Assembly: GCA_021162805.1 (NCBI GenBank)
Contig: JAGGXZ010000200.1
Coordinates: 1 to 64,000 of the forward strand
DNA: 64,000 nucleotides
Reading direction: 5' to 3'
Source: Candidatus Poribacteria bacterium
GTDB taxonomy: Bacteria > Poribacteria > WGA-4E > B28-G17
Numbering within the stretch: the stretch's first letter is position 1; the number at the start of each line of letters is the position of its first letter. Positions 1 through 64,000 of this stretch are shown one piece after another. The translations under genes and the position numbers were made by a program. The notes under the pieces are model-generated. The model was not told where the DNA came from and ran no database searches. It worked only from the letters and a program-made list of their open reading frames with translations.

Positions 1-243
1 ATTCGTTAGAGAGAGTGCTTCAATGATTTGTGTTCAGATGCGGAGGTGATCTCCAGCTATACCTTATCGGCAGGATACGCTGCTGTTACAAGCGTAAGGC
101 TTGACGGCAGTTGAAAAACCTTCTCGGTAACATTATCATTTGACTTGACACGCTGTATGGGGATGCGAGGACCTGGGCCTCTAAGATTCGGATGAATTCC
201 CCCTGACTTTGAATCGATGTTTAATCGGAGGACGATATCGGCC
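1..243. other. left edge, no recognisable gene
   Basis: No reading frame here gives a recognisable protein on either strand. The only open frame of some length, on the minus strand at 57-281, is low-complexity in character and runs into the promoter of the acyltransferase gene, so I treat it as chance. The stretch may hold the tail or untranslated region of a gene outside the window. Confidence 0.4.
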
Positions 244-272
244 TTGAGCCTGGAGCATGGGAGTAGTATAAT
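244..272 (+). promoter_or_regulatory. sigma-70-type promoter for plsC
   Basis: TTGAGC at 244-249, a 17-bp spacer, then a perfect TATAAT at 267-272. Transcription would begin near 279. This places the GTG at 275 upstream of the mRNA start, so the ATG at 305, which has a GGAG ribosome site just before it, is the real start of the following gene. Confidence 0.75.
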
Positions 273-304
273 TAGTGTCAAATCGGTTATTTGGTGTGGA
301 GCTT

Positions 305-961
305 ATGTATGGGTCCTATTCGGAGAAGAGGTTTCAGAACATACTTTACAGGATCGCCGTGCCGCTTTTCACATGGGCCTTTCACCTTAGTGTGGTGGGT
401 CGGGAGAACATCCCCGATGAGGGCGGTGCTCTGATAGCTTCCAATCATGTCAGCTATCTCGATCCGCCGATACTTGGAGCTGCCTTGAAGAGGGAGTTGT
501 TTTACATGGCCCGCGATACGCTGTTCAGGCCGAAACCGGTCGGCGATTTCCTCAGATACCTGAACGCCTTCCCTGTCAAGCGGGATAGGCCGGATAGAAA
601 AGCTTTAAAAACCGCCATCACGCTTCTTGAAAGCGGCAAGCTCGTGCTCGTCTTCCCCGAGGGCACGCGCAGCTATGACGGGAGTTTAGGTAAACCCCAC
701 CTTGGAGTTGGTTTCATCGTTTATCACTCCACCGTTCCGGTTATCCCGACTTACATCAGCGGCACCGAGAAGGCGCTTCCACGCGGCGCCCTTCTCATAA
801 AACGGGCCGAGATAAACGTCCACTTCGGCCGCCCTATGGATATGAAGGAGCTCAGGAACGCGTCCCGTCCCAGGGAGGTCTATTCGAAGATCGGAGAGAG
901 AATCATGTCCGAGATAGCGAAACTTCAGGCGAGATACAGGAAAGGTTCTGACGGAAGATGA
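305..961 (+). CDS. plsC: 1-acyl-sn-glycerol-3-phosphate acyltransferase (PlsC family)
   Basis: Transfers a second acyl chain to lysophosphatidic acid in phosphatidic acid synthesis at the inner membrane. The 218-residue protein shows the acyltransferase blocks in order: NHVSYLDPP (catalytic H-x4-D), then FPVKRDRPDR, then VFPEGTRS, then VPVIPTYISG. Length is normal for the family. I chose the ATG at 305 over a GTG at 275 because of the promoter at 244-272 and the GGAG just upstream. The stop overlaps the next start as ATGA, so the two lipid genes are translationally coupled. Confidence 0.93.
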   Translation: MYGSYSEKRFQNILYRIAVPLFTWAFHLSVVGRENIPDEGGALIASNHVSYLDPPILGAALKRELFYMARDTLFRPKPVGDFLRYLNAFPVKRDRPDRKALKTAITLLESGKLVLVFPEGTRSYDGSLGKPHLGVGFIVYHSTVPVIPTYISGTEKALPRGALLIKRAEINVHFGRPMDMKELRNASRPREVYSKIGERIMSEIAKLQARYRKGSDGR

Positions 962-1548
962 GAGGAGATGAAAAGGTCAATCACGAGTTGAGAAGGAAAG
1001 CAATTCACTTCGCGGGACTGTTAATCCCCTTTTTTTACTACTTCTTCCCCGAGGATAAGAAGAGTCTTGCCGTAGTAATCCTTAGTGCTGTAGCCCTGGT
1101 CTATTTCACCTCGGAGCTCCTGAGGTTCGTGTATCCTCCGATAAATCGGCTTTTGATCATGCGTTTCTCCGCCTTGCTCAGGAAGGACGAACATCAGAAG
1201 GTGACCGGCTCTGGGTATTATCTCATCGGCGCTCTTCTGAGTATAATCCTTTTCTCCAAGGTGATCGCCATCGTCAGCATGATGTTTCTGATATTCGGCG
1301 ATTTCTTCGCCGCCGTGGTGGGGATAAAGTGGGGTAGGACGAAGCTGATAAGGTCGAAGAGTTTAGAGGGGAGCTCGGCCTGTTTTCTCTCCTGCCTGGT
1401 CATAAGCCTCCCTTTACTCCCACCACATGTCGCCCTTACCGGAGCGTTCATCGCCACTTTGGCAGAGCTGTTGCCGCTAAAGATAAACGATAACCTCCTC
1501 ATCCCCATTCTCTCCGGCCTAGCGATGCATCTGATGTCGAAGCTTTAG
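958..1548 (+). CDS. polytopic CTP-dependent lipid (polyprenol/diacylglycerol) kinase family protein
   Basis: A 196-residue integral membrane protein of about six hydrophobic segments. The cytoplasmic N-terminus (HELRRKAIHF) and the FGDFFAAVVGIKWGR and KSLEGS blocks are those of the dolichol kinase / SEC59 / phosphatidate cytidylyltransferase-like group, which phosphorylate polyprenol or diacylglycerol with CTP. Coupled to plsC by a 4-nt overlap, which supports a role in lipid metabolism. The exact lipid substrate cannot be read from sequence; a divergent phosphatidate cytidylyltransferase is the alternative. Confidence 0.78.
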   Translation: MRGDEKVNHELRRKAIHFAGLLIPFFYYFFPEDKKSLAVVILSAVALVYFTSELLRFVYPPINRLLIMRFSALLRKDEHQKVTGSGYYLIGALLSIILFSKVIAIVSMMFLIFGDFFAAVVGIKWGRTKLIRSKSLEGSSACFLSCLVISLPLLPPHVALTGAFIATLAELLPLKINDNLLIPILSGLAMHLMSKL

Positions 1549-1720
1549 GCGTTAAAAGATCTGCCGTTGATAAAACCGCTGTGGCGGTGGTTGTTAAGGT
1601 CTCTGTCCTCGCCCGGACCCTGTGGAATAAGACCATAAGGTTCTCATGGTTTGTCTCTCTCCTTGCCGAGATAACCTCCCCCGCCTGTTTCCCAGCTTGA
1701 CTAACCCACTACATTGTTCT

Positions 1721-2941
1721 TTTGTAATTCAGGCACTTGACACCGATGGATCCGCCCTGGAGAAAGCCAGAAATGCCATCAGCTCAAAACGGCATCTACG
1801 GAGGGATATTGGCATCACATCCCCGCGGATAATCGAGCGTCAGGGCGTATGGATCGTTGTGAGAAAACCCTGGACGCCTGATATCGATGAGTGGACGCAT
1901 TATCTTCACGGGCCGGACAGCAATCCCGTGGCGAACGATAAGGTGGTCGGACCGCCTAAACATTATCAGTGGATCGCCGGACCGCTGTGGTTCAGATCAC
2001 ATGACACCGATTCGAGCGTAACAGCAATCGTGACAGTGCTCGGCAGGATCTTCTACCTCGTCGACGAGGCGCCGATCAGCCTGACCGGCGACCATCCGCT
2101 TCCGGACAGATGGTTTCTGGTCGCCCAAGACGCGTTCAACGGAGTTCTGCTCTGGCAGGTGCCGATCGAGAGATGGGGCTGGCGTGAATGGAAGGAGTCA
2201 CACGCCTTGACGCCCGCACGGGCAAGGTGATGCAGGTTTACAAAGGCACTGAGGACACGAGAGAGAGCCTGTATTGCAAAGGCGTCCTCATACTCTCCGT
2301 TTTCCGCGATGGTCGCCTGAAATTGATGGCGGTCGACGCTCAAACCGGCAAAACCTTATGGATGACGAGGGATTACAGCGGCTCGAAGATGGAGTACATC
2401 ACCTTTGTCCGCGGCAAGCATCCATCCGTCGATCCCGTGCTTAACCCCTCCGCCGATGGAGATGCCGTCTGTTTCGTGGACGGTAACTCGATCGTCTGTC
2501 TGGACTTCAAAACCGGCGAGGAGCGATAGCGCACAAAGGTCGAGGACAAGGGGAACGGACTCTGGATCGGCACGCTTATCCTCCACAGTGGGGTTGTCCT
2601 CTACGCGAGTCCGGAGAAGCTAATGGCTTTCTCGGTCGAGAACGGTGAGAAGCTATGGGAGCGGCCGAAGCACCCTTTAACTTGGCTGTGGTTTCAGTGG
2701 AAGGACGTCTTTGTGATCAATGCTCTTCATAGCGGGGCCGCCCGATATCGTCGACCCCAAGGATCCCTTCGCCGCTTTCGAAGGCAGAAGAGGCGCTCTT
2801 TTATGGGTGATCGATGCCGATTCGGGCGAGAGGCTTCGGGAGTACAAGCTCAATTCGCCGCCCGTTTTTAACGGTATGGCGGCCGCTGCCGGACGTCTTT
2901 ATCTCTCCACATTGGACGGGAAGGTCATCTGTTTCGAGTAG
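1721..2941 (+). pseudogene. decayed methyltransferase-PQQ beta-propeller protein
   Basis: Remains of a protein type in which a SAM-methyltransferase-like N-terminus is joined to PQQ-like propeller blades (outer-membrane/periplasmic, BamB-like fold). Frame 2 carries VIQALDTDGSALEKAR, then skips the middle of the methyltransferase and resumes at PDIDEWTHYLHGPDSN and the propeller start, to about 2190. Frame 1 then continues with GVTRLDARTGKV, hits an in-frame TAG at 2527-2529, and continues as GNGLWIGTLILHSG to about 2735. The last blades (GRLYLSTLDGKVICFE) are in frame 2 again. At least two internal deletions, two frame changes and one stop show a dead gene; no single sequencing error would explain it. 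Confidence 0.85.
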
Positions 2942-2956
2942 GGGGAGGCGCTCAGC

Positions 2957-5900
2957 TCACCTTACGAGAATGGTGCCGAGACGATAGGAGCCATCATCAC
3001 ATCGATCAACGAGCGGCAGGGCGATAATCCGCCCGTCGAGCGGATCTACAAGCGTCAGCCGTAGCTCATATCTACCCGGAGGAACATCGCGGAAGACGAT
3101 TTCCTTAACCACAGGATAACTTTTACCCTTAATCCATCTGTCCGTCTCCATCGGACCCGCCCGGCAGGTGCCGATGACCCTCCCATCGGCATCCGCGAGG
3201 AGCACTCGCAGCTCATATCGCTGTAGCGCCCGACCGACTCCTCTATTGACCCATTCCATCTCAAGCGAGAACGCCTCGCCGTTTCTGATGGCTCCCGGGT
3301 AACGCACGCGTGTCGGAAGAAGTCGATAGCCCATGTTGCGCAGACCATATGCGATCAGGTCCGGCCGTTCATACAGGAAATCCCTGGCATCTCTGGCCTG
3401 CCAGCCCAACAGGTTGATGTAATTGGGATGCAAGCTGAGGGCGTCCTCGACGAACCAGGTCACGTGCTCCCTGCCTCCTTGCTTTGCCTGCCGATATCCC
3501 ACGACGAACTCGCAGACCATAGGGGCTTTCCTCCAGATACGGAACGCCTCCTCGCATAATCGACGCTCATTCGAGTGCACCGCTCCGCCGACCCCGTCCC
3601 GTCGGAAAGTCACGTTGTCCTTCCTCAACGCGTAATCGAAGGCCGAATAGTAGAGATAGTCGGCGTAATGCGTAGTAAATTTCGGATCATATCGGTCGCA
3701 GGGCCCGGCGTAATACTCCTCTGGACTATCGGGGTCGTATGAATAGCTGAGCGCCACGTAATTCTCCTTGAACGCCTCCGAGTAGAGGTCTATGATCCTG
3801 ATGAGGGCCTCCCTCCTTGCTTCGACTGACTCATACCGATATCCCGAATGCCATTCACCCCACAGACCGAAACCGCGCAGGTCAACCAGCGTGACCCTCC
3901 TTTCGCCTGAGAAATGCCTGGAGACGGCCTTGAGGAACGCCTCGAGCCGTTCCAGGTAAAACGGATCGCGGGCGTCGACGACCACATATGGGATTCCGCT
4001 CCAGCGGCGGATCTGCTTTTTATCGGGCGGCAGTCGATCCAACACGTAATCGGGTATCCCCTTGCCGCTGGGTGGATCTGAGTTAGTCCACCACAGCAGC
4101 GATTCCGTGCTCATCCGCAACTGGATCTGCTTGCCCCGCTTGCGCCAGCAATCGTAGGCGTAATCGGCCTTGGAGAAATCGTACTCCCCTTCGCGCCTCT
4201 CGATATCCGCCCAGGAGAACATGATCGCGACGTTGTCCACGTCGGGAAAATCCTCATCCGGGAGCGTCACGAGCGTGGAGCTGCCGTTGGGACGTTGATC
4301 CAGCGGGTAGTTCTCGTAGACGATCCACCCCATGTCGGGATTATGCAGCACCGCCTGGGTGTCCTCCTTAAGGGTGATGGTCACGATCGGCACCTCGGTC
4401 ACCTCCTTTAAGCAGATTAGCGACATGCAGATGATGAAACCCACATCCACATGTGGCCCATCCGCCTCCCGTACCGCCTTCCGCACAGCGCCGATGAGAT
4501 CACGCCACATCTCGAAACCTTTTCGTTCCTGCCACCTTTCCCAGCTATCCAGGCCCGATCGTCGGAAATCCTCCCGACAGCGCTTACATCTGCGACTGTC
4601 CGTCGGCCCACGCCAGGTCCATAGCTCGATGTCCAGCGTCAGGAAATCGGGTTTTATCTGAGCGCACTCCTTCGCCAGCCGCTGGATCTCCTCCCGGTAA
4701 AAGCGACCTCGATAGGAGGGACAAAGTCGATCACCGTGGGAGCCGTCCTCGAACTGACAGTAGATCTCCGCCTCGTCCTTCCGTCGATACAGCAATCGGT
4801 GAAACGGCGAATCTATGCCGACGATGAGGAATCCCTGCCCTCGCGCCTCCTCCAGCAGCCTCCATTCGGGCGTATCGGTTCCTTTAGGTATCCAGCGGGT
4901 GAAGAGCGGGAAGCCGTTCAGGCCGAGATGTCGCCATACCCGAAGCACATCGGGCCATCCCGTCGAATCCCTCGAGCCCCACCAGCCCAGGGAGATGAGG
5001 ATATGTTTCAGACGAGGAGCGGGCGGCACATGTGTCACCCGGATCGGAACGGAGAGCGTAGGACTACGCCAATCGCCGTGGGCCCATCCATAACGCAGCG
5101 TTCCCTCCTGTCCGTCGTGCCACGTCGGCGCCCGAAGGTATAAACGTCCCCAGGTTTTATCGCTGGAAGAAACGGAGGCGGTGAATGCGTAGCGGCGATA
5201 GCCGTCCGCCAGACTTTGAGGTCGCACCTCGCTCAAATCCACCCCGCCGATATGACCTCCCGCCAGCTCGACTCCTTCGGGCAGATCAAACGTCAGGCGC
5301 ACCTCACGAGGCCCCTGTAGGCTCTCGGGAACGACTATCCCCAACGGCACCGGTGCGGGCAGATTGGAGATGAACAGAAGGGTTGGCTTATGGAAGTAAG
5401 GCTGCGGATGCGATACGGTAAAGCCGCTAGGGGAGCCGAGATGCGTCGCGGTGGCCGATTTATCCGTGCTCGTGCCGAACACGAAGAGCTCATCCGAACA
5501 TGTCAAGCCCGTGCCGTAGAACCGCAATCCCACCCACCGTCCGTGTACGTTCAGGCCGGTGAAGCGCAGGCAATGTACCCATGCCTCTCCCCTTTCCTCG
5601 GGCACGCCGAAACGGATGAAGTCGCCCTCACGCCATCGCGAGAACTCTGCCACCTTGACGAATCTCTCCCCGTCCTCGCTCACGAAGGCCTCCACCCAGC
5701 CGGGGAAACTGATCCCGTGCTGCGGCGAACCGCCTAAGAAGCGGATGGCGATCTCCTCGATCGCTGCCATCCCACCCAGATCCACCGCTAAATTGACCCT
5801 TCCGGCGTAACTCCACCCGACGGCCAGCGGCTCAAACCACATATGTCTATCCTCGCGTTGTGTCAGACGTCCATCGGTCAGATCGGCCGAGTCGGTATCT

Positions 5901-6061
5901 CCCTGTCGGGTGAGGTAATAGTTAGGCGTAGGAGAGAAGACGACGGGTCGTCCCGCCGCCAGGTTAATACGGCCCTTCAAAGGCGGCAACTCATCCGCCC
6001 CGCCGATACCTGCCAGCCCCATCAACCCCAGCATCAGCCCAAGAGCCTGTAAGCTCCTCAC
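2957..6061 (-). CDS. secreted discoidin-like / DUF4832 TIM-barrel protein, apparent fusion
   Basis: 1034 residues with a signal peptide (about residues 1-22). Residues 30-200 resemble an F5/8 type C (galactose-binding) sandwich. About 350-545 look like the first half of a glycosidase-type TIM barrel, with an acidic DIELWTW strand at 476-482. From about 545 the protein restarts as a second unit, LHNPDMGWIVYENYP, typical of DUF4832 proteins, with GFGLWGEWHSGY at 731-742 and a C-terminal beta domain from about 915. Likely an extracytoplasmic sugar-binding or sugar-cleaving protein; the substrate is unknown. The first barrel seems to stop half-way, so this looks like two genes fused in frame. It lies 17 nt downstream of the aminomutase-like gene on the same strand. 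Confidence 0.75.
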   Translation of the reverse strand: MRSLQALGLMLGLMGLAGIGGADELPPLKGRINLAAGRPVVFSPTPNYYLTRQGDTDSADLTDGRLTQREDRHMWFEPLAVGWSYAGRVNLAVDLGGMAAIEEIAIRFLGGSPQHGISFPGWVEAFVSEDGERFVKVAEFSRWREGDFIRFGVPEERGEAWVHCLRFTGLNVHGRWVGLRFYGTGLTCSDELFVFGTSTDKSATATHLGSPSGFTVSHPQPYFHKPTLLFISNLPAPVPLGIVVPESLQGPREVRLTFDLPEGVELAGGHIGGVDLSEVRPQSLADGYRRYAFTASVSSSDKTWGRLYLRAPTWHDGQEGTLRYGWAHGDWRSPTLSVPIRVTHVPPAPRLKHILISLGWWGSRDSTGWPDVLRVWRHLGLNGFPLFTRWIPKGTDTPEWRLLEEARGQGFLIVGIDSPFHRLLYRRKDEAEIYCQFEDGSHGDRLCPSYRGRFYREEIQRLAKECAQIKPDFLTLDIELWTWRGPTDSRRCKRCREDFRRSGLDSWERWQERKGFEMWRDLIGAVRKAVREADGPHVDVGFIICMSLICLKEVTEVPIVTITLKEDTQAVLHNPDMGWIVYENYPLDQRPNGSSTLVTLPDEDFPDVDNVAIMFSWADIERREGEYDFSKADYAYDCWRKRGKQIQLRMSTESLLWWTNSDPPSGKGIPDYVLDRLPPDKKQIRRWSGIPYVVVDARDPFYLERLEAFLKAVSRHFSGERRVTLVDLRGFGLWGEWHSGYRYESVEARREALIRIIDLYSEAFKENYVALSYSYDPDSPEEYYAGPCDRYDPKFTTHYADYLYYSAFDYALRKDNVTFRRDGVGGAVHSNERRLCEEAFRIWRKAPMVCEFVVGYRQAKQGGREHVTWFVEDALSLHPNYINLLGWQARDARDFLYERPDLIAYGLRNMGYRLLPTRVRYPGAIRNGEAFSLEMEWVNRGVGRALQRYELRVLLADADGRVIGTCRAGPMETDRWIKGKSYPVVKEIVFRDVPPGRYELRLTLVDPLDGRIIALPLVDRCDDGSYRLGTILVR

Positions 6062-6078
6062 GGCTTCACCTCACATAT

Positions 6079-7311
6079 TCAATCGAACAACCCCTCAGTT
6101 TTCATCACCTCCAGCGCTTCGCCCATCACCTCCACCGCCTCGTCGATATCGGCCTCCGTATGCGAGTAGTTCGGGTAACACACCGTATAGATGATGACGC
6201 CCCGTTTCAGCACCTCGGCGTTGAACCGTAGGAAGAGATCGCCGTTGCGTCCGGCGTCGGGATGTTCGAACACCAGTTGTCCTGTGGGCGGCAGTCCCCG
6301 GAAGCCTACCGGTACCCCCAGACGTCGGCAACGTTCGTTGAATCCTTCGTGAAGCTGTCTGCCGCGTTTCCAAAAGGTTCCTATCACGTCTTCCCTCTCA
6401 TACACGTCCAACACGGCCCGAGCTGCCGCCAATCCGAGCGTATCGCCTCCGAAGGTGGAGGATATCACGACCTCCTTCACACGCTCCATAACCTCAGCCC
6501 GTCCCACATAGCAGGAGAGCGGAACGCCGTTGGCGATCCCCTTTGAAAACACCGCCAGATCGGGTGTGACGCCGAAATACTCCTGCGCCCCGCCCACGCT
6601 CAGGCGAAATCCCGTCACTATCTCGTCGAAGATCAGGAGGGCACCGTATCGCTCCGTCAGCTCCCTCAGATCGGCCAGGAAGATGTGTCCCCTTTCGATA
6701 TCGGCATAGTTACACGCCACGCTCACGGCGGCGATCCCCTTCGGGGAGGCTTTAAACGCCTCCACATAGGGCGTCGCATCGCCCCAGGGCAACGCCCGAT
6801 AGGTGGACCGGATGGGTTCCGGCACTCCGGGGCGGGAGGTCGTATTGACCCAGCCGTGATATCCGCAGGTGAGGATCAGGTCGCGGCCCGTAAACGCTCG
6901 GGCCAGCCGGTGCGTGGCGGCCATCGCCTCGCCGCCCGTCTTGAGAAATCTCACCCGCTCGGCACAGGGGATAAGCTTGACCAGACGTTCGGCGACCTCC
7001 ACCTCCAGCGGATGCGGATAGCTGAAGAGGACGCCGCTCTCCAATTGCCGACGGATAGCCTCGTCCACGGCCGGGAACCGATAGCCCAGCGTGACGGGTC
7101 CCAGGGCGTTTCGGAGATCGATATATTCGTTGCCGTCGAGATCCCACACACGACAACCTTCACCCCGGACGATGAAGCATGGCTCCACCCCGCGCAGTTT
7201 CTCCCGAGGCGCCTTGGAATGTGTCTGGGTCGCCATCGGGATAACCTTCACGGCTTGATCATACAGTTTCCAGGACTCCTCAACGCATCGACCTCCGGAT
7301 GTTGAATTCAT
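6079..7311 (-). CDS. class III aminotransferase, glutamate-1-semialdehyde aminomutase-like
   Basis: A PLP enzyme of 410 residues in the HemL-like branch of class III aminotransferases. Visible landmarks: FLKTGGEAMAATHRLAR (cofactor phosphate site), YHGW at 151-154, LLIFDEIVTGFR (acid contacting the PLP ring nitrogen) and VFSKGIANG with the Schiff-base lysine near residue 257. A strong AAAGGAGG ribosome site precedes the ATG. True tetrapyrrole HemL is possible, but the neighbour is a secreted carbohydrate-related gene and no other haem gene is near, so an amino-sugar or other substrate is equally plausible. Confidence 0.85.
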   Translation of the reverse strand: MNSTSGGRCVEESWKLYDQAVKVIPMATQTHSKAPREKLRGVEPCFIVRGEGCRVWDLDGNEYIDLRNALGPVTLGYRFPAVDEAIRRQLESGVLFSYPHPLEVEVAERLVKLIPCAERVRFLKTGGEAMAATHRLARAFTGRDLILTCGYHGWVNTTSRPGVPEPIRSTYRALPWGDATPYVEAFKASPKGIAAVSVACNYADIERGHIFLADLRELTERYGALLIFDEIVTGFRLSVGGAQEYFGVTPDLAVFSKGIANGVPLSCYVGRAEVMERVKEVVISSTFGGDTLGLAAARAVLDVYEREDVIGTFWKRGRQLHEGFNERCRRLGVPVGFRGLPPTGQLVFEHPDAGRNGDLFLRFNAEVLKRGVIIYTVCYPNYSHTEADIDEAVEVMGEALEVMKTEGLFD

Positions 7312-7491
7312 CGCTTACCACCTCCTTTCCCGGCGATCAAACCGGCTCGAAGAAGCATCAAACCATTCGGTTAATACCGGCCACTCAATCGCCATTCTCA
7401 CCGTCGGCTTTGCCAGAAGGTATTTATCTCTCCACATTAAATCGCCTCCCGTTTCAAATATGTCTGAGCGATTCTCACGGTCAGACCTGAC

Positions 7492-9960
7492 TTATAGGAG
7501 GGAGATCGGATCCACATCCACGATCAGATCCGTACCGGCCATCACCTTGGACGATACTCGGCTCATAATCTCCCTCAAAAAAAGCGTCATCCTCTCCCTC
7601 TCGATGGATTTGACCAGGAGATGCCATCTATATCTCCCTCTGATCCTCATTAGGGGGGCTGGGGCAGGGCCTATGATGTCGATCCCTCCGAACTCCTTAT
7701 CTCTGAGCTCCCTCATCATCTCGGCCAATCTGTGGGCGACTTGTACGACGATCTCCTCATCCGACCCTCTTATCAATACGGATGCAGCCGCCGTGAAAGG
7801 GGGATACATCACTGTCTCCCTTGCGGCTATCTCCTCGGCGTAGAAGGACCTGTAATCGTGGCTTTTAGCGGCTATTATGCTATAGTGTTCAGGGTTATAG
7901 GTCTGGATTATCACCATGCCGCCCTTCTCGCTCCTTCCAGACCTACCTGCCACCTGTGTCAAGAGGTTAAACGCTCTCTCCCCGGCTCTGAAGTCCGGGA
8001 GGTTTAGGGCTAAATCGGCGTTTATAACACCCACGAGAGTTACGTTTGGGAAGTCCAGACCCTTAGCTATCATCTGTGTTCCCACCAACACATCGATCTC
8101 TCCCTTTCTAAACGCGTCCAGGATCCTGGCATGCGAGCCTTTGGATGAGACGGCATCTGAATCCATCCGTGCGACGCGAGCTTTCGGGAAGAATTTCCTC
8201 ACTTCAGCTTCCACCTGCTGTGTGCCGATGCCGAAATGCCTGATATACATGCTCTTGCATCTGGGGCATCCTCTGGGAACGGGCCGCTCCAGACCGCAAT
8301 GATGGCAGATCATCAGGTTTCTATCCCGATGATACGTTAGGGCGACGGAGCAGTTTTCGCACCTCTCCACATATCCGCATTCCCTGCAGAACACATATGT
8401 GGAGAACCCCCTCCTGTTGAGAAAGAGCATCACTTGATGGCCTTTTTTGAGCTCCTCGGCCATCCTACGTCTGAGTCTGAAGGAGAAGATGCTTCTGTTC
8501 CTTCTGCCCACCAGCTCATACCGCATATCGACGATTTCGATCGGCGGCAGGCTTATATCCATGACCCTCCTGGGCATCTCGATCAGCGTGTATCTTCCGG
8601 TGGAGGCCATGTAATACGATTCGAGAGATGGCGTCGCAGTCCCCATCACCACTGGACAGGAGACGATCTGCGCCCGTTTTATCGCCACATCCCTGGCATG
8701 GTATCTGGGGGCTGGCTCGCTCTGCTTGTATGAGGTCTCATGCTCCTCATCTATCACAATGAGGCCGAGCGATCTAACGGGGGCGAACACCGCCGAACGA
8801 GGGCCGACGACAATATCGGCCTTCCCGTCTCTGATCAACCTCCACTGATCGTATCTCTCTCCAGGCGAGAGGCGACTGTGCAGGACGGCTACCCTTTCTC
8901 CGAACCTTGCGGTGAATCTCGCTACTGTCTGCGGTGTGAGGGATATCTCCGGAACGAGCACAATCGCCCCTTTACCTATCTCCAACGTCAGCTCTATCGC
9001 TCGCATGTAAACCTCGGTTTTCCCGCTTCCCGTGACCCCGTGCAGGAGGAAGACGTGATGTTTTTCGGATCGGATCGCCTCCGAGATCTCTTTAAGGGCT
9101 TTTCTCTGATCCTCTGTCAGATCGAATCTCTCGACATATGATTTATCACACCATCCCTCCTCCGGTGTCCTGAACTCCTCCACCTCTTCGATTCGGATCA
9201 GCCCTTTTCTCTCGAGCAGCTCGATCGAGGATCGGGCCGCCCCGCTTATCTCCATCAGATCCCGCAACGGCATCCCACCCTCATCGAGCAGCGTCCGCAG
9301 GGCGGAGACGGCCTTGGGCGCTCTCCTTTCGAGCGAGTCGGCCGCATCGGAGACAGCCTCTATGGGCATATCGAGCATGACGTATCTTATCCGCCTCTCT
9401 CTGGCCGGCCTGACGGATTGGACAATCAGCACAAATCCCTTTCTCTCCAGGGCGGAAAGGGCGGCGTAGAAACCCCTGCTCCCCAATGCCCTTCGCAGCG
9501 AGGAGACCGATATCCTGCCTTTAGCGATGACCCTCTCCAGGATGGCGTGTTGTCTGGGAGCACGCTGGTGTAGCGATTCAAGGATCTTCTCGGAGATCTC
9601 AGCATCGGGGTTAAGGATAACATATCTGTTTATCACCGCTCTTGTGCCGTAAGGGGCGGCGCATCTTAACGCCTCGCCCCAGGAGGAGAGGTATCTATCG
9701 GCGATCCATCTGGTTAGCAGAAGCATCTCCTCTGAGAAGAACGGCTCCTCGTCGAGACAATCCAGTATCTGCTTGAGCTCCCTCTCCGGATAGTTAGGTC
9801 GATCGGGTGTCTCGACCACATATCCTTCCTCGTGCCGCCTGCCGAAAGGTGCTATCACCCTTACGCCGCGACGGACCTTATCCCGTAGCTCCTCGGGAAC
9901 GAGGTAACAGAAACTCCTATCGAGTGGGATCGGAAAGACGACGAGGGCGTATCTCGCCAT
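7492..9960 (-). CDS. priA: primosomal protein N' (replication restart helicase PriA)
   Basis: A 3'-5' superfamily 2 helicase that recognises stalled forks and reloads the replisome. The 822-residue protein has the N-terminal DNA-binding region, Walker A GVTGSGKTEVY, the DEEH box IDEEHETSYKQ, and a zinc-binding block with paired cysteines (CRECGYVERCENC and a second set CHHCGLERPVPRGCPRC) before the C-terminal helicase lobe. The ATG at 9960 is chosen because GAAGG lies just upstream; a GTG 12 nt earlier (9972) would overlap the preceding gene. It is the third gene after the heparinase-like protein and the DNA glycosylase. Confidence 0.96.
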   Translation of the reverse strand: MARYALVVFPIPLDRSFCYLVPEELRDKVRRGVRVIAPFGRRHEEGYVVETPDRPNYPERELKQILDCLDEEPFFSEEMLLLTRWIADRYLSSWGEALRCAAPYGTRAVINRYVILNPDAEISEKILESLHQRAPRQHAILERVIAKGRISVSSLRRALGSRGFYAALSALERKGFVLIVQSVRPARERRIRYVMLDMPIEAVSDAADSLERRAPKAVSALRTLLDEGGMPLRDLMEISGAARSSIELLERKGLIRIEEVEEFRTPEEGWCDKSYVERFDLTEDQRKALKEISEAIRSEKHHVFLLHGVTGSGKTEVYMRAIELTLEIGKGAIVLVPEISLTPQTVARFTARFGERVAVLHSRLSPGERYDQWRLIRDGKADIVVGPRSAVFAPVRSLGLIVIDEEHETSYKQSEPAPRYHARDVAIKRAQIVSCPVVMGTATPSLESYYMASTGRYTLIEMPRRVMDISLPPIEIVDMRYELVGRRNRSIFSFRLRRRMAEELKKGHQVMLFLNRRGFSTYVFCRECGYVERCENCSVALTYHRDRNLMICHHCGLERPVPRGCPRCKSMYIRHFGIGTQQVEAEVRKFFPKARVARMDSDAVSSKGSHARILDAFRKGEIDVLVGTQMIAKGLDFPNVTLVGVINADLALNLPDFRAGERAFNLLTQVAGRSGRSEKGGMVIIQTYNPEHYSIIAAKSHDYRSFYAEEIAARETVMYPPFTAAASVLIRGSDEEIVVQVAHRLAEMMRELRDKEFGGIDIIGPAPAPLMRIRGRYRWHLLVKSIERERMTLFLREIMSRVSSKVMAGTDLIVDVDPISLL

Positions 9961-9961
9961 T

Positions 9962-10795
9962 TTAACCTTCACCCCTTAGTATCCTATCGTATTCAGCCCT
10001 TAACATCTTCATATCCTCCCAGGTTGGGCGTTTAAGGCCGGGATTTCTCAAGAGGGAGGCGGGGTGATATGTCACCAGCAGCTTGATCCCGTGATAGGAA
10101 TGGAACCTGCCGCGCAGGCTTTTCAAGGAGGCCTTGGTTTTAAGCAGCGTGTGCGCGGCATGTCTACCAAGGGCGCAGATCAGCTTCGGCTTTACGAGCT
10201 CTATCTGTCTCAGCAGAAACGGCTCACAGGCTTCCACCTCGCTCGGCAGAGGATCGCGGTTGTTCGGCGGCCGACATTTCAGAACATTGGTGATGTAAAC
10301 CTCCTCCCGCGAAAGCCCTATCGCGGCCAGTATCCTGTCCAATAGCTGCCCCGCTCTGCCGACGAACGGCTCACCTCGAAGATCCTCATCCCTCCCTGGA
10401 GCCTCGCCCACGAACATCAGCGTGGCGTTTTCATCGCCCACCCCGAACACCACTTTGGTCCTGGTCTTGTGAAGCTCACATCTCCGGCATGAAAGAGCCT
10501 CCTCCCTGAGGCGTTCCATGTCGTATCCCTCGAAAAGACCCGATTCGCTCGACAGGCTCGGGCCGAAGAGGGAAGGAATTTCCGGAGGAGCCGATCGAAC
10601 GATCACCCCTTTCTCCTCCGTCCGTTTCCTCCTGGAGGTCAGATCGCCCACCTTCAGCCGCGGTTTTTCCTCCTCGACGATGTCCTCCTTCAAATCGAGG
10701 CTCGGCATCTCAAAGTAACCGCAACTCCGAAGTTCCTCCAGATATGCCTTTACGCTCGAAAGCACTGACAGATACTCCTCTAATATCTCCTTCAT
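9962..10795 (-). CDS. uracil-DNA glycosylase, family 4-like (Fe-S)
   Basis: Removes uracil from DNA to start base-excision repair. The 277-residue protein has a charged N-terminal extension and then the family 4/5 core: CRRCELHKTRTKVVFG (two cluster cysteines), GEAPGRDEDLRGEPFVGRAG (catalytic loop and uracil contact), NVLKCRPPNNRDP and CEPFLLRQI (further cluster cysteines), ALGRHAAHTLL and VTYHPASLL. The ATG at 10795 preceded by AGGAGG is preferred over one at 10828 that lies inside the upstream gene. It sits 1 nt before priA, forming a DNA-repair pair. Confidence 0.92.
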   Translation of the reverse strand: MKEILEEYLSVLSSVKAYLEELRSCGYFEMPSLDLKEDIVEEEKPRLKVGDLTSRRKRTEEKGVIVRSAPPEIPSLFGPSLSSESGLFEGYDMERLREEALSCRRCELHKTRTKVVFGVGDENATLMFVGEAPGRDEDLRGEPFVGRAGQLLDRILAAIGLSREEVYITNVLKCRPPNNRDPLPSEVEACEPFLLRQIELVKPKLICALGRHAAHTLLKTKASLKSLRGRFHSYHGIKLLVTYHPASLLRNPGLKRPTWEDMKMLRAEYDRILRGEG

Positions 10796-10799
10796 GGGA

Positions 10800-13016
10800 T
10801 CACAACCTCCTGAAGATCTCCTCCACACGTCTGCAGAAGCCGTCAGGTAGTTTCACCTCAATCGGGATTCGATCGGGGTTGACGACGAAGACATCTTCAA
10901 TCCCTCCCGAAGTCTTAACCCGGACCGCTGTCGCGAGCGAAATCGGGACGGACTCGCCGTTCGAGTCCTGAACCTCCAAGCTCTCGATTTCCACTTTCTC
11001 CCCGTCAAGCGATATCGCCCAGACGTATGCCGTGGCTTCGGTATGACGACGGAAGATGACCATCGGGACCCTATCCTCCAGGTGTCTTCCAACGCCCGTG
11101 GCGGTGATCACGTCCGTCCTCTCGCCGCCCATCAGCGTGATCCCGATCTTCCTCCCTTCCCCCGTGGATATCCTCAGTTCTATCCCCTCATCGCCGTTTG
11201 CGATGATGGCACTGCGGAGATATCGATAGCCGGGTTTATCGGGGAGCGTCCAGGCTTTCCCTGCAGCGGGTCTTATCCATGAGCCACGATTATGGTAGGC
11301 TAGGTCGAGGGTTCTCTCCCCATCACATCGCACCTGATCGATGAAGAGAAGGGTGTTATCGCCGATCAGGACCGCCGTCCTGATGAATCGAACGCCTTCG
11401 TAGATCTCGCCCGCCTCAGCCACGACGTAATCGACCTCTCCATCGGTTCCGAAAATGATGCATCTTCCCTCGGCCGGTCTTTGCGATCTCTCATCCACCG
11501 TCAGGGTGTTATGGGCTATGGTGGTGCGATACCATCCCGATCGTATCGGCACACCGTAGCGAGATGTCCCGGGATCGGGGGCTATGATCTCGCCCTTAGC
11601 ATAAAGGACGAAGTTGAGTTTATCGGGATGGCCGTGACCGCCGCCATGAGGGCCGTATTTGAGACAGAGCCATGTCGCCCCATCGCCTGAGCCTCGGGCC
11701 AGTATACAATAGCCCGATCGGGGATAGTTGATGCTTCTCCATTTGATCTCCTCCCCGCCGGGGAGCTCTCCCACGCCGAACCATAGGGCGAAATCGTTCC
11801 GCCTGTCACTTGATCTGATGAGTTTGACGTAAAGCGGATCGTGATATCGGGCGAAGGCGAGCTCATATATCGATGCGTGTCCCCGCAGATCCACCTCGCT
11901 GCTGTCGTTGAAGGCGGGCAGATGGAGATTCGGCATAGCGAACCTGAGTGGGGCGTCAAACATGTTCTTAAGCTGGTCGCAGTAAAGATCGATCCCACAG
12001 TTGCGAGCGGCCTCCGTTAGGCTCCAAAGCGCTGAGAGCGTGTAGAAGTGATACCCCCATGCTCCTTCCCACCAAACGCCATCGGGCAGAACGCCATCGC
12101 GCATCTGCCTCCAGTAACCCCGATCCGGGTTATAGATCGCCTCCTCTATAAGCTCCTTATCCCCGAGGAGAAATCCCACCGATCCGACTGCGCTGTTCTT
12201 CCAACACTGGATGTTGTGCACGCCTATCTTATGTGGTAGGATAACCTCTCTGGCGGCGGGGAGCAACAGCTTTTGGGCGATCTCCCTACGATCATCCTCG
12301 CTCAGCTTTTCCCAGATCAGATCCATGCCCTGACAGATCGGGATAAGCCAGGTGGACTCGTCCAGTGTCTGAGGGCCAACCCTTCCTCCGCCGATCTTGG
12401 ACTCGCCTCGGATGGTGTGTAGTGGATAGTTCAAATACCGATCGGCATATGCCAGGAGTATCTCGCGTGCCTTTCGGGCATATCTCTCATCCCCGGTGAT
12501 CTGATATGCCACTCCCAGATCGCGTACGGCGCGGGAGTATCTATGATGGATTCCGGAGATCACGCATCCGTCGTAGTCCCTGTCGGGATGATCTGGATCG
12601 CCCAAAAACACCTCACCGTCCACCGGACAGATATGCTGCCACCGCCACTCTCCTATTTTCCTACCTGTGTGTAATGCCGCTCCGTGTTTGGGACAGGCAT
12701 ACCAATGCCACCAGTTCCCGCCTCGAGGCGGAAGCTCAACCACCTCGGCAAGCAGTCGATCGGCGTTTCTCCTGATCCTTTCCCATTCAGCCTTAGCCCA
12801 TTCATATCGTTCGATACGCGCTTTAAGCTCCTCTATCCCCTTTCTATTCAGCAGCAATCGCGGATGGGGTGGAAGCTCCGACGCCTTGATTTTCCCCTCC
12901 ATTTGAATCTCCTCTCCCTCACTGATCTCCGCCCATGGCAGGACGAGGATCAGCGATATAAGGGCCATAACATATGGTGTCTTCACCTTTGACCTTACAT
13001 CTATTTCCAGGCTCAT
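10800..13016 (-). CDS. heparinase II/III family polysaccharide lyase-like protein, exported
   Basis: 738 residues: a signal peptide (about 1-30, hydrophobic VMALISLILVLPWA), an all-helical alginate-lyase-like toroid (ending around residue 380, with the HNIQCWKNSAVG segment), then the heparinase II/III C-terminal beta-sandwich with GGHGHPDKLNFVLYAKGE and TIAHNTLTVDE. Such enzymes cleave uronic-acid polysaccharides by elimination; the substrate here is unknown. The start is set at 13016 because the -10 box ends only 7 nt upstream, implying a leaderless mRNA; a start at 13052 would lie inside the -35 element. Confidence 0.87.
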   Translation of the reverse strand: MSLEIDVRSKVKTPYVMALISLILVLPWAEISEGEEIQMEGKIKASELPPHPRLLLNRKGIEELKARIERYEWAKAEWERIRRNADRLLAEVVELPPRGGNWWHWYACPKHGAALHTGRKIGEWRWQHICPVDGEVFLGDPDHPDRDYDGCVISGIHHRYSRAVRDLGVAYQITGDERYARKAREILLAYADRYLNYPLHTIRGESKIGGGRVGPQTLDESTWLIPICQGMDLIWEKLSEDDRREIAQKLLLPAAREVILPHKIGVHNIQCWKNSAVGSVGFLLGDKELIEEAIYNPDRGYWRQMRDGVLPDGVWWEGAWGYHFYTLSALWSLTEAARNCGIDLYCDQLKNMFDAPLRFAMPNLHLPAFNDSSEVDLRGHASIYELAFARYHDPLYVKLIRSSDRRNDFALWFGVGELPGGEEIKWRSINYPRSGYCILARGSGDGATWLCLKYGPHGGGHGHPDKLNFVLYAKGEIIAPDPGTSRYGVPIRSGWYRTTIAHNTLTVDERSQRPAEGRCIIFGTDGEVDYVVAEAGEIYEGVRFIRTAVLIGDNTLLFIDQVRCDGERTLDLAYHNRGSWIRPAAGKAWTLPDKPGYRYLRSAIIANGDEGIELRISTGEGRKIGITLMGGERTDVITATGVGRHLEDRVPMVIFRRHTEATAYVWAISLDGEKVEIESLEVQDSNGESVPISLATAVRVKTSGGIEDVFVVNPDRIPIEVKLPDGFCRRVEEIFRRL

Positions 13017-13023
13017 GGTGTAT

Positions 13024-13052
13024 ATTATAGAATCCGTCGCGGCTGGGGTCAA
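13024..13052 (-). promoter_or_regulatory. promoter of the heparinase-udg-priA operon
   Basis: Reading on the minus strand: TTGACC (13052-13047), a 17-bp spacer, TATAAT (13029-13024). The expected mRNA start falls on or next to the A of the ATG at 13016, so there is no room for a ribosome-binding site. Confidence 0.75.
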
Positions 13053-13064
13053 CGATCGGAAAAA

Positions 13065-13093
13065 TTGTCAACGAGGTCGGATTGTGGTATACT
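13065..13093 (+). promoter_or_regulatory. promoter of the lolA-recA operon
   Basis: TTGTCA (13065-13070), a 17-bp spacer, TATACT (13088-13093). Transcription would begin about 13100, right at an ATG (13101). It is back to back with the heparinase promoter, with only 12 nt between the two -35 elements. Confidence 0.72.
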
Positions 13094-13133
13094 TAAGAGC
13101 ATGAACGATAAAGCGAGAAGGGAGAGAGATAGA

Positions 13134-13850
13134 ATGCGTTTCAAGCTGATCCTGCCCCTTTTGATAGCCGTGATGGTTGGAGTTATACCGTCATACCGAG
13201 TCGGCGCCGTGATACAGGGATCGGGTATCACCGTCGAGGAGATATATAAAAATTTCAGGGCGGTCTATCTGAAGTTCAAAAACTTTCAGGCCGATTTCGA
13301 GGAGATAACCTATCTGGGAGGGAAGAAATCCCAGGCTAAAGGGAGATTGATATTCGCCAAGCCAAATCTGCTGCGTAAGGAGTACTTCGATCCCAAAGAC
13401 CCGAAGAAACTGGCACAGCTTATAGTGCTTGACGGTAAAACGGCATGGTCCTACACCCCCTGGCTCGGTCAGGTCACGAAACAGGATATGAGCGGACAGG
13501 AACATAAGGAGCTCCTGCCGGGCGTGGGCGAGACGTTTGAAAAGCTGCTTGAGAGATATGACGTTAAGCTCGTCGAGGATAAGATCGCCAATGCCAGGGG
13601 GATCTATAAGGTCGAGGTGAGGGCGAAGGCGGAACTCGGCGGCTCAAGCGGCGGGGAATATCTGGAGATCTGGATAAGAGGGAAGGACTGGATACCCGTC
13701 CAGATCGCATACCACAGCGAAGGGGATAAAACGGTCACTATAATCAGCTTTAAGAACATCAAGCTCGACCGTAAGCTCGCCCCCAATACCTTCAAGTTCA
13801 CCGCCCCTGAGGGGGTCGAGGTTATAACGATATCGAGTGGCAAAGGATGA
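13134..13850 (+). CDS. lolA: outer-membrane lipoprotein carrier protein LolA
   Basis: Periplasmic shuttle that accepts lipoproteins released from the inner membrane and hands them to the outer membrane. The 238-residue protein has a signal peptide (MRFKLILPLLIAVMVG) and then the LolA half-barrel pattern: YLKFKNFQADFEEITYLGG, GRLIFAKPNLLRKEY, VLDGKTAWSYTPWLGQV. The ATG at 13134 follows GGGAGAGAG and gives a clean signal peptide; a leaderless ATG at 13101 would add 11 charged residues. First gene of a long operon; overlaps rimO as ATGA. Its presence implies a diderm envelope. Confidence 0.9.
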   Translation: MRFKLILPLLIAVMVGVIPSYRVGAVIQGSGITVEEIYKNFRAVYLKFKNFQADFEEITYLGGKKSQAKGRLIFAKPNLLRKEYFDPKDPKKLAQLIVLDGKTAWSYTPWLGQVTKQDMSGQEHKELLPGVGETFEKLLERYDVKLVEDKIANARGIYKVEVRAKAELGGSSGGEYLEIWIRGKDWIPVQIAYHSEGDKTVTIISFKNIKLDRKLAPNTFKFTAPEGVEVITISSGKG

Positions 13851-15184
13851 AGGTCGGCATCATATCCCTGGGATGTCCCAAAAATCTGGTAGATAGCGAG
13901 ATTATGATGGGTATGTTGCTGGAGGATGGGCATGAGATCGTCGATCCGGATGAGGCGGATGTGGTCGTGGTCAATACCTGCGCCTTTATCAGGGCCGCCG
14001 AGGAGGAAGCGGAGGAGGTTATATCTGAAATCTTGGATGATAAGGGCGAAAGAAAGCTCATCGTGGCCGGGTGTTTAGCCCAGAGATACGGCAAATCGCT
14101 CTTCAACAGGTTTCCCGGCGTGGACGCCCTCGTCGGGACAGGGGAGTTTCAGAAAATCGCATACGTCGCTCGATCCCTGAGGGAATCCGGATCGAAGCTC
14201 GCACTCGTCGGCCGACCGGAGTATCTCTACGATCATCTTACACCTCGCTGTTTAGGGACACCGCCTCATTACGCGTATATCAAGATAGCCGAAGGATGCT
14301 CTAACACCTGTTCCTTCTGCATGATCCCCAGATTGCGCGGGAGATATCGCAGCAGGGAGTTCAACTCCATATCGGCTGAAGCGACCGCCTTAGCTGAGGC
14401 TGGGGTAAAGGAGCTCGTGCTTGTAAGCCAGGACACCACCAGATACGGCCTGGATCTCTACGGCCTCCCAAAACTGTCCGATTTGCTCTCCGAGCTGGCC
14501 GAAATCGACGGATTGAGATGGATCAGGTTTCTCTATTCCTATCCTTCGAGGGTGGACGAGAGGTTGCTCGAGGTGATCGCTGAAAACGATAGGATCTGTA
14601 AATACTTGGACATACCGATTCAACACGTTCACGACGACATCCTATCGAGGATGCGGAGGGAGGAGAACGGAGAGGGGATACGTAAGGTCATCGAGATGGC
14701 TCGCAGGCTTATACCGGATGTGACGCTGAGATCGACCGTCATCGTCGGGTTTCCGGGCGAGGAGGAGCATCACTTCAAATCGCTTCTTCAGTTCCTGGAG
14801 GAGATTGAGTTCGATCATCTCGGCGTCTTTACCTTCTCCCCCGAGGAGGGCACGCCGGCCGCCAGGATGGAGGGACAGATCCCGGAGGAGGTGAAGGTCG
14901 AGAGGTTCAACAGGGTCGTTGAGCTTCAAACCGAGATCGCCATCCGTAGGAGAAAAAGGCTTATCGGGAGAAAGGTCGAAGTACTCCTGGAGGGATTCGA
15001 TCCCGAACGTAACGTGGCTCTCGGTCGGGCGGAGTTCCAGGCGCCTGAGATAGACGATTTCGTGTTCGTGAAAGGCATAAGGCGAGAGAGAGCTGAGGAG
15101 CTGATGGGGAACCTCATAAAGGTCCGAATCGAAGAGGTTTGCAGCTACGATCTCATAGCGGAGGCGGAAGGGGGCGATATATGA
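13847..15184 (+). CDS. rimO: ribosomal protein S12 methylthiotransferase RimO
   Basis: Radical-SAM enzyme that adds a methylthio group to an aspartate of ribosomal protein S12. The 445 residues carry the N-terminal UPF0004 domain with its cluster cysteines (SLGCPKNLVDSE, VVNTCAF, VAGCLAQRYG), the radical-SAM CSNTCSFCMIP motif (C-x3-C-x2-C), and a C-terminal TRAM domain. The SLGCPKNLVDSE signature points to RimO rather than MiaB. Coupled by 4-nt overlaps to lolA and pgsA. Confidence 0.95.
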   Translation: MKVGIISLGCPKNLVDSEIMMGMLLEDGHEIVDPDEADVVVVNTCAFIRAAEEEAEEVISEILDDKGERKLIVAGCLAQRYGKSLFNRFPGVDALVGTGEFQKIAYVARSLRESGSKLALVGRPEYLYDHLTPRCLGTPPHYAYIKIAEGCSNTCSFCMIPRLRGRYRSREFNSISAEATALAEAGVKELVLVSQDTTRYGLDLYGLPKLSDLLSELAEIDGLRWIRFLYSYPSRVDERLLEVIAENDRICKYLDIPIQHVHDDILSRMRREENGEGIRKVIEMARRLIPDVTLRSTVIVGFPGEEEHHFKSLLQFLEEIEFDHLGVFTFSPEEGTPAARMEGQIPEEVKVERFNRVVELQTEIAIRRRKRLIGRKVEVLLEGFDPERNVALGRAEFQAPEIDDFVFVKGIRRERAEELMGNLIKVRIEEVCSYDLIAEAEGGDI

Positions 15185-15813
15185 ACCTATCCAACCTGAT
15201 GAGGTTCGCCAATTATCTGACGATCGCCAGGATGTTCATGGTTCCCGTCTTCATGTATCTCTTCTCCATCCGACAGATGCTCAGTGCCTTGATCGTCTTC
15301 GCCCTCGCCTCGATTACGGATCTTTTCGACGGCATAGTGGCCAGGCGGGAAGGTCCGACGGGATTCGGCAGGTTTATGGACCCGCTCGCCGATAAGCTTC
15401 TCGTCTGTGCAGCGCTTATCTCCTTCACCCGCGCCGGAGAGGGATTGATAGCCGGGTGGATGGTTATGGTTATTATCGGAAGGGAGTTTATCATAACCGG
15501 TTTGAGGGTCGTGCTGGCCGCGTCGAACGGAACGGTTGTAGGGGCGACCAGATGGGGTAAGGCGAAAACCGCCTCTCAGATGTCGGTTATAAGCCTGGGC
15601 CTTATGCTTCTGACCCTGCACGATAACAGAGGTACATTGGGGATGAACTGGAGTTTCATGTCGAGGATAAGGGATAGACACGGCCCGATCTATTATATGA
15701 TGTATCTGCCGCTTATACTGACGGTGGTATCGGGCCTCGAATTCATATACAATAACCGTAAACCGCTTTGGAACCTGTTAACCATGAATCAGTTTCAACA
15801 GCCGGATGATTAA
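15181..15813 (+). CDS. pgsA: CDP-diacylglycerol-glycerol-3-phosphate 3-phosphatidyltransferase
   Basis: Makes phosphatidylglycerol phosphate from CDP-diacylglycerol in the inner membrane. The 210-residue polytopic protein contains the CDP-alcohol phosphotransferase signature DLFDGIVARR followed by GRFMDPLADK (the D-x2-D-G-x2-A-R...G-x3-D-x3-D pattern). The start at 15181 overlaps the rimO stop as ATGA. A CDP-alcohol phosphotransferase with another acceptor is less likely, given the length and the N-terminal NYLTIARM. Confidence 0.93.
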   Translation: MNLSNLMRFANYLTIARMFMVPVFMYLFSIRQMLSALIVFALASITDLFDGIVARREGPTGFGRFMDPLADKLLVCAALISFTRAGEGLIAGWMVMVIIGREFIITGLRVVLAASNGTVVGATRWGKAKTASQMSVISLGLMLLTLHDNRGTLGMNWSFMSRIRDRHGPIYYMMYLPLILTVVSGLEFIYNNRKPLWNLLTMNQFQQPDD

Positions 15814-15850
15814 ACATCTGGAAAACCAAGGGGATACGGGGTATCGAAAG

Positions 15851-17074
15851 ATGGTCGCTGAGCTGATATTCGTGGGCACAGAGCTGCTTTTAGGGCAGAT
15901 AGTCAACACGAACGCCGCTTATCTCTGCAGAAACCTCGCCCAGCTCGGCGTGGACGTGTATCACACGTGTGAGGTGGGCGATAACGTGGATCGAATCGCC
16001 TCAGCCGTGCGCCAGGCTCTATCGAGGGCAGATCTGGTCATCACAAGCGGGGGATTAGGCCCGACAGCGGATGACGTCACGAGGGAGGCGATAGCCGAGG
16101 CCATCGGGCGAAGGCTCGTGTTCGATCCGAAGGTGATGAAGGGGATAGAGGAGCTGTTCAGGAGAATGGGAAGGGAGGCCACACCGATACAGCGCAGACA
16201 GGCCTACGTCTTCGAGGAGGGATGCCGGGTGATCCCAAATCACATCGGCTCCGCCCCCGGGCTTCTGGTTGAGGTGGACGGCAAACATATCATCACCCTC
16301 CCAGGCGTTCCGAGGGAGCTCCAGGCGATGTGCGAGGAATTCGTCTTCCCATGGATAGCCGGGCGATCGGGCGCGGGGATCATCAAATCGCTACCGCTTA
16401 AGGTCTGTGGACTGGGCGAATCGACCGTCCAGGAGATGATAGAGGATGTCATGCAGGGGCTGTCGAACCCTACTATAGCCTTCCTGGCGCGTCCCGGAGA
16501 GGTGACCGTGAGGATAACGGCGAAGGCCCGAAACGCCGAGGAAGCTGACAGGATGATCGCTCAGGTTGAAAGGAGAATCAGGGAAAGGCTGGGCGATAAC
16601 ATCTACGGCGTGGACCCCCAGACTCTCGAGGAAGTGACCGGCGAGATGCTGATCCAAAAGGGTAAAACCGTCGCCATAGCCGAAACCAGCACCGGGGGAT
16701 GGATCAGCTCCAGAATGACCGATGTTCCGGGGAGCGAGCGATATCTGCTTGGGGCTTTCGTCCTGCCCTCCACGAAAGCCATCGAAAGGGAGATGGGGAT
16801 ACGCTTCGATCGAATCGTCGGCGAAGAGGTGGCGCGTCGGATGGCCGAATGGGTCATGAGGAGATGTCGTGCTGATTTCGGACTGGCCGCTACCGCCTTG
16901 CTGGAGGTGATGGAGGGATATGCAGAAACGGATCTCGGCCTCGCCTATCTGGCCCTCGCCGACGGATCGAAGGTGATAAGCAAGGAGATAAAGGTGATAG
17001 GCGATAAGACAACCATGAGACAACGGGTTTCTCAGGCCGCCATAGATCTTATCCGCAGGGAGCTGATACGATGA
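15851..17074 (+). CDS. cinA: CinA-family protein with degenerate C-terminal amidohydrolase domain
   Basis: A 407-residue CinA. The N-terminal MoaB/MogA-like domain (FVGTELLLGQIVNTNAAYL, SGGLGPTADDVT, HIGSAPGL, LPGVPRELQAM) fits the COG1058 pyrophosphatase used in NAD salvage. The C-terminal domain is recognisable by position, but its hallmark residues are changed: the usual ESCTGG is ETSTGG, and the glycine-rich GIAGPGGG loop reads ALLEVMEG. NMN deamidase activity is therefore doubtful. The start at 15851 matches family starts; an ATG-less extension to 15806 is not needed. Neighbours thpR and recA form the classic cinA-thpR-recA set. Confidence 0.9.
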   Translation: MVAELIFVGTELLLGQIVNTNAAYLCRNLAQLGVDVYHTCEVGDNVDRIASAVRQALSRADLVITSGGLGPTADDVTREAIAEAIGRRLVFDPKVMKGIEELFRRMGREATPIQRRQAYVFEEGCRVIPNHIGSAPGLLVEVDGKHIITLPGVPRELQAMCEEFVFPWIAGRSGAGIIKSLPLKVCGLGESTVQEMIEDVMQGLSNPTIAFLARPGEVTVRITAKARNAEEADRMIAQVERRIRERLGDNIYGVDPQTLEEVTGEMLIQKGKTVAIAETSTGGWISSRMTDVPGSERYLLGAFVLPSTKAIEREMGIRFDRIVGEEVARRMAEWVMRRCRADFGLAATALLEVMEGYAETDLGLAYLALADGSKVISKEIKVIGDKTTMRQRVSQAAIDLIRRELIR

Positions 17075-17643
17075 GAGGACTTCCCAAAAAGATAAGGGCT
17101 TTCATCGCCGTCGAGATCCCGGAGAAGGTTCAATCCGAATTGATCGAGATCGCGGCGATGTTCAAACCCCACATCAATAGGGCGTCATGGGTCAAACAGG
17201 GCAATTTACATCTAACGCTTAAGTTCCTGGGCGATATAGAATCGGAGAGGATCGAGGAGATATCCTCGCCTTTAGAGGAGATCTCCGCCGAATTCGCCCC
17301 CTTCTCGATCAGGTTCTCGGATGTGGGCGTTTTTCCCGATCCGAGGAGACCGAGGGTCCTTTGGGTTGGGCTCGGTGAAGGCGAGAAGGAGATGATAAGG
17401 ATGGCTAACGCCATAGAGGAGGCGATGGAGAGGCTGGGCTTTAAAAGGGAGAGGAGGCCGTTCACGCCTCATCTGACCCTCGCCCGGATCAAAGGCCCCT
17501 CTAACCTAACCGGCCCTCTCGGCGATTTCCGGATGCCAAACCTCTCCCCCGTGAGGGTTGCCGGATTCAGCCTCATAAGAAGCCAGCTCGATCCGAAGGG
17601 GGCGATATACACAAGGATAAGGGAATTTAATCTGAGAGGGTGA
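17071..17643 (+). CDS. thpR: RNA 2',3'-cyclic phosphodiesterase ThpR (LigT family)
   Basis: 2H phosphoesterase that opens 2',3'-cyclic phosphate RNA ends. The 190-residue protein has both H-x-T-x motifs, HLTLKFLGD near residue 46 and HLTLARIKG near residue 134, plus the RAFIAVEIP start block. It overlaps cinA by 4 nt and precedes recA by 12 nt, a conserved gene order in many bacteria. Confidence 0.94.
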   Translation: MRGLPKKIRAFIAVEIPEKVQSELIEIAAMFKPHINRASWVKQGNLHLTLKFLGDIESERIEEISSPLEEISAEFAPFSIRFSDVGVFPDPRRPRVLWVGLGEGEKEMIRMANAIEEAMERLGFKRERRPFTPHLTLARIKGPSNLTGPLGDFRMPNLSPVRVAGFSLIRSQLDPKGAIYTRIREFNLRG

Positions 17644-17655
17644 GGTGTTATAAAT

Positions 17656-18714
17656 ATGGAGTTGACAGAAAGGGAAAAGGCGCTTGAAAACGCCATAGAG
17701 CAGCTTGAAAAGCGATTCGGCAAGGGGACGATAATGAGATTGCGGGGAGGTGAGGTTATCCCCGTAGAGACCATCCCCACCGGATCGCTGGCTCTGGATA
17801 AGGCCCTGGGGATAGGAGGTGTGCCCAGGGGAAGGATCGTCGAGATATACGGACAGGAATCCTCCGGCAAGACTACCCTATGCCTGCATATCATATCTGA
17901 GGCCCAGAGGAGAGGGGGGATAGCTGCCTTCATAGATGCCGAAAACGCCCTCGATCCGACATACGCTCAGAAGATCGGCGTTGATCTGGAGAGTCTACTC
18001 ATCTCACAGCCCGACAGCGGCGAACAGGCCCTTGAGATCGTCGAGACACTTATAAGGAGCAATGCCGTGGACTTGATCGTCATAGACTCGGTCGCCGCCC
18101 TAACGCCGAGGGCTGAGATAGAGGGGGACATGGGTGATTCCCATGTCGGACTCCAGGCGAGGTTGATGTCTCAGGCACTCAGGAAGCTCACATCGGTGGT
18201 CAATAAAACGAAGACCTGTCTGATATTCACAAACCAGCTACGGGAGAAGATAGGCGTGACATACGGCAATCCCGAGATCACCCCCGGCGGCAGGGCGCTC
18301 AAGTTCTATGCATCCGTCAGGATCGAGATGCGCGCCACCGAATCACTGAAATCCGGCTCCGATATGATCGGCAAGAAGGTCAAGGTTAAGGTGACGAAGA
18401 ACAAGCTCGCGCCCCCCTTCACCGAGGCGGAGTTTGAGATGATCTTCGGCGAGGGGATATCCAGGGAGGGCGATATACTGGATACCGGCGTGGAGATGGG
18501 TATAATCCAACGCAGCGGCGCCTGGTACTCATATGGCGAGCATAAGCTCGGCCAGGGACGGGATAAGGCGAAGGAATTCTTCAGGGAAAACCCCCAGATC
18601 GCCGCCGAGATAGAAGGGAAGATCAGAGAGGTGATCAACGCTCAAAAGGGAACCGGCGAAATGCCAGAGAAGACAACCGCTGAGGAGGAAACTATCGAGG
18701 AGGCCGCAAACTGA
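17656..18714 (+). CDS. recA: recombinase RecA
   Basis: ATP-dependent strand-exchange protein of homologous recombination and SOS co-protease. At 352 residues it has the usual length. Visible: [10 protein letters not shown], Walker [14 protein letters not shown], Walker [11 protein letters not shown], the L1/L2 loop region ([37 protein letters not shown]) and the acidic C-terminus. No LexA-type operator can be expected directly in front because the gene is inside an operon that starts at 13.1 kb. Confidence 0.98.
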
Positions 18715-18728
18715 TCGAGGAGAGGAAA

Positions 18729-19886
18729 ATGGATCAAAATCAGGATAGCATCAAAAGCTGGAGTGGAACCGCTATGACGCCTCGCGAGAGATGGCGTCGT
18801 GTCTTCCACTACCAGACGGTGGATAGAATCCCTCATTACGAATTTGGATATTGGTCCGAAACCTACAAAGAATGGCATAAACAGGGGTTGCCGAAGGAGA
18901 TCGATAACGAGGCTAAAGCCAACAGGTTCTTCGGATTTGACCCGCGCGGAGGAGCTAGCCCGAACATAGGATGGCTCTACGGATTTGAACATAAGGTGCT
19001 GGAGGATAAGGGCGATAAGATCATCGTACAGGGCAGCGACGGCGTCATATCCGAGGTCTTCAAGGACGGAACCTCCACCATCCCTCATTACATCAAGTTC
19101 CCGATAGAAAACCGCGAGGACTGGGAGAGGTTCAAGGACAGACTTCGCATAGATGACGAGGTGAGATATCCCAAAAACTGGGATCAGATCGCTGAAAGGC
19201 TCAGACACGTGAATCATCCGATAGGCGTCAATGTGGGCTCGCTATACGGCTGGCCGCGAAACTGGATAGGGTTCGAGAACATATCCCTGATGTTATATGA
19301 CGATTACGCCCTTGTGGAGGAGATCGTCGAGACGATATGTGAGCTGATCGTGCACACCCTCCAGAGAGCGCTCCGAACTGTTGAATACGACTATGGAGCC
19401 GGATGGGAGGACATGTGCTTCAACAACGGCCCGATGATCTCGCCGGCCATGTTCAAAAAGCTCCTCGTGCCCAGATATAAGAGGATAGCGGACCTCCTGC
19501 ATCGACATGGGGTGGATGTGATATACACCGACTGTGACGGAAACATCAACGATGTCGCTGGGCTGTGGCTTGAGGCAGGGTATAACTGTATGTTCCCCAT
19601 AGAGGTTCGGGCCGGAAGCGATCCGGTTAAACTTCGGAAGAGGTTCGGCAAGGACATCCTGCTTCTGGGCGGGGTGGACAAAATGGCGCTCATCAGGGGC
19701 AAAAGCGATATCCTCGAGGAGCTCAAGAGACTCTCACCTGTGGTCGAGGAGGGAGGGTTTATCCCACATGTGGATCACCGCGTTCCGCCCGATGTGCCTT
19801 ATGAGAACTACCTTTATTACCTGCGTGAGAAAAAGGCTATGCTAGGCTTCAGAACGGACGAGTTGGATATACCAGGGATAACTTAA
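18729..19886 (+). CDS. uroporphyrinogen decarboxylase-like protein (methyltransferase MtaA/CmuA branch)
   Basis: 385 residues with the UroD TIM-barrel fold. It starts as TPRERWRRVFHYQTVDRIP and has the later block YTDCDGNIND, GLEAGYNCMFP-like and LLGGVDKMALI. This divergent branch includes methyl-corrinoid methyltransferases rather than haem-pathway decarboxylases. It is 14 nt after recA with GAGGAGAGG upstream, so it may ride on the recA operon by accident. A corrinoid protein encoded at 53.8 kb is a possible partner. The substrate cannot be read from sequence. Confidence 0.82.
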   Translation: MDQNQDSIKSWSGTAMTPRERWRRVFHYQTVDRIPHYEFGYWSETYKEWHKQGLPKEIDNEAKANRFFGFDPRGGASPNIGWLYGFEHKVLEDKGDKIIVQGSDGVISEVFKDGTSTIPHYIKFPIENREDWERFKDRLRIDDEVRYPKNWDQIAERLRHVNHPIGVNVGSLYGWPRNWIGFENISLMLYDDYALVEEIVETICELIVHTLQRALRTVEYDYGAGWEDMCFNNGPMISPAMFKKLLVPRYKRIADLLHRHGVDVIYTDCDGNINDVAGLWLEAGYNCMFPIEVRAGSDPVKLRKRFGKDILLLGGVDKMALIRGKSDILEELKRLSPVVEEGGFIPHVDHRVPPDVPYENYLYYLREKKAMLGFRTDELDIPGIT

Positions 19887-19910
19887 CGTATTATCGAAGG
19901 AACCAGGAGC

Positions 19911-20037
19911 GAGGAACGAGGAAGCACCTTGATTTCGAATTGCGAATTTCGGATCTCGAATTTAAATTCGCAATTCGCATTTCGAATTTGCATACCTTCG
20001 TTCCTCATCATGGATAGCCGCTACACTCAAGGGAAAT
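19911..20037. repeat. intergenic repeat unit, copy A, with long imperfect inverted repeat
   Basis: GAGGAACGA at 19911-19919 is inverted at 19998-20006. Between them are AT-rich blocks of the type GAATTGCGAATTT, centred on the palindrome CGAATTTAAATTCG (19957-19970), so the whole segment can fold on itself. It ends in a roughly 40-nt block (19997-20037) that recurs with few mismatches at 22347-22387 (copy B). It lies between the UroD-like gene and the coiled-coil gene. Confidence 0.7.
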
Positions 20038-20078
20038 AAGAGCGAATGGAAAAACCGACAGAAGTTAGGGGGAATCTA

Positions 20079-20792
20079 ATGCGATCTGAGGTCGTCACCG
20101 TCCTAACGGAAAAGCTAGGACCTGAGGGGTTTGACGCCCTAGATCAGATGATAGAGGAAAAAGTTCGGCAGATGGGCGTTACCAAGGATGAGTATAGGGA
20201 GATCCTTTCCAGACTTGATCTGCTTGAGCACGGATATAGGGAGCTGAAAGGTGAGGTAACCGAGCTTAGACGCGAGATCAGACTCATAAACGAAAGGCTC
20301 GATTCCCTGAATGAGAGGTTTGATTCCCTCAGGTCCGAGATGTATGGTAGGTTCGATTCTCTCAGATCTGGGATGGAAGGCAGATTTGACTCCTTCGGAT
20401 CTGAGATGGACGATAAGTTTAACTCCCTCAGATCCGAGATGGATGAAAAATTTAGCTCCCTCAGGTCCGAGATGTATGGTAGGTTCGATTCTCTCAGATC
20501 TGGGATGGAAGGCAGGTTTGACTCCTTCGGATCTAAGATGGATGAAAAGTTTAACTCCCTCAGGTCTGAGATGGACAATAAATTTAACTCCCTCAGATCT
20601 GAGATGGACGATAAGTTTGACTCCCTCAGGTCTGAGATGAATGAAAAGTTTAGCTCCCTCAGGTCTGAAATCAATCTGCTCAGGACTGAAATGAACGGAC
20701 GAATAGACAAAATGCTACGGTGGACGGTCGGAACGGTAGCTCTCTTTGGGATACTTATCAGCGCCTTAATGGCATTAAAACTCTTTGGATAA
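20079..20792 (+). CDS. hendecad-repeat coiled-coil protein with C-terminal membrane anchor
   Basis: No firm family is recognised; the layout recalls DUF1640/CCDC90-type coiled-coil membrane proteins. An N-terminal helical region is followed by eleven consecutive 11-residue repeats of the form K/R-F-D/N/S-S-L-R-S-E-M-x-x, then a transmembrane helix (WTVGTVALFGILISALMAL) and a short basic tail. An 11-residue period favours a straight, right-handed coiled coil. The ATG at 20079 has a GGGGGA ribosome site; an ATG at 20046 is the alternative and adds 11 residues. The repeats are nearly identical at DNA level, so the copy number may vary between strains. Confidence 0.7.
   Translation: MRSEVVTVLTEKLGPEGFDALDQMIEEKVRQMGVTKDEYREILSRLDLLEHGYRELKGEVTELRREIRLINERLDSLNERFDSLRSEMYGRFDSLRSGMEGRFDSFGSEMDDKFNSLRSEMDEKFSSLRSEMYGRFDSLRSGMEGRFDSFGSKMDEKFNSLRSEMDNKFNSLRSEMDDKFDSLRSEMNEKFSSLRSEINLLRTEMNGRIDKMLRWTVGTVALFGILISALMALKLFG
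20316..20678 (+). repeat. 33-bp tandem repeat array inside the coiled-coil gene
   Basis: Eleven in-frame 33-bp units. A higher-order 132-bp (four-unit) duplication is clear: 20331-20462 and 20463-20594 are almost identical over their first 80 bases, including the unusual F-G-S variant unit. This indicates recent unequal exchange or slippage. Confidence 0.9.
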
Positions 20793-20948
20793 GATCACGG
20801 GTGGTCTAATGTTCGAGACCCCAAAGAGAGCTTCCAAACATTGTCCTTACTTGATCTGATCGGAGGGCGAGGGAACGTTTAGGATTCGCGCCTCATTCAG
20901 CACGCCGATGATGGCGACGATGGAGATAGAATCGTCGGAGGTATGGGG

Positions 20949-21734
20949 ATGAAGATATATATCCTCACCGATCTTGAGGGCGTGGCGATGGTCTCCAGGT
21001 GGGATCAGACGCGAACGGGAGACGCCACCCCTGAGGCGAAGGCCCAAGCCATGAAACTGCTCACATGGGAGGTGAACGCCGCCATTGACGGTATCCTGGA
21101 CGTCTATCCCGATGCGGAGGTGATAGTCTGGGACGGCCATGGAAGCGGCGGAATAGACATCATGGAGTTTCACCCCAAGGCCAAGCTGATCCCCCGCGGC
21201 AGGCCCATCTTTCCCCCCTATTTTCTGGATGAAAGCTTTGATGCCCTGTTCTTCGTAGGTCAACACGCTATGGCGGGGACGGAGGGGGCGCCGTTGTGTC
21301 ACACCTATTCGTCCAAGACGATCGAGTATTACAAGATCAACGGCATGTTCGTAGGGGAATTCGGCGCGAGGGCGATCATGGCCGGCACATTCGGCGTCCC
21401 GACTGTGTTTATATCTGGGGACGATAAGGCCGTGGCTGAGGCCAAGGCGCTGGTGCCCAACATCCACGGCGCAATCGTGAAATGGGGGCTGGGTATCGAG
21501 CTGGCGATCCACCTCTCGCCTAAAGCCGCCCAAGGGGTGATCAGGAGGACCGCCGCCGAGGCGGTCAGGGATATCGGCTCCATCGAGCCGGTCAGGGTCG
21601 ATCCGCCATATGAACAGGAGATACGCGTTTACGAAGGGGTGAGCATCGAGGGATATCTCAAACGAGGCGCTGAGAAGATCGACGACAGAACCGTGGTGAT
21701 ACGGAGCGATAATATCTGCGACCTTTTCATCTGA
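20949..21734 (+). CDS. M55 family D-aminopeptidase (DppA-like)
   Basis: Zinc-dependent D-amino-acid peptidase that forms a decameric ring in characterised members. The 261-residue protein has the family start KIYILTDLEGVAMV (metal-binding D and E), WDGHGSGGIDI, FFVGQHAMAG, and GEFGARAIMAGTFGVPTVFISGDD. GGAGG at 20937-20941 is 7 nt before the ATG at 20949 but only 1 nt before an ATG at 20943, so 20949 is the start. It could serve in recycling of D-alanyl peptides from cell wall. No dipeptide transporter is adjacent. Confidence 0.92.
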   Translation: MKIYILTDLEGVAMVSRWDQTRTGDATPEAKAQAMKLLTWEVNAAIDGILDVYPDAEVIVWDGHGSGGIDIMEFHPKAKLIPRGRPIFPPYFLDESFDALFFVGQHAMAGTEGAPLCHTYSSKTIEYYKINGMFVGEFGARAIMAGTFGVPTVFISGDDKAVAEAKALVPNIHGAIVKWGLGIELAIHLSPKAAQGVIRRTAAEAVRDIGSIEPVRVDPPYEQEIRVYEGVSIEGYLKRGAEKIDDRTVVIRSDNICDLFI

Positions 21735-21775
21735 TCCCCCCTGGTCTTTTCCGAACACACCCTCATGTGCCCTGA

Positions 21776-22254
21776 GTACGAGAAATTCGGTATGTGCCGG
21801 GCTTTTTCTGTTGGGTTATGCACGAGAAGTTTGGATCCGAAACCGGAGCTACCCCGGATGGGCGCAGATCGGGGTTTCCCCTCGCCGACGGAGCTGGAGC
21901 CGCTCAAGGGCGTGAGAGATGTGGACCTACGGCGTCGATACTCTCCACCACTAAGTGGAGCCACAGGAAGGCGATCGGGGGGTGGTACAGAACGTGAAGT
22001 TCACGAAGAGCTTTCTCGGGACGGAGTTGGGCCTAAAGGCTTTGAGAAACCTAATAGAGACCTATCTCAGACGGGGAGGGTTTGAGATACAGGTCAACGT
22101 CGTCAGCGCGGACCTTCTGAGGGATGTCCAGGCGCGCCCTGAGAATTACCAGGATCTCCTCGTCAGGGTTGCCGGTTATTCGGACTATTTCGTGCGTCTA
22201 AGCCCGAGCATGCAGGCGGAGATAATCGCGAGGACGGAACATATGTCAGCGTGA
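21776..22254 (+). pseudogene. C-terminal remnant of a glycyl radical enzyme
   Basis: Only the last fifth of a pyruvate-formate-lyase-type glycyl radical enzyme remains. Frame 2 (from about 21776) reads SETGATPDGRRSGFPLADGA and GPTASILSTTKW. At about 21980 a G6 tract causes a shift, and frame 1 continues NVKFTKSFLGTELGLKAL to the glycyl-radical loop RVAGYSDYFVRL and the stop at 22254. Adding one G to the tract restores the frame. There is no start or body upstream, because the DppA-like gene ends 41 nt before, so the gene is truncated whatever the status of the frameshift. Confidence 0.85.
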
Positions 22255-22284
22255 TTCGCTCATATTATCGTTAAGCGTAGCAGA

Positions 22285-22392
22285 GACCTGAGAGGTCAGA
22301 AAACGTTACAACGTTAAACGTTGAACGTGCAACGGATTTTCTTTCTCCTCGTTCCTCCTCATGGATAACCGCTACACTCAGGGGAAATGAAC
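22285..22392. repeat. intergenic repeat unit, copy B, with AACGTT array
   Basis: GACCT-GAG-AGGTC inverted repeat (22285-22297), then AACGTT-type units with a 7-8 nt period (22302-22334). A block of about 40 nt (22347-22387) follows that matches copy A at 19997-20037 with few mismatches. It lies between the glycyl-radical remnant and the PorV-like gene. Confidence 0.7.
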
Positions 22393-22468
22393 TAAACATT
22401 AAGGGGAGTTGAACGTCTAAAGGATTATGCATGGGAGAAAAAGAAAATAAGAGTCTAAGGAGATGGAG

Positions 22469-23422
22469 ATGCGAGTTAAGAGTCTGATTTACGTCTGTTT
22501 TGCTTTTCTCGCCGTTCTCTCAACCTTTGCCGATGAGAAGGCGGAGATACACGGGGATGCAGGCACGATAGGTGCGGCCTTTCTGAAGCTGGAGCCCGGA
22601 TGTCGTCCCGGAGCTATGGGCGGCGCTTTCGTCGGGCTGGCGGACGACGTAAACGCCCTGTTCTGGAACCCGGCCGGCCTGACCTCGATCCGGAAGAGCG
22701 AGCTATCGGCGATGCAGAACTTCTCCTTCGGGGGCGTCAACAACGTCACGGCAGGATATGCCCGAAAGCTCGGCAAGCTTACGGCTGGGCTCTCACTTCA
22801 AGGCGTTTTCGCCGAGATAGAGAGGAGATCTGGGCCTTCAGAGGAACCCGAGGAGAGGTTCTACTCGGGCGGCATGGCGGTGGGGCTCTCCGGAGGGTAT
22901 GAGCTGATGAAATGGATATCGGTGGGAGGAACGGTCAAGTACATATATCAGAACTACGACCAGTACGAGGTGAACGGCCTCGCGGTCGATCTAGGCGGGA
23001 TGATCAGGCTTTTAGGCGGCAGGATAAGGGCCGGAGCTGCCCTGCAGAATCTGGGTTGGACGGATGGGGAGCTTGAAAGCGAGAAGAAACTGCCCACCTC
23101 TCTGCGAGCGGGCGGGGCGATATCGTTGGATGATGGGAAGCTCAACCTGTCGGCTGAGGCCAATATGCCCTTTTATGGCGATCCGAGCGTAAGGGTGGGT
23201 CTGGAGCGATGGATACATCAGGTTTTGGCGTTGAGGGTGGGCTACAACCTCGGATTTGATTCGGCGGCTGAAAATCCGTCAAGCGGGTTGACGGCGGGCG
23301 TGGGATTGAAGGCATATGGGACGCAGCCTCTTGAGAACGTGAACTTCCAGTTCGACTATGCCTATATACCGGATAGGCGGTTCGGCGATTCGCATAGGAT
23401 CTCCTTTATCACCCGTTTTTAA
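22469..23422 (+). CDS. PorV/PorQ-like outer-membrane beta-barrel protein
   Basis: 317 residues: signal peptide (about 1-20), then GAAFLKLEPGCRPGAMGGAF, GLADDVNALFWNPAGL, and alternating amphipathic strands to a terminal RFGDSHRISFITRF. This matches the PorV/PorQ (UPF0164) group of FadL-like barrels; PorV binds cargo of the type IX secretion system. The start at 22469 has AAGGAG 6 nt upstream; an ATG at 22463 abuts that site. A C25-type peptidase with a type IX sorting domain is encoded at 30.8-35.1 kb, which supports the assignment. Confidence 0.83.
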   Translation: MRVKSLIYVCFAFLAVLSTFADEKAEIHGDAGTIGAAFLKLEPGCRPGAMGGAFVGLADDVNALFWNPAGLTSIRKSELSAMQNFSFGGVNNVTAGYARKLGKLTAGLSLQGVFAEIERRSGPSEEPEERFYSGGMAVGLSGGYELMKWISVGGTVKYIYQNYDQYEVNGLAVDLGGMIRLLGGRIRAGAALQNLGWTDGELESEKKLPTSLRAGGAISLDDGKLNLSAEANMPFYGDPSVRVGLERWIHQVLALRVGYNLGFDSAAENPSSGLTAGVGLKAYGTQPLENVNFQFDYAYIPDRRFGDSHRISFITRF

Positions 23423-23434
23423 CCGGCCGGGATC

Positions 23435-23463
23435 TTGCAAAATCAAATTTGATATGTTATCAT
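23435..23463 (+). promoter_or_regulatory. promoter of the tRNA cluster
   Basis: TTGCAA (23435-23440), a 17-bp spacer, TATCAT (23458-23463). The start would be near 23470, about 10 nt before the first tRNA. Confidence 0.65.
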
Positions 23464-23479
23464 TTATGCGCACTTGAGG

Positions 23480-23557
<78 letters not shown>

Positions 23558-23568
23558 GGATGGGTTGG

Positions 23569-23645
23569 GCGTCCGTAGCTCAGCTGGATAGAGCAGCTGA
23601 CTTCTAATCAGCAGGTCGCAGGTTCGAGTCCTGCCGGGCGCGCCA
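23569..23645 (+). tRNA. tRNA-Arg (anticodon TCT)
   Basis: Acceptor GCGTCCG pairs with CGGGCGC. The anticodon loop CTTCTAA gives TCT, reading AGA/AGG. The T loop is TTCGAGT, and CCA is encoded at 23643-23645. Confidence 0.93.
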
Positions 23646-23652
23646 GGAGGAT

Positions 23653-23730
23653 GGTGAGTGTAGCTCAGGTGGTTAGAGCACTTGACTGTGGATCAAGTGG
23701 CCGCGGGTTCAAATCCCGCCACTCACCCCA
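23653..23730 (+). tRNA. tRNA-His (anticodon GTG)
   Basis: Acceptor GTGAGTG pairs with CACTCAC. The loop CTGTGGA gives GTG. The extra G at 23653 (G-1) faces the C73 discriminator, the identity element of tRNA-His. CCA is encoded at the end. Confidence 0.95.
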
Positions 23731-23741
23731 TTTATCTTGTC

Positions 23742-23815
23742 GCACCCGTAGCTCAATTGGACAGAGCAATGGACTTCGGATCCATTGGTTGGGGGTTCGA
23801 GTCCTCCCGGGTGCG
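23742..23815 (+). tRNA. tRNA-Arg (anticodon TCG)
   Basis: Acceptor GCACCCG pairs with CGGGTGC. The loop CTTCGGA gives TCG, reading CGN codons. After the discriminator G the sequence is CTA, so unlike the other five tRNAs here CCA is not encoded and must be added enzymatically. Confidence 0.93.
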
Positions 23816-23848
23816 CTAAAAATGAAAATCATGAATTTTCCTTTGCGT

Positions 23849-23924
23849 GCGCCGTTAGCTCAACTGGCAGAGCACCTGACTCTTAATCAGGGGGTTGAAG
23901 GTTCGATTCCTTCACGGCGCACCA
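23849..23924 (+). tRNA. tRNA-Lys (anticodon CTT)
   Basis: Acceptor GCGCCGT pairs with ACGGCGC. The anticodon loop CTCTTAA gives CTT. The T arm is GAAGG-TTCGATT-CCTTC, and CCA is encoded at 23922-23924. Confidence 0.94.
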
Positions 23925-23935
23925 TTTTTTATTTC

Positions 23936-24023
23936 GGGCGAGTGTTGGAAGTGGGAGACAAGGTAGACTTAGGATCTACTGGGCTTGAAGCCCGTGAGGG
24001 TTCAAGTCCCTCCTCGCCCACCA
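23936..24023 (+). tRNA. tRNA-Leu (anticodon TAG)
   Basis: An 88-nt class II tRNA with a long variable arm. Acceptor GGGCGAG pairs with CTCGCCC. The loop CTTAGGA gives TAG. CCA is encoded at 24021-24023. It is directly upstream of tig. Confidence 0.94.
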
Positions 24024-24080
24024 TTCCGTTTGATCCTTACCCCCTTGAAGGAAAACTTTTAGCTAGCGGGAGGAGCTTGT

Positions 24081-25388
24081 TTGAAAGTAGATGTTGAAAC
24101 GTTAAGTCCGACAAGGAAAAGGTTACGCATTGAGCTGCCCCGGGAAAGATTGAACGAGGAACTCGAAACCGTATACAGGGAGCTGAGACGGGAGGTTTCC
24201 GTCCCGGGCTTCAGAAAGGGAAAAGTCCCGAAGGATATCCTGTTCCTCAGATTCGAAGATCATATCAAGAATAGCATCATATCGGATATCCTCTCATCGG
24301 AGCTGGAGAATATTTTCAAGGAAAAGGGCATAACCCCGCTTTCGCAACCGGAGGTGAAAACGGAACTCTCCGATCTGCCGCTCAGGGGCGATCAGCCCTG
24401 GGTGGTGGAAGTCGAAGTGGAGGTTAAACCGGATATCGAGCTCCCGCCATACGATCAGATCCACATAAAGAAATGGCGTCCGGATGTCCCCAGAGAAGAG
24501 GTGGATAGATACATAGAGTCCCTGCGAGAAGGACGGGCGGAGTACATACCGATCGAGGAGAAAAGACCTGCCCGACAGGGCGATTTCGTCAAGGTCGACC
24601 TCAAGCTTTCCGTCCCGGAAAAGGGGATATTCGACGCCGAGGAGAAGGATTTGATATTCCAGATCGGCCAGGGACACCTTCCAAAGGAGGTGGAGGAGAA
24701 TGTGATCGGGATGAACCCCGGAGAGACCCGTAAGGTTGAAGCGAGCTTTCCCCGGGATCATCCTGAACCGGTGCTGGCCGGTCAAAACGCCTCTTTCGAG
24801 ATCACCCTCAAGGAGATACTCGAGAGAAAACTCCCCGATTTGGACGATGAGTTCGCCAAAGAGATGAACTTCGAGAGCCTGGAACAGATGAGATCGACGA
24901 TTTGGAACAGGATGGTCGAGGAGGAAAAGGCGCAGATCACCGCGCGGCTTTACAACGAGGTGACCAGGCAGATCGTCGAAAAAACCGATGTGGCCATACC
25001 CGAGTCCGTCATCGAGAAGAGGCTATCCGAAATCATCAGGGAGATTCGCACGGGCAGGGTTGGAACGGCGGAGGACAGGGAAAGGCTCCGAAACCCCAAT
25101 CAGGCGGAGGATTATATCAACCAGCTCCGTCAGCAGCTTATCTTTGAGATAAAGAAGGCCTGGATCTTCGAGGAGATCGCCAGAAGGGAGAACCTAACGG
25201 TCTCCGACGAGGAGGCGGAGCAGGTTCTGAGGCTGGAGGCGTTGAGGCGGAACATCAATCCCGAAAGGTACATATCCCAGATCAAGGATGCCAACAGATT
25301 CGAAGGGGTTAAGGATGACATCTTAGCTTCCAAGGTGTGTGACTTTCTGATCAAGAACGCAACGGAGGAGAGCTACGCCATAGTTTGA
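24081..25388 (+). CDS. tig: trigger factor (ribosome-bound chaperone)
   Basis: Ribosome-associated folding chaperone with peptidyl-prolyl isomerase activity. The 435-residue protein has the ribosome-docking tail with VPGFRKGKVPKDIL near residues 43-56 (the GFRxGK signature), an FKBP-like domain around 150-235, and a long helical C-terminal arm. The start is TTG at 24081, with GGAGGA 6 nt upstream; no in-frame ATG precedes it. Directly upstream of clpP, clpX and lon, the conserved quality-control order. Confidence 0.95.
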   Translation: MKVDVETLSPTRKRLRIELPRERLNEELETVYRELRREVSVPGFRKGKVPKDILFLRFEDHIKNSIISDILSSELENIFKEKGITPLSQPEVKTELSDLPLRGDQPWVVEVEVEVKPDIELPPYDQIHIKKWRPDVPREEVDRYIESLREGRAEYIPIEEKRPARQGDFVKVDLKLSVPEKGIFDAEEKDLIFQIGQGHLPKEVEENVIGMNPGETRKVEASFPRDHPEPVLAGQNASFEITLKEILERKLPDLDDEFAKEMNFESLEQMRSTIWNRMVEEEKAQITARLYNEVTRQIVEKTDVAIPESVIEKRLSEIIREIRTGRVGTAEDRERLRNPNQAEDYINQLRQQLIFEIKKAWIFEEIARRENLTVSDEEAEQVLRLEALRRNINPERYISQIKDANRFEGVKDDILASKVCDFLIKNATEESYAIV

Positions 25389-25449
25389 GTTAAGCATATC
25401 GGCTTAGAAACCGAAAAAGATATCGAAGGTAGAGGTGTGTTAAAAGCTC

Positions 25450-26064
25450 ATGAATCTTGTGCCTGTAGTTATAGAGCAGACGAGCAGAGGGGAACGGTCC
25501 TACGATATATATTCCAGGCTTCTCAAGGACCGGATAATCATCATAAGCGCGCCCATAGACGACCAGTTGGCGACCTCGGTGATCGCCCAGATGCTGTTCT
25601 TGGAGATGGAGGATCCCGACGCCGACATAACGCTATACATAAACACGCTGGGCGGGGCGGTCAACGCAGGGCTGGCGATATACGACACGATGCAGTTCAT
25701 AAAGCCCGATGTCTGCACGTGGTGTATAGGCCAGGCGTTCAGCATGGGCGCTTTGCTTCTGGCTGCCGGGACGCCCGGCAAAAGGTTCGCTTTACCCCAT
25801 TCCACCATCCTGATACATCAACCGGCCGGCGGCGTTCAGGGACCGGCAACCGACATAAGCATACATGCCCGGGAGATACTCAGGGTCAAAAGGGAGATAA
25901 ACAACATCCTTTCCAAACACACCGGCCAGCCTCTGGAGAAGATAGAGGCTGACGTGGAAAGGGATTTCTACATGACGGCCGAACAGGCGAAGGAGTACGG
26001 GATCATCGATCACGTGGTTAGCTCCAGACTCGACGTTCGGGTTGAGTCGGAGGAGAGCACTTAA
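25450..26064 (+). CDS. clpP: ATP-dependent Clp protease proteolytic subunit ClpP
   Basis: Serine peptidase forming a tetradecameric chamber, loaded by ClpX encoded next. The 204-residue protein has catalytic Ser98 in GQAFSMGA, His123 in LIHQP and Asp172 in VERDFYM. Two usually strict spots differ: GQAASMGA is GQAFSMGA, and the oxyanion-side NSPGGSV loop reads NTLGGAV. The catalytic residues themselves are intact. 61 nt after tig, 17 nt before clpX. Confidence 0.95.
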
Positions 26065-26081
26065 GTTAGGAGGGTGATATC

Positions 26082-27341
26082 ATGAACTACGAGGAGCTCA
26101 GGTGCTCGTTCTGTGGAAAAACCAAGAACGAGGTCCGAAAGCTCATTCAGGGCCCCGGTGTGTTTATATGTGATGAGTGCGTCGAACTCTGCAACGAGAT
26201 CCTGGCCGAATCGCTGGGGGACGAGGAGTTCGACGAGGATATAGAGGGCGAAAGTTTCGATCTGCCCACCCCCGAGGAGATCAAGGAGTTCCTCGATCAA
26301 TATGTCATAGGTCAGGAGAGGGCTAAAAAGACTCTGGCGGTGGCGGTCTACAAGCATTACAGGCGCATCATGTCGGAGGATAAGCTCGAAGATGATGTCG
26401 AGCTTGAAAAGAGCAACATAATGCTGATCGGCCCGACCGGCACCGGCAAAACCCTGCTCGCTCAGACGCTGGCGCGCATGCTGAAGGTCCCGTTCGCCAT
26501 AGCCGACGCAACCCCGCTGACGGAGGCAGGTTATGTCGGGGAGGACGTGGAGAACATCCTGCTCCGCCTGTTGCAGGCAGCCGATTTCAACCGGGCCGAG
26601 GCTGAAAGGGGGATAATCTACATAGATGAGATAGACAAAATCGCTCGCAAATCGGACAGCCCTTCCATCACGAGGGATGTCTCCGGAGAGGGCGTCCAGC
26701 AGGCGCTCCTGAAGATCCTGGAGGGAACGGTGGCGAACGTTCCCCCACAGGGTGGCAGAAAACACCCCCAGCAGGAGTTTATACAACTGGATACGTCGAA
26801 GATACTCTTCATCGCAGGCGGAGCCTTTAACGGTTTGGATAAGATCATAGAGCAGAGGATCGGCCGTAAGACCATAGGCTTCCACGCCGATATCGAGGTG
26901 AACAGGAAGAAGAACATAGGCGAGATCCTCGCCCACGTCCAACCTCAGGATCTGATGAAATATGGATTCATCCCCGAATTCGTCGGCAGATTCCCCGTGA
27001 TAGCCACCCTGGATGACCTCGATGAGGAAGCGCTGGTCAAAATCCTCGTCGAGCCGAAAAACTCCCTGGTCAAGCAGTTTTCGAAGTTCTTTGAGTTCGA
27101 GGACGTGAGGCTCCATATCAGGGATGATGCCCTTCGCGCCATAGCGAGGGAGGCGATGCGAAGAGGCTCAGGGGCGAGAGGATTGAAGTCGATCCTCGAA
27201 AACGCTTTGCTCGACGTGATGTATAAGCTCCCCTCGCTTGAGGGGGTTAGGGAATGTGTCATAACCTCCGACGTCATACTTAAAGGCGAAAATCCGATTT
27301 TCATCTACGATCACGAGGAAGAAAGAGCAGTGCCCGCTTGA
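26082..27341 (+). CDS. clpX: Clp protease ATP-binding subunit ClpX
   Basis: AAA+ unfoldase that feeds ClpP. The 419-residue protein has the N-terminal zinc-binding domain ([11 protein letters not shown] and CDECVELC), Walker [13 protein letters not shown], Walker [11 protein letters not shown], the pore-loop region near [12 protein letters not shown], and the IGF-type ClpP-docking segment around KTIGFHAD. An SD-like AGGAGG precedes the ATG. Confidence 0.97.
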
Positions 27342-27345
27342 AGGG

Positions 27346-29805
27346 ATGGCGATAGAGATGATGAAGAAGGAAAGGAAATCGGCCTCCAGAAGGGGGAACG
27401 TATATATGACCTTGCCTGTCTTGGCGCTGAGGGATAAAGTTATATTCCCCCGCATGCGCATCCCCCTGGTCCCTGTCAGAACCAGGGATGTCAACGCCGT
27501 TAAGTTCGCCCTGCTCCACGGGGAACAGATCCTCCTGTTGCCTCAAAAGGAGAACAAGGAGGACCCCTCACCGGATGATTTCATCTCCGTCGGCACGATA
27601 GCGAGGATACTGGAATCCTATGATCCCGACGACGGCACGATCAGGATAATGGTCGAGGGTATCTCGCGCGCCGCCATTAAAGAGATCATACCGACTAGGG
27701 AGCTTTATAGGGCTAAGGTTACGCCCATCGAGGAATCGGCTGAGAGGGATAACGTCACGATCGCCCTTATGAAGGAAGCGATATCCCTCTTCGAGAGATA
27801 CGTCAAGAAGAGCAAACGTGTGCCGGCTGAGATCCTGATGCTGGTGAGCAAGGAGCAACACCCCGGCAGACTCGCCGATTCGATCGCCGCGTACACGGCC
27901 ATAAAACCGGACGGGCTCAAGAAGATCCTGGAGACGATACCGCCGAAGGAGAGGCTACAAACCCTGCTCGTGTTGCTGGAGACGGAGATGGAGATCCTAG
28001 AGCTCGAGGAGAAGATCCGTAACAACGTCCGCAAACAGGTGGAGAAAAACCAGCGTGAATACTACCTCACCGAGCAGCTTAAGGCGATCAAGAAGGAGCT
28101 AGGGGGAGGCGAGGAGAGCGAGATCGAGGAGCTGCGGCGGAAGATCAAAGAGGCCAAGATGACCCCCGAAGCGGAGGAGAAGGCGCTGAAGGAACTGGAG
28201 AGGTTGGAGCAGATACCTCCCATGTCCGCCGAGGTGGCGGTGATACGGAATTATATCGATTGGCTTATCTCGCTGCCATGGTCCGTCTACACCGAAACCA
28301 AGATAGACATCGACGAGGCCGCCAGAATACTGGACGAGGATCACTATGGACTGGAGAAGGTCAAGGAGAGGATTTTGGAGTATCTCGCCGTATTGAAGCT
28401 CGTCAAGAAGCTGAAAGGCCCTATACTCTGCTTCGTCGGTCCGCCAGGTGTAGGTAAGACATCGCTTGCCAAATCGATAGCCAGGGCAACGGGGAGGAAC
28501 TTCGTGAGGATGTCGCTGGGAGGTGTCCGGGATGAGGCCGAGATACGCGGCCATCGCCGGACATATGTCGGCGCTCTTCCGGGAAGGATCATACAGGGCA
28601 TCCGAGACGCCAAATCCAAAAACCCGCTCTTCCTGATGGATGAGGTCGACAAGATAGGCACCGATTTCCGCGGTGATCCGACCGCCGCCCTGCTTGAGGT
28701 GCTCGACCCGGAGCAGAACAGCACGTTCCGGGATCATTACCTGGACGTCGCCTTTGATCTGTCGGACGTGATGTTCATCACAACCGCCAATTACCTCGAA
28801 GCCATACCTGAACCCCTGCGCGATAGGATGGAGATAATACACCTGCCCGGATACACGGAGTATGAGAAGCACAAGATCGCCAAATACTTCCTCATCCCGA
28901 AACAGCTGAAGGCACATGGGCTGGATAAGGATAAACTCAGGATCTCCGACTCGGCCATATATGAGATCATCAGAAGCTATACGCGGGAGGCCGGAGTGCG
29001 AAACCTGGAGAGGGAGATCACCTCCATCTGTCGTAAGGTGGCGAAAAAGGTGGTGGAGCGAAAGGGACTCAAGGGCCCCGTTCGGGTTACCGCCAGGAAC
29101 ATCAACAAGTATCTGGGCGTACCGAAGTTCACCTATAACACCGCAAACGAGAGGGATGAGATCGGGGTGGCAACCGGCCTGGTCTACACACAGGCCGGAG
29201 GCGATATAATAGCCGTTGAGGCCACCACCATGAAAGGGGACGGGAAGCTGGTCTTGACCGGTCGATTGGGGGATGTGATGCAGGAGTCGGCGCAGACCGC
29301 CCTGAGCTATATCCGATCCAGAGCGAGCGAGATCGGCGTGCCGCAGGATCTGGACTTCAAGAAGATAGATATACACATACACGTGCCAGAGGGAGCCGTG
29401 CCAAAGGAGGGGCCATCCGCCGGCATAACGATCGCCACGGCGATAGCATCCGCATTGACCTCCCGCCCGGTTAGAAAGGACGTCGCCATGACCGGGGAGA
29501 TCACGCTGCGCGGCAAGGTCCTGCCGATAGGCGGTCTCAAGGAGAAGGTGCTAGCGGCCCACAGATCCAACATAAAGAATATCATCATCCCCAAGGATAA
29601 CGAGAAGGATCTCGTCGAGATTCCCAAGGATATCCGTGATTCGCTCAACTTCCATCCGGTTGAGACCGTTGAGGAGGTTTTCAGGATCGCCTTGAGGGAG
29701 AAACCCGAGGGGGAAAAGGCGGAGGAGATGCCGTCGTTCATCCCCGTTCCCATTCCCTCCGAAGGACGCATCGTAGTTACGCCGGAATGTCATGAGGCTG
29801 GATAA
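27346..29805 (+). CDS. lon: ATP-dependent protease Lon
   Basis: Soluble AAA+ protease that degrades damaged and regulatory proteins. In 819 residues: the N-terminal substrate-binding domain ([19 protein letters not shown]), coiled linker, Walker [16 protein letters not shown], Walker [11 protein letters not shown], and the C-terminal peptidase domain with the catalytic serine in [12 protein letters not shown] and its lysine partner near [11 protein letters not shown]. It begins 4 nt after clpX and overlaps rqcP by 14 nt. Confidence 0.97.
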
Positions 29806-30064
29806 GTTCCTTCAGGTGAGCAGGATCATAAAGCGCCGCACCCTGGCAAATGAGATATGCGACCGGGGTGCGGTGCTCGTTAACGGCCAAATCGCCAAGG
29901 CCGGCAGGAAGGCACGGCCGGGCGATAGGATAGAGGTGAACCTGGGTTCCAGAGGCAGGTTGATCGTCGAGGTCCTGGAGGTACCGGCTGGAAACGTGAG
30001 CAAGGCGAAGGCGGATTCGCTCTATAGGGTGATCTCCAGAGAGACTTCATCAGATCTGATTTAA
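29792..30064 (+). CDS. S4-domain RNA-binding protein (RqcP/Hsp15-like)
   Basis: A 90-residue S4-fold protein: [19 protein letters not shown], then [22 protein letters not shown]. RqcP assists poly-alanine tailing of peptides on stalled 50S subunits; Hsp15 is the heat-shock relative that binds the same particle. Either way the place after lon fits a role in translation quality control. Its end overlaps the convergent GDPD gene by 15 nt. Confidence 0.88.
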
Positions 30065-30769
30065 CAGATCCGGCTTGTTGCTTGTTATGCCCACAACCCC
30101 CATTTGAGCCAGCTCCCTCATTCTATCGATTTCATCTACAGTCCAGGCCCACAGCCCGAATCCCCTTCTTCTTATCTCATAGGCAAGTCGCGGGCGAACC
30201 AGATTGTGGTTTAACGAGATCATCCCCGCCCCCACCTCGGCAGCCATCCTGATGAACCTCATCGCCTGCGGGATCTCGTCTTCCGGGCTTTCGCCGATTA
30301 ACAATCCCGTCGGGATTGAGCTTCCTATCCTTCTTATCTCGTCCAAGACCCTTGGATGGAATGAGATGACCACAACCCTCTCCGTCGCATTTGCCCTCCT
30401 GATCGTCTCCAAAACCTGAGCGGCGATCCACTCATCCTTGATCTCCACAACCGTGATCGCCCTTTCACCGATGAAATTCAGGGCTTCCTCCAGGGTTGGC
30501 ACCGGCTCACCCCTGAACTCCTCCCTGAACCACGCCCCGGCGTCCGCCCGTTTTATCTCCTCAAGTGGGACCTCAGAGATCTTGCCCGAAAGATCCGTCG
30601 TTCGATCGAGCGTCGAGTCATGCATGACGATTATCTCGCCCGTTTTACAGATATGGACGTCGAGCTCGATGCAATCGACCCCGATCTCGATCGCCTTTCT
30701 GAAGGCCGTCATCGTGTTTTCGGGGGCATAGGCCGAGGCTCCCCTGTGAGCCACCTTTATCGTTTTCAT
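30050..30769 (-). CDS. glycerophosphodiester phosphodiesterase
   Basis: Hydrolyses deacylated phospholipid head-group diesters to glycerol-3-phosphate. The 239-residue TIM barrel shows VAHRGASAYAPENTM (catalytic His and Glu), CIELDVHICKTGEIIVMHDS (metal Glu/Asp and second catalytic His), VVEIKDE and WAWTVDEIDRM. No signal peptide, so cytoplasmic. Downstream of the large C25 peptidase gene with only 3 nt between them. Confidence 0.94.
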   Translation of the reverse strand: MKTIKVAHRGASAYAPENTMTAFRKAIEIGVDCIELDVHICKTGEIIVMHDSTLDRTTDLSGKISEVPLEEIKRADAGAWFREEFRGEPVPTLEEALNFIGERAITVVEIKDEWIAAQVLETIRRANATERVVVISFHPRVLDEIRRIGSSIPTGLLIGESPEDEIPQAMRFIRMAAEVGAGMISLNHNLVRPRLAYEIRRRGFGLWAWTVDEIDRMRELAQMGVVGITSNKPDLLNQI

Positions 30770-30772
30770 CTT

Positions 30773-33700
30773 TCACCTCACTACGGCGAATTTTCCCCTG
30801 AAAATCTCCTCGTTTTGTCCTCCCAGATTTGGATATCGTATCCTCAGACGGTATATGTATATCCCTGAGGGTAGATCGATCCCCCAACTCACGCTGCCCT
30901 CACCCCCTCGAACGATCCGCTTGAGCTTGCAGACAGGGTTCCCCGATACGTCGAAGGCCGTCACATCGAGTTGGGCCTCATCAGGTAGGATGTAGTGAAG
31001 GTTGAGGACTTCGGAGAGGGGATTGGGATAGACGTATATCTCATCCGCGCCGGACACAACCTCGACATGCCTCAGATTGCTTCCGCCCAGGGATCTATCC
31101 TCCTCGTTCCCCATATCGTGGTCATCATCCGCGGCGAAGATACAGTAGAGAAATTTCGCCCCCCTTCGCTGGGGAGGGATGGGAGTCGCCGTTTCAAAGA
31201 TATCCCCCGACACCCTAACCATGGGCGTCGTGTTGGAGTCGATCTCGATCTCGCCGTCGTTATCCCAAACGAGATATACGCTTCCATCCTGGATTCCGGA
31301 TTTATCCCTGATCACACATTTGATCTTAAAGGAATTGTTTGCTCTGACCTTCTTGGGCTCCGATTCGAGGAAGATGGGGGGTTCCGTGTCGTCATCTCTC
31401 GGCAACACGGCCAACTCCTTCGAGAAAAGGCTCTCGTTTCCCTGTCCGTCATATGCCGATACCACGATGAAGTGATTGATCTGAGCGATCGGGATCAACG
31501 ACCAGCTCGTCGTCGAGCCGACATCCACCGTTCTCCTGTAATCCCCGGACTTAAAGCCATATCTGACCTTGTATCCGACGGCTCCCGGGACGGGAGACCA
31601 CGATATATTTATTCGATCGCCGTCGAATCCCTCAAGTCTCAGCTCCCCGGGCGGCGGGGGAGCGAAGTTGTTGATCGGTATGACGTCCACCGGGGATGTG
31701 GGCGATGAGATATATCTGCTGTCGGTGCACCTCAGGATATACCAGTATCTGATCCCGTCCTGTAAGCCCTCATCCACATATGATCCCCTCCCTCCGGGAA
31801 CCTCGGCGATCAGGTCGTATCTGCCGTTTCTGTCCGTCGATCGGTAGATCCTGTATCTCACGTTGAGAGAGGACCCTGTGGGATTCCACCTGAGCCTGAT
31901 CTTCCCTCCTCTATCGTTCGGTATGTCCTCGGCGATAAGGCCCTCAGGCGGCGGCAGGAGCTTCCTGACGCCATAATAGAAATCCCTGGCCCCATTCAAT
32001 CCATAACATTTCCATCCGCTTCTTCGATTGAACCTTCCCATCGTCTTAAGGAGATGTATCTCTTCCTCCCCGGAGATGAAAAGCACCTCGTTCGATCCAT
32101 CTCCATCGGAATCCCCCACCGCCATGAAACGGAATATGTTTTCCTCCTGCGATATCTTCCATCCTGGCAGAGGAGCCCCTGTGAAATCGAAGGCCTTGAG
32201 ACCATAGCTTCCGTCGCCGACCAGGATCTCATCCTTCCCATCGCCCGTTATATCCGCTATGACCGGCTGGGTGGGATACGGGATCACCCTGATGGGATAT
32301 CCGTAGACCGATCTGCCATCGTGATGGAAGGCGCAGATGTAGCCATCCCCGGCCGTTACGACGATCTCCAGATCTCCATCCTCATCTAGGTCAGCGAGCA
32401 GCGCCCCGGTTGGATCGATCGGCTTGAATTCGGGTGTCTTCCAGGAGGAGAACTCCCCCTCTCCCAGTATGGTCACGCCGTCATCCTCGATCCCTACGAT
32501 CTCCGCCCGACCGTCGCCGTCCAGATCGCCGATGGCAAGGGGAAGCCTGAGGTTATCGATATTCATAGGAAATCCGTCGACCGGTCTCCCATCAGCCTTA
32601 AATGCATAAACGCTTCCCCTATCGCTTCTCTCATATCCCAGTATCACCTCGACAGAACCATCGCCGTCCAGATCGCCGACGGAGATCGAATATCCGCCTT
32701 TCTTCCCGATCTTAAACCCCCATCCTCTCATCTCCCCAGGTCCACCCTCTTTATATTTAAAGGCGTGCACTTTACCCCAGCGCGAGACGGCCAGCAATTC
32801 CTGAGCCCTATCGCCATCGAGATCGGCGAAAACCGGCGTGCTGCCGCCGTATCTCCCCAGACGCAGCGGAAACCCCTTTATCTTCCGCCCGTCATATCCA
32901 TAGGCGTAAAGCAGCCCGTCCGGAGAATTGAAAGCCACCTCTTTAAGCCCATCCCCGTTGATATCCCCCACGGCCGGAAATGGACCGACATAGGGATTCC
33001 ACCCGGAGGTTCTCCCCATGTTTATCTCCCTTCTCCACAGGAATCTCCCGTTGGAATCGAGCACGTCGATATAGGCCTTTGAATTGCTGATCTTGCCGAG
33101 AATGATCTCGCCCCTGCCGTCTCCGTCCAGATCCTCTATGATCGGCGCCATCGGCACTCCTGATGCGTCCCATGTTATCGGGAACCCCTCCTTTTCGAGG
33201 GATATCTGAACCGATTTGAAGGCGACGTTATTTTGGGGATAGGCATCATGATCGATGGAATTCGGCATAACGGCGGCGTAGATGGTCGCCTCCCCGATTC
33301 CCATCGGAACCCTCCAGGGGACGGTCACGGTATAAACCTGAAGGCTTTCCAAGGATGGGATCGATCGTGTGGCGATAATCCTTCCATCAACCCTCAGCTC
33401 GAGGGTTGATCCATATGAAGGGGATACGCCGATGTTCCTCAGATTCACCTTGATAACGGCCTCATGATCCTGTCTGGGATTTTCCGGAACGACGCTGATA
33501 TCGCTGGATGAAACGACGAGATCGCATTTTCCCCTCACCCTTCTCGGCGCGTAGACGTCCAGGGCGGGATCGCCCAGCAGGTTATACAGGTCCAGATCAT
33601 CGGGCGAATCGGATATCAGGTTCATCTTCGCGTAAAGGAGTATATCTCCGGTTTTGAAGATGTGCTCTTGCGAGATCGCCTTTGAGAGGCTGAAGCCGAA

Positions 33701-35056
33701 GTCACTTATATAGGCGGTTCTCGACGCCCCCAGAAAGGCAACAGCGCCTTTCTCCCTCGCCTTGACCATCACCTCCGCGAAGCTATCCTGGGGGGCGTCG
33801 AATTTCGCCGTGCTACATGAGAGGCTGGATATAACGGGATACATACCCTTGTTATTCAAAGCGGAGATGCTGGAGGTCTTAAACTGTTCCCATCCGTCCT
33901 CCCAGCCGTGGCCGGCGTACTCAACTATCAGACAGCCGCGATTTATCTCGAACACTATCCCCTTCCAGCTTTTGACCCATTTCACATCAAATCCGGCTGG
34001 CTTTAACATCCGATCAGCAGCCTCCTCGGCGATGTCATAAAGCTCCTCCACCGACCCGGTCACGATAAGCGCTCTGTTAGCCCAATCCCCTTTGACGGAG
34101 TTTGACTCATAGTTAATCGTCTTATCCACGATCCATTTAAGCTCCCCCTCCGTCTTAACGGGAAACCTACCGATGGCCAGATCCGGCACGGGATCATCTC
34201 CATCAACGCGGGCCAGATAGTTGTCTGAAGCCATATCACCATCGGGAGAGTACTCGCGTCTGTAAGTTGGTATCAGCTCCACGTCGCCCACTAGGAGGAC
34301 ATATCCGATGCGGCCGTCCGCTATAGATCGTGCCCTCCAGTTATAATAGGCATATTTCAGGAAGGATCTGATCCATTTGGGGGAGGGATAGCCGTCACCG
34401 AACTGGCTGTAGATGTAGAAGGCGTTCACTACAGCCACGGTAAAGCCGTCATACGCCGCTCGCCATTCGGCCAGCTTTTTGACCGTCTCAGATCCGATAA
34501 GCGTTCTCGGAACGATCATCAGGTAATCGGCCTCATACTCCCTGGCCAACTCCGTGGGATAAAAGACCTCACCCGACAGTTTCGGAGCGCCGGCGAGCTT
34601 CCCCGGCCCTTCAACGGTATCTATATAGGGTCCTTTCAGGACTTTCGCCTCGCCTTTAACCAGGAGCTTTATCCTCCTGAAGACCGTGATCTTACCCCTG
34701 GAAGGATCGAAACGTAGCGGGAGGATCTGAATCTGAAGTATTCTCCTCCCCCTGAACGATCCGTAAAGCCCTTTCCTGAATGGGGAGTGGGGATAGGGAG
34801 CACCCTGTTTAAAGGTCGAAGGATATGGCCTCTCAACCTCGTCGGAGGAGAGAAGCTCTATCTGCGGGTTTCGCTCCACCTCAAGGAGGATCGAAAGGAC
34901 GGGTATCGGCGGATATCCCGTTCGATGGATATATGATACGCCATCTATTTCCGGTTTTATATCTAGAATTAATCCCTCTGGTTCTCCGAAAGCGGACACG
35001 GTAGAGAGAAAGAGCAAGAGTACCAGCGGGGCTTTGAAGCTCAATTTTCGGCTCAC
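30773..35056 (-). CDS. gingipain-type (C25) cysteine peptidase with FG-GAP repeats and type IX sorting domain
   Basis: 1427 residues, exported. A signal peptide (about 1-24) is followed by a propeptide-like region and then the C25 catalytic domain at about 170-510 with the His383/Cys414 dyad (EYAGHGW and SSLSCSTAKFD). About 650-1050 hold FG-GAP/VCBS propeller repeats with D-x-D-x-D-G calcium loops (DLDGDGRGEI and similar). Fibronectin III-like domains follow, and the end is a type IX secretion C-terminal domain (YVYPNPLSEVLNL, FDVSGNPV, LPSGIYIYRLRI). Starts with GTG at 35056, 3 nt after a small upstream gene. The likely product is a surface or secreted protease; the PorV-like barrel at 22.5 kb is a candidate export partner. 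Confidence 0.9.
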   Translation of the reverse strand: MSRKLSFKAPLVLLLFLSTVSAFGEPEGLILDIKPEIDGVSYIHRTGYPPIPVLSILLEVERNPQIELLSSDEVERPYPSTFKQGAPYPHSPFRKGLYGSFRGRRILQIQILPLRFDPSRGKITVFRRIKLLVKGEAKVLKGPYIDTVEGPGKLAGAPKLSGEVFYPTELAREYEADYLMIVPRTLIGSETVKKLAEWRAAYDGFTVAVVNAFYIYSQFGDGYPSPKWIRSFLKYAYYNWRARSIADGRIGYVLLVGDVELIPTYRREYSPDGDMASDNYLARVDGDDPVPDLAIGRFPVKTEGELKWIVDKTINYESNSVKGDWANRALIVTGSVEELYDIAEEAADRMLKPAGFDVKWVKSWKGIVFEINRGCLIVEYAGHGWEDGWEQFKTSSISALNNKGMYPVISSLSCSTAKFDAPQDSFAEVMVKAREKGAVAFLGASRTAYISDFGFSLSKAISQEHIFKTGDILLYAKMNLISDSPDDLDLYNLLGDPALDVYAPRRVRGKCDLVVSSSDISVVPENPRQDHEAVIKVNLRNIGVSPSYGSTLELRVDGRIIATRSIPSLESLQVYTVTVPWRVPMGIGEATIYAAVMPNSIDHDAYPQNNVAFKSVQISLEKEGFPITWDASGVPMAPIIEDLDGDGRGEIILGKISNSKAYIDVLDSNGRFLWRREINMGRTSGWNPYVGPFPAVGDINGDGLKEVAFNSPDGLLYAYGYDGRKIKGFPLRLGRYGGSTPVFADLDGDRAQELLAVSRWGKVHAFKYKEGGPGEMRGWGFKIGKKGGYSISVGDLDGDGSVEVILGYERSDRGSVYAFKADGRPVDGFPMNIDNLRLPLAIGDLDGDGRAEIVGIEDDGVTILGEGEFSSWKTPEFKPIDPTGALLADLDEDGDLEIVVTAGDGYICAFHHDGRSVYGYPIRVIPYPTQPVIADITGDGKDEILVGDGSYGLKAFDFTGAPLPGWKISQEENIFRFMAVGDSDGDGSNEVLFISGEEEIHLLKTMGRFNRRSGWKCYGLNGARDFYYGVRKLLPPPEGLIAEDIPNDRGGKIRLRWNPTGSSLNVRYRIYRSTDRNGRYDLIAEVPGGRGSYVDEGLQDGIRYWYILRCTDSRYISSPTSPVDVIPINNFAPPPPGELRLEGFDGDRINISWSPVPGAVGYKVRYGFKSGDYRRTVDVGSTTSWSLIPIAQINHFIVVSAYDGQGNESLFSKELAVLPRDDDTEPPIFLESEPKKVRANNSFKIKCVIRDKSGIQDGSVYLVWDNDGEIEIDSNTTPMVRVSGDIFETATPIPPQRRGAKFLYCIFAADDDHDMGNEEDRSLGGSNLRHVEVVSGADEIYVYPNPLSEVLNLHYILPDEAQLDVTAFDVSGNPVCKLKRIVRGGEGSVSWGIDLPSGIYIYRLRIRYPNLGGQNEEIFRGKFAVVR

Positions 35057-35059
35057 CCT

Positions 35060-35263
35060 CTATCTGCCAGGAGCTGGTTTTTCAGGCTTTCCCTCCCCCT
35101 CTGGAAACACTTGATTCACTACATCGGCGATTTTACGGAAGTAATTTTCAAATGCCTGGGCGAAATCGATTGTGACCATCCTCGTGGCCGAGAGCTTGGT
35201 CAACTCCGTGGCAGCCCATATCATCGTGGCGATCTTTATATCTTTCTCCGGTATCTTCGGCAT
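35060..35263 (-). CDS. small conserved-looking hypothetical protein, 67 aa
   Basis: Family not recognised. It has a strong GGAGG site 6 nt before the ATG and a clear promoter (35297-35326), so it is very likely expressed. The sequence is helical and mildly amphipathic (IKIATMIWAATELTKL), with a proline- and charge-rich tail and no signal peptide. The stop codon is 3 nt before the GTG of the C25 peptidase gene, so translation of the peptidase is probably coupled to it. Confidence 0.65.
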   Translation of the reverse strand: MPKIPEKDIKIATMIWAATELTKLSATRMVTIDFAQAFENYFRKIADVVNQVFPEGEGKPEKPAPGR

Positions 35264-35296
35264 TTAGCGCCTCCAAGGTCCTAAACCTCTAACGAG

Positions 35297-35326
35297 ATTT
35301 TAACATCCCCCTGTGAATCATGTCAA
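35297..35326 (-). promoter_or_regulatory. promoter of the small protein-C25 peptidase-GDPD operon
   Basis: On the minus strand: consensus TTGACA (35326-35321), an 18-bp spacer, TAAAAT (35302-35297). Confidence 0.68.
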
Positions 35327-35357
35327 GCGAACTTGCTCCTATAACGGTGAAATCTGA

Positions 35358-35386
35358 TTGACTTTCCTTTTAGAACCTGATAAAAT
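35358..35386 (+). promoter_or_regulatory. promoter upstream of the GT-C glycosyltransferase
   Basis: TTGACT (35358-35363), a 17-bp spacer, TAAAAT (35381-35386). It leaves a leader of about 120 nt before the ATG at 35512, in which I see no riboswitch-like fold. Confidence 0.55.
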
Positions 35387-35511
35387 TGGCGCGGTGAGAA
35401 TCCGATGGATTTACCTGGATTCATCACAATCTCGTATCTCACGAAGAAGAAAATACTAAACGCTAGAAACCTCGGGGAAGCCTTCAAACTCAGACCACCT
35501 GTGTCAAATAT

Positions 35512-37395
35512 ATGAGATTGAAGATAACGATCACAGCTATTGTGCTCATACTCTGGATCGGTTTTTTCGTCTACCAGATCTGGTTCAACCCTCAAATCGA
35601 GTTTCTACCGCCCTGCCTGAAGGCCCAGTGGGTGTTGCATCCCGAACAGAACGTGCTTCACTTCCAACATGGTCCTCCTTCGGAGGATGTCATCTTCAAA
35701 CTGTCCTTCGATCTGAAGCCGCCCATTCCAGAGAGGGCCTTGATGAAGATCAAAGCGATGACGATCTACTCGCTTAAGATAAATAACCGGCCCGTCGGGC
35801 ACAGCAGACCCGGGCATAACTGGAAACGGTTCGATCGATATGATATCCGACCTTTCCTTAGCCCCGGTCGAAATGAGCTCGTCGTGAGGGTGAGCAATCC
35901 CACAGGTTTTCCTATACTTCTTGTTGAGGGCAAGGTGGGGAAAGCGATCCCGCTTAACACCTCTCCCGAATCGGGCTGGATGGCCTCCAAACCGGGCAGG
36001 AAGGAATGGGTGGGCTGCGTCCCGGCGATCTACCGCAGGCCTGAGCCGTTAAAACCCAAGATGGCGCTTTTGCTTTTCGGGTATCTAGGCGTTATCCTCT
36101 TCCTCTTTCTCCCGAAACGGCTCGGAAGCGTTGATATTGAGGGTGAGATCCCAGCGCCTCTTTATTGGTCTGCGGTCGGTGGTATACTGTTCGCCCTGAT
36201 CCTCCTCAACCTGCATAACGCCCACGTTTATCCCTATAAGAGGGGAATAGACTCCAGCGGACATGTCGAATACATCGAGCATTTCACGCATAGCGCGAGG
36301 GTTCCGCTCGCCTTTGAGGGATGGGAGATGTTTCAGCCTCCCTTCTATTACGTCCTGGCCTCGTTGATCTATCGCGCCAGCGGTTCACTCAAATCAGCTC
36401 AATATCTGACGGCTGTTTTCGGCACATTCAACGTGGTGCTGGCTTTTCTGATGCTGCGCCTGATCCTGCCTGAGAGAAGGGAGCTTCATCTCGCAGGGTT
36501 GACCCTGGCTGCGTTTATGCCGATGCAGATCTACATGAATCCGCTCATAACTAACGAGGTTCCGGCCGCGACGGTGATCTCCTTATCGCTTTACCTGGGA
36601 CTGAGATGGCTGAGGAGGGAGAAGGTGGGATGGCTCCGATTCGCCCTTCTGGGCGCAAGCTTGAGTTTGGCGCTCTTGACCAAATACACCGCCCTCTTTG
36701 TCCTCATAACTTTGACCGCCGTCTATCTGCTGAGATGGGTCAGAGAGGGGAAGGAGTTCGCGGGGGTTGTCCTCATGCTTTTAATCGTGATCGCTTCAGC
36801 AGGATGGTTCTATGCGAGAAACCTGGTGATCTTCGGCGATCCGCTGGTCGGTAACTGGGATGAACAGAGCACCTTCCACTATGAACAGAATCCGGGATAC
36901 AGAACGCTGAGCTTCTATCTCAAGTTCGGGTCAGCCCTATACTCGAAGAACATCGAAAATCACAGATGGACCTCATTTTGGGACGGCGAATACGGCTCGA
37001 TGTGGGGCGAAGATCATTTCTTCGTGGCGCGGATGGACGATAAGCTACAGATGAACCTGATGAGATGGACGTTGTTTCTGGCCCTGATGCCGAGCATAGC
37101 CATGATGGCGGGAGCTTTGAGATCCGTTAGAAAGGCGTTTTTCGGTAACGACCTTTACGCCTTTGCCCTGCTCCTCCTGACTTTTCTGAGCCTTAGCTCC
37201 GCGGTAAACTTTTCGATGGAGATCCCGTTTTTCTCAACCGTGAAGGCTTTCTTTCTGTTATCCCTGCTCGGCCCATTTGTTGTCTTTGCCTGCGAGGGTT
37301 TCGATATGATCCGTCCGGGCCGTATGAGATGGATAGCGTATGTCGTCACGGCAGTGATCGCCATAATGGCCTATGTGACATATTACTTACGATGA
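35512..37395 (+). CDS. GT-C fold membrane glycosyltransferase (GT39/ArnT-like)
   Basis: A 627-residue integral membrane protein. The order is one N-terminal helix (TAIVLILWIGFFVYQIWF), an extracytoplasmic beta-rich domain of about 150 residues, then about ten hydrophobic helices. The loop after the second helix holds KRGIDSSGHVEYI, and FQPPFYYVLASLIYR follows, the layout of lipid-phosphosugar-dependent transferases of the PMT/ArnT kind. It probably adds a sugar from polyprenyl phosphate to a lipid or protein on the outer face of the inner membrane. The start has only a weak ribosome site. An ABC ATPase gene follows after 9 nt. Confidence 0.8.
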   Translation: MRLKITITAIVLILWIGFFVYQIWFNPQIEFLPPCLKAQWVLHPEQNVLHFQHGPPSEDVIFKLSFDLKPPIPERALMKIKAMTIYSLKINNRPVGHSRPGHNWKRFDRYDIRPFLSPGRNELVVRVSNPTGFPILLVEGKVGKAIPLNTSPESGWMASKPGRKEWVGCVPAIYRRPEPLKPKMALLLFGYLGVILFLFLPKRLGSVDIEGEIPAPLYWSAVGGILFALILLNLHNAHVYPYKRGIDSSGHVEYIEHFTHSARVPLAFEGWEMFQPPFYYVLASLIYRASGSLKSAQYLTAVFGTFNVVLAFLMLRLILPERRELHLAGLTLAAFMPMQIYMNPLITNEVPAATVISLSLYLGLRWLRREKVGWLRFALLGASLSLALLTKYTALFVLITLTAVYLLRWVREGKEFAGVVLMLLIVIASAGWFYARNLVIFGDPLVGNWDEQSTFHYEQNPGYRTLSFYLKFGSALYSKNIENHRWTSFWDGEYGSMWGEDHFFVARMDDKLQMNLMRWTLFLALMPSIAMMAGALRSVRKAFFGNDLYAFALLLLTFLSLSSAVNFSMEIPFFSTVKAFFLLSLLGPFVVFACEGFDMIRPGRMRWIAYVVTAVIAIMAYVTYYLR

Positions 37396-37404
37396 GGTGG
37401 GGAT

Positions 37405-38112
37405 ATGGCTGAGATCATAAGGGGAGTTGGATTGACAAAGCGATTCGGCGAGGGGGAGGCCGCCGTCACCGCCGTCGATCACGTGGATATCTCCATAGAT
37501 GAGGGCGAGCTTTTGGTCATCACGGGCGATAGCGGCAGCGGCAAAACCACCCTCATAAGCATTCTGGGCTGTATCCTCCGTCCCACCGAAGGCGAGGTGT
37601 GGATCGAGGGGAAGAGAATTGATCCCCTCAGGGATGACCTGCCCAAGATCAGACGTGAGAAGATAGGATTTGTGTTTCAGCTTTTCAATCTGATCCCCTA
37701 TCTGACCGCCCTTGAAAACGTGCTCATCGCCATGGAAATCGATGGCAAAAAGGGACCGGAGGCGGAGAGGAGGGCCAAGGAAATCCTTGAGAGGGTCGGA
37801 TTAGGAGATAGGCTTTATCACCGCCCCTCACAGCTTTCAGGGGGTGAAAAACAGCGCGTTTCCTTTGCCAGGGCGCTGGCGAACAATCCGCGGGTGATCT
37901 TCGCCGATGAGCCCACGGCCAACCTCGACAGCCGCCAGAGCGCAAATCTGATGGAGCTGATAAGGGAGTTGCAAAGGGAACACGGCACGACGATAGTTGT
38001 GGTCACACATCAGGTGGGCCTGCTTGAGGATGCCGACAGGATCGTGCGGATGAAGGATGGGAAGATCGTAGAGGAGAGAGCCGGGTTATCCCCGTCCAAT
38101 GAGTTGAGATAA
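37405..38112 (+). CDS. ABC transporter ATP-binding protein (LolD/MacB type)
   Basis: 235 residues with Walker A GDSGSGKTTL, Q-loop VFQLFNLIPYLTALENV, signature LSGGEKQRVSFARAL, Walker B VIFADEPTANLD and the switch histidine VVVTHQ. The family couples to FtsX-like permeases in lipoprotein release or macrolide export. No permease gene is adjacent, so the partner lies elsewhere. Its 3' end overlaps the convergent ELM1-like gene by 27 nt. Confidence 0.92.
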   Translation: MAEIIRGVGLTKRFGEGEAAVTAVDHVDISIDEGELLVITGDSGSGKTTLISILGCILRPTEGEVWIEGKRIDPLRDDLPKIRREKIGFVFQLFNLIPYLTALENVLIAMEIDGKKGPEAERRAKEILERVGLGDRLYHRPSQLSGGEKQRVSFARALANNPRVIFADEPTANLDSRQSANLMELIRELQREHGTTIVVVTHQVGLLEDADRIVRMKDGKIVEERAGLSPSNELR

Positions 38113-39159
38113 TATCTCGCGGGCGGCTCCCTCGGAATCCCTCAGCGGGTTAACCTCCACGCCTTTCCCCAGCTCGAAGATTTTCTCCTTCAGCTCCTCT
38201 ACTCCGCACATGATCGCTCCACATCTCCGGCATATCTCCCTATACATCTTCACCCTCCTCGGCGTGCGGCGAGTTTTACGGTCGATTTTGAGTATGATCA
38301 CCTTCTTGCCGCTGCTGGCCGCCTCGCTCACCATCGAGAGACTGTCCTCGGTGACGATCACCAGATCGCACATCGCCAATATCATAGGCACGGCATCCTT
38401 TATATCGCCCTTTCCTCTCCTCGCCAGAGCCAACATTCTGCACCTGGGTTCCGCGGAGAGTTTCCCCTCGAGCAACCTTTCAACCTCATCGGGGGTTCGC
38501 CGGGATGTGGTCAGAAACAGCTCGCCATCCAGATCCCGGCAGATCGACCTCAGGGCCTCGATCAACCTCCTGGCCGTCTCGATCCGGATCGTGTTGTATC
38601 TCTCCTCGCCGCCCATCAACACGCCTATCCTCGGCCTCGGTTGAATTTTCATCTCTCTCTCGATCCTCTCTCTCAGGGAGGAGATCGATTCGGGGGTCAC
38701 CCTATTGGGCACGCCGACGACCCTGAAAACGTTTCGCCACCGAAGCTTAGGCCAGAGATGCCTGGGCAGGACGACCAGATCGAACCATGCGATTCCCGTG
38801 GGAGAGGGACGAAGTGAGACGACGCTTCTGCCGCCGATCAGCTTCTTTAGAAGCAGATTGACGGGGGCGACCGATGAGCCGGTCGAAAGGATCACGTCGA
38901 ATTCCTCGTTTACTGGGATCTCGGCGGCGCTTTCGGGCGTCAGACTCCAGATCAGAAGCGATCGGACAAGCGGATGAGGTATCGGAGCCCATCCCAGAAA
39001 TCTCATCAAAACCCTCAGGAGATCGTCTCTCAGCTTGTTTTTATGCCTGATCTCCACGAGGACATACTCCACATCGGTCATCTCGGCCATCCTCTCCGCT
39101 ATGCCGAGGGACTGATTCAGATGTCCAGGTTTGCCGTCGCTGAGGATCAATAACTTCAT
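38086..39159 (-). CDS. ELM1/GtrOC1-family putative nucleotide-sugar-related protein
   Basis: 357 residues beginning LLILSDGKPGHLNQSLGIAE, the hallmark of the mitochondrial-fission-ELM1 / DUF1022 family, with a GT-B-like two-domain arrangement (IGVLMGGEERY and LVIVTEDSLSMVSEAASSGK in the second half). Bacterial members sit among lipopolysaccharide or cell-envelope genes and may be glycosyltransferases; the reaction is unproven. The ATG at 39159 has a better-spaced GGTGG than the one at 39168. It is divergent from the sulfatase-like gene. Confidence 0.78.
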   Translation of the reverse strand: MKLLILSDGKPGHLNQSLGIAERMAEMTDVEYVLVEIRHKNKLRDDLLRVLMRFLGWAPIPHPLVRSLLIWSLTPESAAEIPVNEEFDVILSTGSSVAPVNLLLKKLIGGRSVVSLRPSPTGIAWFDLVVLPRHLWPKLRWRNVFRVVGVPNRVTPESISSLRERIEREMKIQPRPRIGVLMGGEERYNTIRIETARRLIEALRSICRDLDGELFLTTSRRTPDEVERLLEGKLSAEPRCRMLALARRGKGDIKDAVPMILAMCDLVIVTEDSLSMVSEAASSGKKVIILKIDRKTRRTPRRVKMYREICRRCGAIMCGVEELKEKIFELGKGVEVNPLRDSEGAAREILSQLIGRG

Positions 39160-39190
39160 CACATCCACCGCCTGTGAACGATCAGACAGG

Positions 39191-39219
39191 ATTATACCAT
39201 ATGAGGAAGGGAGAATTGA
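39191..39219 (-). promoter_or_regulatory. candidate promoter of the ELM1-like gene
   Basis: A perfect TATAAT on the minus strand (39196-39191) with a weak -35 (TTCAAT, 18-bp spacing). The expected start is near 39184, which gives a 25-nt leader. Confidence 0.5.
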
Positions 39220-39244
39220 AATCCCGGTTGCTCTGTAGTATCAT
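39216..39244 (+). promoter_or_regulatory. promoter of the sulfatase-like gene
   Basis: TTGAAA (39216-39221), a 17-bp spacer, TATCAT (39239-39244). A start near 39251 supports translation from the GTG at 39279 rather than from 39174. Confidence 0.6.
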
Positions 39245-39278
39245 ATCCTCAAACAATCCCCCGTTGAGAGGTGGCAAG

Positions 39279-40691
39279 GTGAACATCATCCTGGTGATCT
39301 TCGATTCACTGCGTAAGGATTGTGTCGGCGCGTATGGATCTCCTCCATGGTGGAAGATCCACACCCCCTATTTCGACTCCTTCGCGCAGGAGTCGCTGAT
39401 GATGATGCGGGCCTATCCCGAATCCCTCCCTACCCTTCCGGCCCGCAGGGCGATATATACGGGAAACAGGGTCTATCCCTTCCATAACGCCGATTTTCGC
39501 CTGAAAGGAGATTTCGTCGGCGCGCCGGGGTGGGGGCCGATACCGGAGGATCAGTGGACGCTGGCTGAGATACTCAAAGGGGCCGGATATCGCACCGCCC
39601 TGATCGCCGATGTCTATCACATGTTCAAGCCGTCAAAGAACTATTGGCGTGGGTTCGACCAGTGGACCTTCCTGCGCGGGCAGGAGAAAGACCCTTATCG
39701 CTCCGGTCCGAGGTTGACGGATGAGGAGATCGACTACTGGCTTCCGAAGGAGATGCGAGGCAGGGGACAGGGGAGGATCGAGTTCATCCAGCAGTGCATC
39801 ATGAACATACATGATCGGACGAAGGAGGAGGATTATTTCGCTCCCAGAGTTCTGAAGGAAGCCGCCCTGTGGCTTGAGCAGAACCAGGACGCCGATAAGT
39901 TCTTCCTGACCGTCGAGTCGTTTGATCCCCACGAGCCGTGGCTAGTGCCGCCGTATTATCGAAAGATGTACCTCAAAGAGGAAACCAGAGAGCAGGTCAT
40001 CTCCAGGTATGGGGATGTGAGCGATCTGCCGGAGGAGCTCTTGAAACGCACGCAGGCGAACTACTGCGGAGAGGTGACCATGTGTGACAGATGGTTCGGG
40101 TATTTCATGGAAACGGTGAAAACGCTCGGCCTGCTTAACGACACGATGATCATCTTCACCTCCGACCACGGCCACTCGATAGGCGATCGGAACTACATGG
40201 GCAAGCGGGGATATCCATCCGCCCCTGAGGTCTATGATATCCCGCTCATGATCAGGTTCCCAAAAGGCGAGCACGTCGGTAAGAGAAGCGATATATTCGT
40301 CCAGCATCACGACATCACCGCCGTCATCCTGGAGGCCGCCGGCGTGGAGCCGCCTCAGAAGATAGATGGGATCTCCTTCCTCGACGACGCCATATCAGGA
40401 AAGCCTGGGAAGCGGGATCACGTGACGGTCGCATGGGGATCGGCCGTTACGGTGATCAATGAGAGGTGGTGGTTGAACTGCAAGGTGGACGGCACCGGCG
40501 TGTTGCTTTACGATCTGAAAAGGGATGATCCGTTTTCGGAGAACGTCGCCGACGGTTACCCGGATGTTGTGAACGATCTGTTTGCTATGGCCGTGGAGGA
40601 CGCCGGGGGAAGTTTCCCGGAGTGGCTTGTGGATTTAGCTAAAAGACAGGCGGATGCCCCCGGCTGCAGCGATCTGGTGGCGAGGGCGTAG
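39279..40691 (+). CDS. sulfatase-superfamily hydrolase with Thr at the formylglycine position
   Basis: 470 residues of the alkaline-phosphatase/sulfatase fold. Metal and core motifs: IILVIFDSLRKDCVG (metal Asp9), TFLRGQ, SFDPHEPW, and the second metal site FTSDHGHSIGDRNYMGKRG. The nucleophile motif aligns as T52-L-P-A-R56...TGNR, where sulfatases have Cys or Ser (to become formylglycine). A threonine nucleophile is usual in phosphodiesterases and phosphoethanolamine transferases of the superfamily, so this may not be a sulfatase. No signal peptide from the GTG start, which follows GAGAGGTGG. A hairpin terminator follows. Confidence 0.85.
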   Translation: MNIILVIFDSLRKDCVGAYGSPPWWKIHTPYFDSFAQESLMMMRAYPESLPTLPARRAIYTGNRVYPFHNADFRLKGDFVGAPGWGPIPEDQWTLAEILKGAGYRTALIADVYHMFKPSKNYWRGFDQWTFLRGQEKDPYRSGPRLTDEEIDYWLPKEMRGRGQGRIEFIQQCIMNIHDRTKEEDYFAPRVLKEAALWLEQNQDADKFFLTVESFDPHEPWLVPPYYRKMYLKEETREQVISRYGDVSDLPEELLKRTQANYCGEVTMCDRWFGYFMETVKTLGLLNDTMIIFTSDHGHSIGDRNYMGKRGYPSAPEVYDIPLMIRFPKGEHVGKRSDIFVQHHDITAVILEAAGVEPPQKIDGISFLDDAISGKPGKRDHVTVAWGSAVTVINERWWLNCKVDGTGVLLYDLKRDDPFSENVADGYPDVVNDLFAMAVEDAGGSFPEWLVDLAKRQADAPGCSDLVARA

Positions 40692-40700
40692 GAGATCCTA

Positions 40701-40728
40701 GGGCGAGCGGACGCTCGCCCTTCATTTT
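40701..40728 (+). terminator. hairpin terminator after the sulfatase-like gene
   Basis: GGGCGAGC (40701-40708), loop GGAC, GCTCGCCC (40713-40720), then TTCATTTT. It sits between the convergent sulfatase-like and cupin genes. Confidence 0.75.
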
Positions 40729-40730
40729 GA

Positions 40731-41039
40731 TCATCCTATGCATAGCCAGTGTACCTCGCCGTCAGATGTCATGCCGTGGCTGACGCCCTCAGGGCAGACT
40801 ATCAGATCGTTCTCCTCGACATCAAATATCTCGCCGCCGATATTAACCTTCGCCTTGCCCTTGAGTATAAACCAGAGCTCATCGCCCTTATGCGAGTGGG
40901 GACCGAAGGGTTTATCGGGGGTCACCACACGATAGGCGAAATGCTTAAAGGTCTTCTGATACCCCTGTATGGGATAATGTCCGACCGTTCCACCTTCCTT
41001 AAGCTGTAGGTCCTTGAACCTTATCACCATCTTTCTCAC
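40731..41039 (-). CDS. small single-domain cupin protein
   Basis: 102 residues of one cupin barrel. Motif 1 is visible as GPHSHKGDELWFILKGKAKVNIGG (metal His, His, Glu) and motif 2 as CPEGVSHGMTSDG (metal His). Such proteins bind a metal and often act in sugar or aromatic-acid metabolism, or as sensors. It overlaps the GH4 gene by 4 nt, so a shared sugar pathway is likely. The reaction is unknown. Confidence 0.88.
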   Translation of the reverse strand: MRKMVIRFKDLQLKEGGTVGHYPIQGYQKTFKHFAYRVVTPDKPFGPHSHKGDELWFILKGKAKVNIGGEIFDVEENDLIVCPEGVSHGMTSDGEVHWLCIG

Positions 41040-42370
41040 CTCCGATTATCCCTTATATTCTCCCCCATCTCACTGTTGAACGACAGCACCTCCTCTATAT
41101 AGGACTCAGCCTGTTCAAGGGACCGGGTCCTGTGGTCATCCAATACCATCCTCAAAAACAACCTCTTATCGCTTGAGAGGGCCAGCTCGACCTCCCTCTC
41201 CATCTCGAGCATCCTCGGCCACAAGACCTGTAGGAGCAGATTCCTCGGCAGCTTGCCCACTCGTATGCCTCGAATGCCCGTCTTGTTCACGATCGCTGGC
41301 ACCTCCACCACGACATCGTCGGGGATGTCATCGATCAAGCCGTTGTTGGGGATGTTGACCTGATATCTCCCCTCCTTATTGAGAACCAAAGCCTCGATTA
41401 TGCCCAGATGTTGTTCTCCGCTGTGACGGGGCGGGAACTCCTCGGTGACTGAGATGGAGGTGTCGTTCGCCACCTTCATGATGTGTTCCACCCGTTTGGC
41501 AAGTCCGTCCAGATACCCCTGCCATCCGATTTCCGAGTCGAACCCTCCTATCTCGCCATACCATCTTTTCTTGGTCTCCAGATCTATATGATACCACCAG
41601 CCGCCCGTTCTAGGGGTATCGCCTATCGGGAACAGTCCGACCATCTTATATTGGTGTACGGCCGCGGGGGAGAGCTGAGCGTTGCGCCCCAACTTATGGG
41701 TGCGCCAATACTCCTCTGCCTCCTCTTCTATCCACCTATCCAGAAGCGGATATGCGTCTTCACCTTTGTAGAGGAAATGGGTCATGAAGATGACGTGGTT
41801 AAAGCCTACAGCCTCACACTCGACATATTTCAGATCGAGACCCAAGACCCTGGCGATCTCGCGATATCCATAATGTCCGTGACAGAGCCCAACCACCTTT
41901 ATGTCCGTCTCCCTGGTCATGAGCGTACATCCCTCGAAGACAGGGTTAGATGACTGGATGAGCCAGGCGTCAGGGCAGAATCTCTCCATATCTTTGGCTA
42001 CACTTAGCATGAAACGGAGTTGACTGTAGTTTAACCCAGGCCCGCCCCTGTAATACCCATGTTTCTCGCCGATTGCTCTCATGGCCTCATACTGGGTGTG
42101 TCCGCCGACAAGAGCGGTGTTAATTACGAAGTCGGCCTCCTTCAACGCCGTTTCCCTGGTGGTGGTTCTCTCGAACTTCAGGTCGACCTTCAGCTCGTCC
42201 ACATATCTTGTGGCTAACCTGTGTATGCTGTTTAACCTCTCCTCATCTATATCCATCAGCGTTACAGTGCTTCCATAGAGATCCTCCGCGAGACAGAGAT
42301 CACGGACCAACGTCAGGGAGAACACGGCGCTGCCGGCGCCTATTACGCCTATTTTGATCGGTTTCGCCAT
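41036..42370 (-). CDS. glycoside hydrolase family 4 (NAD+/Mn2+-dependent)
   Basis: A 444-residue GH4 enzyme. It has the N-terminal Rossmann motif KIGVIGAGSAVFSLTLVRDL, DADFVINTALVGGH-type NAD contacts, SNPVFEGCTLMTRE (metal region) and LCHGHYGYREIARVLGLD with metal Cys/His. GH4 enzymes cleave alpha or beta glycosides, often phosphorylated or uronic, by oxidation-elimination at C3. The anomeric preference cannot be decided. GGAGGGGG precedes the ATG; it has its own promoter and an inverted repeat in the leader. Confidence 0.92.
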   Translation of the reverse strand: MAKPIKIGVIGAGSAVFSLTLVRDLCLAEDLYGSTVTLMDIDEERLNSIHRLATRYVDELKVDLKFERTTTRETALKEADFVINTALVGGHTQYEAMRAIGEKHGYYRGGPGLNYSQLRFMLSVAKDMERFCPDAWLIQSSNPVFEGCTLMTRETDIKVVGLCHGHYGYREIARVLGLDLKYVECEAVGFNHVIFMTHFLYKGEDAYPLLDRWIEEEAEEYWRTHKLGRNAQLSPAAVHQYKMVGLFPIGDTPRTGGWWYHIDLETKKRWYGEIGGFDSEIGWQGYLDGLAKRVEHIMKVANDTSISVTEEFPPRHSGEQHLGIIEALVLNKEGRYQVNIPNNGLIDDIPDDVVVEVPAIVNKTGIRGIRVGKLPRNLLLQVLWPRMLEMEREVELALSSDKRLFLRMVLDDHRTRSLEQAESYIEEVLSFNSEMGENIRDNRR

Positions 42371-42389
42371 TTCCCCCTCCTATGGAGAA

Positions 42390-42409
42390 GCTGCAAATCG
42401 TCGTGCAGC
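42390..42409. promoter_or_regulatory. inverted repeat in the GH4 leader, possible operator
   Basis: GCTGCA at 42390-42395 and TGCAGC at 42404-42409, separated by 8 nt, lie exactly around the expected mRNA start of the GH4-cupin operon. This is the position where a repressor would block transcription. It could also be a 5' hairpin in the mRNA. Confidence 0.4.
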
Positions 42410-42412
42410 ACC

Positions 42413-42441
42413 TTTATACCACACCCATCGATCGCCGTCAA
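42413..42441 (-). promoter_or_regulatory. promoter of the GH4-cupin operon
   Basis: On the minus strand: TTGACG (42441-42436), a 17-bp spacer, TATAAA (42418-42413). Confidence 0.68.
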
Positions 42442-42469
42442 TCACCTGTCTGGGAGCTTTCCTCTCAAC

Positions 42470-42498
42470 TTGACAGTTTCTCCCCCTTCTGTTATGCT
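42470..42498 (+). promoter_or_regulatory. promoter of the hydrogenase-metVF operon
   Basis: Consensus TTGACA (42470-42475), a 17-bp spacer, TATGCT (42493-42498). The start would be near 42505, about 30 nt before the ATG at 42535. Confidence 0.7.
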
Positions 42499-42534
42499 TA
42501 AACTCGAACATATATCCCACCAGAGAGGGGGAAG

Positions 42535-43422
42535 ATGGTGTCTTCGAAAGTTGTCGAATGTCCTGCCGTCTGGATAGCCGGAGCAAGCTGCTCAGGTTGT
42601 TCGATATCCCTCCTTAACGCCGTGAGTCCCTCGATTAAAAACCTCCTGATCGACCCTGTAATTCCGGGAAAACACGTTAACCTGCGGTTTCACGCCACGA
42701 TTATGGCAGGTCAGGGTGAGCCGGCATTGAAGGTGGTCAGAGATACAGCCGCTCAAAGGGCCGAGGAGTATCTGCTGCTTGTGGAGGGAGCGATACCTAC
42801 GGCTGAGGACGGACTTTACTGCACTATCGGTGAGCTGGAAGGTGAAGAGCTGACCGTAAGGGAAGCGGTGAGCGAGCTCGCTAGATCCGCTTTGGCCATC
42901 ATTAGCGTGGGAACCTGTGCCTCTTTCGGCGGAATACCTTCAGGATCGCCTAATCCGTCGGAAGCTAAATCGGTAAAGGAGGTATTGGAGGAGGAGGGTA
43001 TCTCAAAGCCGGTGATCAACGTCCCGGGTTGTCCACCCCATCCCGATTGGTTAGTGGGCACGATAGCGATGGTGCTTCTCAACGGTCTGCCGTCGCCGGA
43101 CGATCTGGACGGAGCTCTCCGACCCAAAGCCTTTTACGGCAAGCTGATCCACGACAATTGTCCGCGCAGGGCTTATTTCGATTCCGGCCAGTTTGCAAGG
43201 CATACCGGCGAGCCGGGATGCCTGTATGAGTTGGGATGTAAAGGACCCGTCACTTACGCCGATTGCCCGCTGAGATTGTGGAACAACGGTGTTAACTGGT
43301 GCGTGGGTGCTGGCTCGCCATGTATAGGCTGCGTGGAGCCGGGTTTCCCGGATAAACTCCAACCTATGTTTAAAAAGCTGGATGAAACCGCTCTCGAAAG
43401 GTTTAAAATCAGCGTCCGTTAA
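42535..43422 (+). CDS. [NiFe] hydrogenase small subunit, cytosolic type
   Basis: Electron-transfer subunit of an H2-oxidising or H2-forming enzyme. The 295-residue protein has proximal-cluster cysteines in ASCSGCS, GTCASFGG and VPGCPPHP; distal-cluster ligands in HDNCPRR and CLYELGCKGP; and the medial-cluster set from NWCVGAG to CIGCVEPGF. This resembles group 1/2 small subunits with three clusters. There is no twin-arginine signal and no C-terminal membrane anchor, so the enzyme should stay in the cytoplasm. First gene of the operon with the large subunit, maturation protease, metV and metF. Confidence 0.93.
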   Translation: MVSSKVVECPAVWIAGASCSGCSISLLNAVSPSIKNLLIDPVIPGKHVNLRFHATIMAGQGEPALKVVRDTAAQRAEEYLLLVEGAIPTAEDGLYCTIGELEGEELTVREAVSELARSALAIISVGTCASFGGIPSGSPNPSEAKSVKEVLEEEGISKPVINVPGCPPHPDWLVGTIAMVLLNGLPSPDDLDGALRPKAFYGKLIHDNCPRRAYFDSGQFARHTGEPGCLYELGCKGPVTYADCPLRLWNNGVNWCVGAGSPCIGCVEPGFPDKLQPMFKKLDETALERFKISVR

Positions 43423-43453
43423 CCTTCCCAAAGCTTGAAATGGAGGAGCAAAG

Positions 43454-45013
43454 ATGAGCGCTAAGATAACGATCGACCCCGTTACCAGGATTGAGGGTCA
43501 TCTGAGGGTAGAGGCGATCGTGGAGGGCGGGGTGGTGAAGGAGGCCAGATGTTCCGGAACTCTCTTCAGAGGATTCGAGATCTTCCTCAAAGGGAGGGAA
43601 CCGAGGGATGCTCAGAGGATCACCCAGCGGGTCTGTGGGGTTTGCCCAACCGCTCATGCCATGGCCTCCGCTCTGAATCTGGACAGCGCCTTCGGCATAG
43701 CTGACAAGGTCCCTCCTAACGGCAGGATCATCCGCAATTTGATTTTCGGCTCCAACTATCTCCAATCCCATATCCTCCACTTCTATCACCTTGCCGCCTT
43801 GGATTACGTGGATGTGACCGCCATGGCCGATTACGAGGGCGAAGACCCGGAGATGAGATCAGTTAAGGAGTTCGTCTTGAGGGGGGAGCTATCTCCCTTC
43901 GTGCCCAGATACGAGGGAGATTACCGGTTCGAGGGGAAGACGAACCAGGAGCTTGTCCGACATTATCTGATCGCGCTGGAAATGCGACGACTGGCCCAGG
44001 AGATGCTCTCGGTCTTCGGGGGTAAGATGCCCCATAACGCCGCCATAGTCCCAGGCGGAGTTACGGAGCATCCCAGTGTGGATAAGATCGCCGGATTCCT
44101 CTGGAGGCTGAATAGGATCCGTGATTTCATAGACTCCATCTACATCCCGGATATAATCGCCGTCGCAAAGACCTATCCCGATTATCTCCGGATAGGGAAC
44201 GGTCCCGGAAACTATCTCTCATACGGCGTTTTCGACCTGGAGGATGAAAATCCGGACTATGTCACGAGAAAAAGGCTCCATGCTCAGGGAGCGCTGGAGG
44301 GGATGGAAGATCTGAAGAAGCTTGACGTCAGCTCGATCACCGAAAGCGTCAAATACTCTTGGTTCGAATGGAGAGGTGCTGCTCATCCGTCCGAGGAGGA
44401 GACCAAGCCCAATAGGGGAAAGGATGAGGGGTATAGCTGGTTGAAGGCCCCAAGATACGAGGGAAAGGTATACGAGGTGGGTCCTCTGGCCAGAATGTTG
44501 GTTTCATACCATGCCGGGAGGAAACAGGTCAAGAGGATGATGGATGATCTACTGGACGAGCTCAAGGCTGAACCGGTCGCTTTGAACTCAACGCTGGGCA
44601 GACATGCCGCCAGAGCCCTCGAGGCCAAACTCGTGGCCGATAGTATGGCTGAATGGGTTTTACAGCTCAAGCCCGATGATCCGGTCTGCGCCCCATATGA
44701 GGTGCCGCAGGAGGCCGAAGGGATGGGGATCGTGGGTGCTCCAAGAGGAGCGTTGGGACACTGGATCAGGATCAAGGAGGGTAAAATCGAAAGCTACCAG
44801 CTCGTGGTTCCCACTACTTGGAACGCCTCGCCCAGAGATCATCTGGATCAACCCGGCCCGATGGAACAGGCGCTTATGGGAACGAAAGTCAGAGATCCGG
44901 AGAATCCCTATGAGCTGGTGCGTATCGTTCGATCCTTTGATCCTTGTCTCGCCTGCGCTGTCCATACCTTGAATGCCAGGGGTAAAAAATTGGCTGTGGT
45001 GAGGGTCGCCTGA
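43454..45013 (+). CDS. [NiFe] hydrogenase large (catalytic) subunit
   Basis: Carries the NiFe active site. The 519-residue protein has RIEGHLRVEAIV at the N-terminus, the L1 site RVCGVCPTAHAMAS (first two nickel/iron cysteines), and the L2 site SFDPCLACAVH near the C-terminus. A further 18 residues follow the L2 histidine (ending AVVRVA), consistent with a tail removed by the maturation protease encoded next. Hyp assembly factors are not in the window. Confidence 0.95.
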   Translation: MSAKITIDPVTRIEGHLRVEAIVEGGVVKEARCSGTLFRGFEIFLKGREPRDAQRITQRVCGVCPTAHAMASALNLDSAFGIADKVPPNGRIIRNLIFGSNYLQSHILHFYHLAALDYVDVTAMADYEGEDPEMRSVKEFVLRGELSPFVPRYEGDYRFEGKTNQELVRHYLIALEMRRLAQEMLSVFGGKMPHNAAIVPGGVTEHPSVDKIAGFLWRLNRIRDFIDSIYIPDIIAVAKTYPDYLRIGNGPGNYLSYGVFDLEDENPDYVTRKRLHAQGALEGMEDLKKLDVSSITESVKYSWFEWRGAAHPSEEETKPNRGKDEGYSWLKAPRYEGKVYEVGPLARMLVSYHAGRKQVKRMMDDLLDELKAEPVALNSTLGRHAARALEAKLVADSMAEWVLQLKPDDPVCAPYEVPQEAEGMGIVGAPRGALGHWIRIKEGKIESYQLVVPTTWNASPRDHLDQPGPMEQALMGTKVRDPENPYELVRIVRSFDPCLACAVHTLNARGKKLAVVRVA

Positions 45014-45018
45014 GACCG

Positions 45019-45504
45019 ATGAGAAGGATAGCCGTCGTCGGCGTGGGAAACATCCTGATGGGTGATGAGGGGATCGGAGTCAAAGTGGTGGAGGAACTCC
45101 GAAAGGAGAGGCTGCCGGAGGGAGTCGAACTCTTCGACGGCGGCACCGCCTTTCATGTCCTGGTGGACGATCTGATCGATTTCGACAAATTGATCATCGT
45201 GGATGCCGTGCTGGGAGGTGAGCCGCCCGGAACGATCTACCGGTTTGAGTTCGGGGAGCTTGAGGAGATGATCTCGGAGATAACCCTCTCACTCCATGAC
45301 GTTGGCGTAATGGAGGCGTTGATGCTGGAACGGTTGACCCATCGGATCCCTGAGGAGATAGTTTTCATCGGCATTGAGCCGGAGAGGATAGAACTTTCGA
45401 TGGAGCTTTCGTCCATTATGAGGGAGAAATTGCCTGAGCTGGTGGAAAGGGTATTGGATGAGATTAAGCGGGACCGCCCGCTCACCGCTTCTACGAGCGT
45501 CTGA
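45019..45504 (+). CDS. hydrogenase maturation endopeptidase (HyaD/HycI family)
   Basis: Cuts the C-terminal tail of the large subunit after nickel insertion. The 161 residues carry GVGNILMGDEGIGVKVVE (nickel-sensing Asp/Glu), DGGTAFHVL, VDAVLGGEPPG and SLHDVGVMEAL (metal His). It starts 5 nt after the large-subunit gene and 24 nt before metV. Confidence 0.94.
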   Translation: MRRIAVVGVGNILMGDEGIGVKVVEELRKERLPEGVELFDGGTAFHVLVDDLIDFDKLIIVDAVLGGEPPGTIYRFEFGELEEMISEITLSLHDVGVMEALMLERLTHRIPEEIVFIGIEPERIELSMELSSIMREKLPELVERVLDEIKRDRPLTASTSV

Positions 45505-45528
45505 AAAATCGATTAAGGAGGGGCAAGG

Positions 45529-46222
45529 ATGATAATCTCTCAACCGAAGCCGATTGAGGAGATAAAGGAATCGATCTCCGACTTTCAAAAGCTTTTCATC
45601 CTCGCCTGTGGAGGATGTCCGGTTGGATGTAAGAGCGGGGGGAGGAAAGGATAAAAGAGCTTGCCGATGAGCTCGGCCAGGGGGGAAGGATATAACCGGA
45701 AGCGCCGAGATAGACTTCCTCTGTAACAAGGCGCTCGTCGGAACACAGCTCCAGTATCACCTCCCTCAGTTGAAGGAGGCCCAGGCGATCCTGGTCATAT
45801 CGTGCGGTATCGGAGTTCAGGCGGTCGGTAAGATAATCGACCTGCCTGTGATCCCTGCCAACAATACCCTTTCAAGCCAAGGGATGCAGGGATTATGGCC
45901 CTCCGAGGAGAGATGTGCCGGATGCGGGGACTGTGTCCTGCATTTAACCGGTGGGATATGTCCTATTACGGCCTGCTCCAAGAGCCTGCTCAACGGGATG
46001 TGTGGTGGGCAACGTGATGGAAAGTGTGAGGTGGAACCGGAGAGGGATTGTGGCTGGTATCTCATATACAGGCTAAGGGAACTGGGAAGGTTGGATAACC
46101 TAAGAGAGATTCCGCCTCTGAGGGATTACAGGAAACTTGACGTCCCCGGTCCTCAGAGGGTGACAACCCGATGGGCGCTTGAAAAGGCCGAGATCTTTGA
46201 GGCTCCCAACTGGATAGGATAA
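45529..46222 (+). CDS. metV: MetV-like partner of methylene-THF reductase, with two apparent frameshifts
   Basis: The MetV / MTHFR_C protein, an iron-sulfur subunit that feeds electrons to MetF. Frame 1 from ATG 45529 (after AAGGAGGGG) gives KLFILACGGCPVGCKSG. Frame 2 then gives ERIKELADELGQGG, and frame 3 gives KDITGSAEIDFLCNKALVG through ISCGIGVQAVG, CAGCGDCVLHLTGGICPITAC, and NGMCGGQRDGKCEV to the stop. Both shifts are in runs of six G (about 45639 and 45691), and each is repaired by one added G. All expected cysteines are intact, so the gene may be functional with a sequence error or slippage. Between the hydrogenase genes and metF. Confidence 0.82.
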
Positions 46223-46240
46223 CAAGGGAGGAGGTTGACG

Positions 46241-47122
46241 ATGACTAGGTTACAGGAGAGCTTGCAACGGGGGAAATTCGTGGTCACAGGGGAGATCGGC
46301 CCTCCTAAGGGGGTGAATCTGGAGACCGCTTTGAAGGAGGCTTCGTATCTGAAGGGTCGCGTCGTCGCCGTCAACGTCACCGACAACCAGAGCTCCGTGA
46401 TGCGTCTGGGATCGCTGGGGCTGTGCGCGAAGTTGGTCCAAGAAGGTTATGAGCCGATCTTCCAGGTGACGTGCCGTGATAGGAACCGATTGGCGCTTCA
46501 ATCCGATATCCTCAGCGCGTATGTGCTCGGCATTCGGAACGTCCTAGCGCTTACGGGAGATCATACCACGCTCGGCGATCATCCACAATCTAAGCCCGTC
46601 TTCGATCTGGATTCGGTCAGCCTTCTCATGGCTATCTCCTCTCTAAAGGAGGGCAGAGACTTGGCAGGTGAAGAGCTGGACGGAGCGCCAAGTGATATAT
46701 TCCCGGGAGCAACCGTCACGCCCGGAGCCGATCCGCTTGAGCCTCAGATCATAAAGATGGAAAAGAAGATAGAGGCCGGGGCCCAGTTCTTCCAGACACA
46801 GGCAGTCTATGACCCTAAAACGTTCGAGAGATTCATGGATCAGGCCTCTAAGTTCAACGTTCCGGTGCTAGCGGGGATCGTTATCATAAAGTCCCCTGCC
46901 ATGGCCAGATATATGAACGAGAACGTACCAGGGGTTTTCGTGCCGGATTCCATAATCAAATCCCTGGCGGAGGTGCCGAGAAAGGAGAGGGCCAAAAAGA
47001 GCATCGAGCTCATGGCCCAGCTCATCAGAGAGCTGAAGCCGATGTGTCAGGGGATACATATAATGGCGATGGGATGGGAGAGATATGTCCCAGAACTGCT
47101 CGATGCCTGTGATATCAGTTAG
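46241..47122 (+). CDS. metF: 5,10-methylenetetrahydrofolate reductase MetF
   Basis: Flavoprotein reducing methylene-THF to methyl-THF. The 293-residue protein has the family start KFVVTGEIGPPKGVN (catalytic Glu), NVTDNQSS, VLALTGDHTTLGDHP (flavin contact), FFQTQAVYDP and VLAGIVIIKSPAMARYMN. Short form, without the eukaryotic regulatory domain. The ATG at 46241 follows GGGAGGAGG with 6 nt; a TTG at 46235 is less likely. Its place after hydrogenase genes and metV suggests hydrogen or ferredoxin rather than NADH as electron source. The 3' end overlaps the convergent PP-loop gene by 8 nt. Confidence 0.94.
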   Translation: MTRLQESLQRGKFVVTGEIGPPKGVNLETALKEASYLKGRVVAVNVTDNQSSVMRLGSLGLCAKLVQEGYEPIFQVTCRDRNRLALQSDILSAYVLGIRNVLALTGDHTTLGDHPQSKPVFDLDSVSLLMAISSLKEGRDLAGEELDGAPSDIFPGATVTPGADPLEPQIIKMEKKIEAGAQFFQTQAVYDPKTFERFMDQASKFNVPVLAGIVIIKSPAMARYMNENVPGVFVPDSIIKSLAEVPRKERAKKSIELMAQLIRELKPMCQGIHIMAMGWERYVPELLDACDIS

Positions 47123-48119
47123 GAGCTATCCTTAAGGAAGAGAGAAGCTCCTCGTCAGCCGATCGGGCTTTCATCGTCTCCTTTCCCCCGATTCGGCTTA
47201 GAATCACCTCCACCTCCTCTGAGGGCGGTGCATCGCTGTAACGAATACATATTCGGGCGGCTGTTACCAAGTGTTTTCTATCCGCTTTCAGCCCTCGGGG
47301 CACGAGGGTTAGGGGACCCTTGAAGCCCGATACATAGATGATCACGTCTTGCGACCTTTCGGCCATCTGGAGGAGCCTCTGATTTTCAGTTTTGTTTCTC
47401 CCCACAATCGCCTTAATCCCGTGGGCTATCCTGAAATGTCTTCCCACCTTCAGAAGCTCAATGTCCCTCACCCTCAGCTCATCCTCGTTTTGGATCAGAT
47501 CTCTCATCCTAGCTGAAAATCCCGGCTCAGTGAGCCTACACCCCCCCGCCGGTGATGGATATTCCTCTATCCCATATTTTTCCGCCAGCTCCATCTGTCT
47601 TCTGCGTGATCTGCCGTGTAGATCGAGCAACATCTCCCTGTTCACCTTTCCCTCCCGCTCCGGTATGGTCTCAGGCAAGAGCTTAGCGCTGAGTGGGCGG
47701 AGGATATACCCCTCGTATCCGGAGAGCTTCTCCACAGCCCTTAGGGCTCCCCTGTTTTGGGACATCGGCCTCTCGTTGAGCACCTCACCGGAGAAGAGAA
47801 AATCCGCCCCTTCCTCCTCCATTATTCCCCCAGCGATTCGGAACATCAAGCCGTGACAATCTATACAAGGATTCATCTGACTGCCATAGCCATATTTGGG
47901 GGCCTTAACGATCTCCAGATGTTCCTCCGTTATGTCCATTACCTTGATAGGAACGCCGAGCTTTTCAGCGGCGCGAACCGCCTTTTCAGGACCGAAAAAA
48001 GGGGTCACGAAGGTAACGGCTATCAGGTCTATATCCTGCTCCTGCAGCACCTTGAAGGCCAATATGCTATCCAGACCGCCGGAAAGCAATCCTATACCTT
48101 TTGGTCTTCTACCATCCAT
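47115..48119 (-). CDS. PP-loop tRNA-thiolation-like protein
   Basis: 334 residues. The N-terminal PP-loop ATP pyrophosphatase GIGLLSGGLDSILA adenylates its substrate; NPCIDCHGLMFR carries a C-x2-C pair near residues 85-88, and SPAGGCRLTEPGFSARM follows. The C-terminal part (about 210-334) resembles the domain found with tRNA 4-/2-thiouridine synthesis proteins (DUF814-type annotation). It is probably a tRNA or cofactor sulfur-transfer enzyme; the exact target is unknown. A seven-C run (coding strand G7) at 47541-47547 is in frame here. Confidence 0.75.
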   Translation of the reverse strand: MDGRRPKGIGLLSGGLDSILAFKVLQEQDIDLIAVTFVTPFFGPEKAVRAAEKLGVPIKVMDITEEHLEIVKAPKYGYGSQMNPCIDCHGLMFRIAGGIMEEEGADFLFSGEVLNERPMSQNRGALRAVEKLSGYEGYILRPLSAKLLPETIPEREGKVNREMLLDLHGRSRRRQMELAEKYGIEEYPSPAGGCRLTEPGFSARMRDLIQNEDELRVRDIELLKVGRHFRIAHGIKAIVGRNKTENQRLLQMAERSQDVIIYVSGFKGPLTLVPRGLKADRKHLVTAARICIRYSDAPPSEEVEVILSRIGGKETMKARSADEELLSSLRIAPN

Positions 48120-48160
48120 CCCGCTTTCAGACCTCTTCTCGCCGGAATCGCCTCAACTTT

Positions 48161-48189
48161 ATTTTACCTGATCTCCTCCATTTAAGCAA
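48161..48189 (-). promoter_or_regulatory. promoter of the PP-loop gene
   Basis: On the minus strand: TTGCTT (48189-48184), a 17-bp spacer, TAAAAT (48166-48161). Confidence 0.55.
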
Positions 48190-48216
48190 CTTCCCGTTCT
48201 TCCAAATCAGATCCTC

Positions 48217-48245
48217 TTGACCGATCGGGAAGTTTGTGGTAAGCT
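48217..48245 (+). promoter_or_regulatory. promoter of the YCF48-nnr-LamG operon
   Basis: TTGACC (48217-48222), a 17-bp spacer, TAAGCT (48240-48245). The leader to the ATG at 48294 is about 42 nt. Confidence 0.55.
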
Positions 48246-48293
48246 TGAGTTGAGGAGGGAATTAAAATTTGAATCTTAGGGAGGTTTGATCAG

Positions 48294-50138
48294 ATGAGGA
48301 GAGGGATAGCTTTGGGATTGACCGTTATGCTCGCGGCAACGCTTCTCATAGCGAATGCCCAGGCCAAGTGGAGCGTGGCTAGGGAGAGCGGAATGCAGGG
48401 TGATGTGGCCGATATCCAGTTCATCGACCAAACTCACGGCTGGATCCTCCTCGCCCAAGGTGAGGTGAGGTATACGACCGATGGAGGGAAAACCTGGAGT
48501 TCCTCCAAAATAGCCACGAATAAAGAACTGCATGATATACATTTCATCGATCGGAATAGAGGGTGGATAGTAGGTGAAAACGGATATATGGTCTACACGA
48601 CGGACGGCGGCAGGACATGGCTTCCGATGAGCAGTGGAACTGTAACCACCCTTTCAGGGGTTTGGTTCGTCGACGAGGAAAACGGCTGGATATGTGGCGA
48701 TGGCGGTACCATAATGCATACATCGAACGGCGGCAAATCGTGGGAGAAACAGGAGACGGGCACGAACTACGAGTTGACGAATATACAGTTCGTATCTCCC
48801 ACAACAGGTTGGGCGGTCGGCGCCGGCGGGACGATACTTCAAACGACGGATGGCGGCAAAACGTGGAAGTTCCGTCCCTCACCCACCGCGTCGCCCCTTG
48901 ACGGGATGTTCATCCTGAACGGAACCACCGGATGGGCGGTGGGGGGAAACGGCGCCATAGTCCGCATGAACGACGGTAAAACCTGGAAGGAGCAGGAAAG
49001 CCACGTGCCAAATACGAACGGAATGCCCGAACCGATATGGGATGTACACTTTATCAATCCGGATCTCGGACTTGCCGTCGCGGAGTTCGGCGTGATACTC
49101 AGAACGGATGATGGAGGCGAGACATGGACCCCATTGAAACCCAGGCCCACCTTCAACAGATTAACGGCGGTTCAGTTCGTAAGCGAGACCGAGGCCTGGG
49201 CGGGCGGCGTTAACGGCACCCTGCTCCATAGCCTCGATGGCGGTAAAACCTGGGATGTCGTCTCCTCCAGCAGCGATCTGACATCGATCTGTTTCGTCAA
49301 CGACAAGGAGGGATGGGCTGCCGGCGTGGCCGGATCCATATACCACACATCCGATGGAGGGAAAACCTGGAAATCACAGTCCAGCAACACGGCCTTCGAT
49401 CTGTTCGACATATTCTTCGTCGATGGGAAAAAGGGATGGGCCGTCGGCAGCAACGGAACGCTCATCGAGACCAAAGATGGAGGGGAAACCTGGAGCAGCG
49501 TCAATAACCCCAGGGATGAGTTCGGCAGAAGGACGCGAAGGATAAAGGCGGACGGAACCATACTCGGACTGGGCCTCTATAGTATCCATTTCCCGACCCC
49601 ACAAAACGGTTGTACTGTCGGCGAGGTGGGAAAGATCCTATACACGGAGGACGGAGGTCAAACCTGGGTCTCCAGAACATCGATGATGGTTTTCAACAAC
49701 CTCTACGCGACCTTCTTCATCTCCCCCACGGTCGGGTGGGCGGCCGGACAGAGCGTCATAATCAAGACGACGGATGCCGGAGCCAACTGGAAACCGACCT
49801 TCATCGGCGATCAGATCAGAGGGATGTTCTTCGTCGATCAGAATACGGGTTGGGCCGTGGGGGTCAACGGCGCCATCCTTCACACCGCGGACGGCGGAAG
49901 TTCCTGGAACGATCAGGTCAGCGGCACGAAGGTCAACCTCTACGATGTGGCCTTCAAAAACGCCAAAGAGGGATGGGCTGTGGGCGATAAAGGCACTATA
50001 CTCCACACCATCGACGGGGGCGTGACATGGCTCACGGAGCCCGCTGTTGTGCAAAATGATCTCCGCGGGGTTTGCATCTCAAAAGATGGAACCGTCTGGG
50101 CCGTGGGCTCCGGAGGGGTGATATTGGTCAACAGGTAG
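48294..50138 (+). CDS. exported YCF48/BNR-repeat beta-propeller protein
   Basis: 614 residues with a signal peptide (about 1-25, LGLTVMLAATLLIANAQA). About thirteen repeats of roughly 40-45 residues follow, each with the pattern D-G-G-x-T-W then F-x-D-x-x-x-G-W-x-V-G-x-x-G-T-I. YCF48 proteins form propellers; plant and cyanobacterial Hcf136 assists photosystem II, but in heterotrophs this repeat is a general extracellular binding scaffold. It has no sorting domain at the end. Ligand and role unknown. Confidence 0.9.
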   Translation: MRRGIALGLTVMLAATLLIANAQAKWSVARESGMQGDVADIQFIDQTHGWILLAQGEVRYTTDGGKTWSSSKIATNKELHDIHFIDRNRGWIVGENGYMVYTTDGGRTWLPMSSGTVTTLSGVWFVDEENGWICGDGGTIMHTSNGGKSWEKQETGTNYELTNIQFVSPTTGWAVGAGGTILQTTDGGKTWKFRPSPTASPLDGMFILNGTTGWAVGGNGAIVRMNDGKTWKEQESHVPNTNGMPEPIWDVHFINPDLGLAVAEFGVILRTDDGGETWTPLKPRPTFNRLTAVQFVSETEAWAGGVNGTLLHSLDGGKTWDVVSSSSDLTSICFVNDKEGWAAGVAGSIYHTSDGGKTWKSQSSNTAFDLFDIFFVDGKKGWAVGSNGTLIETKDGGETWSSVNNPRDEFGRRTRRIKADGTILGLGLYSIHFPTPQNGCTVGEVGKILYTEDGGQTWVSRTSMMVFNNLYATFFISPTVGWAAGQSVIIKTTDAGANWKPTFIGDQIRGMFFVDQNTGWAVGVNGAILHTADGGSSWNDQVSGTKVNLYDVAFKNAKEGWAVGDKGTILHTIDGGVTWLTEPAVVQNDLRGVCISKDGTVWAVGSGGVILVNR

Positions 50139-50153
50139 ATCCGGAGGGGAAAG

Positions 50154-51761
50154 ATGAAGGTCGTGACCGCTCAGGAGATGAGAGAGATAGACAGAAGGGT
50201 TATAGAGGAAATAGGCATACTGGGCGCCGTGCTGATGGAGAACGCCGGGATGTCCGTCTTCAACCTGATCCGCGAGCTTACGGAGGGTTTCCCACCGGGG
50301 GGTTTCAAGGTGGCTATCTTCGTCGGTAAGGGCAACAACGGCGGAGATGGCCTCGTCGTCGCCAGGTACCTGCACGATCACGGCTACAGGGTCTCCGTTT
50401 ACCTTCTGGCTCCCCCGGAATCCTTCTCGGGAAACGCCGGGTTAAATTTGGAAATCGCTCGCAAGGTAGGGGTGCCGATCGAAACGATCGACTCGCCGGA
50501 GAAACTCGACGAGATCTGGGGGGATATGGACGAGATCGATATCGTGGTGGACGCTATCTTCGGCACGGGGCTTAAAGGGGCTATCAGGGGATTGACAGGT
50601 GAGGTTGTGGAACGGATGAACCGACTCCGTGCCGTCAGAGTGGCGGTGGATCTGCCCTCCGGCCTAAACGCAGACACGGGAGCGGTGGAAGGTCCGTGTG
50701 TGCGGGCCGACTTCACCGTTACGATGGCGCTTCCCAAAAGGGGGCTTCTGCTGTATCCGGGGGCAGATTACTGCGGTGAGGTGAGGGTTGCTGATATCGG
50801 TTTCCCGAAAATGGCGATTGAATCGCAGAACGTCAAAACCGAGCTGATCACCGAGGAGATGGCTCTCTCCCTTTTACCCCGCAGATCCCCGAGCGGCCAT
50901 AAAGGCACCTTCGGGCATGTTTTGGTGATAGCCGGATCGGTTGGGTTGACGGGGGCTGCGGCTTTGACCTCGATGGCTGCCCTTCGGGTCGGAGCCGGGA
51001 TGGTGACTCTGGGTATACCGCAGAGCCTTAACGAGGTCATGGAGGTTAAACTCACCGAGGTTATGACCCTTCCCCTGCCCGAAACCCCAAATAGAACGCT
51101 TTCAGTTAAAGCCATGGATGAGATTCTGGATTTCATGCCGAGGGCAACCGTCCTGGCTGTTGGACCAGGGCTGTCGAGGGACCGGGAAACCGCCGAACTG
51201 GTGTGCAAGCTCTGCTTCGAGTCGGACAAACCCATGGTAATCGACGCCGATGGCCTCAACGCAATAGCTCAGTTCCCCGAAACGCTGAAAAGGCTCGGAC
51301 CTGATGTCGTCTTGACTCCCCATCCGGGTGAGATGAGCCGTCTCACAGGGAAGTCGGTTCGGGAGATAGAGAGCGATAGGGTGGAAAGTGCCAGGAGCTT
51401 CGCCGTTAAATATGGTCTGACGCTCACACTGAAAGGAGCTCCTACCGTTATCGCCTCGCCCGATGGAAGGGTTTACATCAATTCGACAGGGAACTCAGGA
51501 ATGGCGACAGCAGGTATGGGGGATGTGCTGACGGGATTGATATCCGGCTTGATCGCCCAAGGCATAAGCCCTACCGACGCCGCTTTAGTGGCGGTCTTCT
51601 ATCACGGTCTCGCCGCCGATAGACTTCTGTCGGAAGGGAAGGTCTCCCAGAGGGGATTGATCGCGGGCGATGTGCTTGAGATGTGCGGTAAGATCATAGG
51701 AGAGGAGCGTAATCGCACATCCGCTATTTCAGCATCTCACCGAAATAGGGGGGTGATTTAG
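50154..51761 (+). CDS. nnrD: bifunctional NAD(P)H-hydrate epimerase / ADP-dependent dehydratase
   Basis: Repairs hydrated NAD(P)H. Of 535 residues, 1-210 are the YjeF_N epimerase (VTAQEMREIDRRVIEE, GKGNNGGDGLVVARYL, DAIFGTGL) and about 230-520 the ribokinase-like dehydratase (HKGTFGHVLVIAGSVGLTGA, GPGLSRD, LTPHPGEMSRLTG, NSTGNSGMATAGMGDVLTG). Cytoplasmic. It follows the YCF48 gene by 15 nt; the LamG gene begins immediately after its stop. Confidence 0.95.
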   Translation: MKVVTAQEMREIDRRVIEEIGILGAVLMENAGMSVFNLIRELTEGFPPGGFKVAIFVGKGNNGGDGLVVARYLHDHGYRVSVYLLAPPESFSGNAGLNLEIARKVGVPIETIDSPEKLDEIWGDMDEIDIVVDAIFGTGLKGAIRGLTGEVVERMNRLRAVRVAVDLPSGLNADTGAVEGPCVRADFTVTMALPKRGLLLYPGADYCGEVRVADIGFPKMAIESQNVKTELITEEMALSLLPRRSPSGHKGTFGHVLVIAGSVGLTGAAALTSMAALRVGAGMVTLGIPQSLNEVMEVKLTEVMTLPLPETPNRTLSVKAMDEILDFMPRATVLAVGPGLSRDRETAELVCKLCFESDKPMVIDADGLNAIAQFPETLKRLGPDVVLTPHPGEMSRLTGKSVREIESDRVESARSFAVKYGLTLTLKGAPTVIASPDGRVYINSTGNSGMATAGMGDVLTGLISGLIAQGISPTDAALVAVFYHGLAADRLLSEGKVSQRGLIAGDVLEMCGKIIGEERNRTSAISASHRNRGVI

Positions 51762-52505
51762 GTGCTAAAAGGCAGGGGGATTGCGAGTTTGATCCTCTCC
51801 CTCGTTATATCGCTTCCGGCTTTGGCTCAGGAGAAGGGATTGGATGTGTATTATGACTTCGAGACGCTGGAGGCGAAGGATAAATCCGGTAACGGTCGTG
51901 ATGGCACCGTCAAGGGCAAGCCGAAGCTGATAGATGGTGTCGAGGAAAGGGCATGGCAATTTGATGGGGCGACGGCGATCGATATGACCTTTCCCATCAT
52001 GAAAGCCCCGGACCCGGCTCTCTCAATCCGATGCTTCTTTAAGGCCGATGAGGTGAAAGGACAACATGTCATATATGACGAGGGAGGCGCTTGGACCGGT
52101 TTCTGTGTCAGGATAATGGACGGGAAGCTTGAGTTCGCCACCGTCTGCTGCGACGCGAATCATCCGCCACCGGTGATCATATCCGTGCCGTTCGACGACA
52201 CAAGGGACTGGCATGAATTGGCGGCGATCTACGACCACGGGAAGATGTCGCTCTGGCTCGATGGGAAGCTCGTGGGGGAAGATAAGACGAAATGGGATGA
52301 ATTAGGGTCTCACGGGCAGTCGGGGGCGATAGGGAACATGAGCCCCGGCGACACCGCTTTCGGCTTGGCAGGGGATTATTTCGTCGGCGCTATGGATGAA
52401 TTTCGGATCTACTCCCGTGCCCCCCAGCCGAATGAGCTCAAACTGGACGTGTCGTCTAAGGATAAACTCGCTGTCCTATGGGGAGGATTGAAGGGTGTCC
52501 GGTGA
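51762..52505 (+). CDS. exported LamG / concanavalin A-like domain protein
   Basis: 247 residues: GTG start directly after the nnr stop, signal peptide (about 1-22, SLILSLVISLPALAQ), then one LamG/ConA-like jelly roll (VYYDFETLEAKDKSGNGRDG, WQFDGATAI, WHELAAIYDHGKMSLWLDGKLV, GAMDEFRIYSRAP). Predicted extracytoplasmic carbohydrate or protein binding. The end KLAVLWGGLKGVR is a terminal pattern I associate with LamG proteins of this bacterial group (recollection, not checked). Confidence 0.85.
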   Translation: MLKGRGIASLILSLVISLPALAQEKGLDVYYDFETLEAKDKSGNGRDGTVKGKPKLIDGVEERAWQFDGATAIDMTFPIMKAPDPALSIRCFFKADEVKGQHVIYDEGGAWTGFCVRIMDGKLEFATVCCDANHPPPVIISVPFDDTRDWHELAAIYDHGKMSLWLDGKLVGEDKTKWDELGSHGQSGAIGNMSPGDTAFGLAGDYFVGAMDEFRIYSRAPQPNELKLDVSSKDKLAVLWGGLKGVR

Positions 52506-52529
52506 ATATATCGATGATCGATTCAGTTC

Positions 52530-52558
52530 TTGACATCGCTTCACATATCTAGTAAACT
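52530..52558 (+). promoter_or_regulatory. promoter of the HEAT lipoprotein-corrinoid protein operon
   Basis: Consensus TTGACA (52530-52535), a 17-bp spacer, TAAACT (52553-52558). Confidence 0.7.
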
Positions 52559-52606
52559 AAAATCAATCTCTAAGGGATAAAGCAACAAGCTTTCAAGGGG
52601 ATAGCG

Positions 52607-53791
52607 ATGACGAGGAGATATGTAGCTGTGTCGATTATCATCACAATCCTGCTGGCAGTGTTTGCGGTCGGATGTGAACGTCAAAGGGGCAGGAAAGTGA
52701 CCAACTTCGAATACGGCAGTGATATGTTGATCGGCGGGAAAGCGTTCCAATCGATCGATTATCTCGAAAAGGCGCAGAAGGAGGAGCCGAACAACCCTCT
52801 CGTCTATGCCTACCTCGTGATAGCGTATCGAAGGGCTAAGGATACCTCCGCAGCGAAGGTGGCAGGTAAGGTGCAGGAGTTCGAGAGGAAGGAGAAGGAA
52901 ACCTTCGAGAAGCTCCGGTCTATGGGCGAAGACGGGATGAAGGCGCTGTTGAAGGTGGCCTCAGGTCGAAACAGATTGATGACCGATGCGATCGATCTGC
53001 TTGTGGAGTATGGTGATCTGTCAATTGAGCCGATAATCGATTTTCTGACGGATGGCCACAACAGATCCAGGTATCCCGACCTGATGCCGTTCTTAAAGGA
53101 GGCTCTCGTCAGGATAGGCAATCCCGCATCTAACGCTTTATGCGCGGCTTTGAACAGATCTGACCTTCCTCCCGATGCTGAGAGGGACCTCGTGGAGGTG
53201 CTCGGCGAGATAGGGGATTCGAACGCCTCGTCGACGCTTGAGAAATGCGCCACCGCAACCGATCCCGTGGTTAAGATAGAGTCCGTCATCGCCCTGTACA
53301 GGATGGGAAAGAAGGAGTATGCCGATCAGATACTTAAAGCTCTGGATGATCCGCACGTCGAGGTGAGGAGAATCGCCTCTCATGCCCTTTCCCTGATCAA
53401 TCACGTTCCCGAAAAGGTGGTTGCCAGGAAACTGAACGACGAAGATCCCGTCGTCAGGGCTAACATCATCAAGATGCTTGACAGGAAACCGCCGAAATCC
53501 CTTAAGGACAAGCTGATAAAGATCCTTTCATCCGATCTATCAGATGACGTTCAGAATGCCGCCGCTGAGGCCCTGAAGGGATATGGCCCTTCAATAGCCG
53601 GCGAACTTATCGATATGCTGCCAAAGGAAAAGGAGTGGGATGTGAGACTGAGGATCGTCGAGATCCTCGAAACCCCCGAAGTCGCAAAGGGGATCGATAA
53701 CGATGGCGAGTATAAGCTATACGAAGCATATCAGAAGGAGAAGAAGGATATAGTTAAAGATAGGCTTGCCCAGCTTCTCGATAAACTCTAA
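52607..53791 (+). CDS. HEAT-repeat lipoprotein
   Basis: 394 residues: a lipoprotein signal (IIITILLAVFAVGC, lipobox cysteine at residue 23), a TPR-like helical region (about 35-85), then HEAT/PBS-lyase-type helical repeats to the end (pattern EVLGEIGDSNASSTLEKCA, ALDDPHVEVRRIASHAL). It is likely an envelope scaffold that binds another protein. The corrinoid protein gene follows by 15 nt, but I see no functional link. Confidence 0.85.
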   Translation: MTRRYVAVSIIITILLAVFAVGCERQRGRKVTNFEYGSDMLIGGKAFQSIDYLEKAQKEEPNNPLVYAYLVIAYRRAKDTSAAKVAGKVQEFERKEKETFEKLRSMGEDGMKALLKVASGRNRLMTDAIDLLVEYGDLSIEPIIDFLTDGHNRSRYPDLMPFLKEALVRIGNPASNALCAALNRSDLPPDAERDLVEVLGEIGDSNASSTLEKCATATDPVVKIESVIALYRMGKKEYADQILKALDDPHVEVRRIASHALSLINHVPEKVVARKLNDEDPVVRANIIKMLDRKPPKSLKDKLIKILSSDLSDDVQNAAAEALKGYGPSIAGELIDMLPKEKEWDVRLRIVEILETPEVAKGIDNDGEYKLYEAYQKEKKDIVKDRLAQLLDKL

Positions 53792-53806
53792 AGGAGGAGG
53801 CAAATA

Positions 53807-54445
53807 ATGGCCGATCTGAACGCCTTGGCCGAGGCGATCATAAACGGCAGAAAGGAAGAGGCAGAGCAGATAACAAAGCAGGCTCTGGATGAAGGGCTCT
53901 CCCCGGCCGAGGTCCTCAACAAGGGGCTGATCAAGGGGATGTCGGTTGTAGGCGAGAAATTCAAAAACAACGAGTTCTACGTCCCCGAGGTCCTCATCGC
54001 TGCCAGAGCCATGAAGTCCGCTATAGAGATCCTCAGACCTCTGCTTTCGGAGTCAGGGGTCGAGCCTGTCGGTAAGGTCGCCATCGGAACGGTTAAGGGC
54101 GATCTCCATGATATCGGTAAGAACCTCGTCGCCATGATGCTTGAAGGCGGTGGGTTCCAGGTGATAGACCTCGGGATAGATGTCGGACCCGAGAAGTTCA
54201 TCCAGGCCGTCTCCGACCAGGAGGTTCAGATAGTTGCCATGTCCGCCTTGCTGACCACCACCATGCCCTCGATGAAGGTTACGATCGATGCACTTAAGGA
54301 GGCAGGGCTGAGGGATAAAGTGAAGATCCTGATAGGTGGAGCACCCGTCACACAGGCTTATGCCGACGAGATAGGCGCTGATGGATACGCTAGAGATGCC
54401 GCCAGCGCCGTGGACAAAGCCAAAGAGCTTCTAGGCGTGGCGTAA
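53807..54445 (+). CDS. corrinoid (B12-binding) methyltransferase component
   Basis: 212 residues with the helical cap (about 1-85, PAEVLNKGLIKGMSVVGEKF and VPEVLIAARAMK) and the B12 Rossmann domain with the cobalt-ligand motif GDLHDIGKNLV and VIDLGIDVGPEKF. Such proteins carry a methyl group on cobalt between a substrate methyltransferase and a UroD-like or THF methyltransferase. No cognate MtaB/MttB gene is adjacent; the UroD-like protein at 18.7 kb could be a partner. Strong AAAGGAGGAGG site. A hairpin terminator follows. Confidence 0.92.
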   Translation: MADLNALAEAIINGRKEEAEQITKQALDEGLSPAEVLNKGLIKGMSVVGEKFKNNEFYVPEVLIAARAMKSAIEILRPLLSESGVEPVGKVAIGTVKGDLHDIGKNLVAMMLEGGGFQVIDLGIDVGPEKFIQAVSDQEVQIVAMSALLTTTMPSMKVTIDALKEAGLRDKVKILIGGAPVTQAYADEIGADGYARDAASAVDKAKELLGVA

Positions 54446-54453
54446 AAAACGAA

Positions 54454-54474
54454 GGGGGCGCTTCGGCGCCCCTT
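54454..54474 (+). terminator. TTCG-loop hairpin after the corrinoid protein gene
   Basis: A GGGGCGC / GCGCCCC stem closed by the very stable TTCG tetraloop (54462-54465). There is no clean T-run after it (CTTGCCCGCC), so it may act as a 3' stabiliser or a weak terminator. Confidence 0.6.
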
Positions 54475-54526
54475 GCCCGCCTTCATGGTTGATTCCTTCC
54501 GCTCCTAACCAAAACGACTCGGAGGC

Positions 54527-54829
54527 ATGCTGATGACCGGAAGGGATCTGCTCATCTGTAGGTGCGAGGAGGTGTCGTTAAGCGAGATCCTGGAGGCGAT
54601 CAAAGAGGGTGCTAGGACGATCGATGAGATAAAGAGGAGGACAAGGGCGGGAATGGGTCTATGTCAGGGGAAAACCTGCCGCAGATTGATCGCTCAGATA
54701 CTGGCTAGGGAAACAGGGCAACCGATAAAGGATATCCTCCCTTCAACCTTCCGTCCGCCTGTTAGGCCGATTCAGCTCGGGGTGCTCGTCTCGACCGAGG
54801 AGGCATCCCATGCCCGTGAGATACGATGA
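54527..54829 (+). CDS. BFD-like [2Fe-2S]-binding domain protein
   Basis: 100 residues, the first 70 being a bacterioferritin-associated-ferredoxin-like fold: LLICRCEEVSLSEILEAI, then GMGLCQGKTCRRLIAQIL, giving C-x-C and C-x4-C cluster ligands. The tail TFRPPVRPIQLGVLV resembles the linker after this domain in sarcosine-oxidase/HcnA-type dehydrogenases, so it may be an electron subunit of an FAD amine dehydrogenase encoded elsewhere. It overlaps the broken KTSC gene. Confidence 0.82.
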   Translation: MLMTGRDLLICRCEEVSLSEILEAIKEGARTIDEIKRRTRAGMGLCQGKTCRRLIAQILARETGQPIKDILPSTFRPPVRPIQLGVLVSTEEASHAREIR

Positions 54830-54979
54830 GGCGACCGGAACGCTGGATGTGGCCTTCAAATGGTCGGGCGTCTATCGATACCACGATGTGCCCAAGGTCT
54901 GCGGAAGGCCATCTCGAAGGGCAACTATATGAGATCGACGATCATAGACATGTATCCTTGGGAGAAACTCGGGGGTTAA
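54810..54979 (+). pseudogene. broken KTSC-domain small protein
   Basis: ATG 54810 has GAGGAGG upstream and gives VRYDEATGTLDVAFKWSGVY and YHDVP, the first half of a KTSC domain. After about 54900 the frame changes, and the rest (LRKAISKGNYMRSTII, MYPWEKLGG) reads to a stop at 54979. A few residues between the halves are lost as well as the frame, so an actual deletion is likely. KTSC domains are small, often associated with RNA- or DNA-linked proteins; function unknown. Confidence 0.72.
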
Positions 54980-54995
54980 TCGAAGGGAGATTACG

Positions 54996-56186
54996 ATGGA
55001 TACGTCAGCCGAATCATTGGACAGATGGCGCCAGATGCGCTTCGGTATGTTCATCCACTGGGGACCGGTCAGCCTTAAGGGCACTGAGATCGGATGGTCC
55101 CGCGGCGCTCAGGTGCCCCAGGAGGAGTATGACCAACTGTATAAACAATTCAATCCCACCCGATTCAACGCGGATGAGTGGGTTTCACTGGCTAAAACGG
55201 CCGGGATGAAATATCTGGTGATCACCTCCAAACATCATGACGGTTTCTGCCTTTGGGATTCCAGATATACCGATTATAATATCATGGCCACGCCCTTTGG
55301 CCGCGATGTGCTTGCAGAGCTGAGTGAGGCGTGCAGGCGCCAGGGTGTGATGTTCTGCGTTTACTATTCGATCCCAGATTGGTGGCATCCGGATTATCCG
55401 AAGGGCAGTCCGGGAGGACGCACTGAGAAGCCCAATCCCAACATGCCGCGGTATTTCGAGTACGTGAAAAACCAGACTCGAGAGCTTATCGATAAATACG
55501 GCCCTTTGGGGGTGCTCTGGTTCGATGGAGGGTGGAAGGAACCCGATTATGCGAGAGAGCTATACCGTTATCTAAAGGGTATTCAACCGGACCTGCTGAT
55601 CAACAATCGGATCGGCTGCGGATACGGTGACTTCGTAACGCCTGAACAGAAAGTCGGCGAGTTCAATAGGGAAAGGCCCTGGGAAACCTGCATGACCCTC
55701 GGTCGGCAGTGGTCCTGGAAGCCGAACGACGAGATAAAATCGCTGGAGCAGTGCATCCGAACGCTGTTACACGTGGTCGGAGGCGACGGCAACTTCCTGT
55801 TCAACGTGGGCCCAATGCCCGACGGCCGCATAGAACCGCGTCAGGCACAGCGGCTTAGGGAGATGGGGGATTGGCTCAAGCGATACGGCGATGGAGTCTA
55901 CGGCACACGAGGTGGACCGTTCAAGCCCGGAGGGTGGGGTGTCTCGACGTGTAAAGGCGACAGGATATACCTCTTCATCATGGAATGGCCGGATGAAGAA
56001 CCGTTGTATCTGCCGCCGATCGATCGCGAGATCATCTCCGCCCGGACTCGAACGGCCGGTGAAGCGGATGTTCGGCAAACTGACGAGGGCATCATGGTTC
56101 AAATGGCCGAGGTCGATCGTGATTCGATCGCCACGGTGATCGAGCTCACCATCGAGGGCGATGCGCTCGAGATCGAGCCGGTTTGA
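54996..56186 (+). CDS. alpha-L-fucosidase, GH29
   Basis: Retaining fucosidase of 396 residues. MRFGMFIHWGPVSLKG, YLVITSKHHDGFCLWDS and the nucleophile strand GVLWFDGGWKEPD are clear, and GDGNFLFNVGPMPDGRI closes the barrel. A small beta domain ends the protein. No signal peptide is visible, so it may act on imported oligosaccharides. It is convergent with the DUF1080 gene with a 9-nt gap. Confidence 0.94.
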   Translation: MDTSAESLDRWRQMRFGMFIHWGPVSLKGTEIGWSRGAQVPQEEYDQLYKQFNPTRFNADEWVSLAKTAGMKYLVITSKHHDGFCLWDSRYTDYNIMATPFGRDVLAELSEACRRQGVMFCVYYSIPDWWHPDYPKGSPGGRTEKPNPNMPRYFEYVKNQTRELIDKYGPLGVLWFDGGWKEPDYARELYRYLKGIQPDLLINNRIGCGYGDFVTPEQKVGEFNRERPWETCMTLGRQWSWKPNDEIKSLEQCIRTLLHVVGGDGNFLFNVGPMPDGRIEPRQAQRLREMGDWLKRYGDGVYGTRGGPFKPGGWGVSTCKGDRIYLFIMEWPDEEPLYLPPIDREIISARTRTAGEADVRQTDEGIMVQMAEVDRDSIATVIELTIEGDALEIEPV

Positions 56187-56195
56187 TATCCCAGC

Positions 56196-56927
56196 TCATC
56201 CCTCGTCGTAGCCTTTCAGCACACGATACCAGATGTTTCGAAACCGCACGGGGTTGCCGTGATCTTGGAGTCTGAGCGGTCCGACGGGCGGGTGAGGTCT
56301 ATACTGCGGTAAGGTCCTATGCCCCGTCGGGCCAAGAAGCTCAACATGATTATGGACGACAATGCCGTTATGTAAAACGGTCACGTATGCCGGGCGTATC
56401 AGCTTGTCGCCCTCAAAGCAAGGCGCTTCCCAGATGATGTCATACGTCTGCCATTGGCCCGGTCTGCGGCAAGCGTTCACCAGAGGTGGAAACTGACCGT
56501 AGATAGCGGCTGTAGTGCCATCGGCATAGGTGGGGTTCTCATAGCAGTCCAGAACCTGTATCTCATAAAGCCCCATCATGAACACGCCGCTGTTGCCTCG
56601 CCCTTGTCCCTCGCCCTTGACTTCCGCCGGGGCCATCCACTCGATGTGCAGCTGACAGTCGCCGAAATGCTCCTTCGTCTGGATATCGCCCGTGCCGGCG
56701 ACGACCTCCATATATCCGTTTTCAACCTTCCACCGAGCCGGTCCGCCGTCCCTGCTGCTTACCCAGTTGGATAGATCGGTGCCATCGAAGAGGATGATGG
56801 CATCAGAGGGCGGATCGCCCAACTTCTCGCCCGGCGTGACGATGCGAGGTTGAGGACGGTTGGAATCATGTACCCGATATTTCGATCCGGGCAAAAACGG
56901 GGTATCATCGTAGCCTAACTTCGCCAT
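56196..56927 (-). CDS. DUF1080 / 3-keto-disaccharide hydrolase-domain protein
   Basis: 243 residues of ConA-like fold: ILFDGTDLSNWVS, WKVENGYMEVVAGTGDIQT, GNSGVFMMGLYEIQVLDCY, and NGIVVHNHVELLG. The domain is abundant in planctomycetes and relatives; some members hydrolyse 3-keto-glycosides. AAAGGAGG lies 7 nt before the ATG at 56927, and the promoter at 56967-56995 excludes the longer start at 56966. No signal peptide from this start. Confidence 0.9.
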   Translation of the reverse strand: MAKLGYDDTPFLPGSKYRVHDSNRPQPRIVTPGEKLGDPPSDAIILFDGTDLSNWVSSRDGGPARWKVENGYMEVVAGTGDIQTKEHFGDCQLHIEWMAPAEVKGEGQGRGNSGVFMMGLYEIQVLDCYENPTYADGTTAAIYGQFPPLVNACRRPGQWQTYDIIWEAPCFEGDKLIRPAYVTVLHNGIVVHNHVELLGPTGHRTLPQYRPHPPVGPLRLQDHGNPVRFRNIWYRVLKGYDEG

Positions 56928-56966
56928 GGCATATCCTCCTTTTCTCAAGTTAATCACGGCATCCAA

Positions 56967-56995
56967 ATTATACTACGCTTTCAGGATGGTATCAA
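56967..56995 (-). promoter_or_regulatory. promoter of the DUF1080 gene
   Basis: On the minus strand: TTGATA (56995-56990), a 17-bp spacer, perfect TATAAT (56972-56967). Confidence 0.75.
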
Positions 56996-57037
56996 GGGGA
57001 TTTCCTACACCCCGGAAACCGAGGCGGCCCCGACATA

Positions 57038-57066
57038 TTGAAAAACTCGAATCGATATGGGATAAT
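57038..57066 (+). promoter_or_regulatory. promoter of the prenyl synthase-mgtC operon
   Basis: TTGAAA (57038-57043), a 17-bp spacer, GATAAT (57061-57066). mRNA would start near 57073, which supports translation from 57097. Confidence 0.68.
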
Positions 57067-57096
57067 ACAATTCAACGGAAAGGACGGGGCAGAGGG

Positions 57097-58080
57097 ATGA
57101 TTAACCTTATCCTTGATGATCTCAAGAGGGTGGATGAAAGATTGAAGGAAACGGTACGTAGCGAGTTCGACCTGATCTCTCGAATCTCGCTCGGAGCTAT
57201 CGAAGGCGGCAAGCGGCTGAGACCATCGTTGCTGATTCTGTGGACGAGAGGAACGGCTCAACGGGAGCTCGATCCGCAGGAGGAGAGCAGGATGATAGAT
57301 CTCGCCGCAACGGTCGAGCTGATCCATGTGGCCTCACTCGTCCATGACGATATAGTGGATGGGTCAACCATAAGGAGGGGGAAACCGACCGTAAATTTCA
57401 GATGGAACACGCGTATAGCGCTCTTGGAAGGCGACTACCTGTTAGCTCGAGCGATGAACCTGGCGGCCAAAAGCGCGTCCCGAGCTCAGATGAGACTGAT
57501 CACGCGTTGCCTCAGGCGGATGTGTGAGGGGGAGATAATGCAGACATGGGCCTGCGGTGAAATAGATCTTACCCTGGATAGATATCTGGATTTCATATCG
57601 ATGAAGACCGCCTCGCTTATGGAGAGCTCCTGTATGCTTGGAACGATGATATCGGGGGCGAAGCATCTGCACAGATCCGCTCGTATATACGGCCTGCACT
57701 TCGGGATGGCGTTCCAAATAGTCGATGACGTGAGAGACCTGATAGGCACGGATCTGAGTCTCGGTAAGGAGGTTCATAATGACCTGCTTCAGCGGAGGTT
57801 TACCGCCCCGATAATATATCTCAGGGAGATATGCGACGAGGAGGATCGGAAGGAACTCATGAAAAAGCTGCGGGGGGATCTATCCGGGGAGGATCTGCAC
57901 TGGGTGATCCGTCTTGCCAGAAACTATGGCGTGGTAGAGCGATGTCATGAGATGATCAGAAGGCTTCTATCGGTCGCCATCTCCGCTCTCGATCGGTTTC
58001 CGGAAGGGGAGCCCAAATATGCCCTTGAGGCTGTAACTATGAAGCTGGGGGAGATGATAAAGGATGAGACATCTACTTGA
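57097..58080 (+). CDS. polyprenyl diphosphate synthase (trans-isoprenyl type)
   Basis: Condenses isopentenyl diphosphate into an all-trans chain for quinones or similar. The 327-residue protein has IEGGKRLRPSLLIL, the first Asp-rich motif LVHDDIVDGS (DDxxD), KGTVNFRWNT-like region, MSLTA-equivalent EMKTASLMESS and the second motif FQIVDDVRD. The ATG at 57097 follows CAGAGGG and lies downstream of its promoter; an open frame back to 56926 is not coding. It overlaps the mgtC-like gene by 17 nt. Chain length cannot be deduced. Confidence 0.93.
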   Translation: MINLILDDLKRVDERLKETVRSEFDLISRISLGAIEGGKRLRPSLLILWTRGTAQRELDPQEESRMIDLAATVELIHVASLVHDDIVDGSTIRRGKPTVNFRWNTRIALLEGDYLLARAMNLAAKSASRAQMRLITRCLRRMCEGEIMQTWACGEIDLTLDRYLDFISMKTASLMESSCMLGTMISGAKHLHRSARIYGLHFGMAFQIVDDVRDLIGTDLSLGKEVHNDLLQRRFTAPIIYLREICDEEDRKELMKKLRGDLSGEDLHWVIRLARNYGVVERCHEMIRRLLSVAISALDRFPEGEPKYALEAVTMKLGEMIKDETST

Positions 58081-58759
58081 TCTGATAACCGATGAGATGT
58101 TAGGGCGAATACTTCTATCGATACTTCTGGGCGGATCAGTCGGCCTGGAGCGGGAACTACACGGTCGAGCGGCCGGGTTCCGGACCCATATTCTAGTTTG
58201 CCTCGGCGCCACCATAATCACCCTGGCCTCCACAAAGCTGTATCCCGGATTTGCCAATTTGACCAGCAACAACGTGGTCCGGATAGACCCCGGGCGAATC
58301 GCCGCCGGAATCGTAACCGGTATCGGTTTTTTAGGGGCGGGGGTGATCGTCCGATCCGGAAAGGCGTTACGAGGATTGACCACGGCCGCTTCCATCTGGT
58401 TTACAGCCGGATTGGGAATCGTGATAGGCCTCGGCCTATATCGTCTCTCCTGCGAAGCAACCATATTCGCACTGGCAACCCTCTTCCTGCTCAGGAAAAC
58501 GGAGAATTATATACGCCAGGATTGGTACGCCACCGTTAAGGTGAGGGCCGATCGAAAGGAGGGATTGCTGGGGGAGATCATCGAGATATGCCGACAGCAC
58601 GATCTGACGGTGAAGGGATATGAGATAGAGGATGACATCCAGAGCAACATGGTGACCATCACCTTAGACGTGCGTTTCAAACGCAGAAGATACACCGGTC
58701 AGGAGCTAGTGGATGAGCTTTCGAGAAGAAGCGGAATCAGACAGGTTCAATGGAGCTAG
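58064..58759 (+). CDS. MgtC/SapB family membrane protein
   Basis: 231 residues: four to five transmembrane helices with GGSVGLERELHGRAAGFRTH, GRIAAGIVTGIGFLGAGVIV and LRGLTTAASIWFTAGLGIVIG (the MgtC signature), then a cytoplasmic ACT-like domain of about 75 residues. In pathogens MgtC inhibits the F-ATPase under low magnesium; in free-living bacteria it is linked to magnesium or phosphate stress. The 3' end overlaps the convergent peptidase gene by 23 nt. Confidence 0.92.
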   Translation: MRHLLDLITDEMLGRILLSILLGGSVGLERELHGRAAGFRTHILVCLGATIITLASTKLYPGFANLTSNNVVRIDPGRIAAGIVTGIGFLGAGVIVRSGKALRGLTTAASIWFTAGLGIVIGLGLYRLSCEATIFALATLFLLRKTENYIRQDWYATVKVRADRKEGLLGEIIEICRQHDLTVKGYEIEDDIQSNMVTITLDVRFKRRRYTGQELVDELSRRSGIRQVQWS

Positions 58760-59708
58760 AGCTCAGAAGGAATTGTATGCTCGCTCTGATCGCTACCTCA
58801 ATCAATCTCATCTGCATGTGAGGCGGAGTTCTGAGGTTGTTGTTCTGAACCTCAACTGTGAGGCACGGTATCCTGTGGTAAAGCTCCCCCCAGCATTTCC
58901 TGAAGTATCGGATTTGATCCTCGCCGTATCCCAGCGGTTTGGGATCGGGGATCGGATCAGCCCCTATAGATCGCCATGCCTCTATGATCGCCCTTGCCCA
59001 TCTCCTGTTATATCCCCTGATGTCCTCAGGCAGATCATTGAAGTTAAAGGGCAATATGATCATGGCGTTATGCCTCGATCTCTCGAATTCCGTCTGATGT
59101 AGGGCGAGATACTGATGACAGCCGATCTCCTCCACCGTTTTCATGACGAGCTTCGAGAACGATGATTCCAGATCCCTGTTGGGCTCGACGAACTCTTTAT
59201 CGTTTATCTGCTCATATACGATCCCTATGAAATTAGGCCGACGTTCATCCAGGCTCCATCTGCCGACCCTGCTGCATCTGTCTCCGTCTTCACATATACC
59301 GAAGGCGATCTTCAGGAACTCCTCGTTCGAGTATGAGCTTCCATCCCACCAATCGACGGGAGCCCGAGATCGCCCATCCGGGTTGCCGTCGGGGATGAAA
59401 GTGAGGATCATCTTTCCAAGCAGGGTCTCCCTGTCGAGGTCGGTCCTCCTGCCATCCAGGTCGACCCCTTCGATGATCTGTGAGAGGAAGTTCATCATGC
59501 CGGCGGTGGTCGCCGGTTCATGGGCATGCGGCTGTGAGAAGAGATGCCTCAGCTTGGACGAATCATCCTCTCTCCTATCGGTGACAGTTATGGCATACGT
59601 TCTCATGCCCGTGTAGGTTCTCACATATGTGAGCGAGACGATATCGGGGAATTTTCTAGCCCATTCTAAGATCTTGGGTTTTGTCTGGTATGGTTTAGCG
59701 ATCCACAT
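58737..59708 (-). CDS. M14-family zinc carboxypeptidase-like protein
   Basis: 323 residues with the M14 metal motif QPHAHEPATTAGMMNFL (His-x2-Glu), the substrate-binding TFIPDGNPDGRSR, and a third zinc ligand expected at LALHQTEFERSR; the end EVQNNNLRTPP may hold the catalytic glutamate. No signal peptide from the ATG at 59708, chosen because the -35/-10 pair at 59761-59789 overlaps the longer start. Activity on peptides or murein is possible; the substrate is unknown. Confidence 0.83.
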   Translation of the reverse strand: MWIAKPYQTKPKILEWARKFPDIVSLTYVRTYTGMRTYAITVTDRREDDSSKLRHLFSQPHAHEPATTAGMMNFLSQIIEGVDLDGRRTDLDRETLLGKMILTFIPDGNPDGRSRAPVDWWDGSSYSNEEFLKIAFGICEDGDRCSRVGRWSLDERRPNFIGIVYEQINDKEFVEPNRDLESSFSKLVMKTVEEIGCHQYLALHQTEFERSRHNAMIILPFNFNDLPEDIRGYNRRWARAIIEAWRSIGADPIPDPKPLGYGEDQIRYFRKCWGELYHRIPCLTVEVQNNNLRTPPHMQMRLIEVAIRASIQFLLSSSSIEPV

Positions 59709-59760
59709 GACGATAGTTCCTCCAAGGTTAGTCTCCCCGCCGTATGGCGGATCGCGGAGG

Positions 59761-59789
59761 AGTATACAACATTTAGAAACCTCGCTCAA
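59761..59789 (-). promoter_or_regulatory. promoter of the M14 peptidase gene
   Basis: On the minus strand: TTGAGC (59789-59784), a 17-bp spacer, TATACT (59766-59761). Confidence 0.68.
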
Positions 59790-59824
59790 GCGATGTTCCA
59801 GGATCGCTCTTTTGGGATATGCTG

Positions 59825-59854
59825 TTGCAATTGAATCTCAGATTATGCTAAAAT
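59825..59854 (+). promoter_or_regulatory. promoter of the rny-ymdB-xse operon
   Basis: TTGCAA (59825-59830), an 18-bp spacer, TAAAAT (59849-59854) with a TGC extension just before it (extended -10). The start is near 59861. Confidence 0.62.
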
Positions 59855-59899
59855 AGTATCGAACCTCACAGGGATATACGCAGAAGGGGGTGTGTTAAG

Positions 59900-61453
59900 A
59901 TAACAGTTGCGATTTACTATCTCATCTTTCTCCTCGCCGGCGTCATCGCAGGTTATTTCGTCCATCAGTTCATCTCCAAGAGGCGTATGGATGACGCTCA
60001 TAGGCGAGCGCGTCAGATAATAGATGAGGCGCTGAGGAGCGCTGAAACCATAAAAAAGGAGATCGCCGTTCAGGCCAAGGAGGAAGCCTACAGGAGACAA
60101 ATGGAGTTGGAGCAGGAGATGAAGGCTCAACGGGCCGAGATCCAGAGAATGGAGCAGAGGCTAACAGCTAGAGAGGAGAAACTTGACCTAAGATGGGGCG
60201 AGCTCGAAAGAAAGGAAAAGAGACTGATAAAACAGGCGAGAAGACTCGGAGCTAAAAACAGGGAGTTAAGACAGAGGGAAAATGAGATCCGAACTTTGGA
60301 GGAACAACACCGCAGGATCCTGTCGGAGATATCCGGCTTATCTCCCGAGGAGGCCAAGAGGATCTTAATGGAGAGTATGATCGAGGATGCGCGCAGAGAC
60401 GCCATGGAGACGATCAGGCAGATAGAGGAGGAGGCCCGTCAGAACGCCGAGAAAAGGGCGAAGGAGATCCTGTGTTACGCCATGGAGCGATATGCCGCCG
60501 ATCACGTCGCCGAGACCGCTATAACGGTCGTCCCTCTGCCGAACGACGACCTGAAGGGCAGGATTATAGGCCGCCAGGGGAGAAACATACAGGCGTTGGA
60601 GGCCGCGACGGGCGTCGAGTTCATAGTCGATGATACGCCCGACGCCATCCTCATCTCCGGGTTTGATCCCATAAGGCGTGAGATAGCCAGGATCGCCCTC
60701 GAAAGGCTCATAGCTGATGGAAGGATCCATCCCAGCCGGATAGAGCAGGCGGTCGCCAGGGCGAGGGTGGATGTTGAGAACATCATCAGGGAGGAGGGCG
60801 AACGCGCCGTGATGGAACTCGGAATCCATGGGTTGCATCCGGAGCTGATAAGGCTGATCGGCAGACTGAAATACAGGACCAGCTATGGACAGAACGTGCT
60901 CCAGCACTCCAAGGAAGTGGCCTTCCTGGCGGGGGTGATCGCCTCTGAGCTGGGGGAGAACGACAAACTCGCCCGACGCGCCGGTCTGATCCACGACATA
61001 GGCAAGGCGGTTGATAGGGAGATAGAGGGAACCCACGCGCAGATCAGCGCCTCACTGGCTCAGAGATACGGCGAGCCTCCGGCGGTCGTCCACGCGGTCG
61101 AGGCACATCACGACGAGGTACCCCCACAGAGCCTGCTGGCGGTTATAATCCAGGTGGCCGATAAGCTCTCAGCCGCTAGACCTGGAGCCAGGAGGGATTC
61201 TCTCGAGGCCTACATCAAAAGGCTCGAGAAGCTCGAAAGGATAGCCGAGTCCTTCTACGGCGTTGAAAAATCCTACGCGATCCAAGCCGGAAGGGAGATA
61301 AGGGTGATCGTGCAGGAAGATAAGATAGACGACGCCGGAATACATGATCTGGCTAAACAGATCGCCCAGAAGGTCAAATCCGAACTCGAATTTCCCGGTC
61401 AGGTGCAGGTGACGGTCATCAGGGAGACGAGAGCCGTGGAGTACGCCAGATGA
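59900..61453 (+). CDS. rny: ribonuclease Y (no canonical start codon for the membrane anchor)
   Basis: Membrane-bound endoribonuclease that starts mRNA decay. From the first in-frame ATG (59987) there are 488 residues: a long charged coiled coil, the KH domain (LKGRIIGRQGRNIQALE) and the HD domain (RRAGLIHDIGKAVDRE). The family's N-terminal membrane helix is encoded in frame just upstream (AIYYLIFLLAGVIAGYFV). No ATG, GTG or TTG is in frame there; an ATA at 59900, 9 nt after AAGGGGG, or a nearby ATT would give a normal 517-residue protein. The choice of 59900 is an inference. Overlaps ymdB by 4 nt. Confidence 0.88.
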   Translation: MTVAIYYLIFLLAGVIAGYFVHQFISKRRMDDAHRRARQIIDEALRSAETIKKEIAVQAKEEAYRRQMELEQEMKAQRAEIQRMEQRLTAREEKLDLRWGELERKEKRLIKQARRLGAKNRELRQRENEIRTLEEQHRRILSEISGLSPEEAKRILMESMIEDARRDAMETIRQIEEEARQNAEKRAKEILCYAMERYAADHVAETAITVVPLPNDDLKGRIIGRQGRNIQALEAATGVEFIVDDTPDAILISGFDPIRREIARIALERLIADGRIHPSRIEQAVARARVDVENIIREEGERAVMELGIHGLHPELIRLIGRLKYRTSYGQNVLQHSKEVAFLAGVIASELGENDKLARRAGLIHDIGKAVDREIEGTHAQISASLAQRYGEPPAVVHAVEAHHDEVPPQSLLAVIIQVADKLSAARPGARRDSLEAYIKRLEKLERIAESFYGVEKSYAIQAGREIRVIVQEDKIDDAGIHDLAKQIAQKVKSELEFPGQVQVTVIRETRAVEYAR

Positions 61454-62226
61454 GATTGCTTTTCATAGGCGATATCGTCGGTAGGCCCGGAAGGAGAGCG
61501 CTGAGGGAGATCCTACCGGAGATAAAATCGGGATATGACCTCGTGATCGCAAACGGTGAGAACGCCGCCGGTGGTTTCGGCATAACCCCTCCGCTGGCCG
61601 AGGAGATCTTCTCCTACGGAGTTCACGCCATAACCACGGGAAATCACATCTGGAGCAAAAAGGAGATCTACAATTACATCGAGAAGGAGCCTCGCCTGCT
61701 CAGACCGGCGAATTATCCGGAGGGAACCCCGGGCAGGGGATGGGGGATATTCCAAACCGAATCGGGGATCAGGGTCTGTCTGATAAACCTCCTCGGCAGG
61801 ATCTTCATGGAGCCGACCGAAAATCCGTTCAGGATGATGGATTCTCTGCTGGAAAACCTGGAAGACGGGGTGAAGACGGTGATCTTGGATTTCCATGCCG
61901 AGGCCACATCGGAGAAGATCGCTATGGGGTGGTATCTGGACGGAAGGGTCACGGCGGTCATCGGAACCCACACCCACGTCCAGACGGCGGATGAAGCCAT
62001 ACTCCCCGGCGGAACGGCCTACATAACGGATGTGGGCATGACCGGGCCACACGATTCCGTTATCGGCGTGAAGAAGGATGCCGTCCTTAGGAGATTCACC
62101 ACCATGATGCCGGTCAAATTCGACGTGGCAAAGGGCGATGTCAGGCTCTCAGCGGTGGAGATCGACGTCGATGAGAATACCGGCAAGGCGATCCGTATCT
62201 CCCGAATGCAGATCCCGCTGAAGTGA
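61450..62226 (+). CDS. ymdB: YmdB-family metallophosphoesterase
   Basis: 258 residues of the TIGR00282 phosphoesterase family: LLFIGDIVGRPGRRAL, VIANGENAAGGFGI, AITTGNHIWSKKE, DFHAEATSEKIAM and VIGTHTHVQTADE supply the two-metal site. Characterised members hydrolyse cyclic nucleotides and influence mRNA decay with RNase Y, next to which the gene lies here as in many bacteria. Confidence 0.94.
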   Translation: MRLLFIGDIVGRPGRRALREILPEIKSGYDLVIANGENAAGGFGITPPLAEEIFSYGVHAITTGNHIWSKKEIYNYIEKEPRLLRPANYPEGTPGRGWGIFQTESGIRVCLINLLGRIFMEPTENPFRMMDSLLENLEDGVKTVILDFHAEATSEKIAMGWYLDGRVTAVIGTHTHVQTADEAILPGGTAYITDVGMTGPHDSVIGVKKDAVLRRFTTMMPVKFDVAKGDVRLSAVEIDVDENTGKAIRISRMQIPLK

Positions 62227-62245
62227 CCTCCATAGGGGGGAGAGG

Positions 62246-63580
62246 GTGATCGGACGAACGGTCTACACCGTCTCAGAGGTTACGAGGGCTATCAAGGAGA
62301 TCATCTCCGCCATCGGCGAGGTTTGGATCGAGGGAGAGGTTTCCAATTTCCGCCAACCCTACTCCGGACACATCTATTTCACGCTCAAGGACGAGTCGTC
62401 GCAGATACAGTGTGTTATCTTTAAGCCGCTCTCGTTACGCCTGCCCTTCAGGCCAAAGGATGGGATGAAGGTTCTGCTGCACGGAAGGCTCACCGTCTAT
62501 GAGAAAGGCGGGAATTATCAGATACTCGGCGACAGGATCGAGCCGGCGGGCTTTGGCGCCCTACAGATGGCACTCGAACAGCTCAAAAGAAAACTCGCCG
62601 CTGAGGGTCTCTTCGACGAAAGACATAAAAAACCCATACCGAAATTCCCCGAAAGGATAGGTGTCGTCACCTCAGCCACCGGGGCGGCGATAAGGGACAT
62701 CATAAAGGTGATAAGCCGCCGCTATCCTCTCGTCCACATCCTGCTGTATCCCGTTACCGTCCAGGGCGAAAACGCCGCCAGGGAGATCGCCGAGGCGATA
62801 GACGGGTTCAACCGGCTTGGAAATGTGGACCTCCTGATAGTCGGCAGGGGAGGTGGATCGATAGAGGATCTGTGGGCCTTCAACGAGGAGATAGTCGCCA
62901 GAAGCATCTTCCGCTCCAGAATCCCCGTCATATCGGCGGTGGGCCACGAGATAGACTTCACCATATCCGATCTCGTTGCCGATCTCAGGGCGCCTACGCC
63001 ATCGGCGGCCGCCGAGATGGCTGTCCCCAGCGTTCAGGATCTGAACGGCGGCATTGAACAACTCACATCGAGGATGATAGCGGCCATAAGGTCCCAGATC
63101 CGGCCGAAAAGGGAGAAACTGGATCGCCTCTCCGAGAGGGTCTCGCCTCGGAGAAAGCTGGAGGAGCTATATGAGATGGAGCAGAGGATCGACGAGCTGT
63201 ACTACAGGGCGATGGAGCTGATGCGGGGAAGGATATCATCAATGAGAGGTGAGGTGGCGGTCAGATCTGAGAGGCTTCGGAGAAATTCACCCGAAAGGAG
63301 GCTTGGGGAGCTTGAGGGAAGATTGAACTTGCTCGCTCAAAGGGCCTATCACGCCGTCCTTTCAAGGCTGATGGAGGGAAGAAGCTCCTTTCAGGGCCTG
63401 GTATCCCGCCTGGAAGCTTTGAGCCCACTGGCCGTGCTCAGAAGGGGATATAGCATCTGTCAGGAGGTCTCCGGCCGGATCATATCCGATGCGGCCCAAG
63501 TTGATGTGGGCGATCAGATCATCGTGAGGCCCTTCAAGGGCAAGCTGAGATGTGAGGTTTTGGAGAGGAAAGATGGATAA
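62246..63580 (+). CDS. xseA: exodeoxyribonuclease VII large subunit
   Basis: Catalytic subunit of the single-strand-specific nuclease that trims DNA ends. The 444-residue protein has the N-terminal OB fold (VWIEGEVSNFRQPYSGHIYF, CVIFKP), the catalytic core (IGVVTSATGAAIRDII, GRGGGSIEDLWAFNEE, ISAVGHEIDFTISDLVADLR, APTPSAAAEM), a long coiled coil that binds XseB, and the C-terminal LRRGYSI segment. GTG start directly after a GGGGGGAGAGG stretch. Confidence 0.96.
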   Translation: MIGRTVYTVSEVTRAIKEIISAIGEVWIEGEVSNFRQPYSGHIYFTLKDESSQIQCVIFKPLSLRLPFRPKDGMKVLLHGRLTVYEKGGNYQILGDRIEPAGFGALQMALEQLKRKLAAEGLFDERHKKPIPKFPERIGVVTSATGAAIRDIIKVISRRYPLVHILLYPVTVQGENAAREIAEAIDGFNRLGNVDLLIVGRGGGSIEDLWAFNEEIVARSIFRSRIPVISAVGHEIDFTISDLVADLRAPTPSAAAEMAVPSVQDLNGGIEQLTSRMIAAIRSQIRPKREKLDRLSERVSPRRKLEELYEMEQRIDELYYRAMELMRGRISSMRGEVAVRSERLRRNSPERRLGELEGRLNLLAQRAYHAVLSRLMEGRSSFQGLVSRLEALSPLAVLRRGYSICQEVSGRIISDAAQVDVGDQIIVRPFKGKLRCEVLERKDG

Positions 63581-63818
63581 GGTGGAAAAGGAGATCAAAT
63601 TCGAGGATGCCCTTAAAAGGCTTGAGGAGATAGTCGAGATGCTTGAGTCGGACGAGCTCCCTCTGGATAAAGCCTTGGAGCTCTTCGAGGAGGGGATAAG
63701 GATGTCCAGGCTCTGTTCCTCCATTTTGGAGAGGGCTGAGATGCGAATTGAGGAGCTCATCCGTGAGGAGGATGGGACGATTCGCGCCGTCCCATTTAAG
63801 CTTTCAGAAGAGGAGTGA
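63573..63818 (+). CDS. xseB: exodeoxyribonuclease VII small subunit
   Basis: 81 residues forming the helical hairpin that wraps the XseA coiled coil: FEDALKRLEEIVEMLES, LPLDKALELFEEGIRM, then CSSILERAEMRIEEL. ATG at 63573 with GGAGAGG upstream; overlaps xseA by 8 nt. The longer open frame from 63552 is inside xseA and unlikely. Confidence 0.95.
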   Translation: MDKVEKEIKFEDALKRLEEIVEMLESDELPLDKALELFEEGIRMSRLCSSILERAEMRIEELIREEDGTIRAVPFKLSEEE

Positions 63819-63823
63819 CGTAC

Positions 63824-63901
63824 ATGGCTTGCCCTTGTCCGAGGATCACCGGAGCAGAAGTAGACCCTTGCGCCTGCTCAGAATTCGGGAGCATACATTG
63901 A
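63824..63901 (+). CDS. possible cysteine-rich 25-residue peptide
   Basis: ATG 63824 with AGAGGAG 9 nt upstream encodes MACPCPRITGAE...DPCACSEFG..., with two C-x-C pairs, ending at TGA 63901. It starts 5 nt after xseB. No family is recognised. The paired cysteines could bind a metal, or the frame could be chance; there is no comparative evidence. Confidence 0.3.
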   Translation: MACPCPRITGAEVDPCACSEFGSIH

Positions 63902-63945
63902 AGTGCGTTTCACCGTTGATCTTTCCGATTGATTTTAAGCCCCGC

Positions 63946-63975
63946 TTGTCCATCGCTTTTGAAATCTGGTATAAT
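63946..63975 (+). promoter_or_regulatory. promoter for a gene beyond the right edge
   Basis: TTGTCC (63946-63951), an 18-bp spacer, perfect TATAAT (63970-63975). The transcript would start about 63982 and run out of the window. Confidence 0.62.
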
Positions 63976-64000
63976 ATAACCGACTGAAAAACCGATTTAG

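Follow-up and report, generated by a model that had tools for sequence, protein, structure and literature searches.

A non-exported [NiFe] hydrogenase encoded with MetV and MetF in Candidatus Poribacteria and other bacterial phyla: a candidate H2-dependent methylene-THF reductase

Introduction

The in vivo electron donor of the MetVF-type methylenetetrahydrofolate (methylene-THF) reductases has been described as an open question, and ferredoxin in that role would mean a negative ATP yield on H2 + CO2 (PMC8760232). A core of MetV and MetF is common to the acetogen types II, III, and IV, which differ in their partner module, there being none in type II, RnfC2 in type III, and HdrABC-MvhD in type IV (PMC8760232, PMC9430772). 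In the window, by which we mean the whole 64,000-nucleotide stretch of Candidatus Poribacteria DNA analyzed here, this core is instead encoded together with a [NiFe] hydrogenase, raising the question of whether H2 could itself be the donor. A natural hydrogenase-MetVF operon would provide both a candidate electron donor for MetVF and an expressible system.

Methods

Relatives were collected by a scan of species genomes, the best 80 of 109 loci being kept, and MetV was scored as linked when it lay within 4.5 kb of the hydrogenase on the same strand. The truncated Tat-type loci L070 and L071 were excluded from the small-subunit comparisons by a score threshold. Whole-genome checks covered the four single-contig chromosomes that contain a linked operon.

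Results

Five same-strand genes occupy positions 42535 to 47122 of the window (Table 1). Pfam names all five products, with the piece 45770-46222 being the part of MetV that was scanned (PF12225, 107 bits), and NCBIfam names four of the five, this MetV piece having no NCBIfam match. The gene list of an earlier sequence-only reading (hydrogenase small and large subunits, maturation protease, MetV, and MetF) therefore stands, except that metV is not intact. That reading's gaps of 5-31 nt agree with the measured 31, 5, 24, and 18 nt between successive genes, and, as it had also stated, no Hdr, ferredoxin, or NAD module is present among the operon ORFs. Its single promoter is indeed the sole promoter-like site found upstream of the first gene, but remains statistically unproven, since the scanned region gave 5 such sites against 3.3 expected. 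The MetF barrel scores 134.6 bits against PF02219 (cut-off 24), as expected of a MetVF-type (type II core) enzyme; no hdrABC-mvhD of type IV occurs among the operon genes and scanned neighbors, and no rnfC2 of type III among the operon genes and the direct neighbors on both sides.

Table 1. Features of the hydrogenase-MetVF operon, in window positions.
Feature	Position	Strand	Basis or remark
Sigma-70-like promoter, TTGACA-17-TATGCT	42470..42498	+	Consensus match; 36 bp before first gene
[NiFe] hydrogenase small subunit, 295 aa	42535..43422	+	ORF list, Pfam, NCBIfam, PDB match
[NiFe] hydrogenase large subunit, 519 aa	43454..45013	+	ORF list, Pfam, NCBIfam
Hydrogenase maturation protease, HycI/HybD type, 161 aa	45019..45504	+	ORF list, Pfam, NCBIfam
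metV, first frame: N-terminal part bearing the CGGC motif	45529..45654	+	Stop after frame slip near 45637-45650
metV, second frame: short middle segment	45651..45698	+	Slip near 45680-45686
metV, third frame: remaining N-terminal domain and DUF5981 (PF12225)	45686..46222	+	Holds 8 conserved Cys
metF, methylenetetrahydrofolate reductase (PF02219), 293 aa from ATG 46241	46241..47122	+	ORF list, Pfam, NCBIfam

The large subunit matches NF033181 with 705.5 bits (cut-off 600), which places it in the group 1a (HysAB-type) family, an assignment based on profile and PDB matches only; matches to the stricter HysA and small-subunit Hys models fall below the cut-offs of those models. Its matches to periplasmic [NiFe] and [NiFeSe] chains are of nearly the same strength (437 and 433 bits), and by PDB sequence match the nearest solved structure to the small subunit is a [NiFeSe] enzyme. 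The 11 Cys and one His of the small subunit could hold three [4Fe-4S] clusters, whose ligand sets we take by homology to be C19 C22 C128 C166, H206 C209 C229 C235, and C244 C256 C263 C266. As the sequence-only reading had it, this subunit has neither a Tat signal nor a C-terminal hydrophobic anchor: the RRxF motif of Tat-exported, periplasmic group 1a enzymes is absent before the first cluster motif, and there is no alternative start codon between the preceding stop and the called start. The hydrogenase is thus related to the exported HysAB-type (group 1a) enzymes, which the HydDB table gives as periplasmic, but is without Tat signal or membrane anchor, has Cys rather than Sec in both metal-binding motifs (RVCGVC and DPCLAC), and is encoded with MetVF.

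Among the best 80 of 109 relatives, MetV adjoins the hydrogenase in 65 loci, which by record titles belong to 14 phyla, a result contrary to the possibility, raised beforehand as grounds for rejecting an H2-dependent methylene-THF reductase, that most relatives would have the same neighbors minus metVF. Within this same set, 58 of the 65 linked loci have the gene order S-L-(P-)V and 36 have exactly S-L-P-V-F, and 11 of the 15 loci without MetV are Tat-exported enzymes with a different gene order. Part of the family sits in a Wood-Ljungdahl neighborhood: 20 of the 65 linked loci and none of the 15 others (best 80 of 109) are flanked by fhs, folD, fchA, cooS, or acsC. MetV lies beside the hydrogenase with MetF not adjacent in L006 and L069. 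Nearly all members of the family are from metagenome assemblies. No natural fusion of hydrogenase and MetV was noticed; a long frame in L035 is not one, as it starts in an upstream gene and crosses masked (N) sequence.

The export signal follows the linkage closely. Among the best 80 of 109 loci, RRxF is absent from all 55 MetV-linked small subunits that could be assessed and present in 11 of the 12 assessable loci without MetV, the twelfth being L032, whose contig stops 10 nt beyond the large subunit. The 67 non-Tat small subunits extend a median of 27 aa past the last cluster Cys with no hydrophobic stretch, and such a stretch is present in nine of ten Tat small subunits. On the large-subunit tree (84 rows), there is one change of Tat state when L089 is left unscored, and there are two changes of MetV linkage when it is scored; if rightly placed, L089 shows that both states changed more than once. 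Six of 14 lineage-specific small-subunit positions lie near the distal cluster, a weak signature that we do not count as support because its p-value varies from 0.04 to 0.57 with the threshold.

Judged by distance correlations over 53 loci, the small subunit (SSU), large subunit (LSU), and MetV are co-inherited (LSU-SSU 0.836, LSU-MetV 0.796, SSU-MetV 0.782), with LSU-MetF at 0.438 and a maximum below 0.25 in 999 permutations. In one mainly Chloroflexota group MetF is of the canonical type and MetV is still hydrogenase-type. Of the 40 strongest SSU-MetV co-variation pairs, 11 lie near the distal cluster (5.5 expected), but this is not specific, because the SSU-MetF control matches it (13 of 40). 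Structural comparison of MetV was uninformative: a model of the L004 homologue (39 sequences) had a mean pLDDT of 74.7 with a poor C-terminal part, and its fold search against the PDB returned one match, to a generic fold (E 0.001); this protein has no PDB sequence relative at E up to 0.1.

Three of the four single-contig chromosomes have a second MetV and MetF elsewhere and three have FlpD genes, so in most cases routes other than the linked set are possible. In one of the four, the Bipolaricaulota chromosome G062, there is no MetV or MetF match besides the linked pair; in single-contig G060, the linked hydrogenase is the sole PF00374 match over the cut-off. The window's own genome has a second metVF, on contig C123, with no recognized electron module directly adjoining, and its sole FlpD (MvhD-type) match is on contig C64, apart from both MetV genes. 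A separate complete electron module dedicated to MetVF would have spoken against a direct connection, and on this point the outcome is mixed.

The metV region of the window (45529-46222) is read in three successive frames, with the slips at or just beyond two six-G runs (45637 and 45680), and its longest listed ORF, 45770-46222, is mainly the C-terminal domain. In most relatives metV is a single open frame. The 95%-complete genome shows no CdhC and only a sub-threshold match to CdhD, though the relatives G001 and G005 have both. Given the broken metV and the failure to find an acetyl-CoA synthase gene, the window copy may be decaying, and the module may be inactive in this particular genome. 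That the operon is here a relic, its metV a pseudogene and the pathway it served lost, is a serious possibility, although we do not favor it, and it would be compatible with our explanation of the family as a whole. The remaining four operon frames are open, all codons for the 11 metV Cys invariant in 39 relatives are present across the three frames, and the large-subunit dN/dS is about 0.09 against the nearest relative, G001 (332 codons; dS near saturation), though this ratio speaks more for the past than for the present. Assembly errors could also explain slips at two G runs of one gene, yet the window has 21 G or C runs at least six nucleotides long, at least one of which (43881, in the large subunit) lies inside an open frame.

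Discussion

We consider it probable that the operon's products form a soluble cytoplasmic H2:methylene-THF oxidoreductase in which the small subunit hands electrons to MetV, and MetV to the MetF flavin. H2 would be split at the large subunit's [NiFe] site, the electrons would cross the three small-subunit iron-sulfur clusters to the iron-sulfur protein MetV, and MetV, as the adaptor linking hydrogenase and reductase, would deliver them to the flavin of MetF, which would reduce methylene-THF to methyl-THF. From the comparative data we infer an active physical complex with direct electron transfer, operating in the direction of H2 uptake. The potentials of H2 (-414 mV) and methylene-THF/methyl-THF (-200 mV; PMC8760232) span a calculated -41 kJ/mol or so. 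Cells with the cluster probably use H2 directly for a key carbon-fixation step, because the cluster pairs a non-exported hydrogenase with MetVF and recurs widely in uncultured bacteria. With somewhat less assurance, we lean towards recognizing a fifth methylene-THF reductase type: a soluble, dedicated H2:methylene-THF oxidoreductase, composed of a non-exported hydrogenase and a hydrogenase-specific MetV adaptor, found in some 14 bacterial phyla, partly beside fhs and folD, and the sole methylene-THF reductase in at least one genome. If this is true, H2 would drive the final reduction in the methyl branch, with neither NADH nor ferredoxin involved.

Adjacency could instead mean co-regulation with a carrier in between, because purified MetVF enzymes take electrons from reduced ferredoxin in vitro (PMC8760232). 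The hydrogenase would then reduce ferredoxin or flavodoxin as a soluble carrier, and metVF would share its operon only through a common role in the Wood-Ljungdahl pathway, to which the genes flanking 20 of the 65 linked loci lend some weight. We regard this as unlikely, given that the window operon has neither a ferredoxin gene nor a bifurcating subunit, that large-subunit distances are tracked better by MetV (0.80) than by MetF (0.44), that MetV is retained where MetF is of another type, and that without bifurcation H2 (-414 mV) reduces ferredoxin poorly. Of the two directions considered in the sequence-only reading, H2-dependent methylene-THF reduction is well supported by comparative genomics, and release of H2 from methyl-THF oxidation, as in syntrophic acetate or methyl-group oxidation, is very improbable: [NiFe] hydrogenases are reversible in vitro and many of the organisms bearing the operon presumably live in anoxic, syntrophy-prone settings, but the reaction (-200 vs -414 mV) would be about 214 mV uphill at standard conditions and, as we estimate, would remain uphill even at 1 Pa H2 (about -266 mV), and the operon has no energy-coupling subunit.

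Direct H2-dependent reduction by a hydrogenase-MetVF unit would resemble in principle the H2-dependent CO2 reductase (HDCR), in which a hydrogenase is coupled to a C1-reducing enzyme from the same pathway; HDCR differs in hydrogenase, reductase, and reaction. The adjacency itself is real but already published: in one sentence, Shoemaker et al. (2024, PMC11287216) place HysAB beside MetVF, as here, in two Ca. Bipolaricaulia OTUs, and they suggest that the hydrogenase may supply electrons for methylene-THF reduction. In its passages on this subject, that paper takes up neither the Tat contrast nor a hydrogenase-linked group of MetV proteins nor phyla beyond this one, and our literature search found no paper on the spread of the linkage, the Tat contrast, or this MetV group. 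In the Ech1 cluster of Thermoanaerobacter kivui, hydrogenase genes accompany two small proteins resembling the MetV N-terminus, but the hydrogenase is membrane-bound and Ech-type, and MetF is not named in that description (PMC4320612). The electron partner of Chloroflexi group I hydrogenases was called unclear in 2013 (PMC3971608), and the hydrogenase-MetVF operon offers a role for them; it is carried by Chloroflexi bacterium RBG_13_51_36 (L041), which, going by its name, appears to be RBG-1351 of that study.

Operon structure in the window

The five genes of the hydrogenase-MetVF operon, encoding the small subunit (SSU), large subunit (LSU), maturation protease, MetV, and MetF (order S-L-P-V-F), are separated by gaps of 31, 5, 24, and 18 nt and match PF14720 and PF01058, PF00374, PF01750, PF12225, and PF02219. 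The gene set, strand, and short gaps of the sequence-only reading were thereby confirmed, but not metV as a single open gene: it is spread over three frames, slipping at or just past two six-G runs. An intact relative's MetV recovered two pieces in the window, 72% and 63% identical, and all 11 Cys invariant in 39 MetV relatives are still encoded. The breaks stem either from misassembly or from a recent decay of the gene into a pseudogene, and this operon copy may be broken.

The LSU exceeds the NF033181 cut-off (705.5 bits vs 600) and scores about equally against solved [NiFe] (437 bits) and [NiFeSe] (433 bits) chains; its metal-site motifs hold Cys and no Sec, and the solved structures nearest to the SSU are [NiFeSe] hydrogenases.

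Coordinates of features in the window and of the second metVF pairs in two genomes
Feature	Position	Details
Promoter-like site	window 42470	TTGACA-17-TATGCT; 5 sites in scanned stretch vs 3.3 expected
Operon	window 42535-47122	five genes, one strand
metV, frame pieces	window 45529-45654, 45651-45698, 45686-46222	
Six-G runs in metV	window 45637, 45680	
PF12225 match of MetV	window 45770-46222	
YCF48/BNR-type repeat protein	window 48294-50138	614 aa, just beyond the operon's convergent neighbour
Second metV-metF, window's own genome (contig C123)	L097:2508-5718	DUF1847 gene downstream, TauE-type gene upstream
Second metV and metF, Dehalococcoidales chromosome record G060	L161:4942-11201	

Distribution of the linked loci

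A scan of genome contigs with the window LSU returned 109 relatives, the best 80 of which were analysed, all annotated by phmmer; queries were the proteins of the window together with the other MetV-MetF pair encoded in the window's own genome. In 65 of these best 80 loci (hereafter linked), a same-strand MetV lay within 4.5 kb; the order was S-L-(P-)V in 58 of the 65 and exactly S-L-P-V-F in 36. By record titles, the linked loci among the best 80 span 14 phyla (Chloroflexota 29, Planctomycetota 9, Aerophobota 6, Spirochaetota 5, and Latescibacterota 3; Armatimonadota, Elusimicrobiota, Nitrospirota, and Bacillota 2 each; Thermodesulfobacteriota, Poribacteria, Lentisphaerota, Myxococcota, and Bipolaricaulota 1 each); because all 65 are titled as metagenome assemblies, phyla with one locus may be binning errors. 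Two linked loci (L006 and L069) lack an adjoining metF although the sequence runs on, MetF genes being present elsewhere on the L006 chromosome; the remaining linked loci without metF have less than 2 kb of sequence beyond the LSU. In four Chloroflexota loci (L010, L014, L015, and L023), the gene immediately upstream of the hydrogenase encodes a divergent MetV, and MetF is of the canonical type; another MetV lies about 4 kb downstream, with a MetF after it in three of these loci. By-eye inspection of L010 also showed a large GltD/HdrA-like gene and regulators.

Among the 15 loci without MetV, 11 have an SSU with a twin-arginine (Tat) export signal, placed downstream or on the opposite strand, four of them (L012, L043, L070, and L071) with less than 1.7 kb of sequence past the LSU. 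Contigs end less than 700 nt from the LSU in L065, L074, and L076, where no SSU was seen, and 10 nt past it in L032.

Export signal and cellular location

The Tat signal, scored as an RRxF motif ahead of the first cluster motif, was found in 0 of 55 assessable MetV-linked SSUs (10 of the 65 linked loci were not assessable) and, where MetV is missing, in 11 of the 12 loci that could be assessed; only L032 lacks it there, and its contig ends before any MetV linkage could show. The motif is also present in L089, the second hydrogenase of the related genome G005, with no MetV in the 1.5 kb of sequence covered. All 67 non-Tat SSUs (the linked ones, the window, L032, L084, and L085) have a short tail past the last cluster Cys and no hydrophobic stretch; nine of ten Tat SSUs, L089 excepted, have a hydrophobic C-terminal stretch.

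On a tree of 84 LSUs, a quick, unrooted build with SH-aLRT support only, Tat state changes once with L089 unscored and MetV linkage changes twice with L089 scored, L089 standing on a long branch of uncertain position. One starred clade of 14 unites the 11 Tat loci with the three truncated ones. The unrooted tree fits loss or gain of Tat; we read the linked hydrogenases as derived by loss, since the HydDB table otherwise assigns group 1a to the periplasm.

Co-inheritance

Distance correlations, which still contain shared genome ancestry, were computed for the 53 loci that encode all four proteins and in which MetV starts at most 1.5 kb from the LSU end, a rule that leaves out the L010-type loci; the window was represented by its C-terminal MetV piece only. 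Values were 0.836 for LSU-SSU, 0.796 for LSU-MetV, 0.782 for SSU-MetV, 0.754 for MetF-MetV, 0.501 for MetF-SSU, and 0.438 for LSU-MetF, the largest of 999 permutations remaining below 0.25 for every pair. Canonical MetV (C123, L037, L039, and L055) sits on a long, well-supported branch apart from hydrogenase-linked MetV, with weak inner support. A mainly Chloroflexota group, including two Nitrospirota loci and one Myxococcota locus, has canonical-type MetF while retaining hydrogenase and MetV; since the LSU tree does not clearly unite these loci in a single clade, MetF may have been exchanged more than once. What is inherited as a unit is SSU, LSU, and MetV.

Proposed reaction and relation to described enzymes

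The window SSU has twelve cluster ligands and the MetV C-terminal domain 8 conserved Cys; MetV is predicted to bind two [4Fe-4S] clusters (PMC9430772, available text), and MetVF enzymes contain FMN (PMC8760232, available text). An unbroken electron path would lead from H2 through the SSU clusters, the MetV clusters, and FMN to methylene-THF, and the span between the potentials of -414 and -200 mV (PMC8760232, available text) computes to about -41 kJ/mol. The proposal of a cytosolic, H2-dependent methylene-THF reductase is partly supported: linkage across phyla favours it, but the residue-level evidence sought for contact was weak or not specific.

Methylene-THF reductases have been divided into four types, and the available text of the two sources gives none of them a hydrogenase as a direct subunit (PMC8760232; PMC9430772). 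Sporomusa membranes carry out H2-driven methylene-THF reduction, modelled by the authors with a periplasmic hydrogenase and Hdr proteins (PMC9430772, available text), and hdrABC-mvhD-metVF occurs in marine Chloroflexi (Sewell et al. 2017; PMC5736913, available text). The hydrogenase-MetVF adjacency itself is already published for one lineage: Shoemaker et al. (2024; PMC11287216) reported that HysAB adjoins MetVF in two OTUs of Ca. Bipolaricaulia and suggested electron donation. A non-exhaustive literature search covering few subscription papers found, in the text available, no account of the family across phyla, of the contrast in Tat signals, or of the hydrogenase-linked MetV group. Taken as a whole, the family is a strong candidate for a fifth type of MetVF methylene-THF reductase, one linked to H2.

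Pathway context and genomes

With proteins from linked loci, recognised by eye, as queries, fhs, folD, fchA, cooS, or acsC was found in the sequence flanking 20 of the 65 linked loci vs 0 of 15 others, with fhs-folD immediately ahead of the hydrogenase in several Phycisphaerae loci. Hydrogenases in the chromosome records were sought by PF00374, the [NiFe] large-subunit family. The Bipolaricaulota chromosome record G062 has no PF12225 or PF02219 match besides the linked MetV and MetF, but further PF00374 matches exceed the cut-off besides the linked enzyme. G060 has a single PF00374 match over the cut-off, the linked enzyme; its second metV and metF have NuoE/NuoF/NuoG-like genes and two genes for response regulators nearby (phmmer, by eye), possibly an NADH-fed MetVF variant. 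The chromosomes G058 and G061 each have a second MetV and MetF; an FlpD search of G061 gave no match.

The window's own genome, 95% complete, carries the linked operon and the second metVF on C123, a pair whose immediate neighbours include no recognised Hdr, Rnf, or hydrogenase gene. Further PF00374 matches over the cut-off lie on contigs C156, C16, and C154, those on C156 and C16 resembling group 3d and 3b enzymes (gene order, by eye). Formate-THF ligase is present; the search for acetyl-CoA synthase gave no CdhC and a CdhD match below the cut-off. Both CdhC and CdhD are present in the relatives G001 and G005.

The LSU was matched in 6 of 58 genomes searched, its own included, and closely only there and in G001 and G005. 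On the LSU tree the window groups with G001, next to Latescibacterota and Spirochaetota, and G005, of the window's class, stands apart. The LSU and MetV of the G005 locus recur in L020, a record titled Candidatus Poribacteria, which makes Poribacteria the probable source of the window. On contigs C243 of G001 and C885 of G005, FlpD (MvhD) genes adjoin metV, as expected for Hdr-type MetVF.
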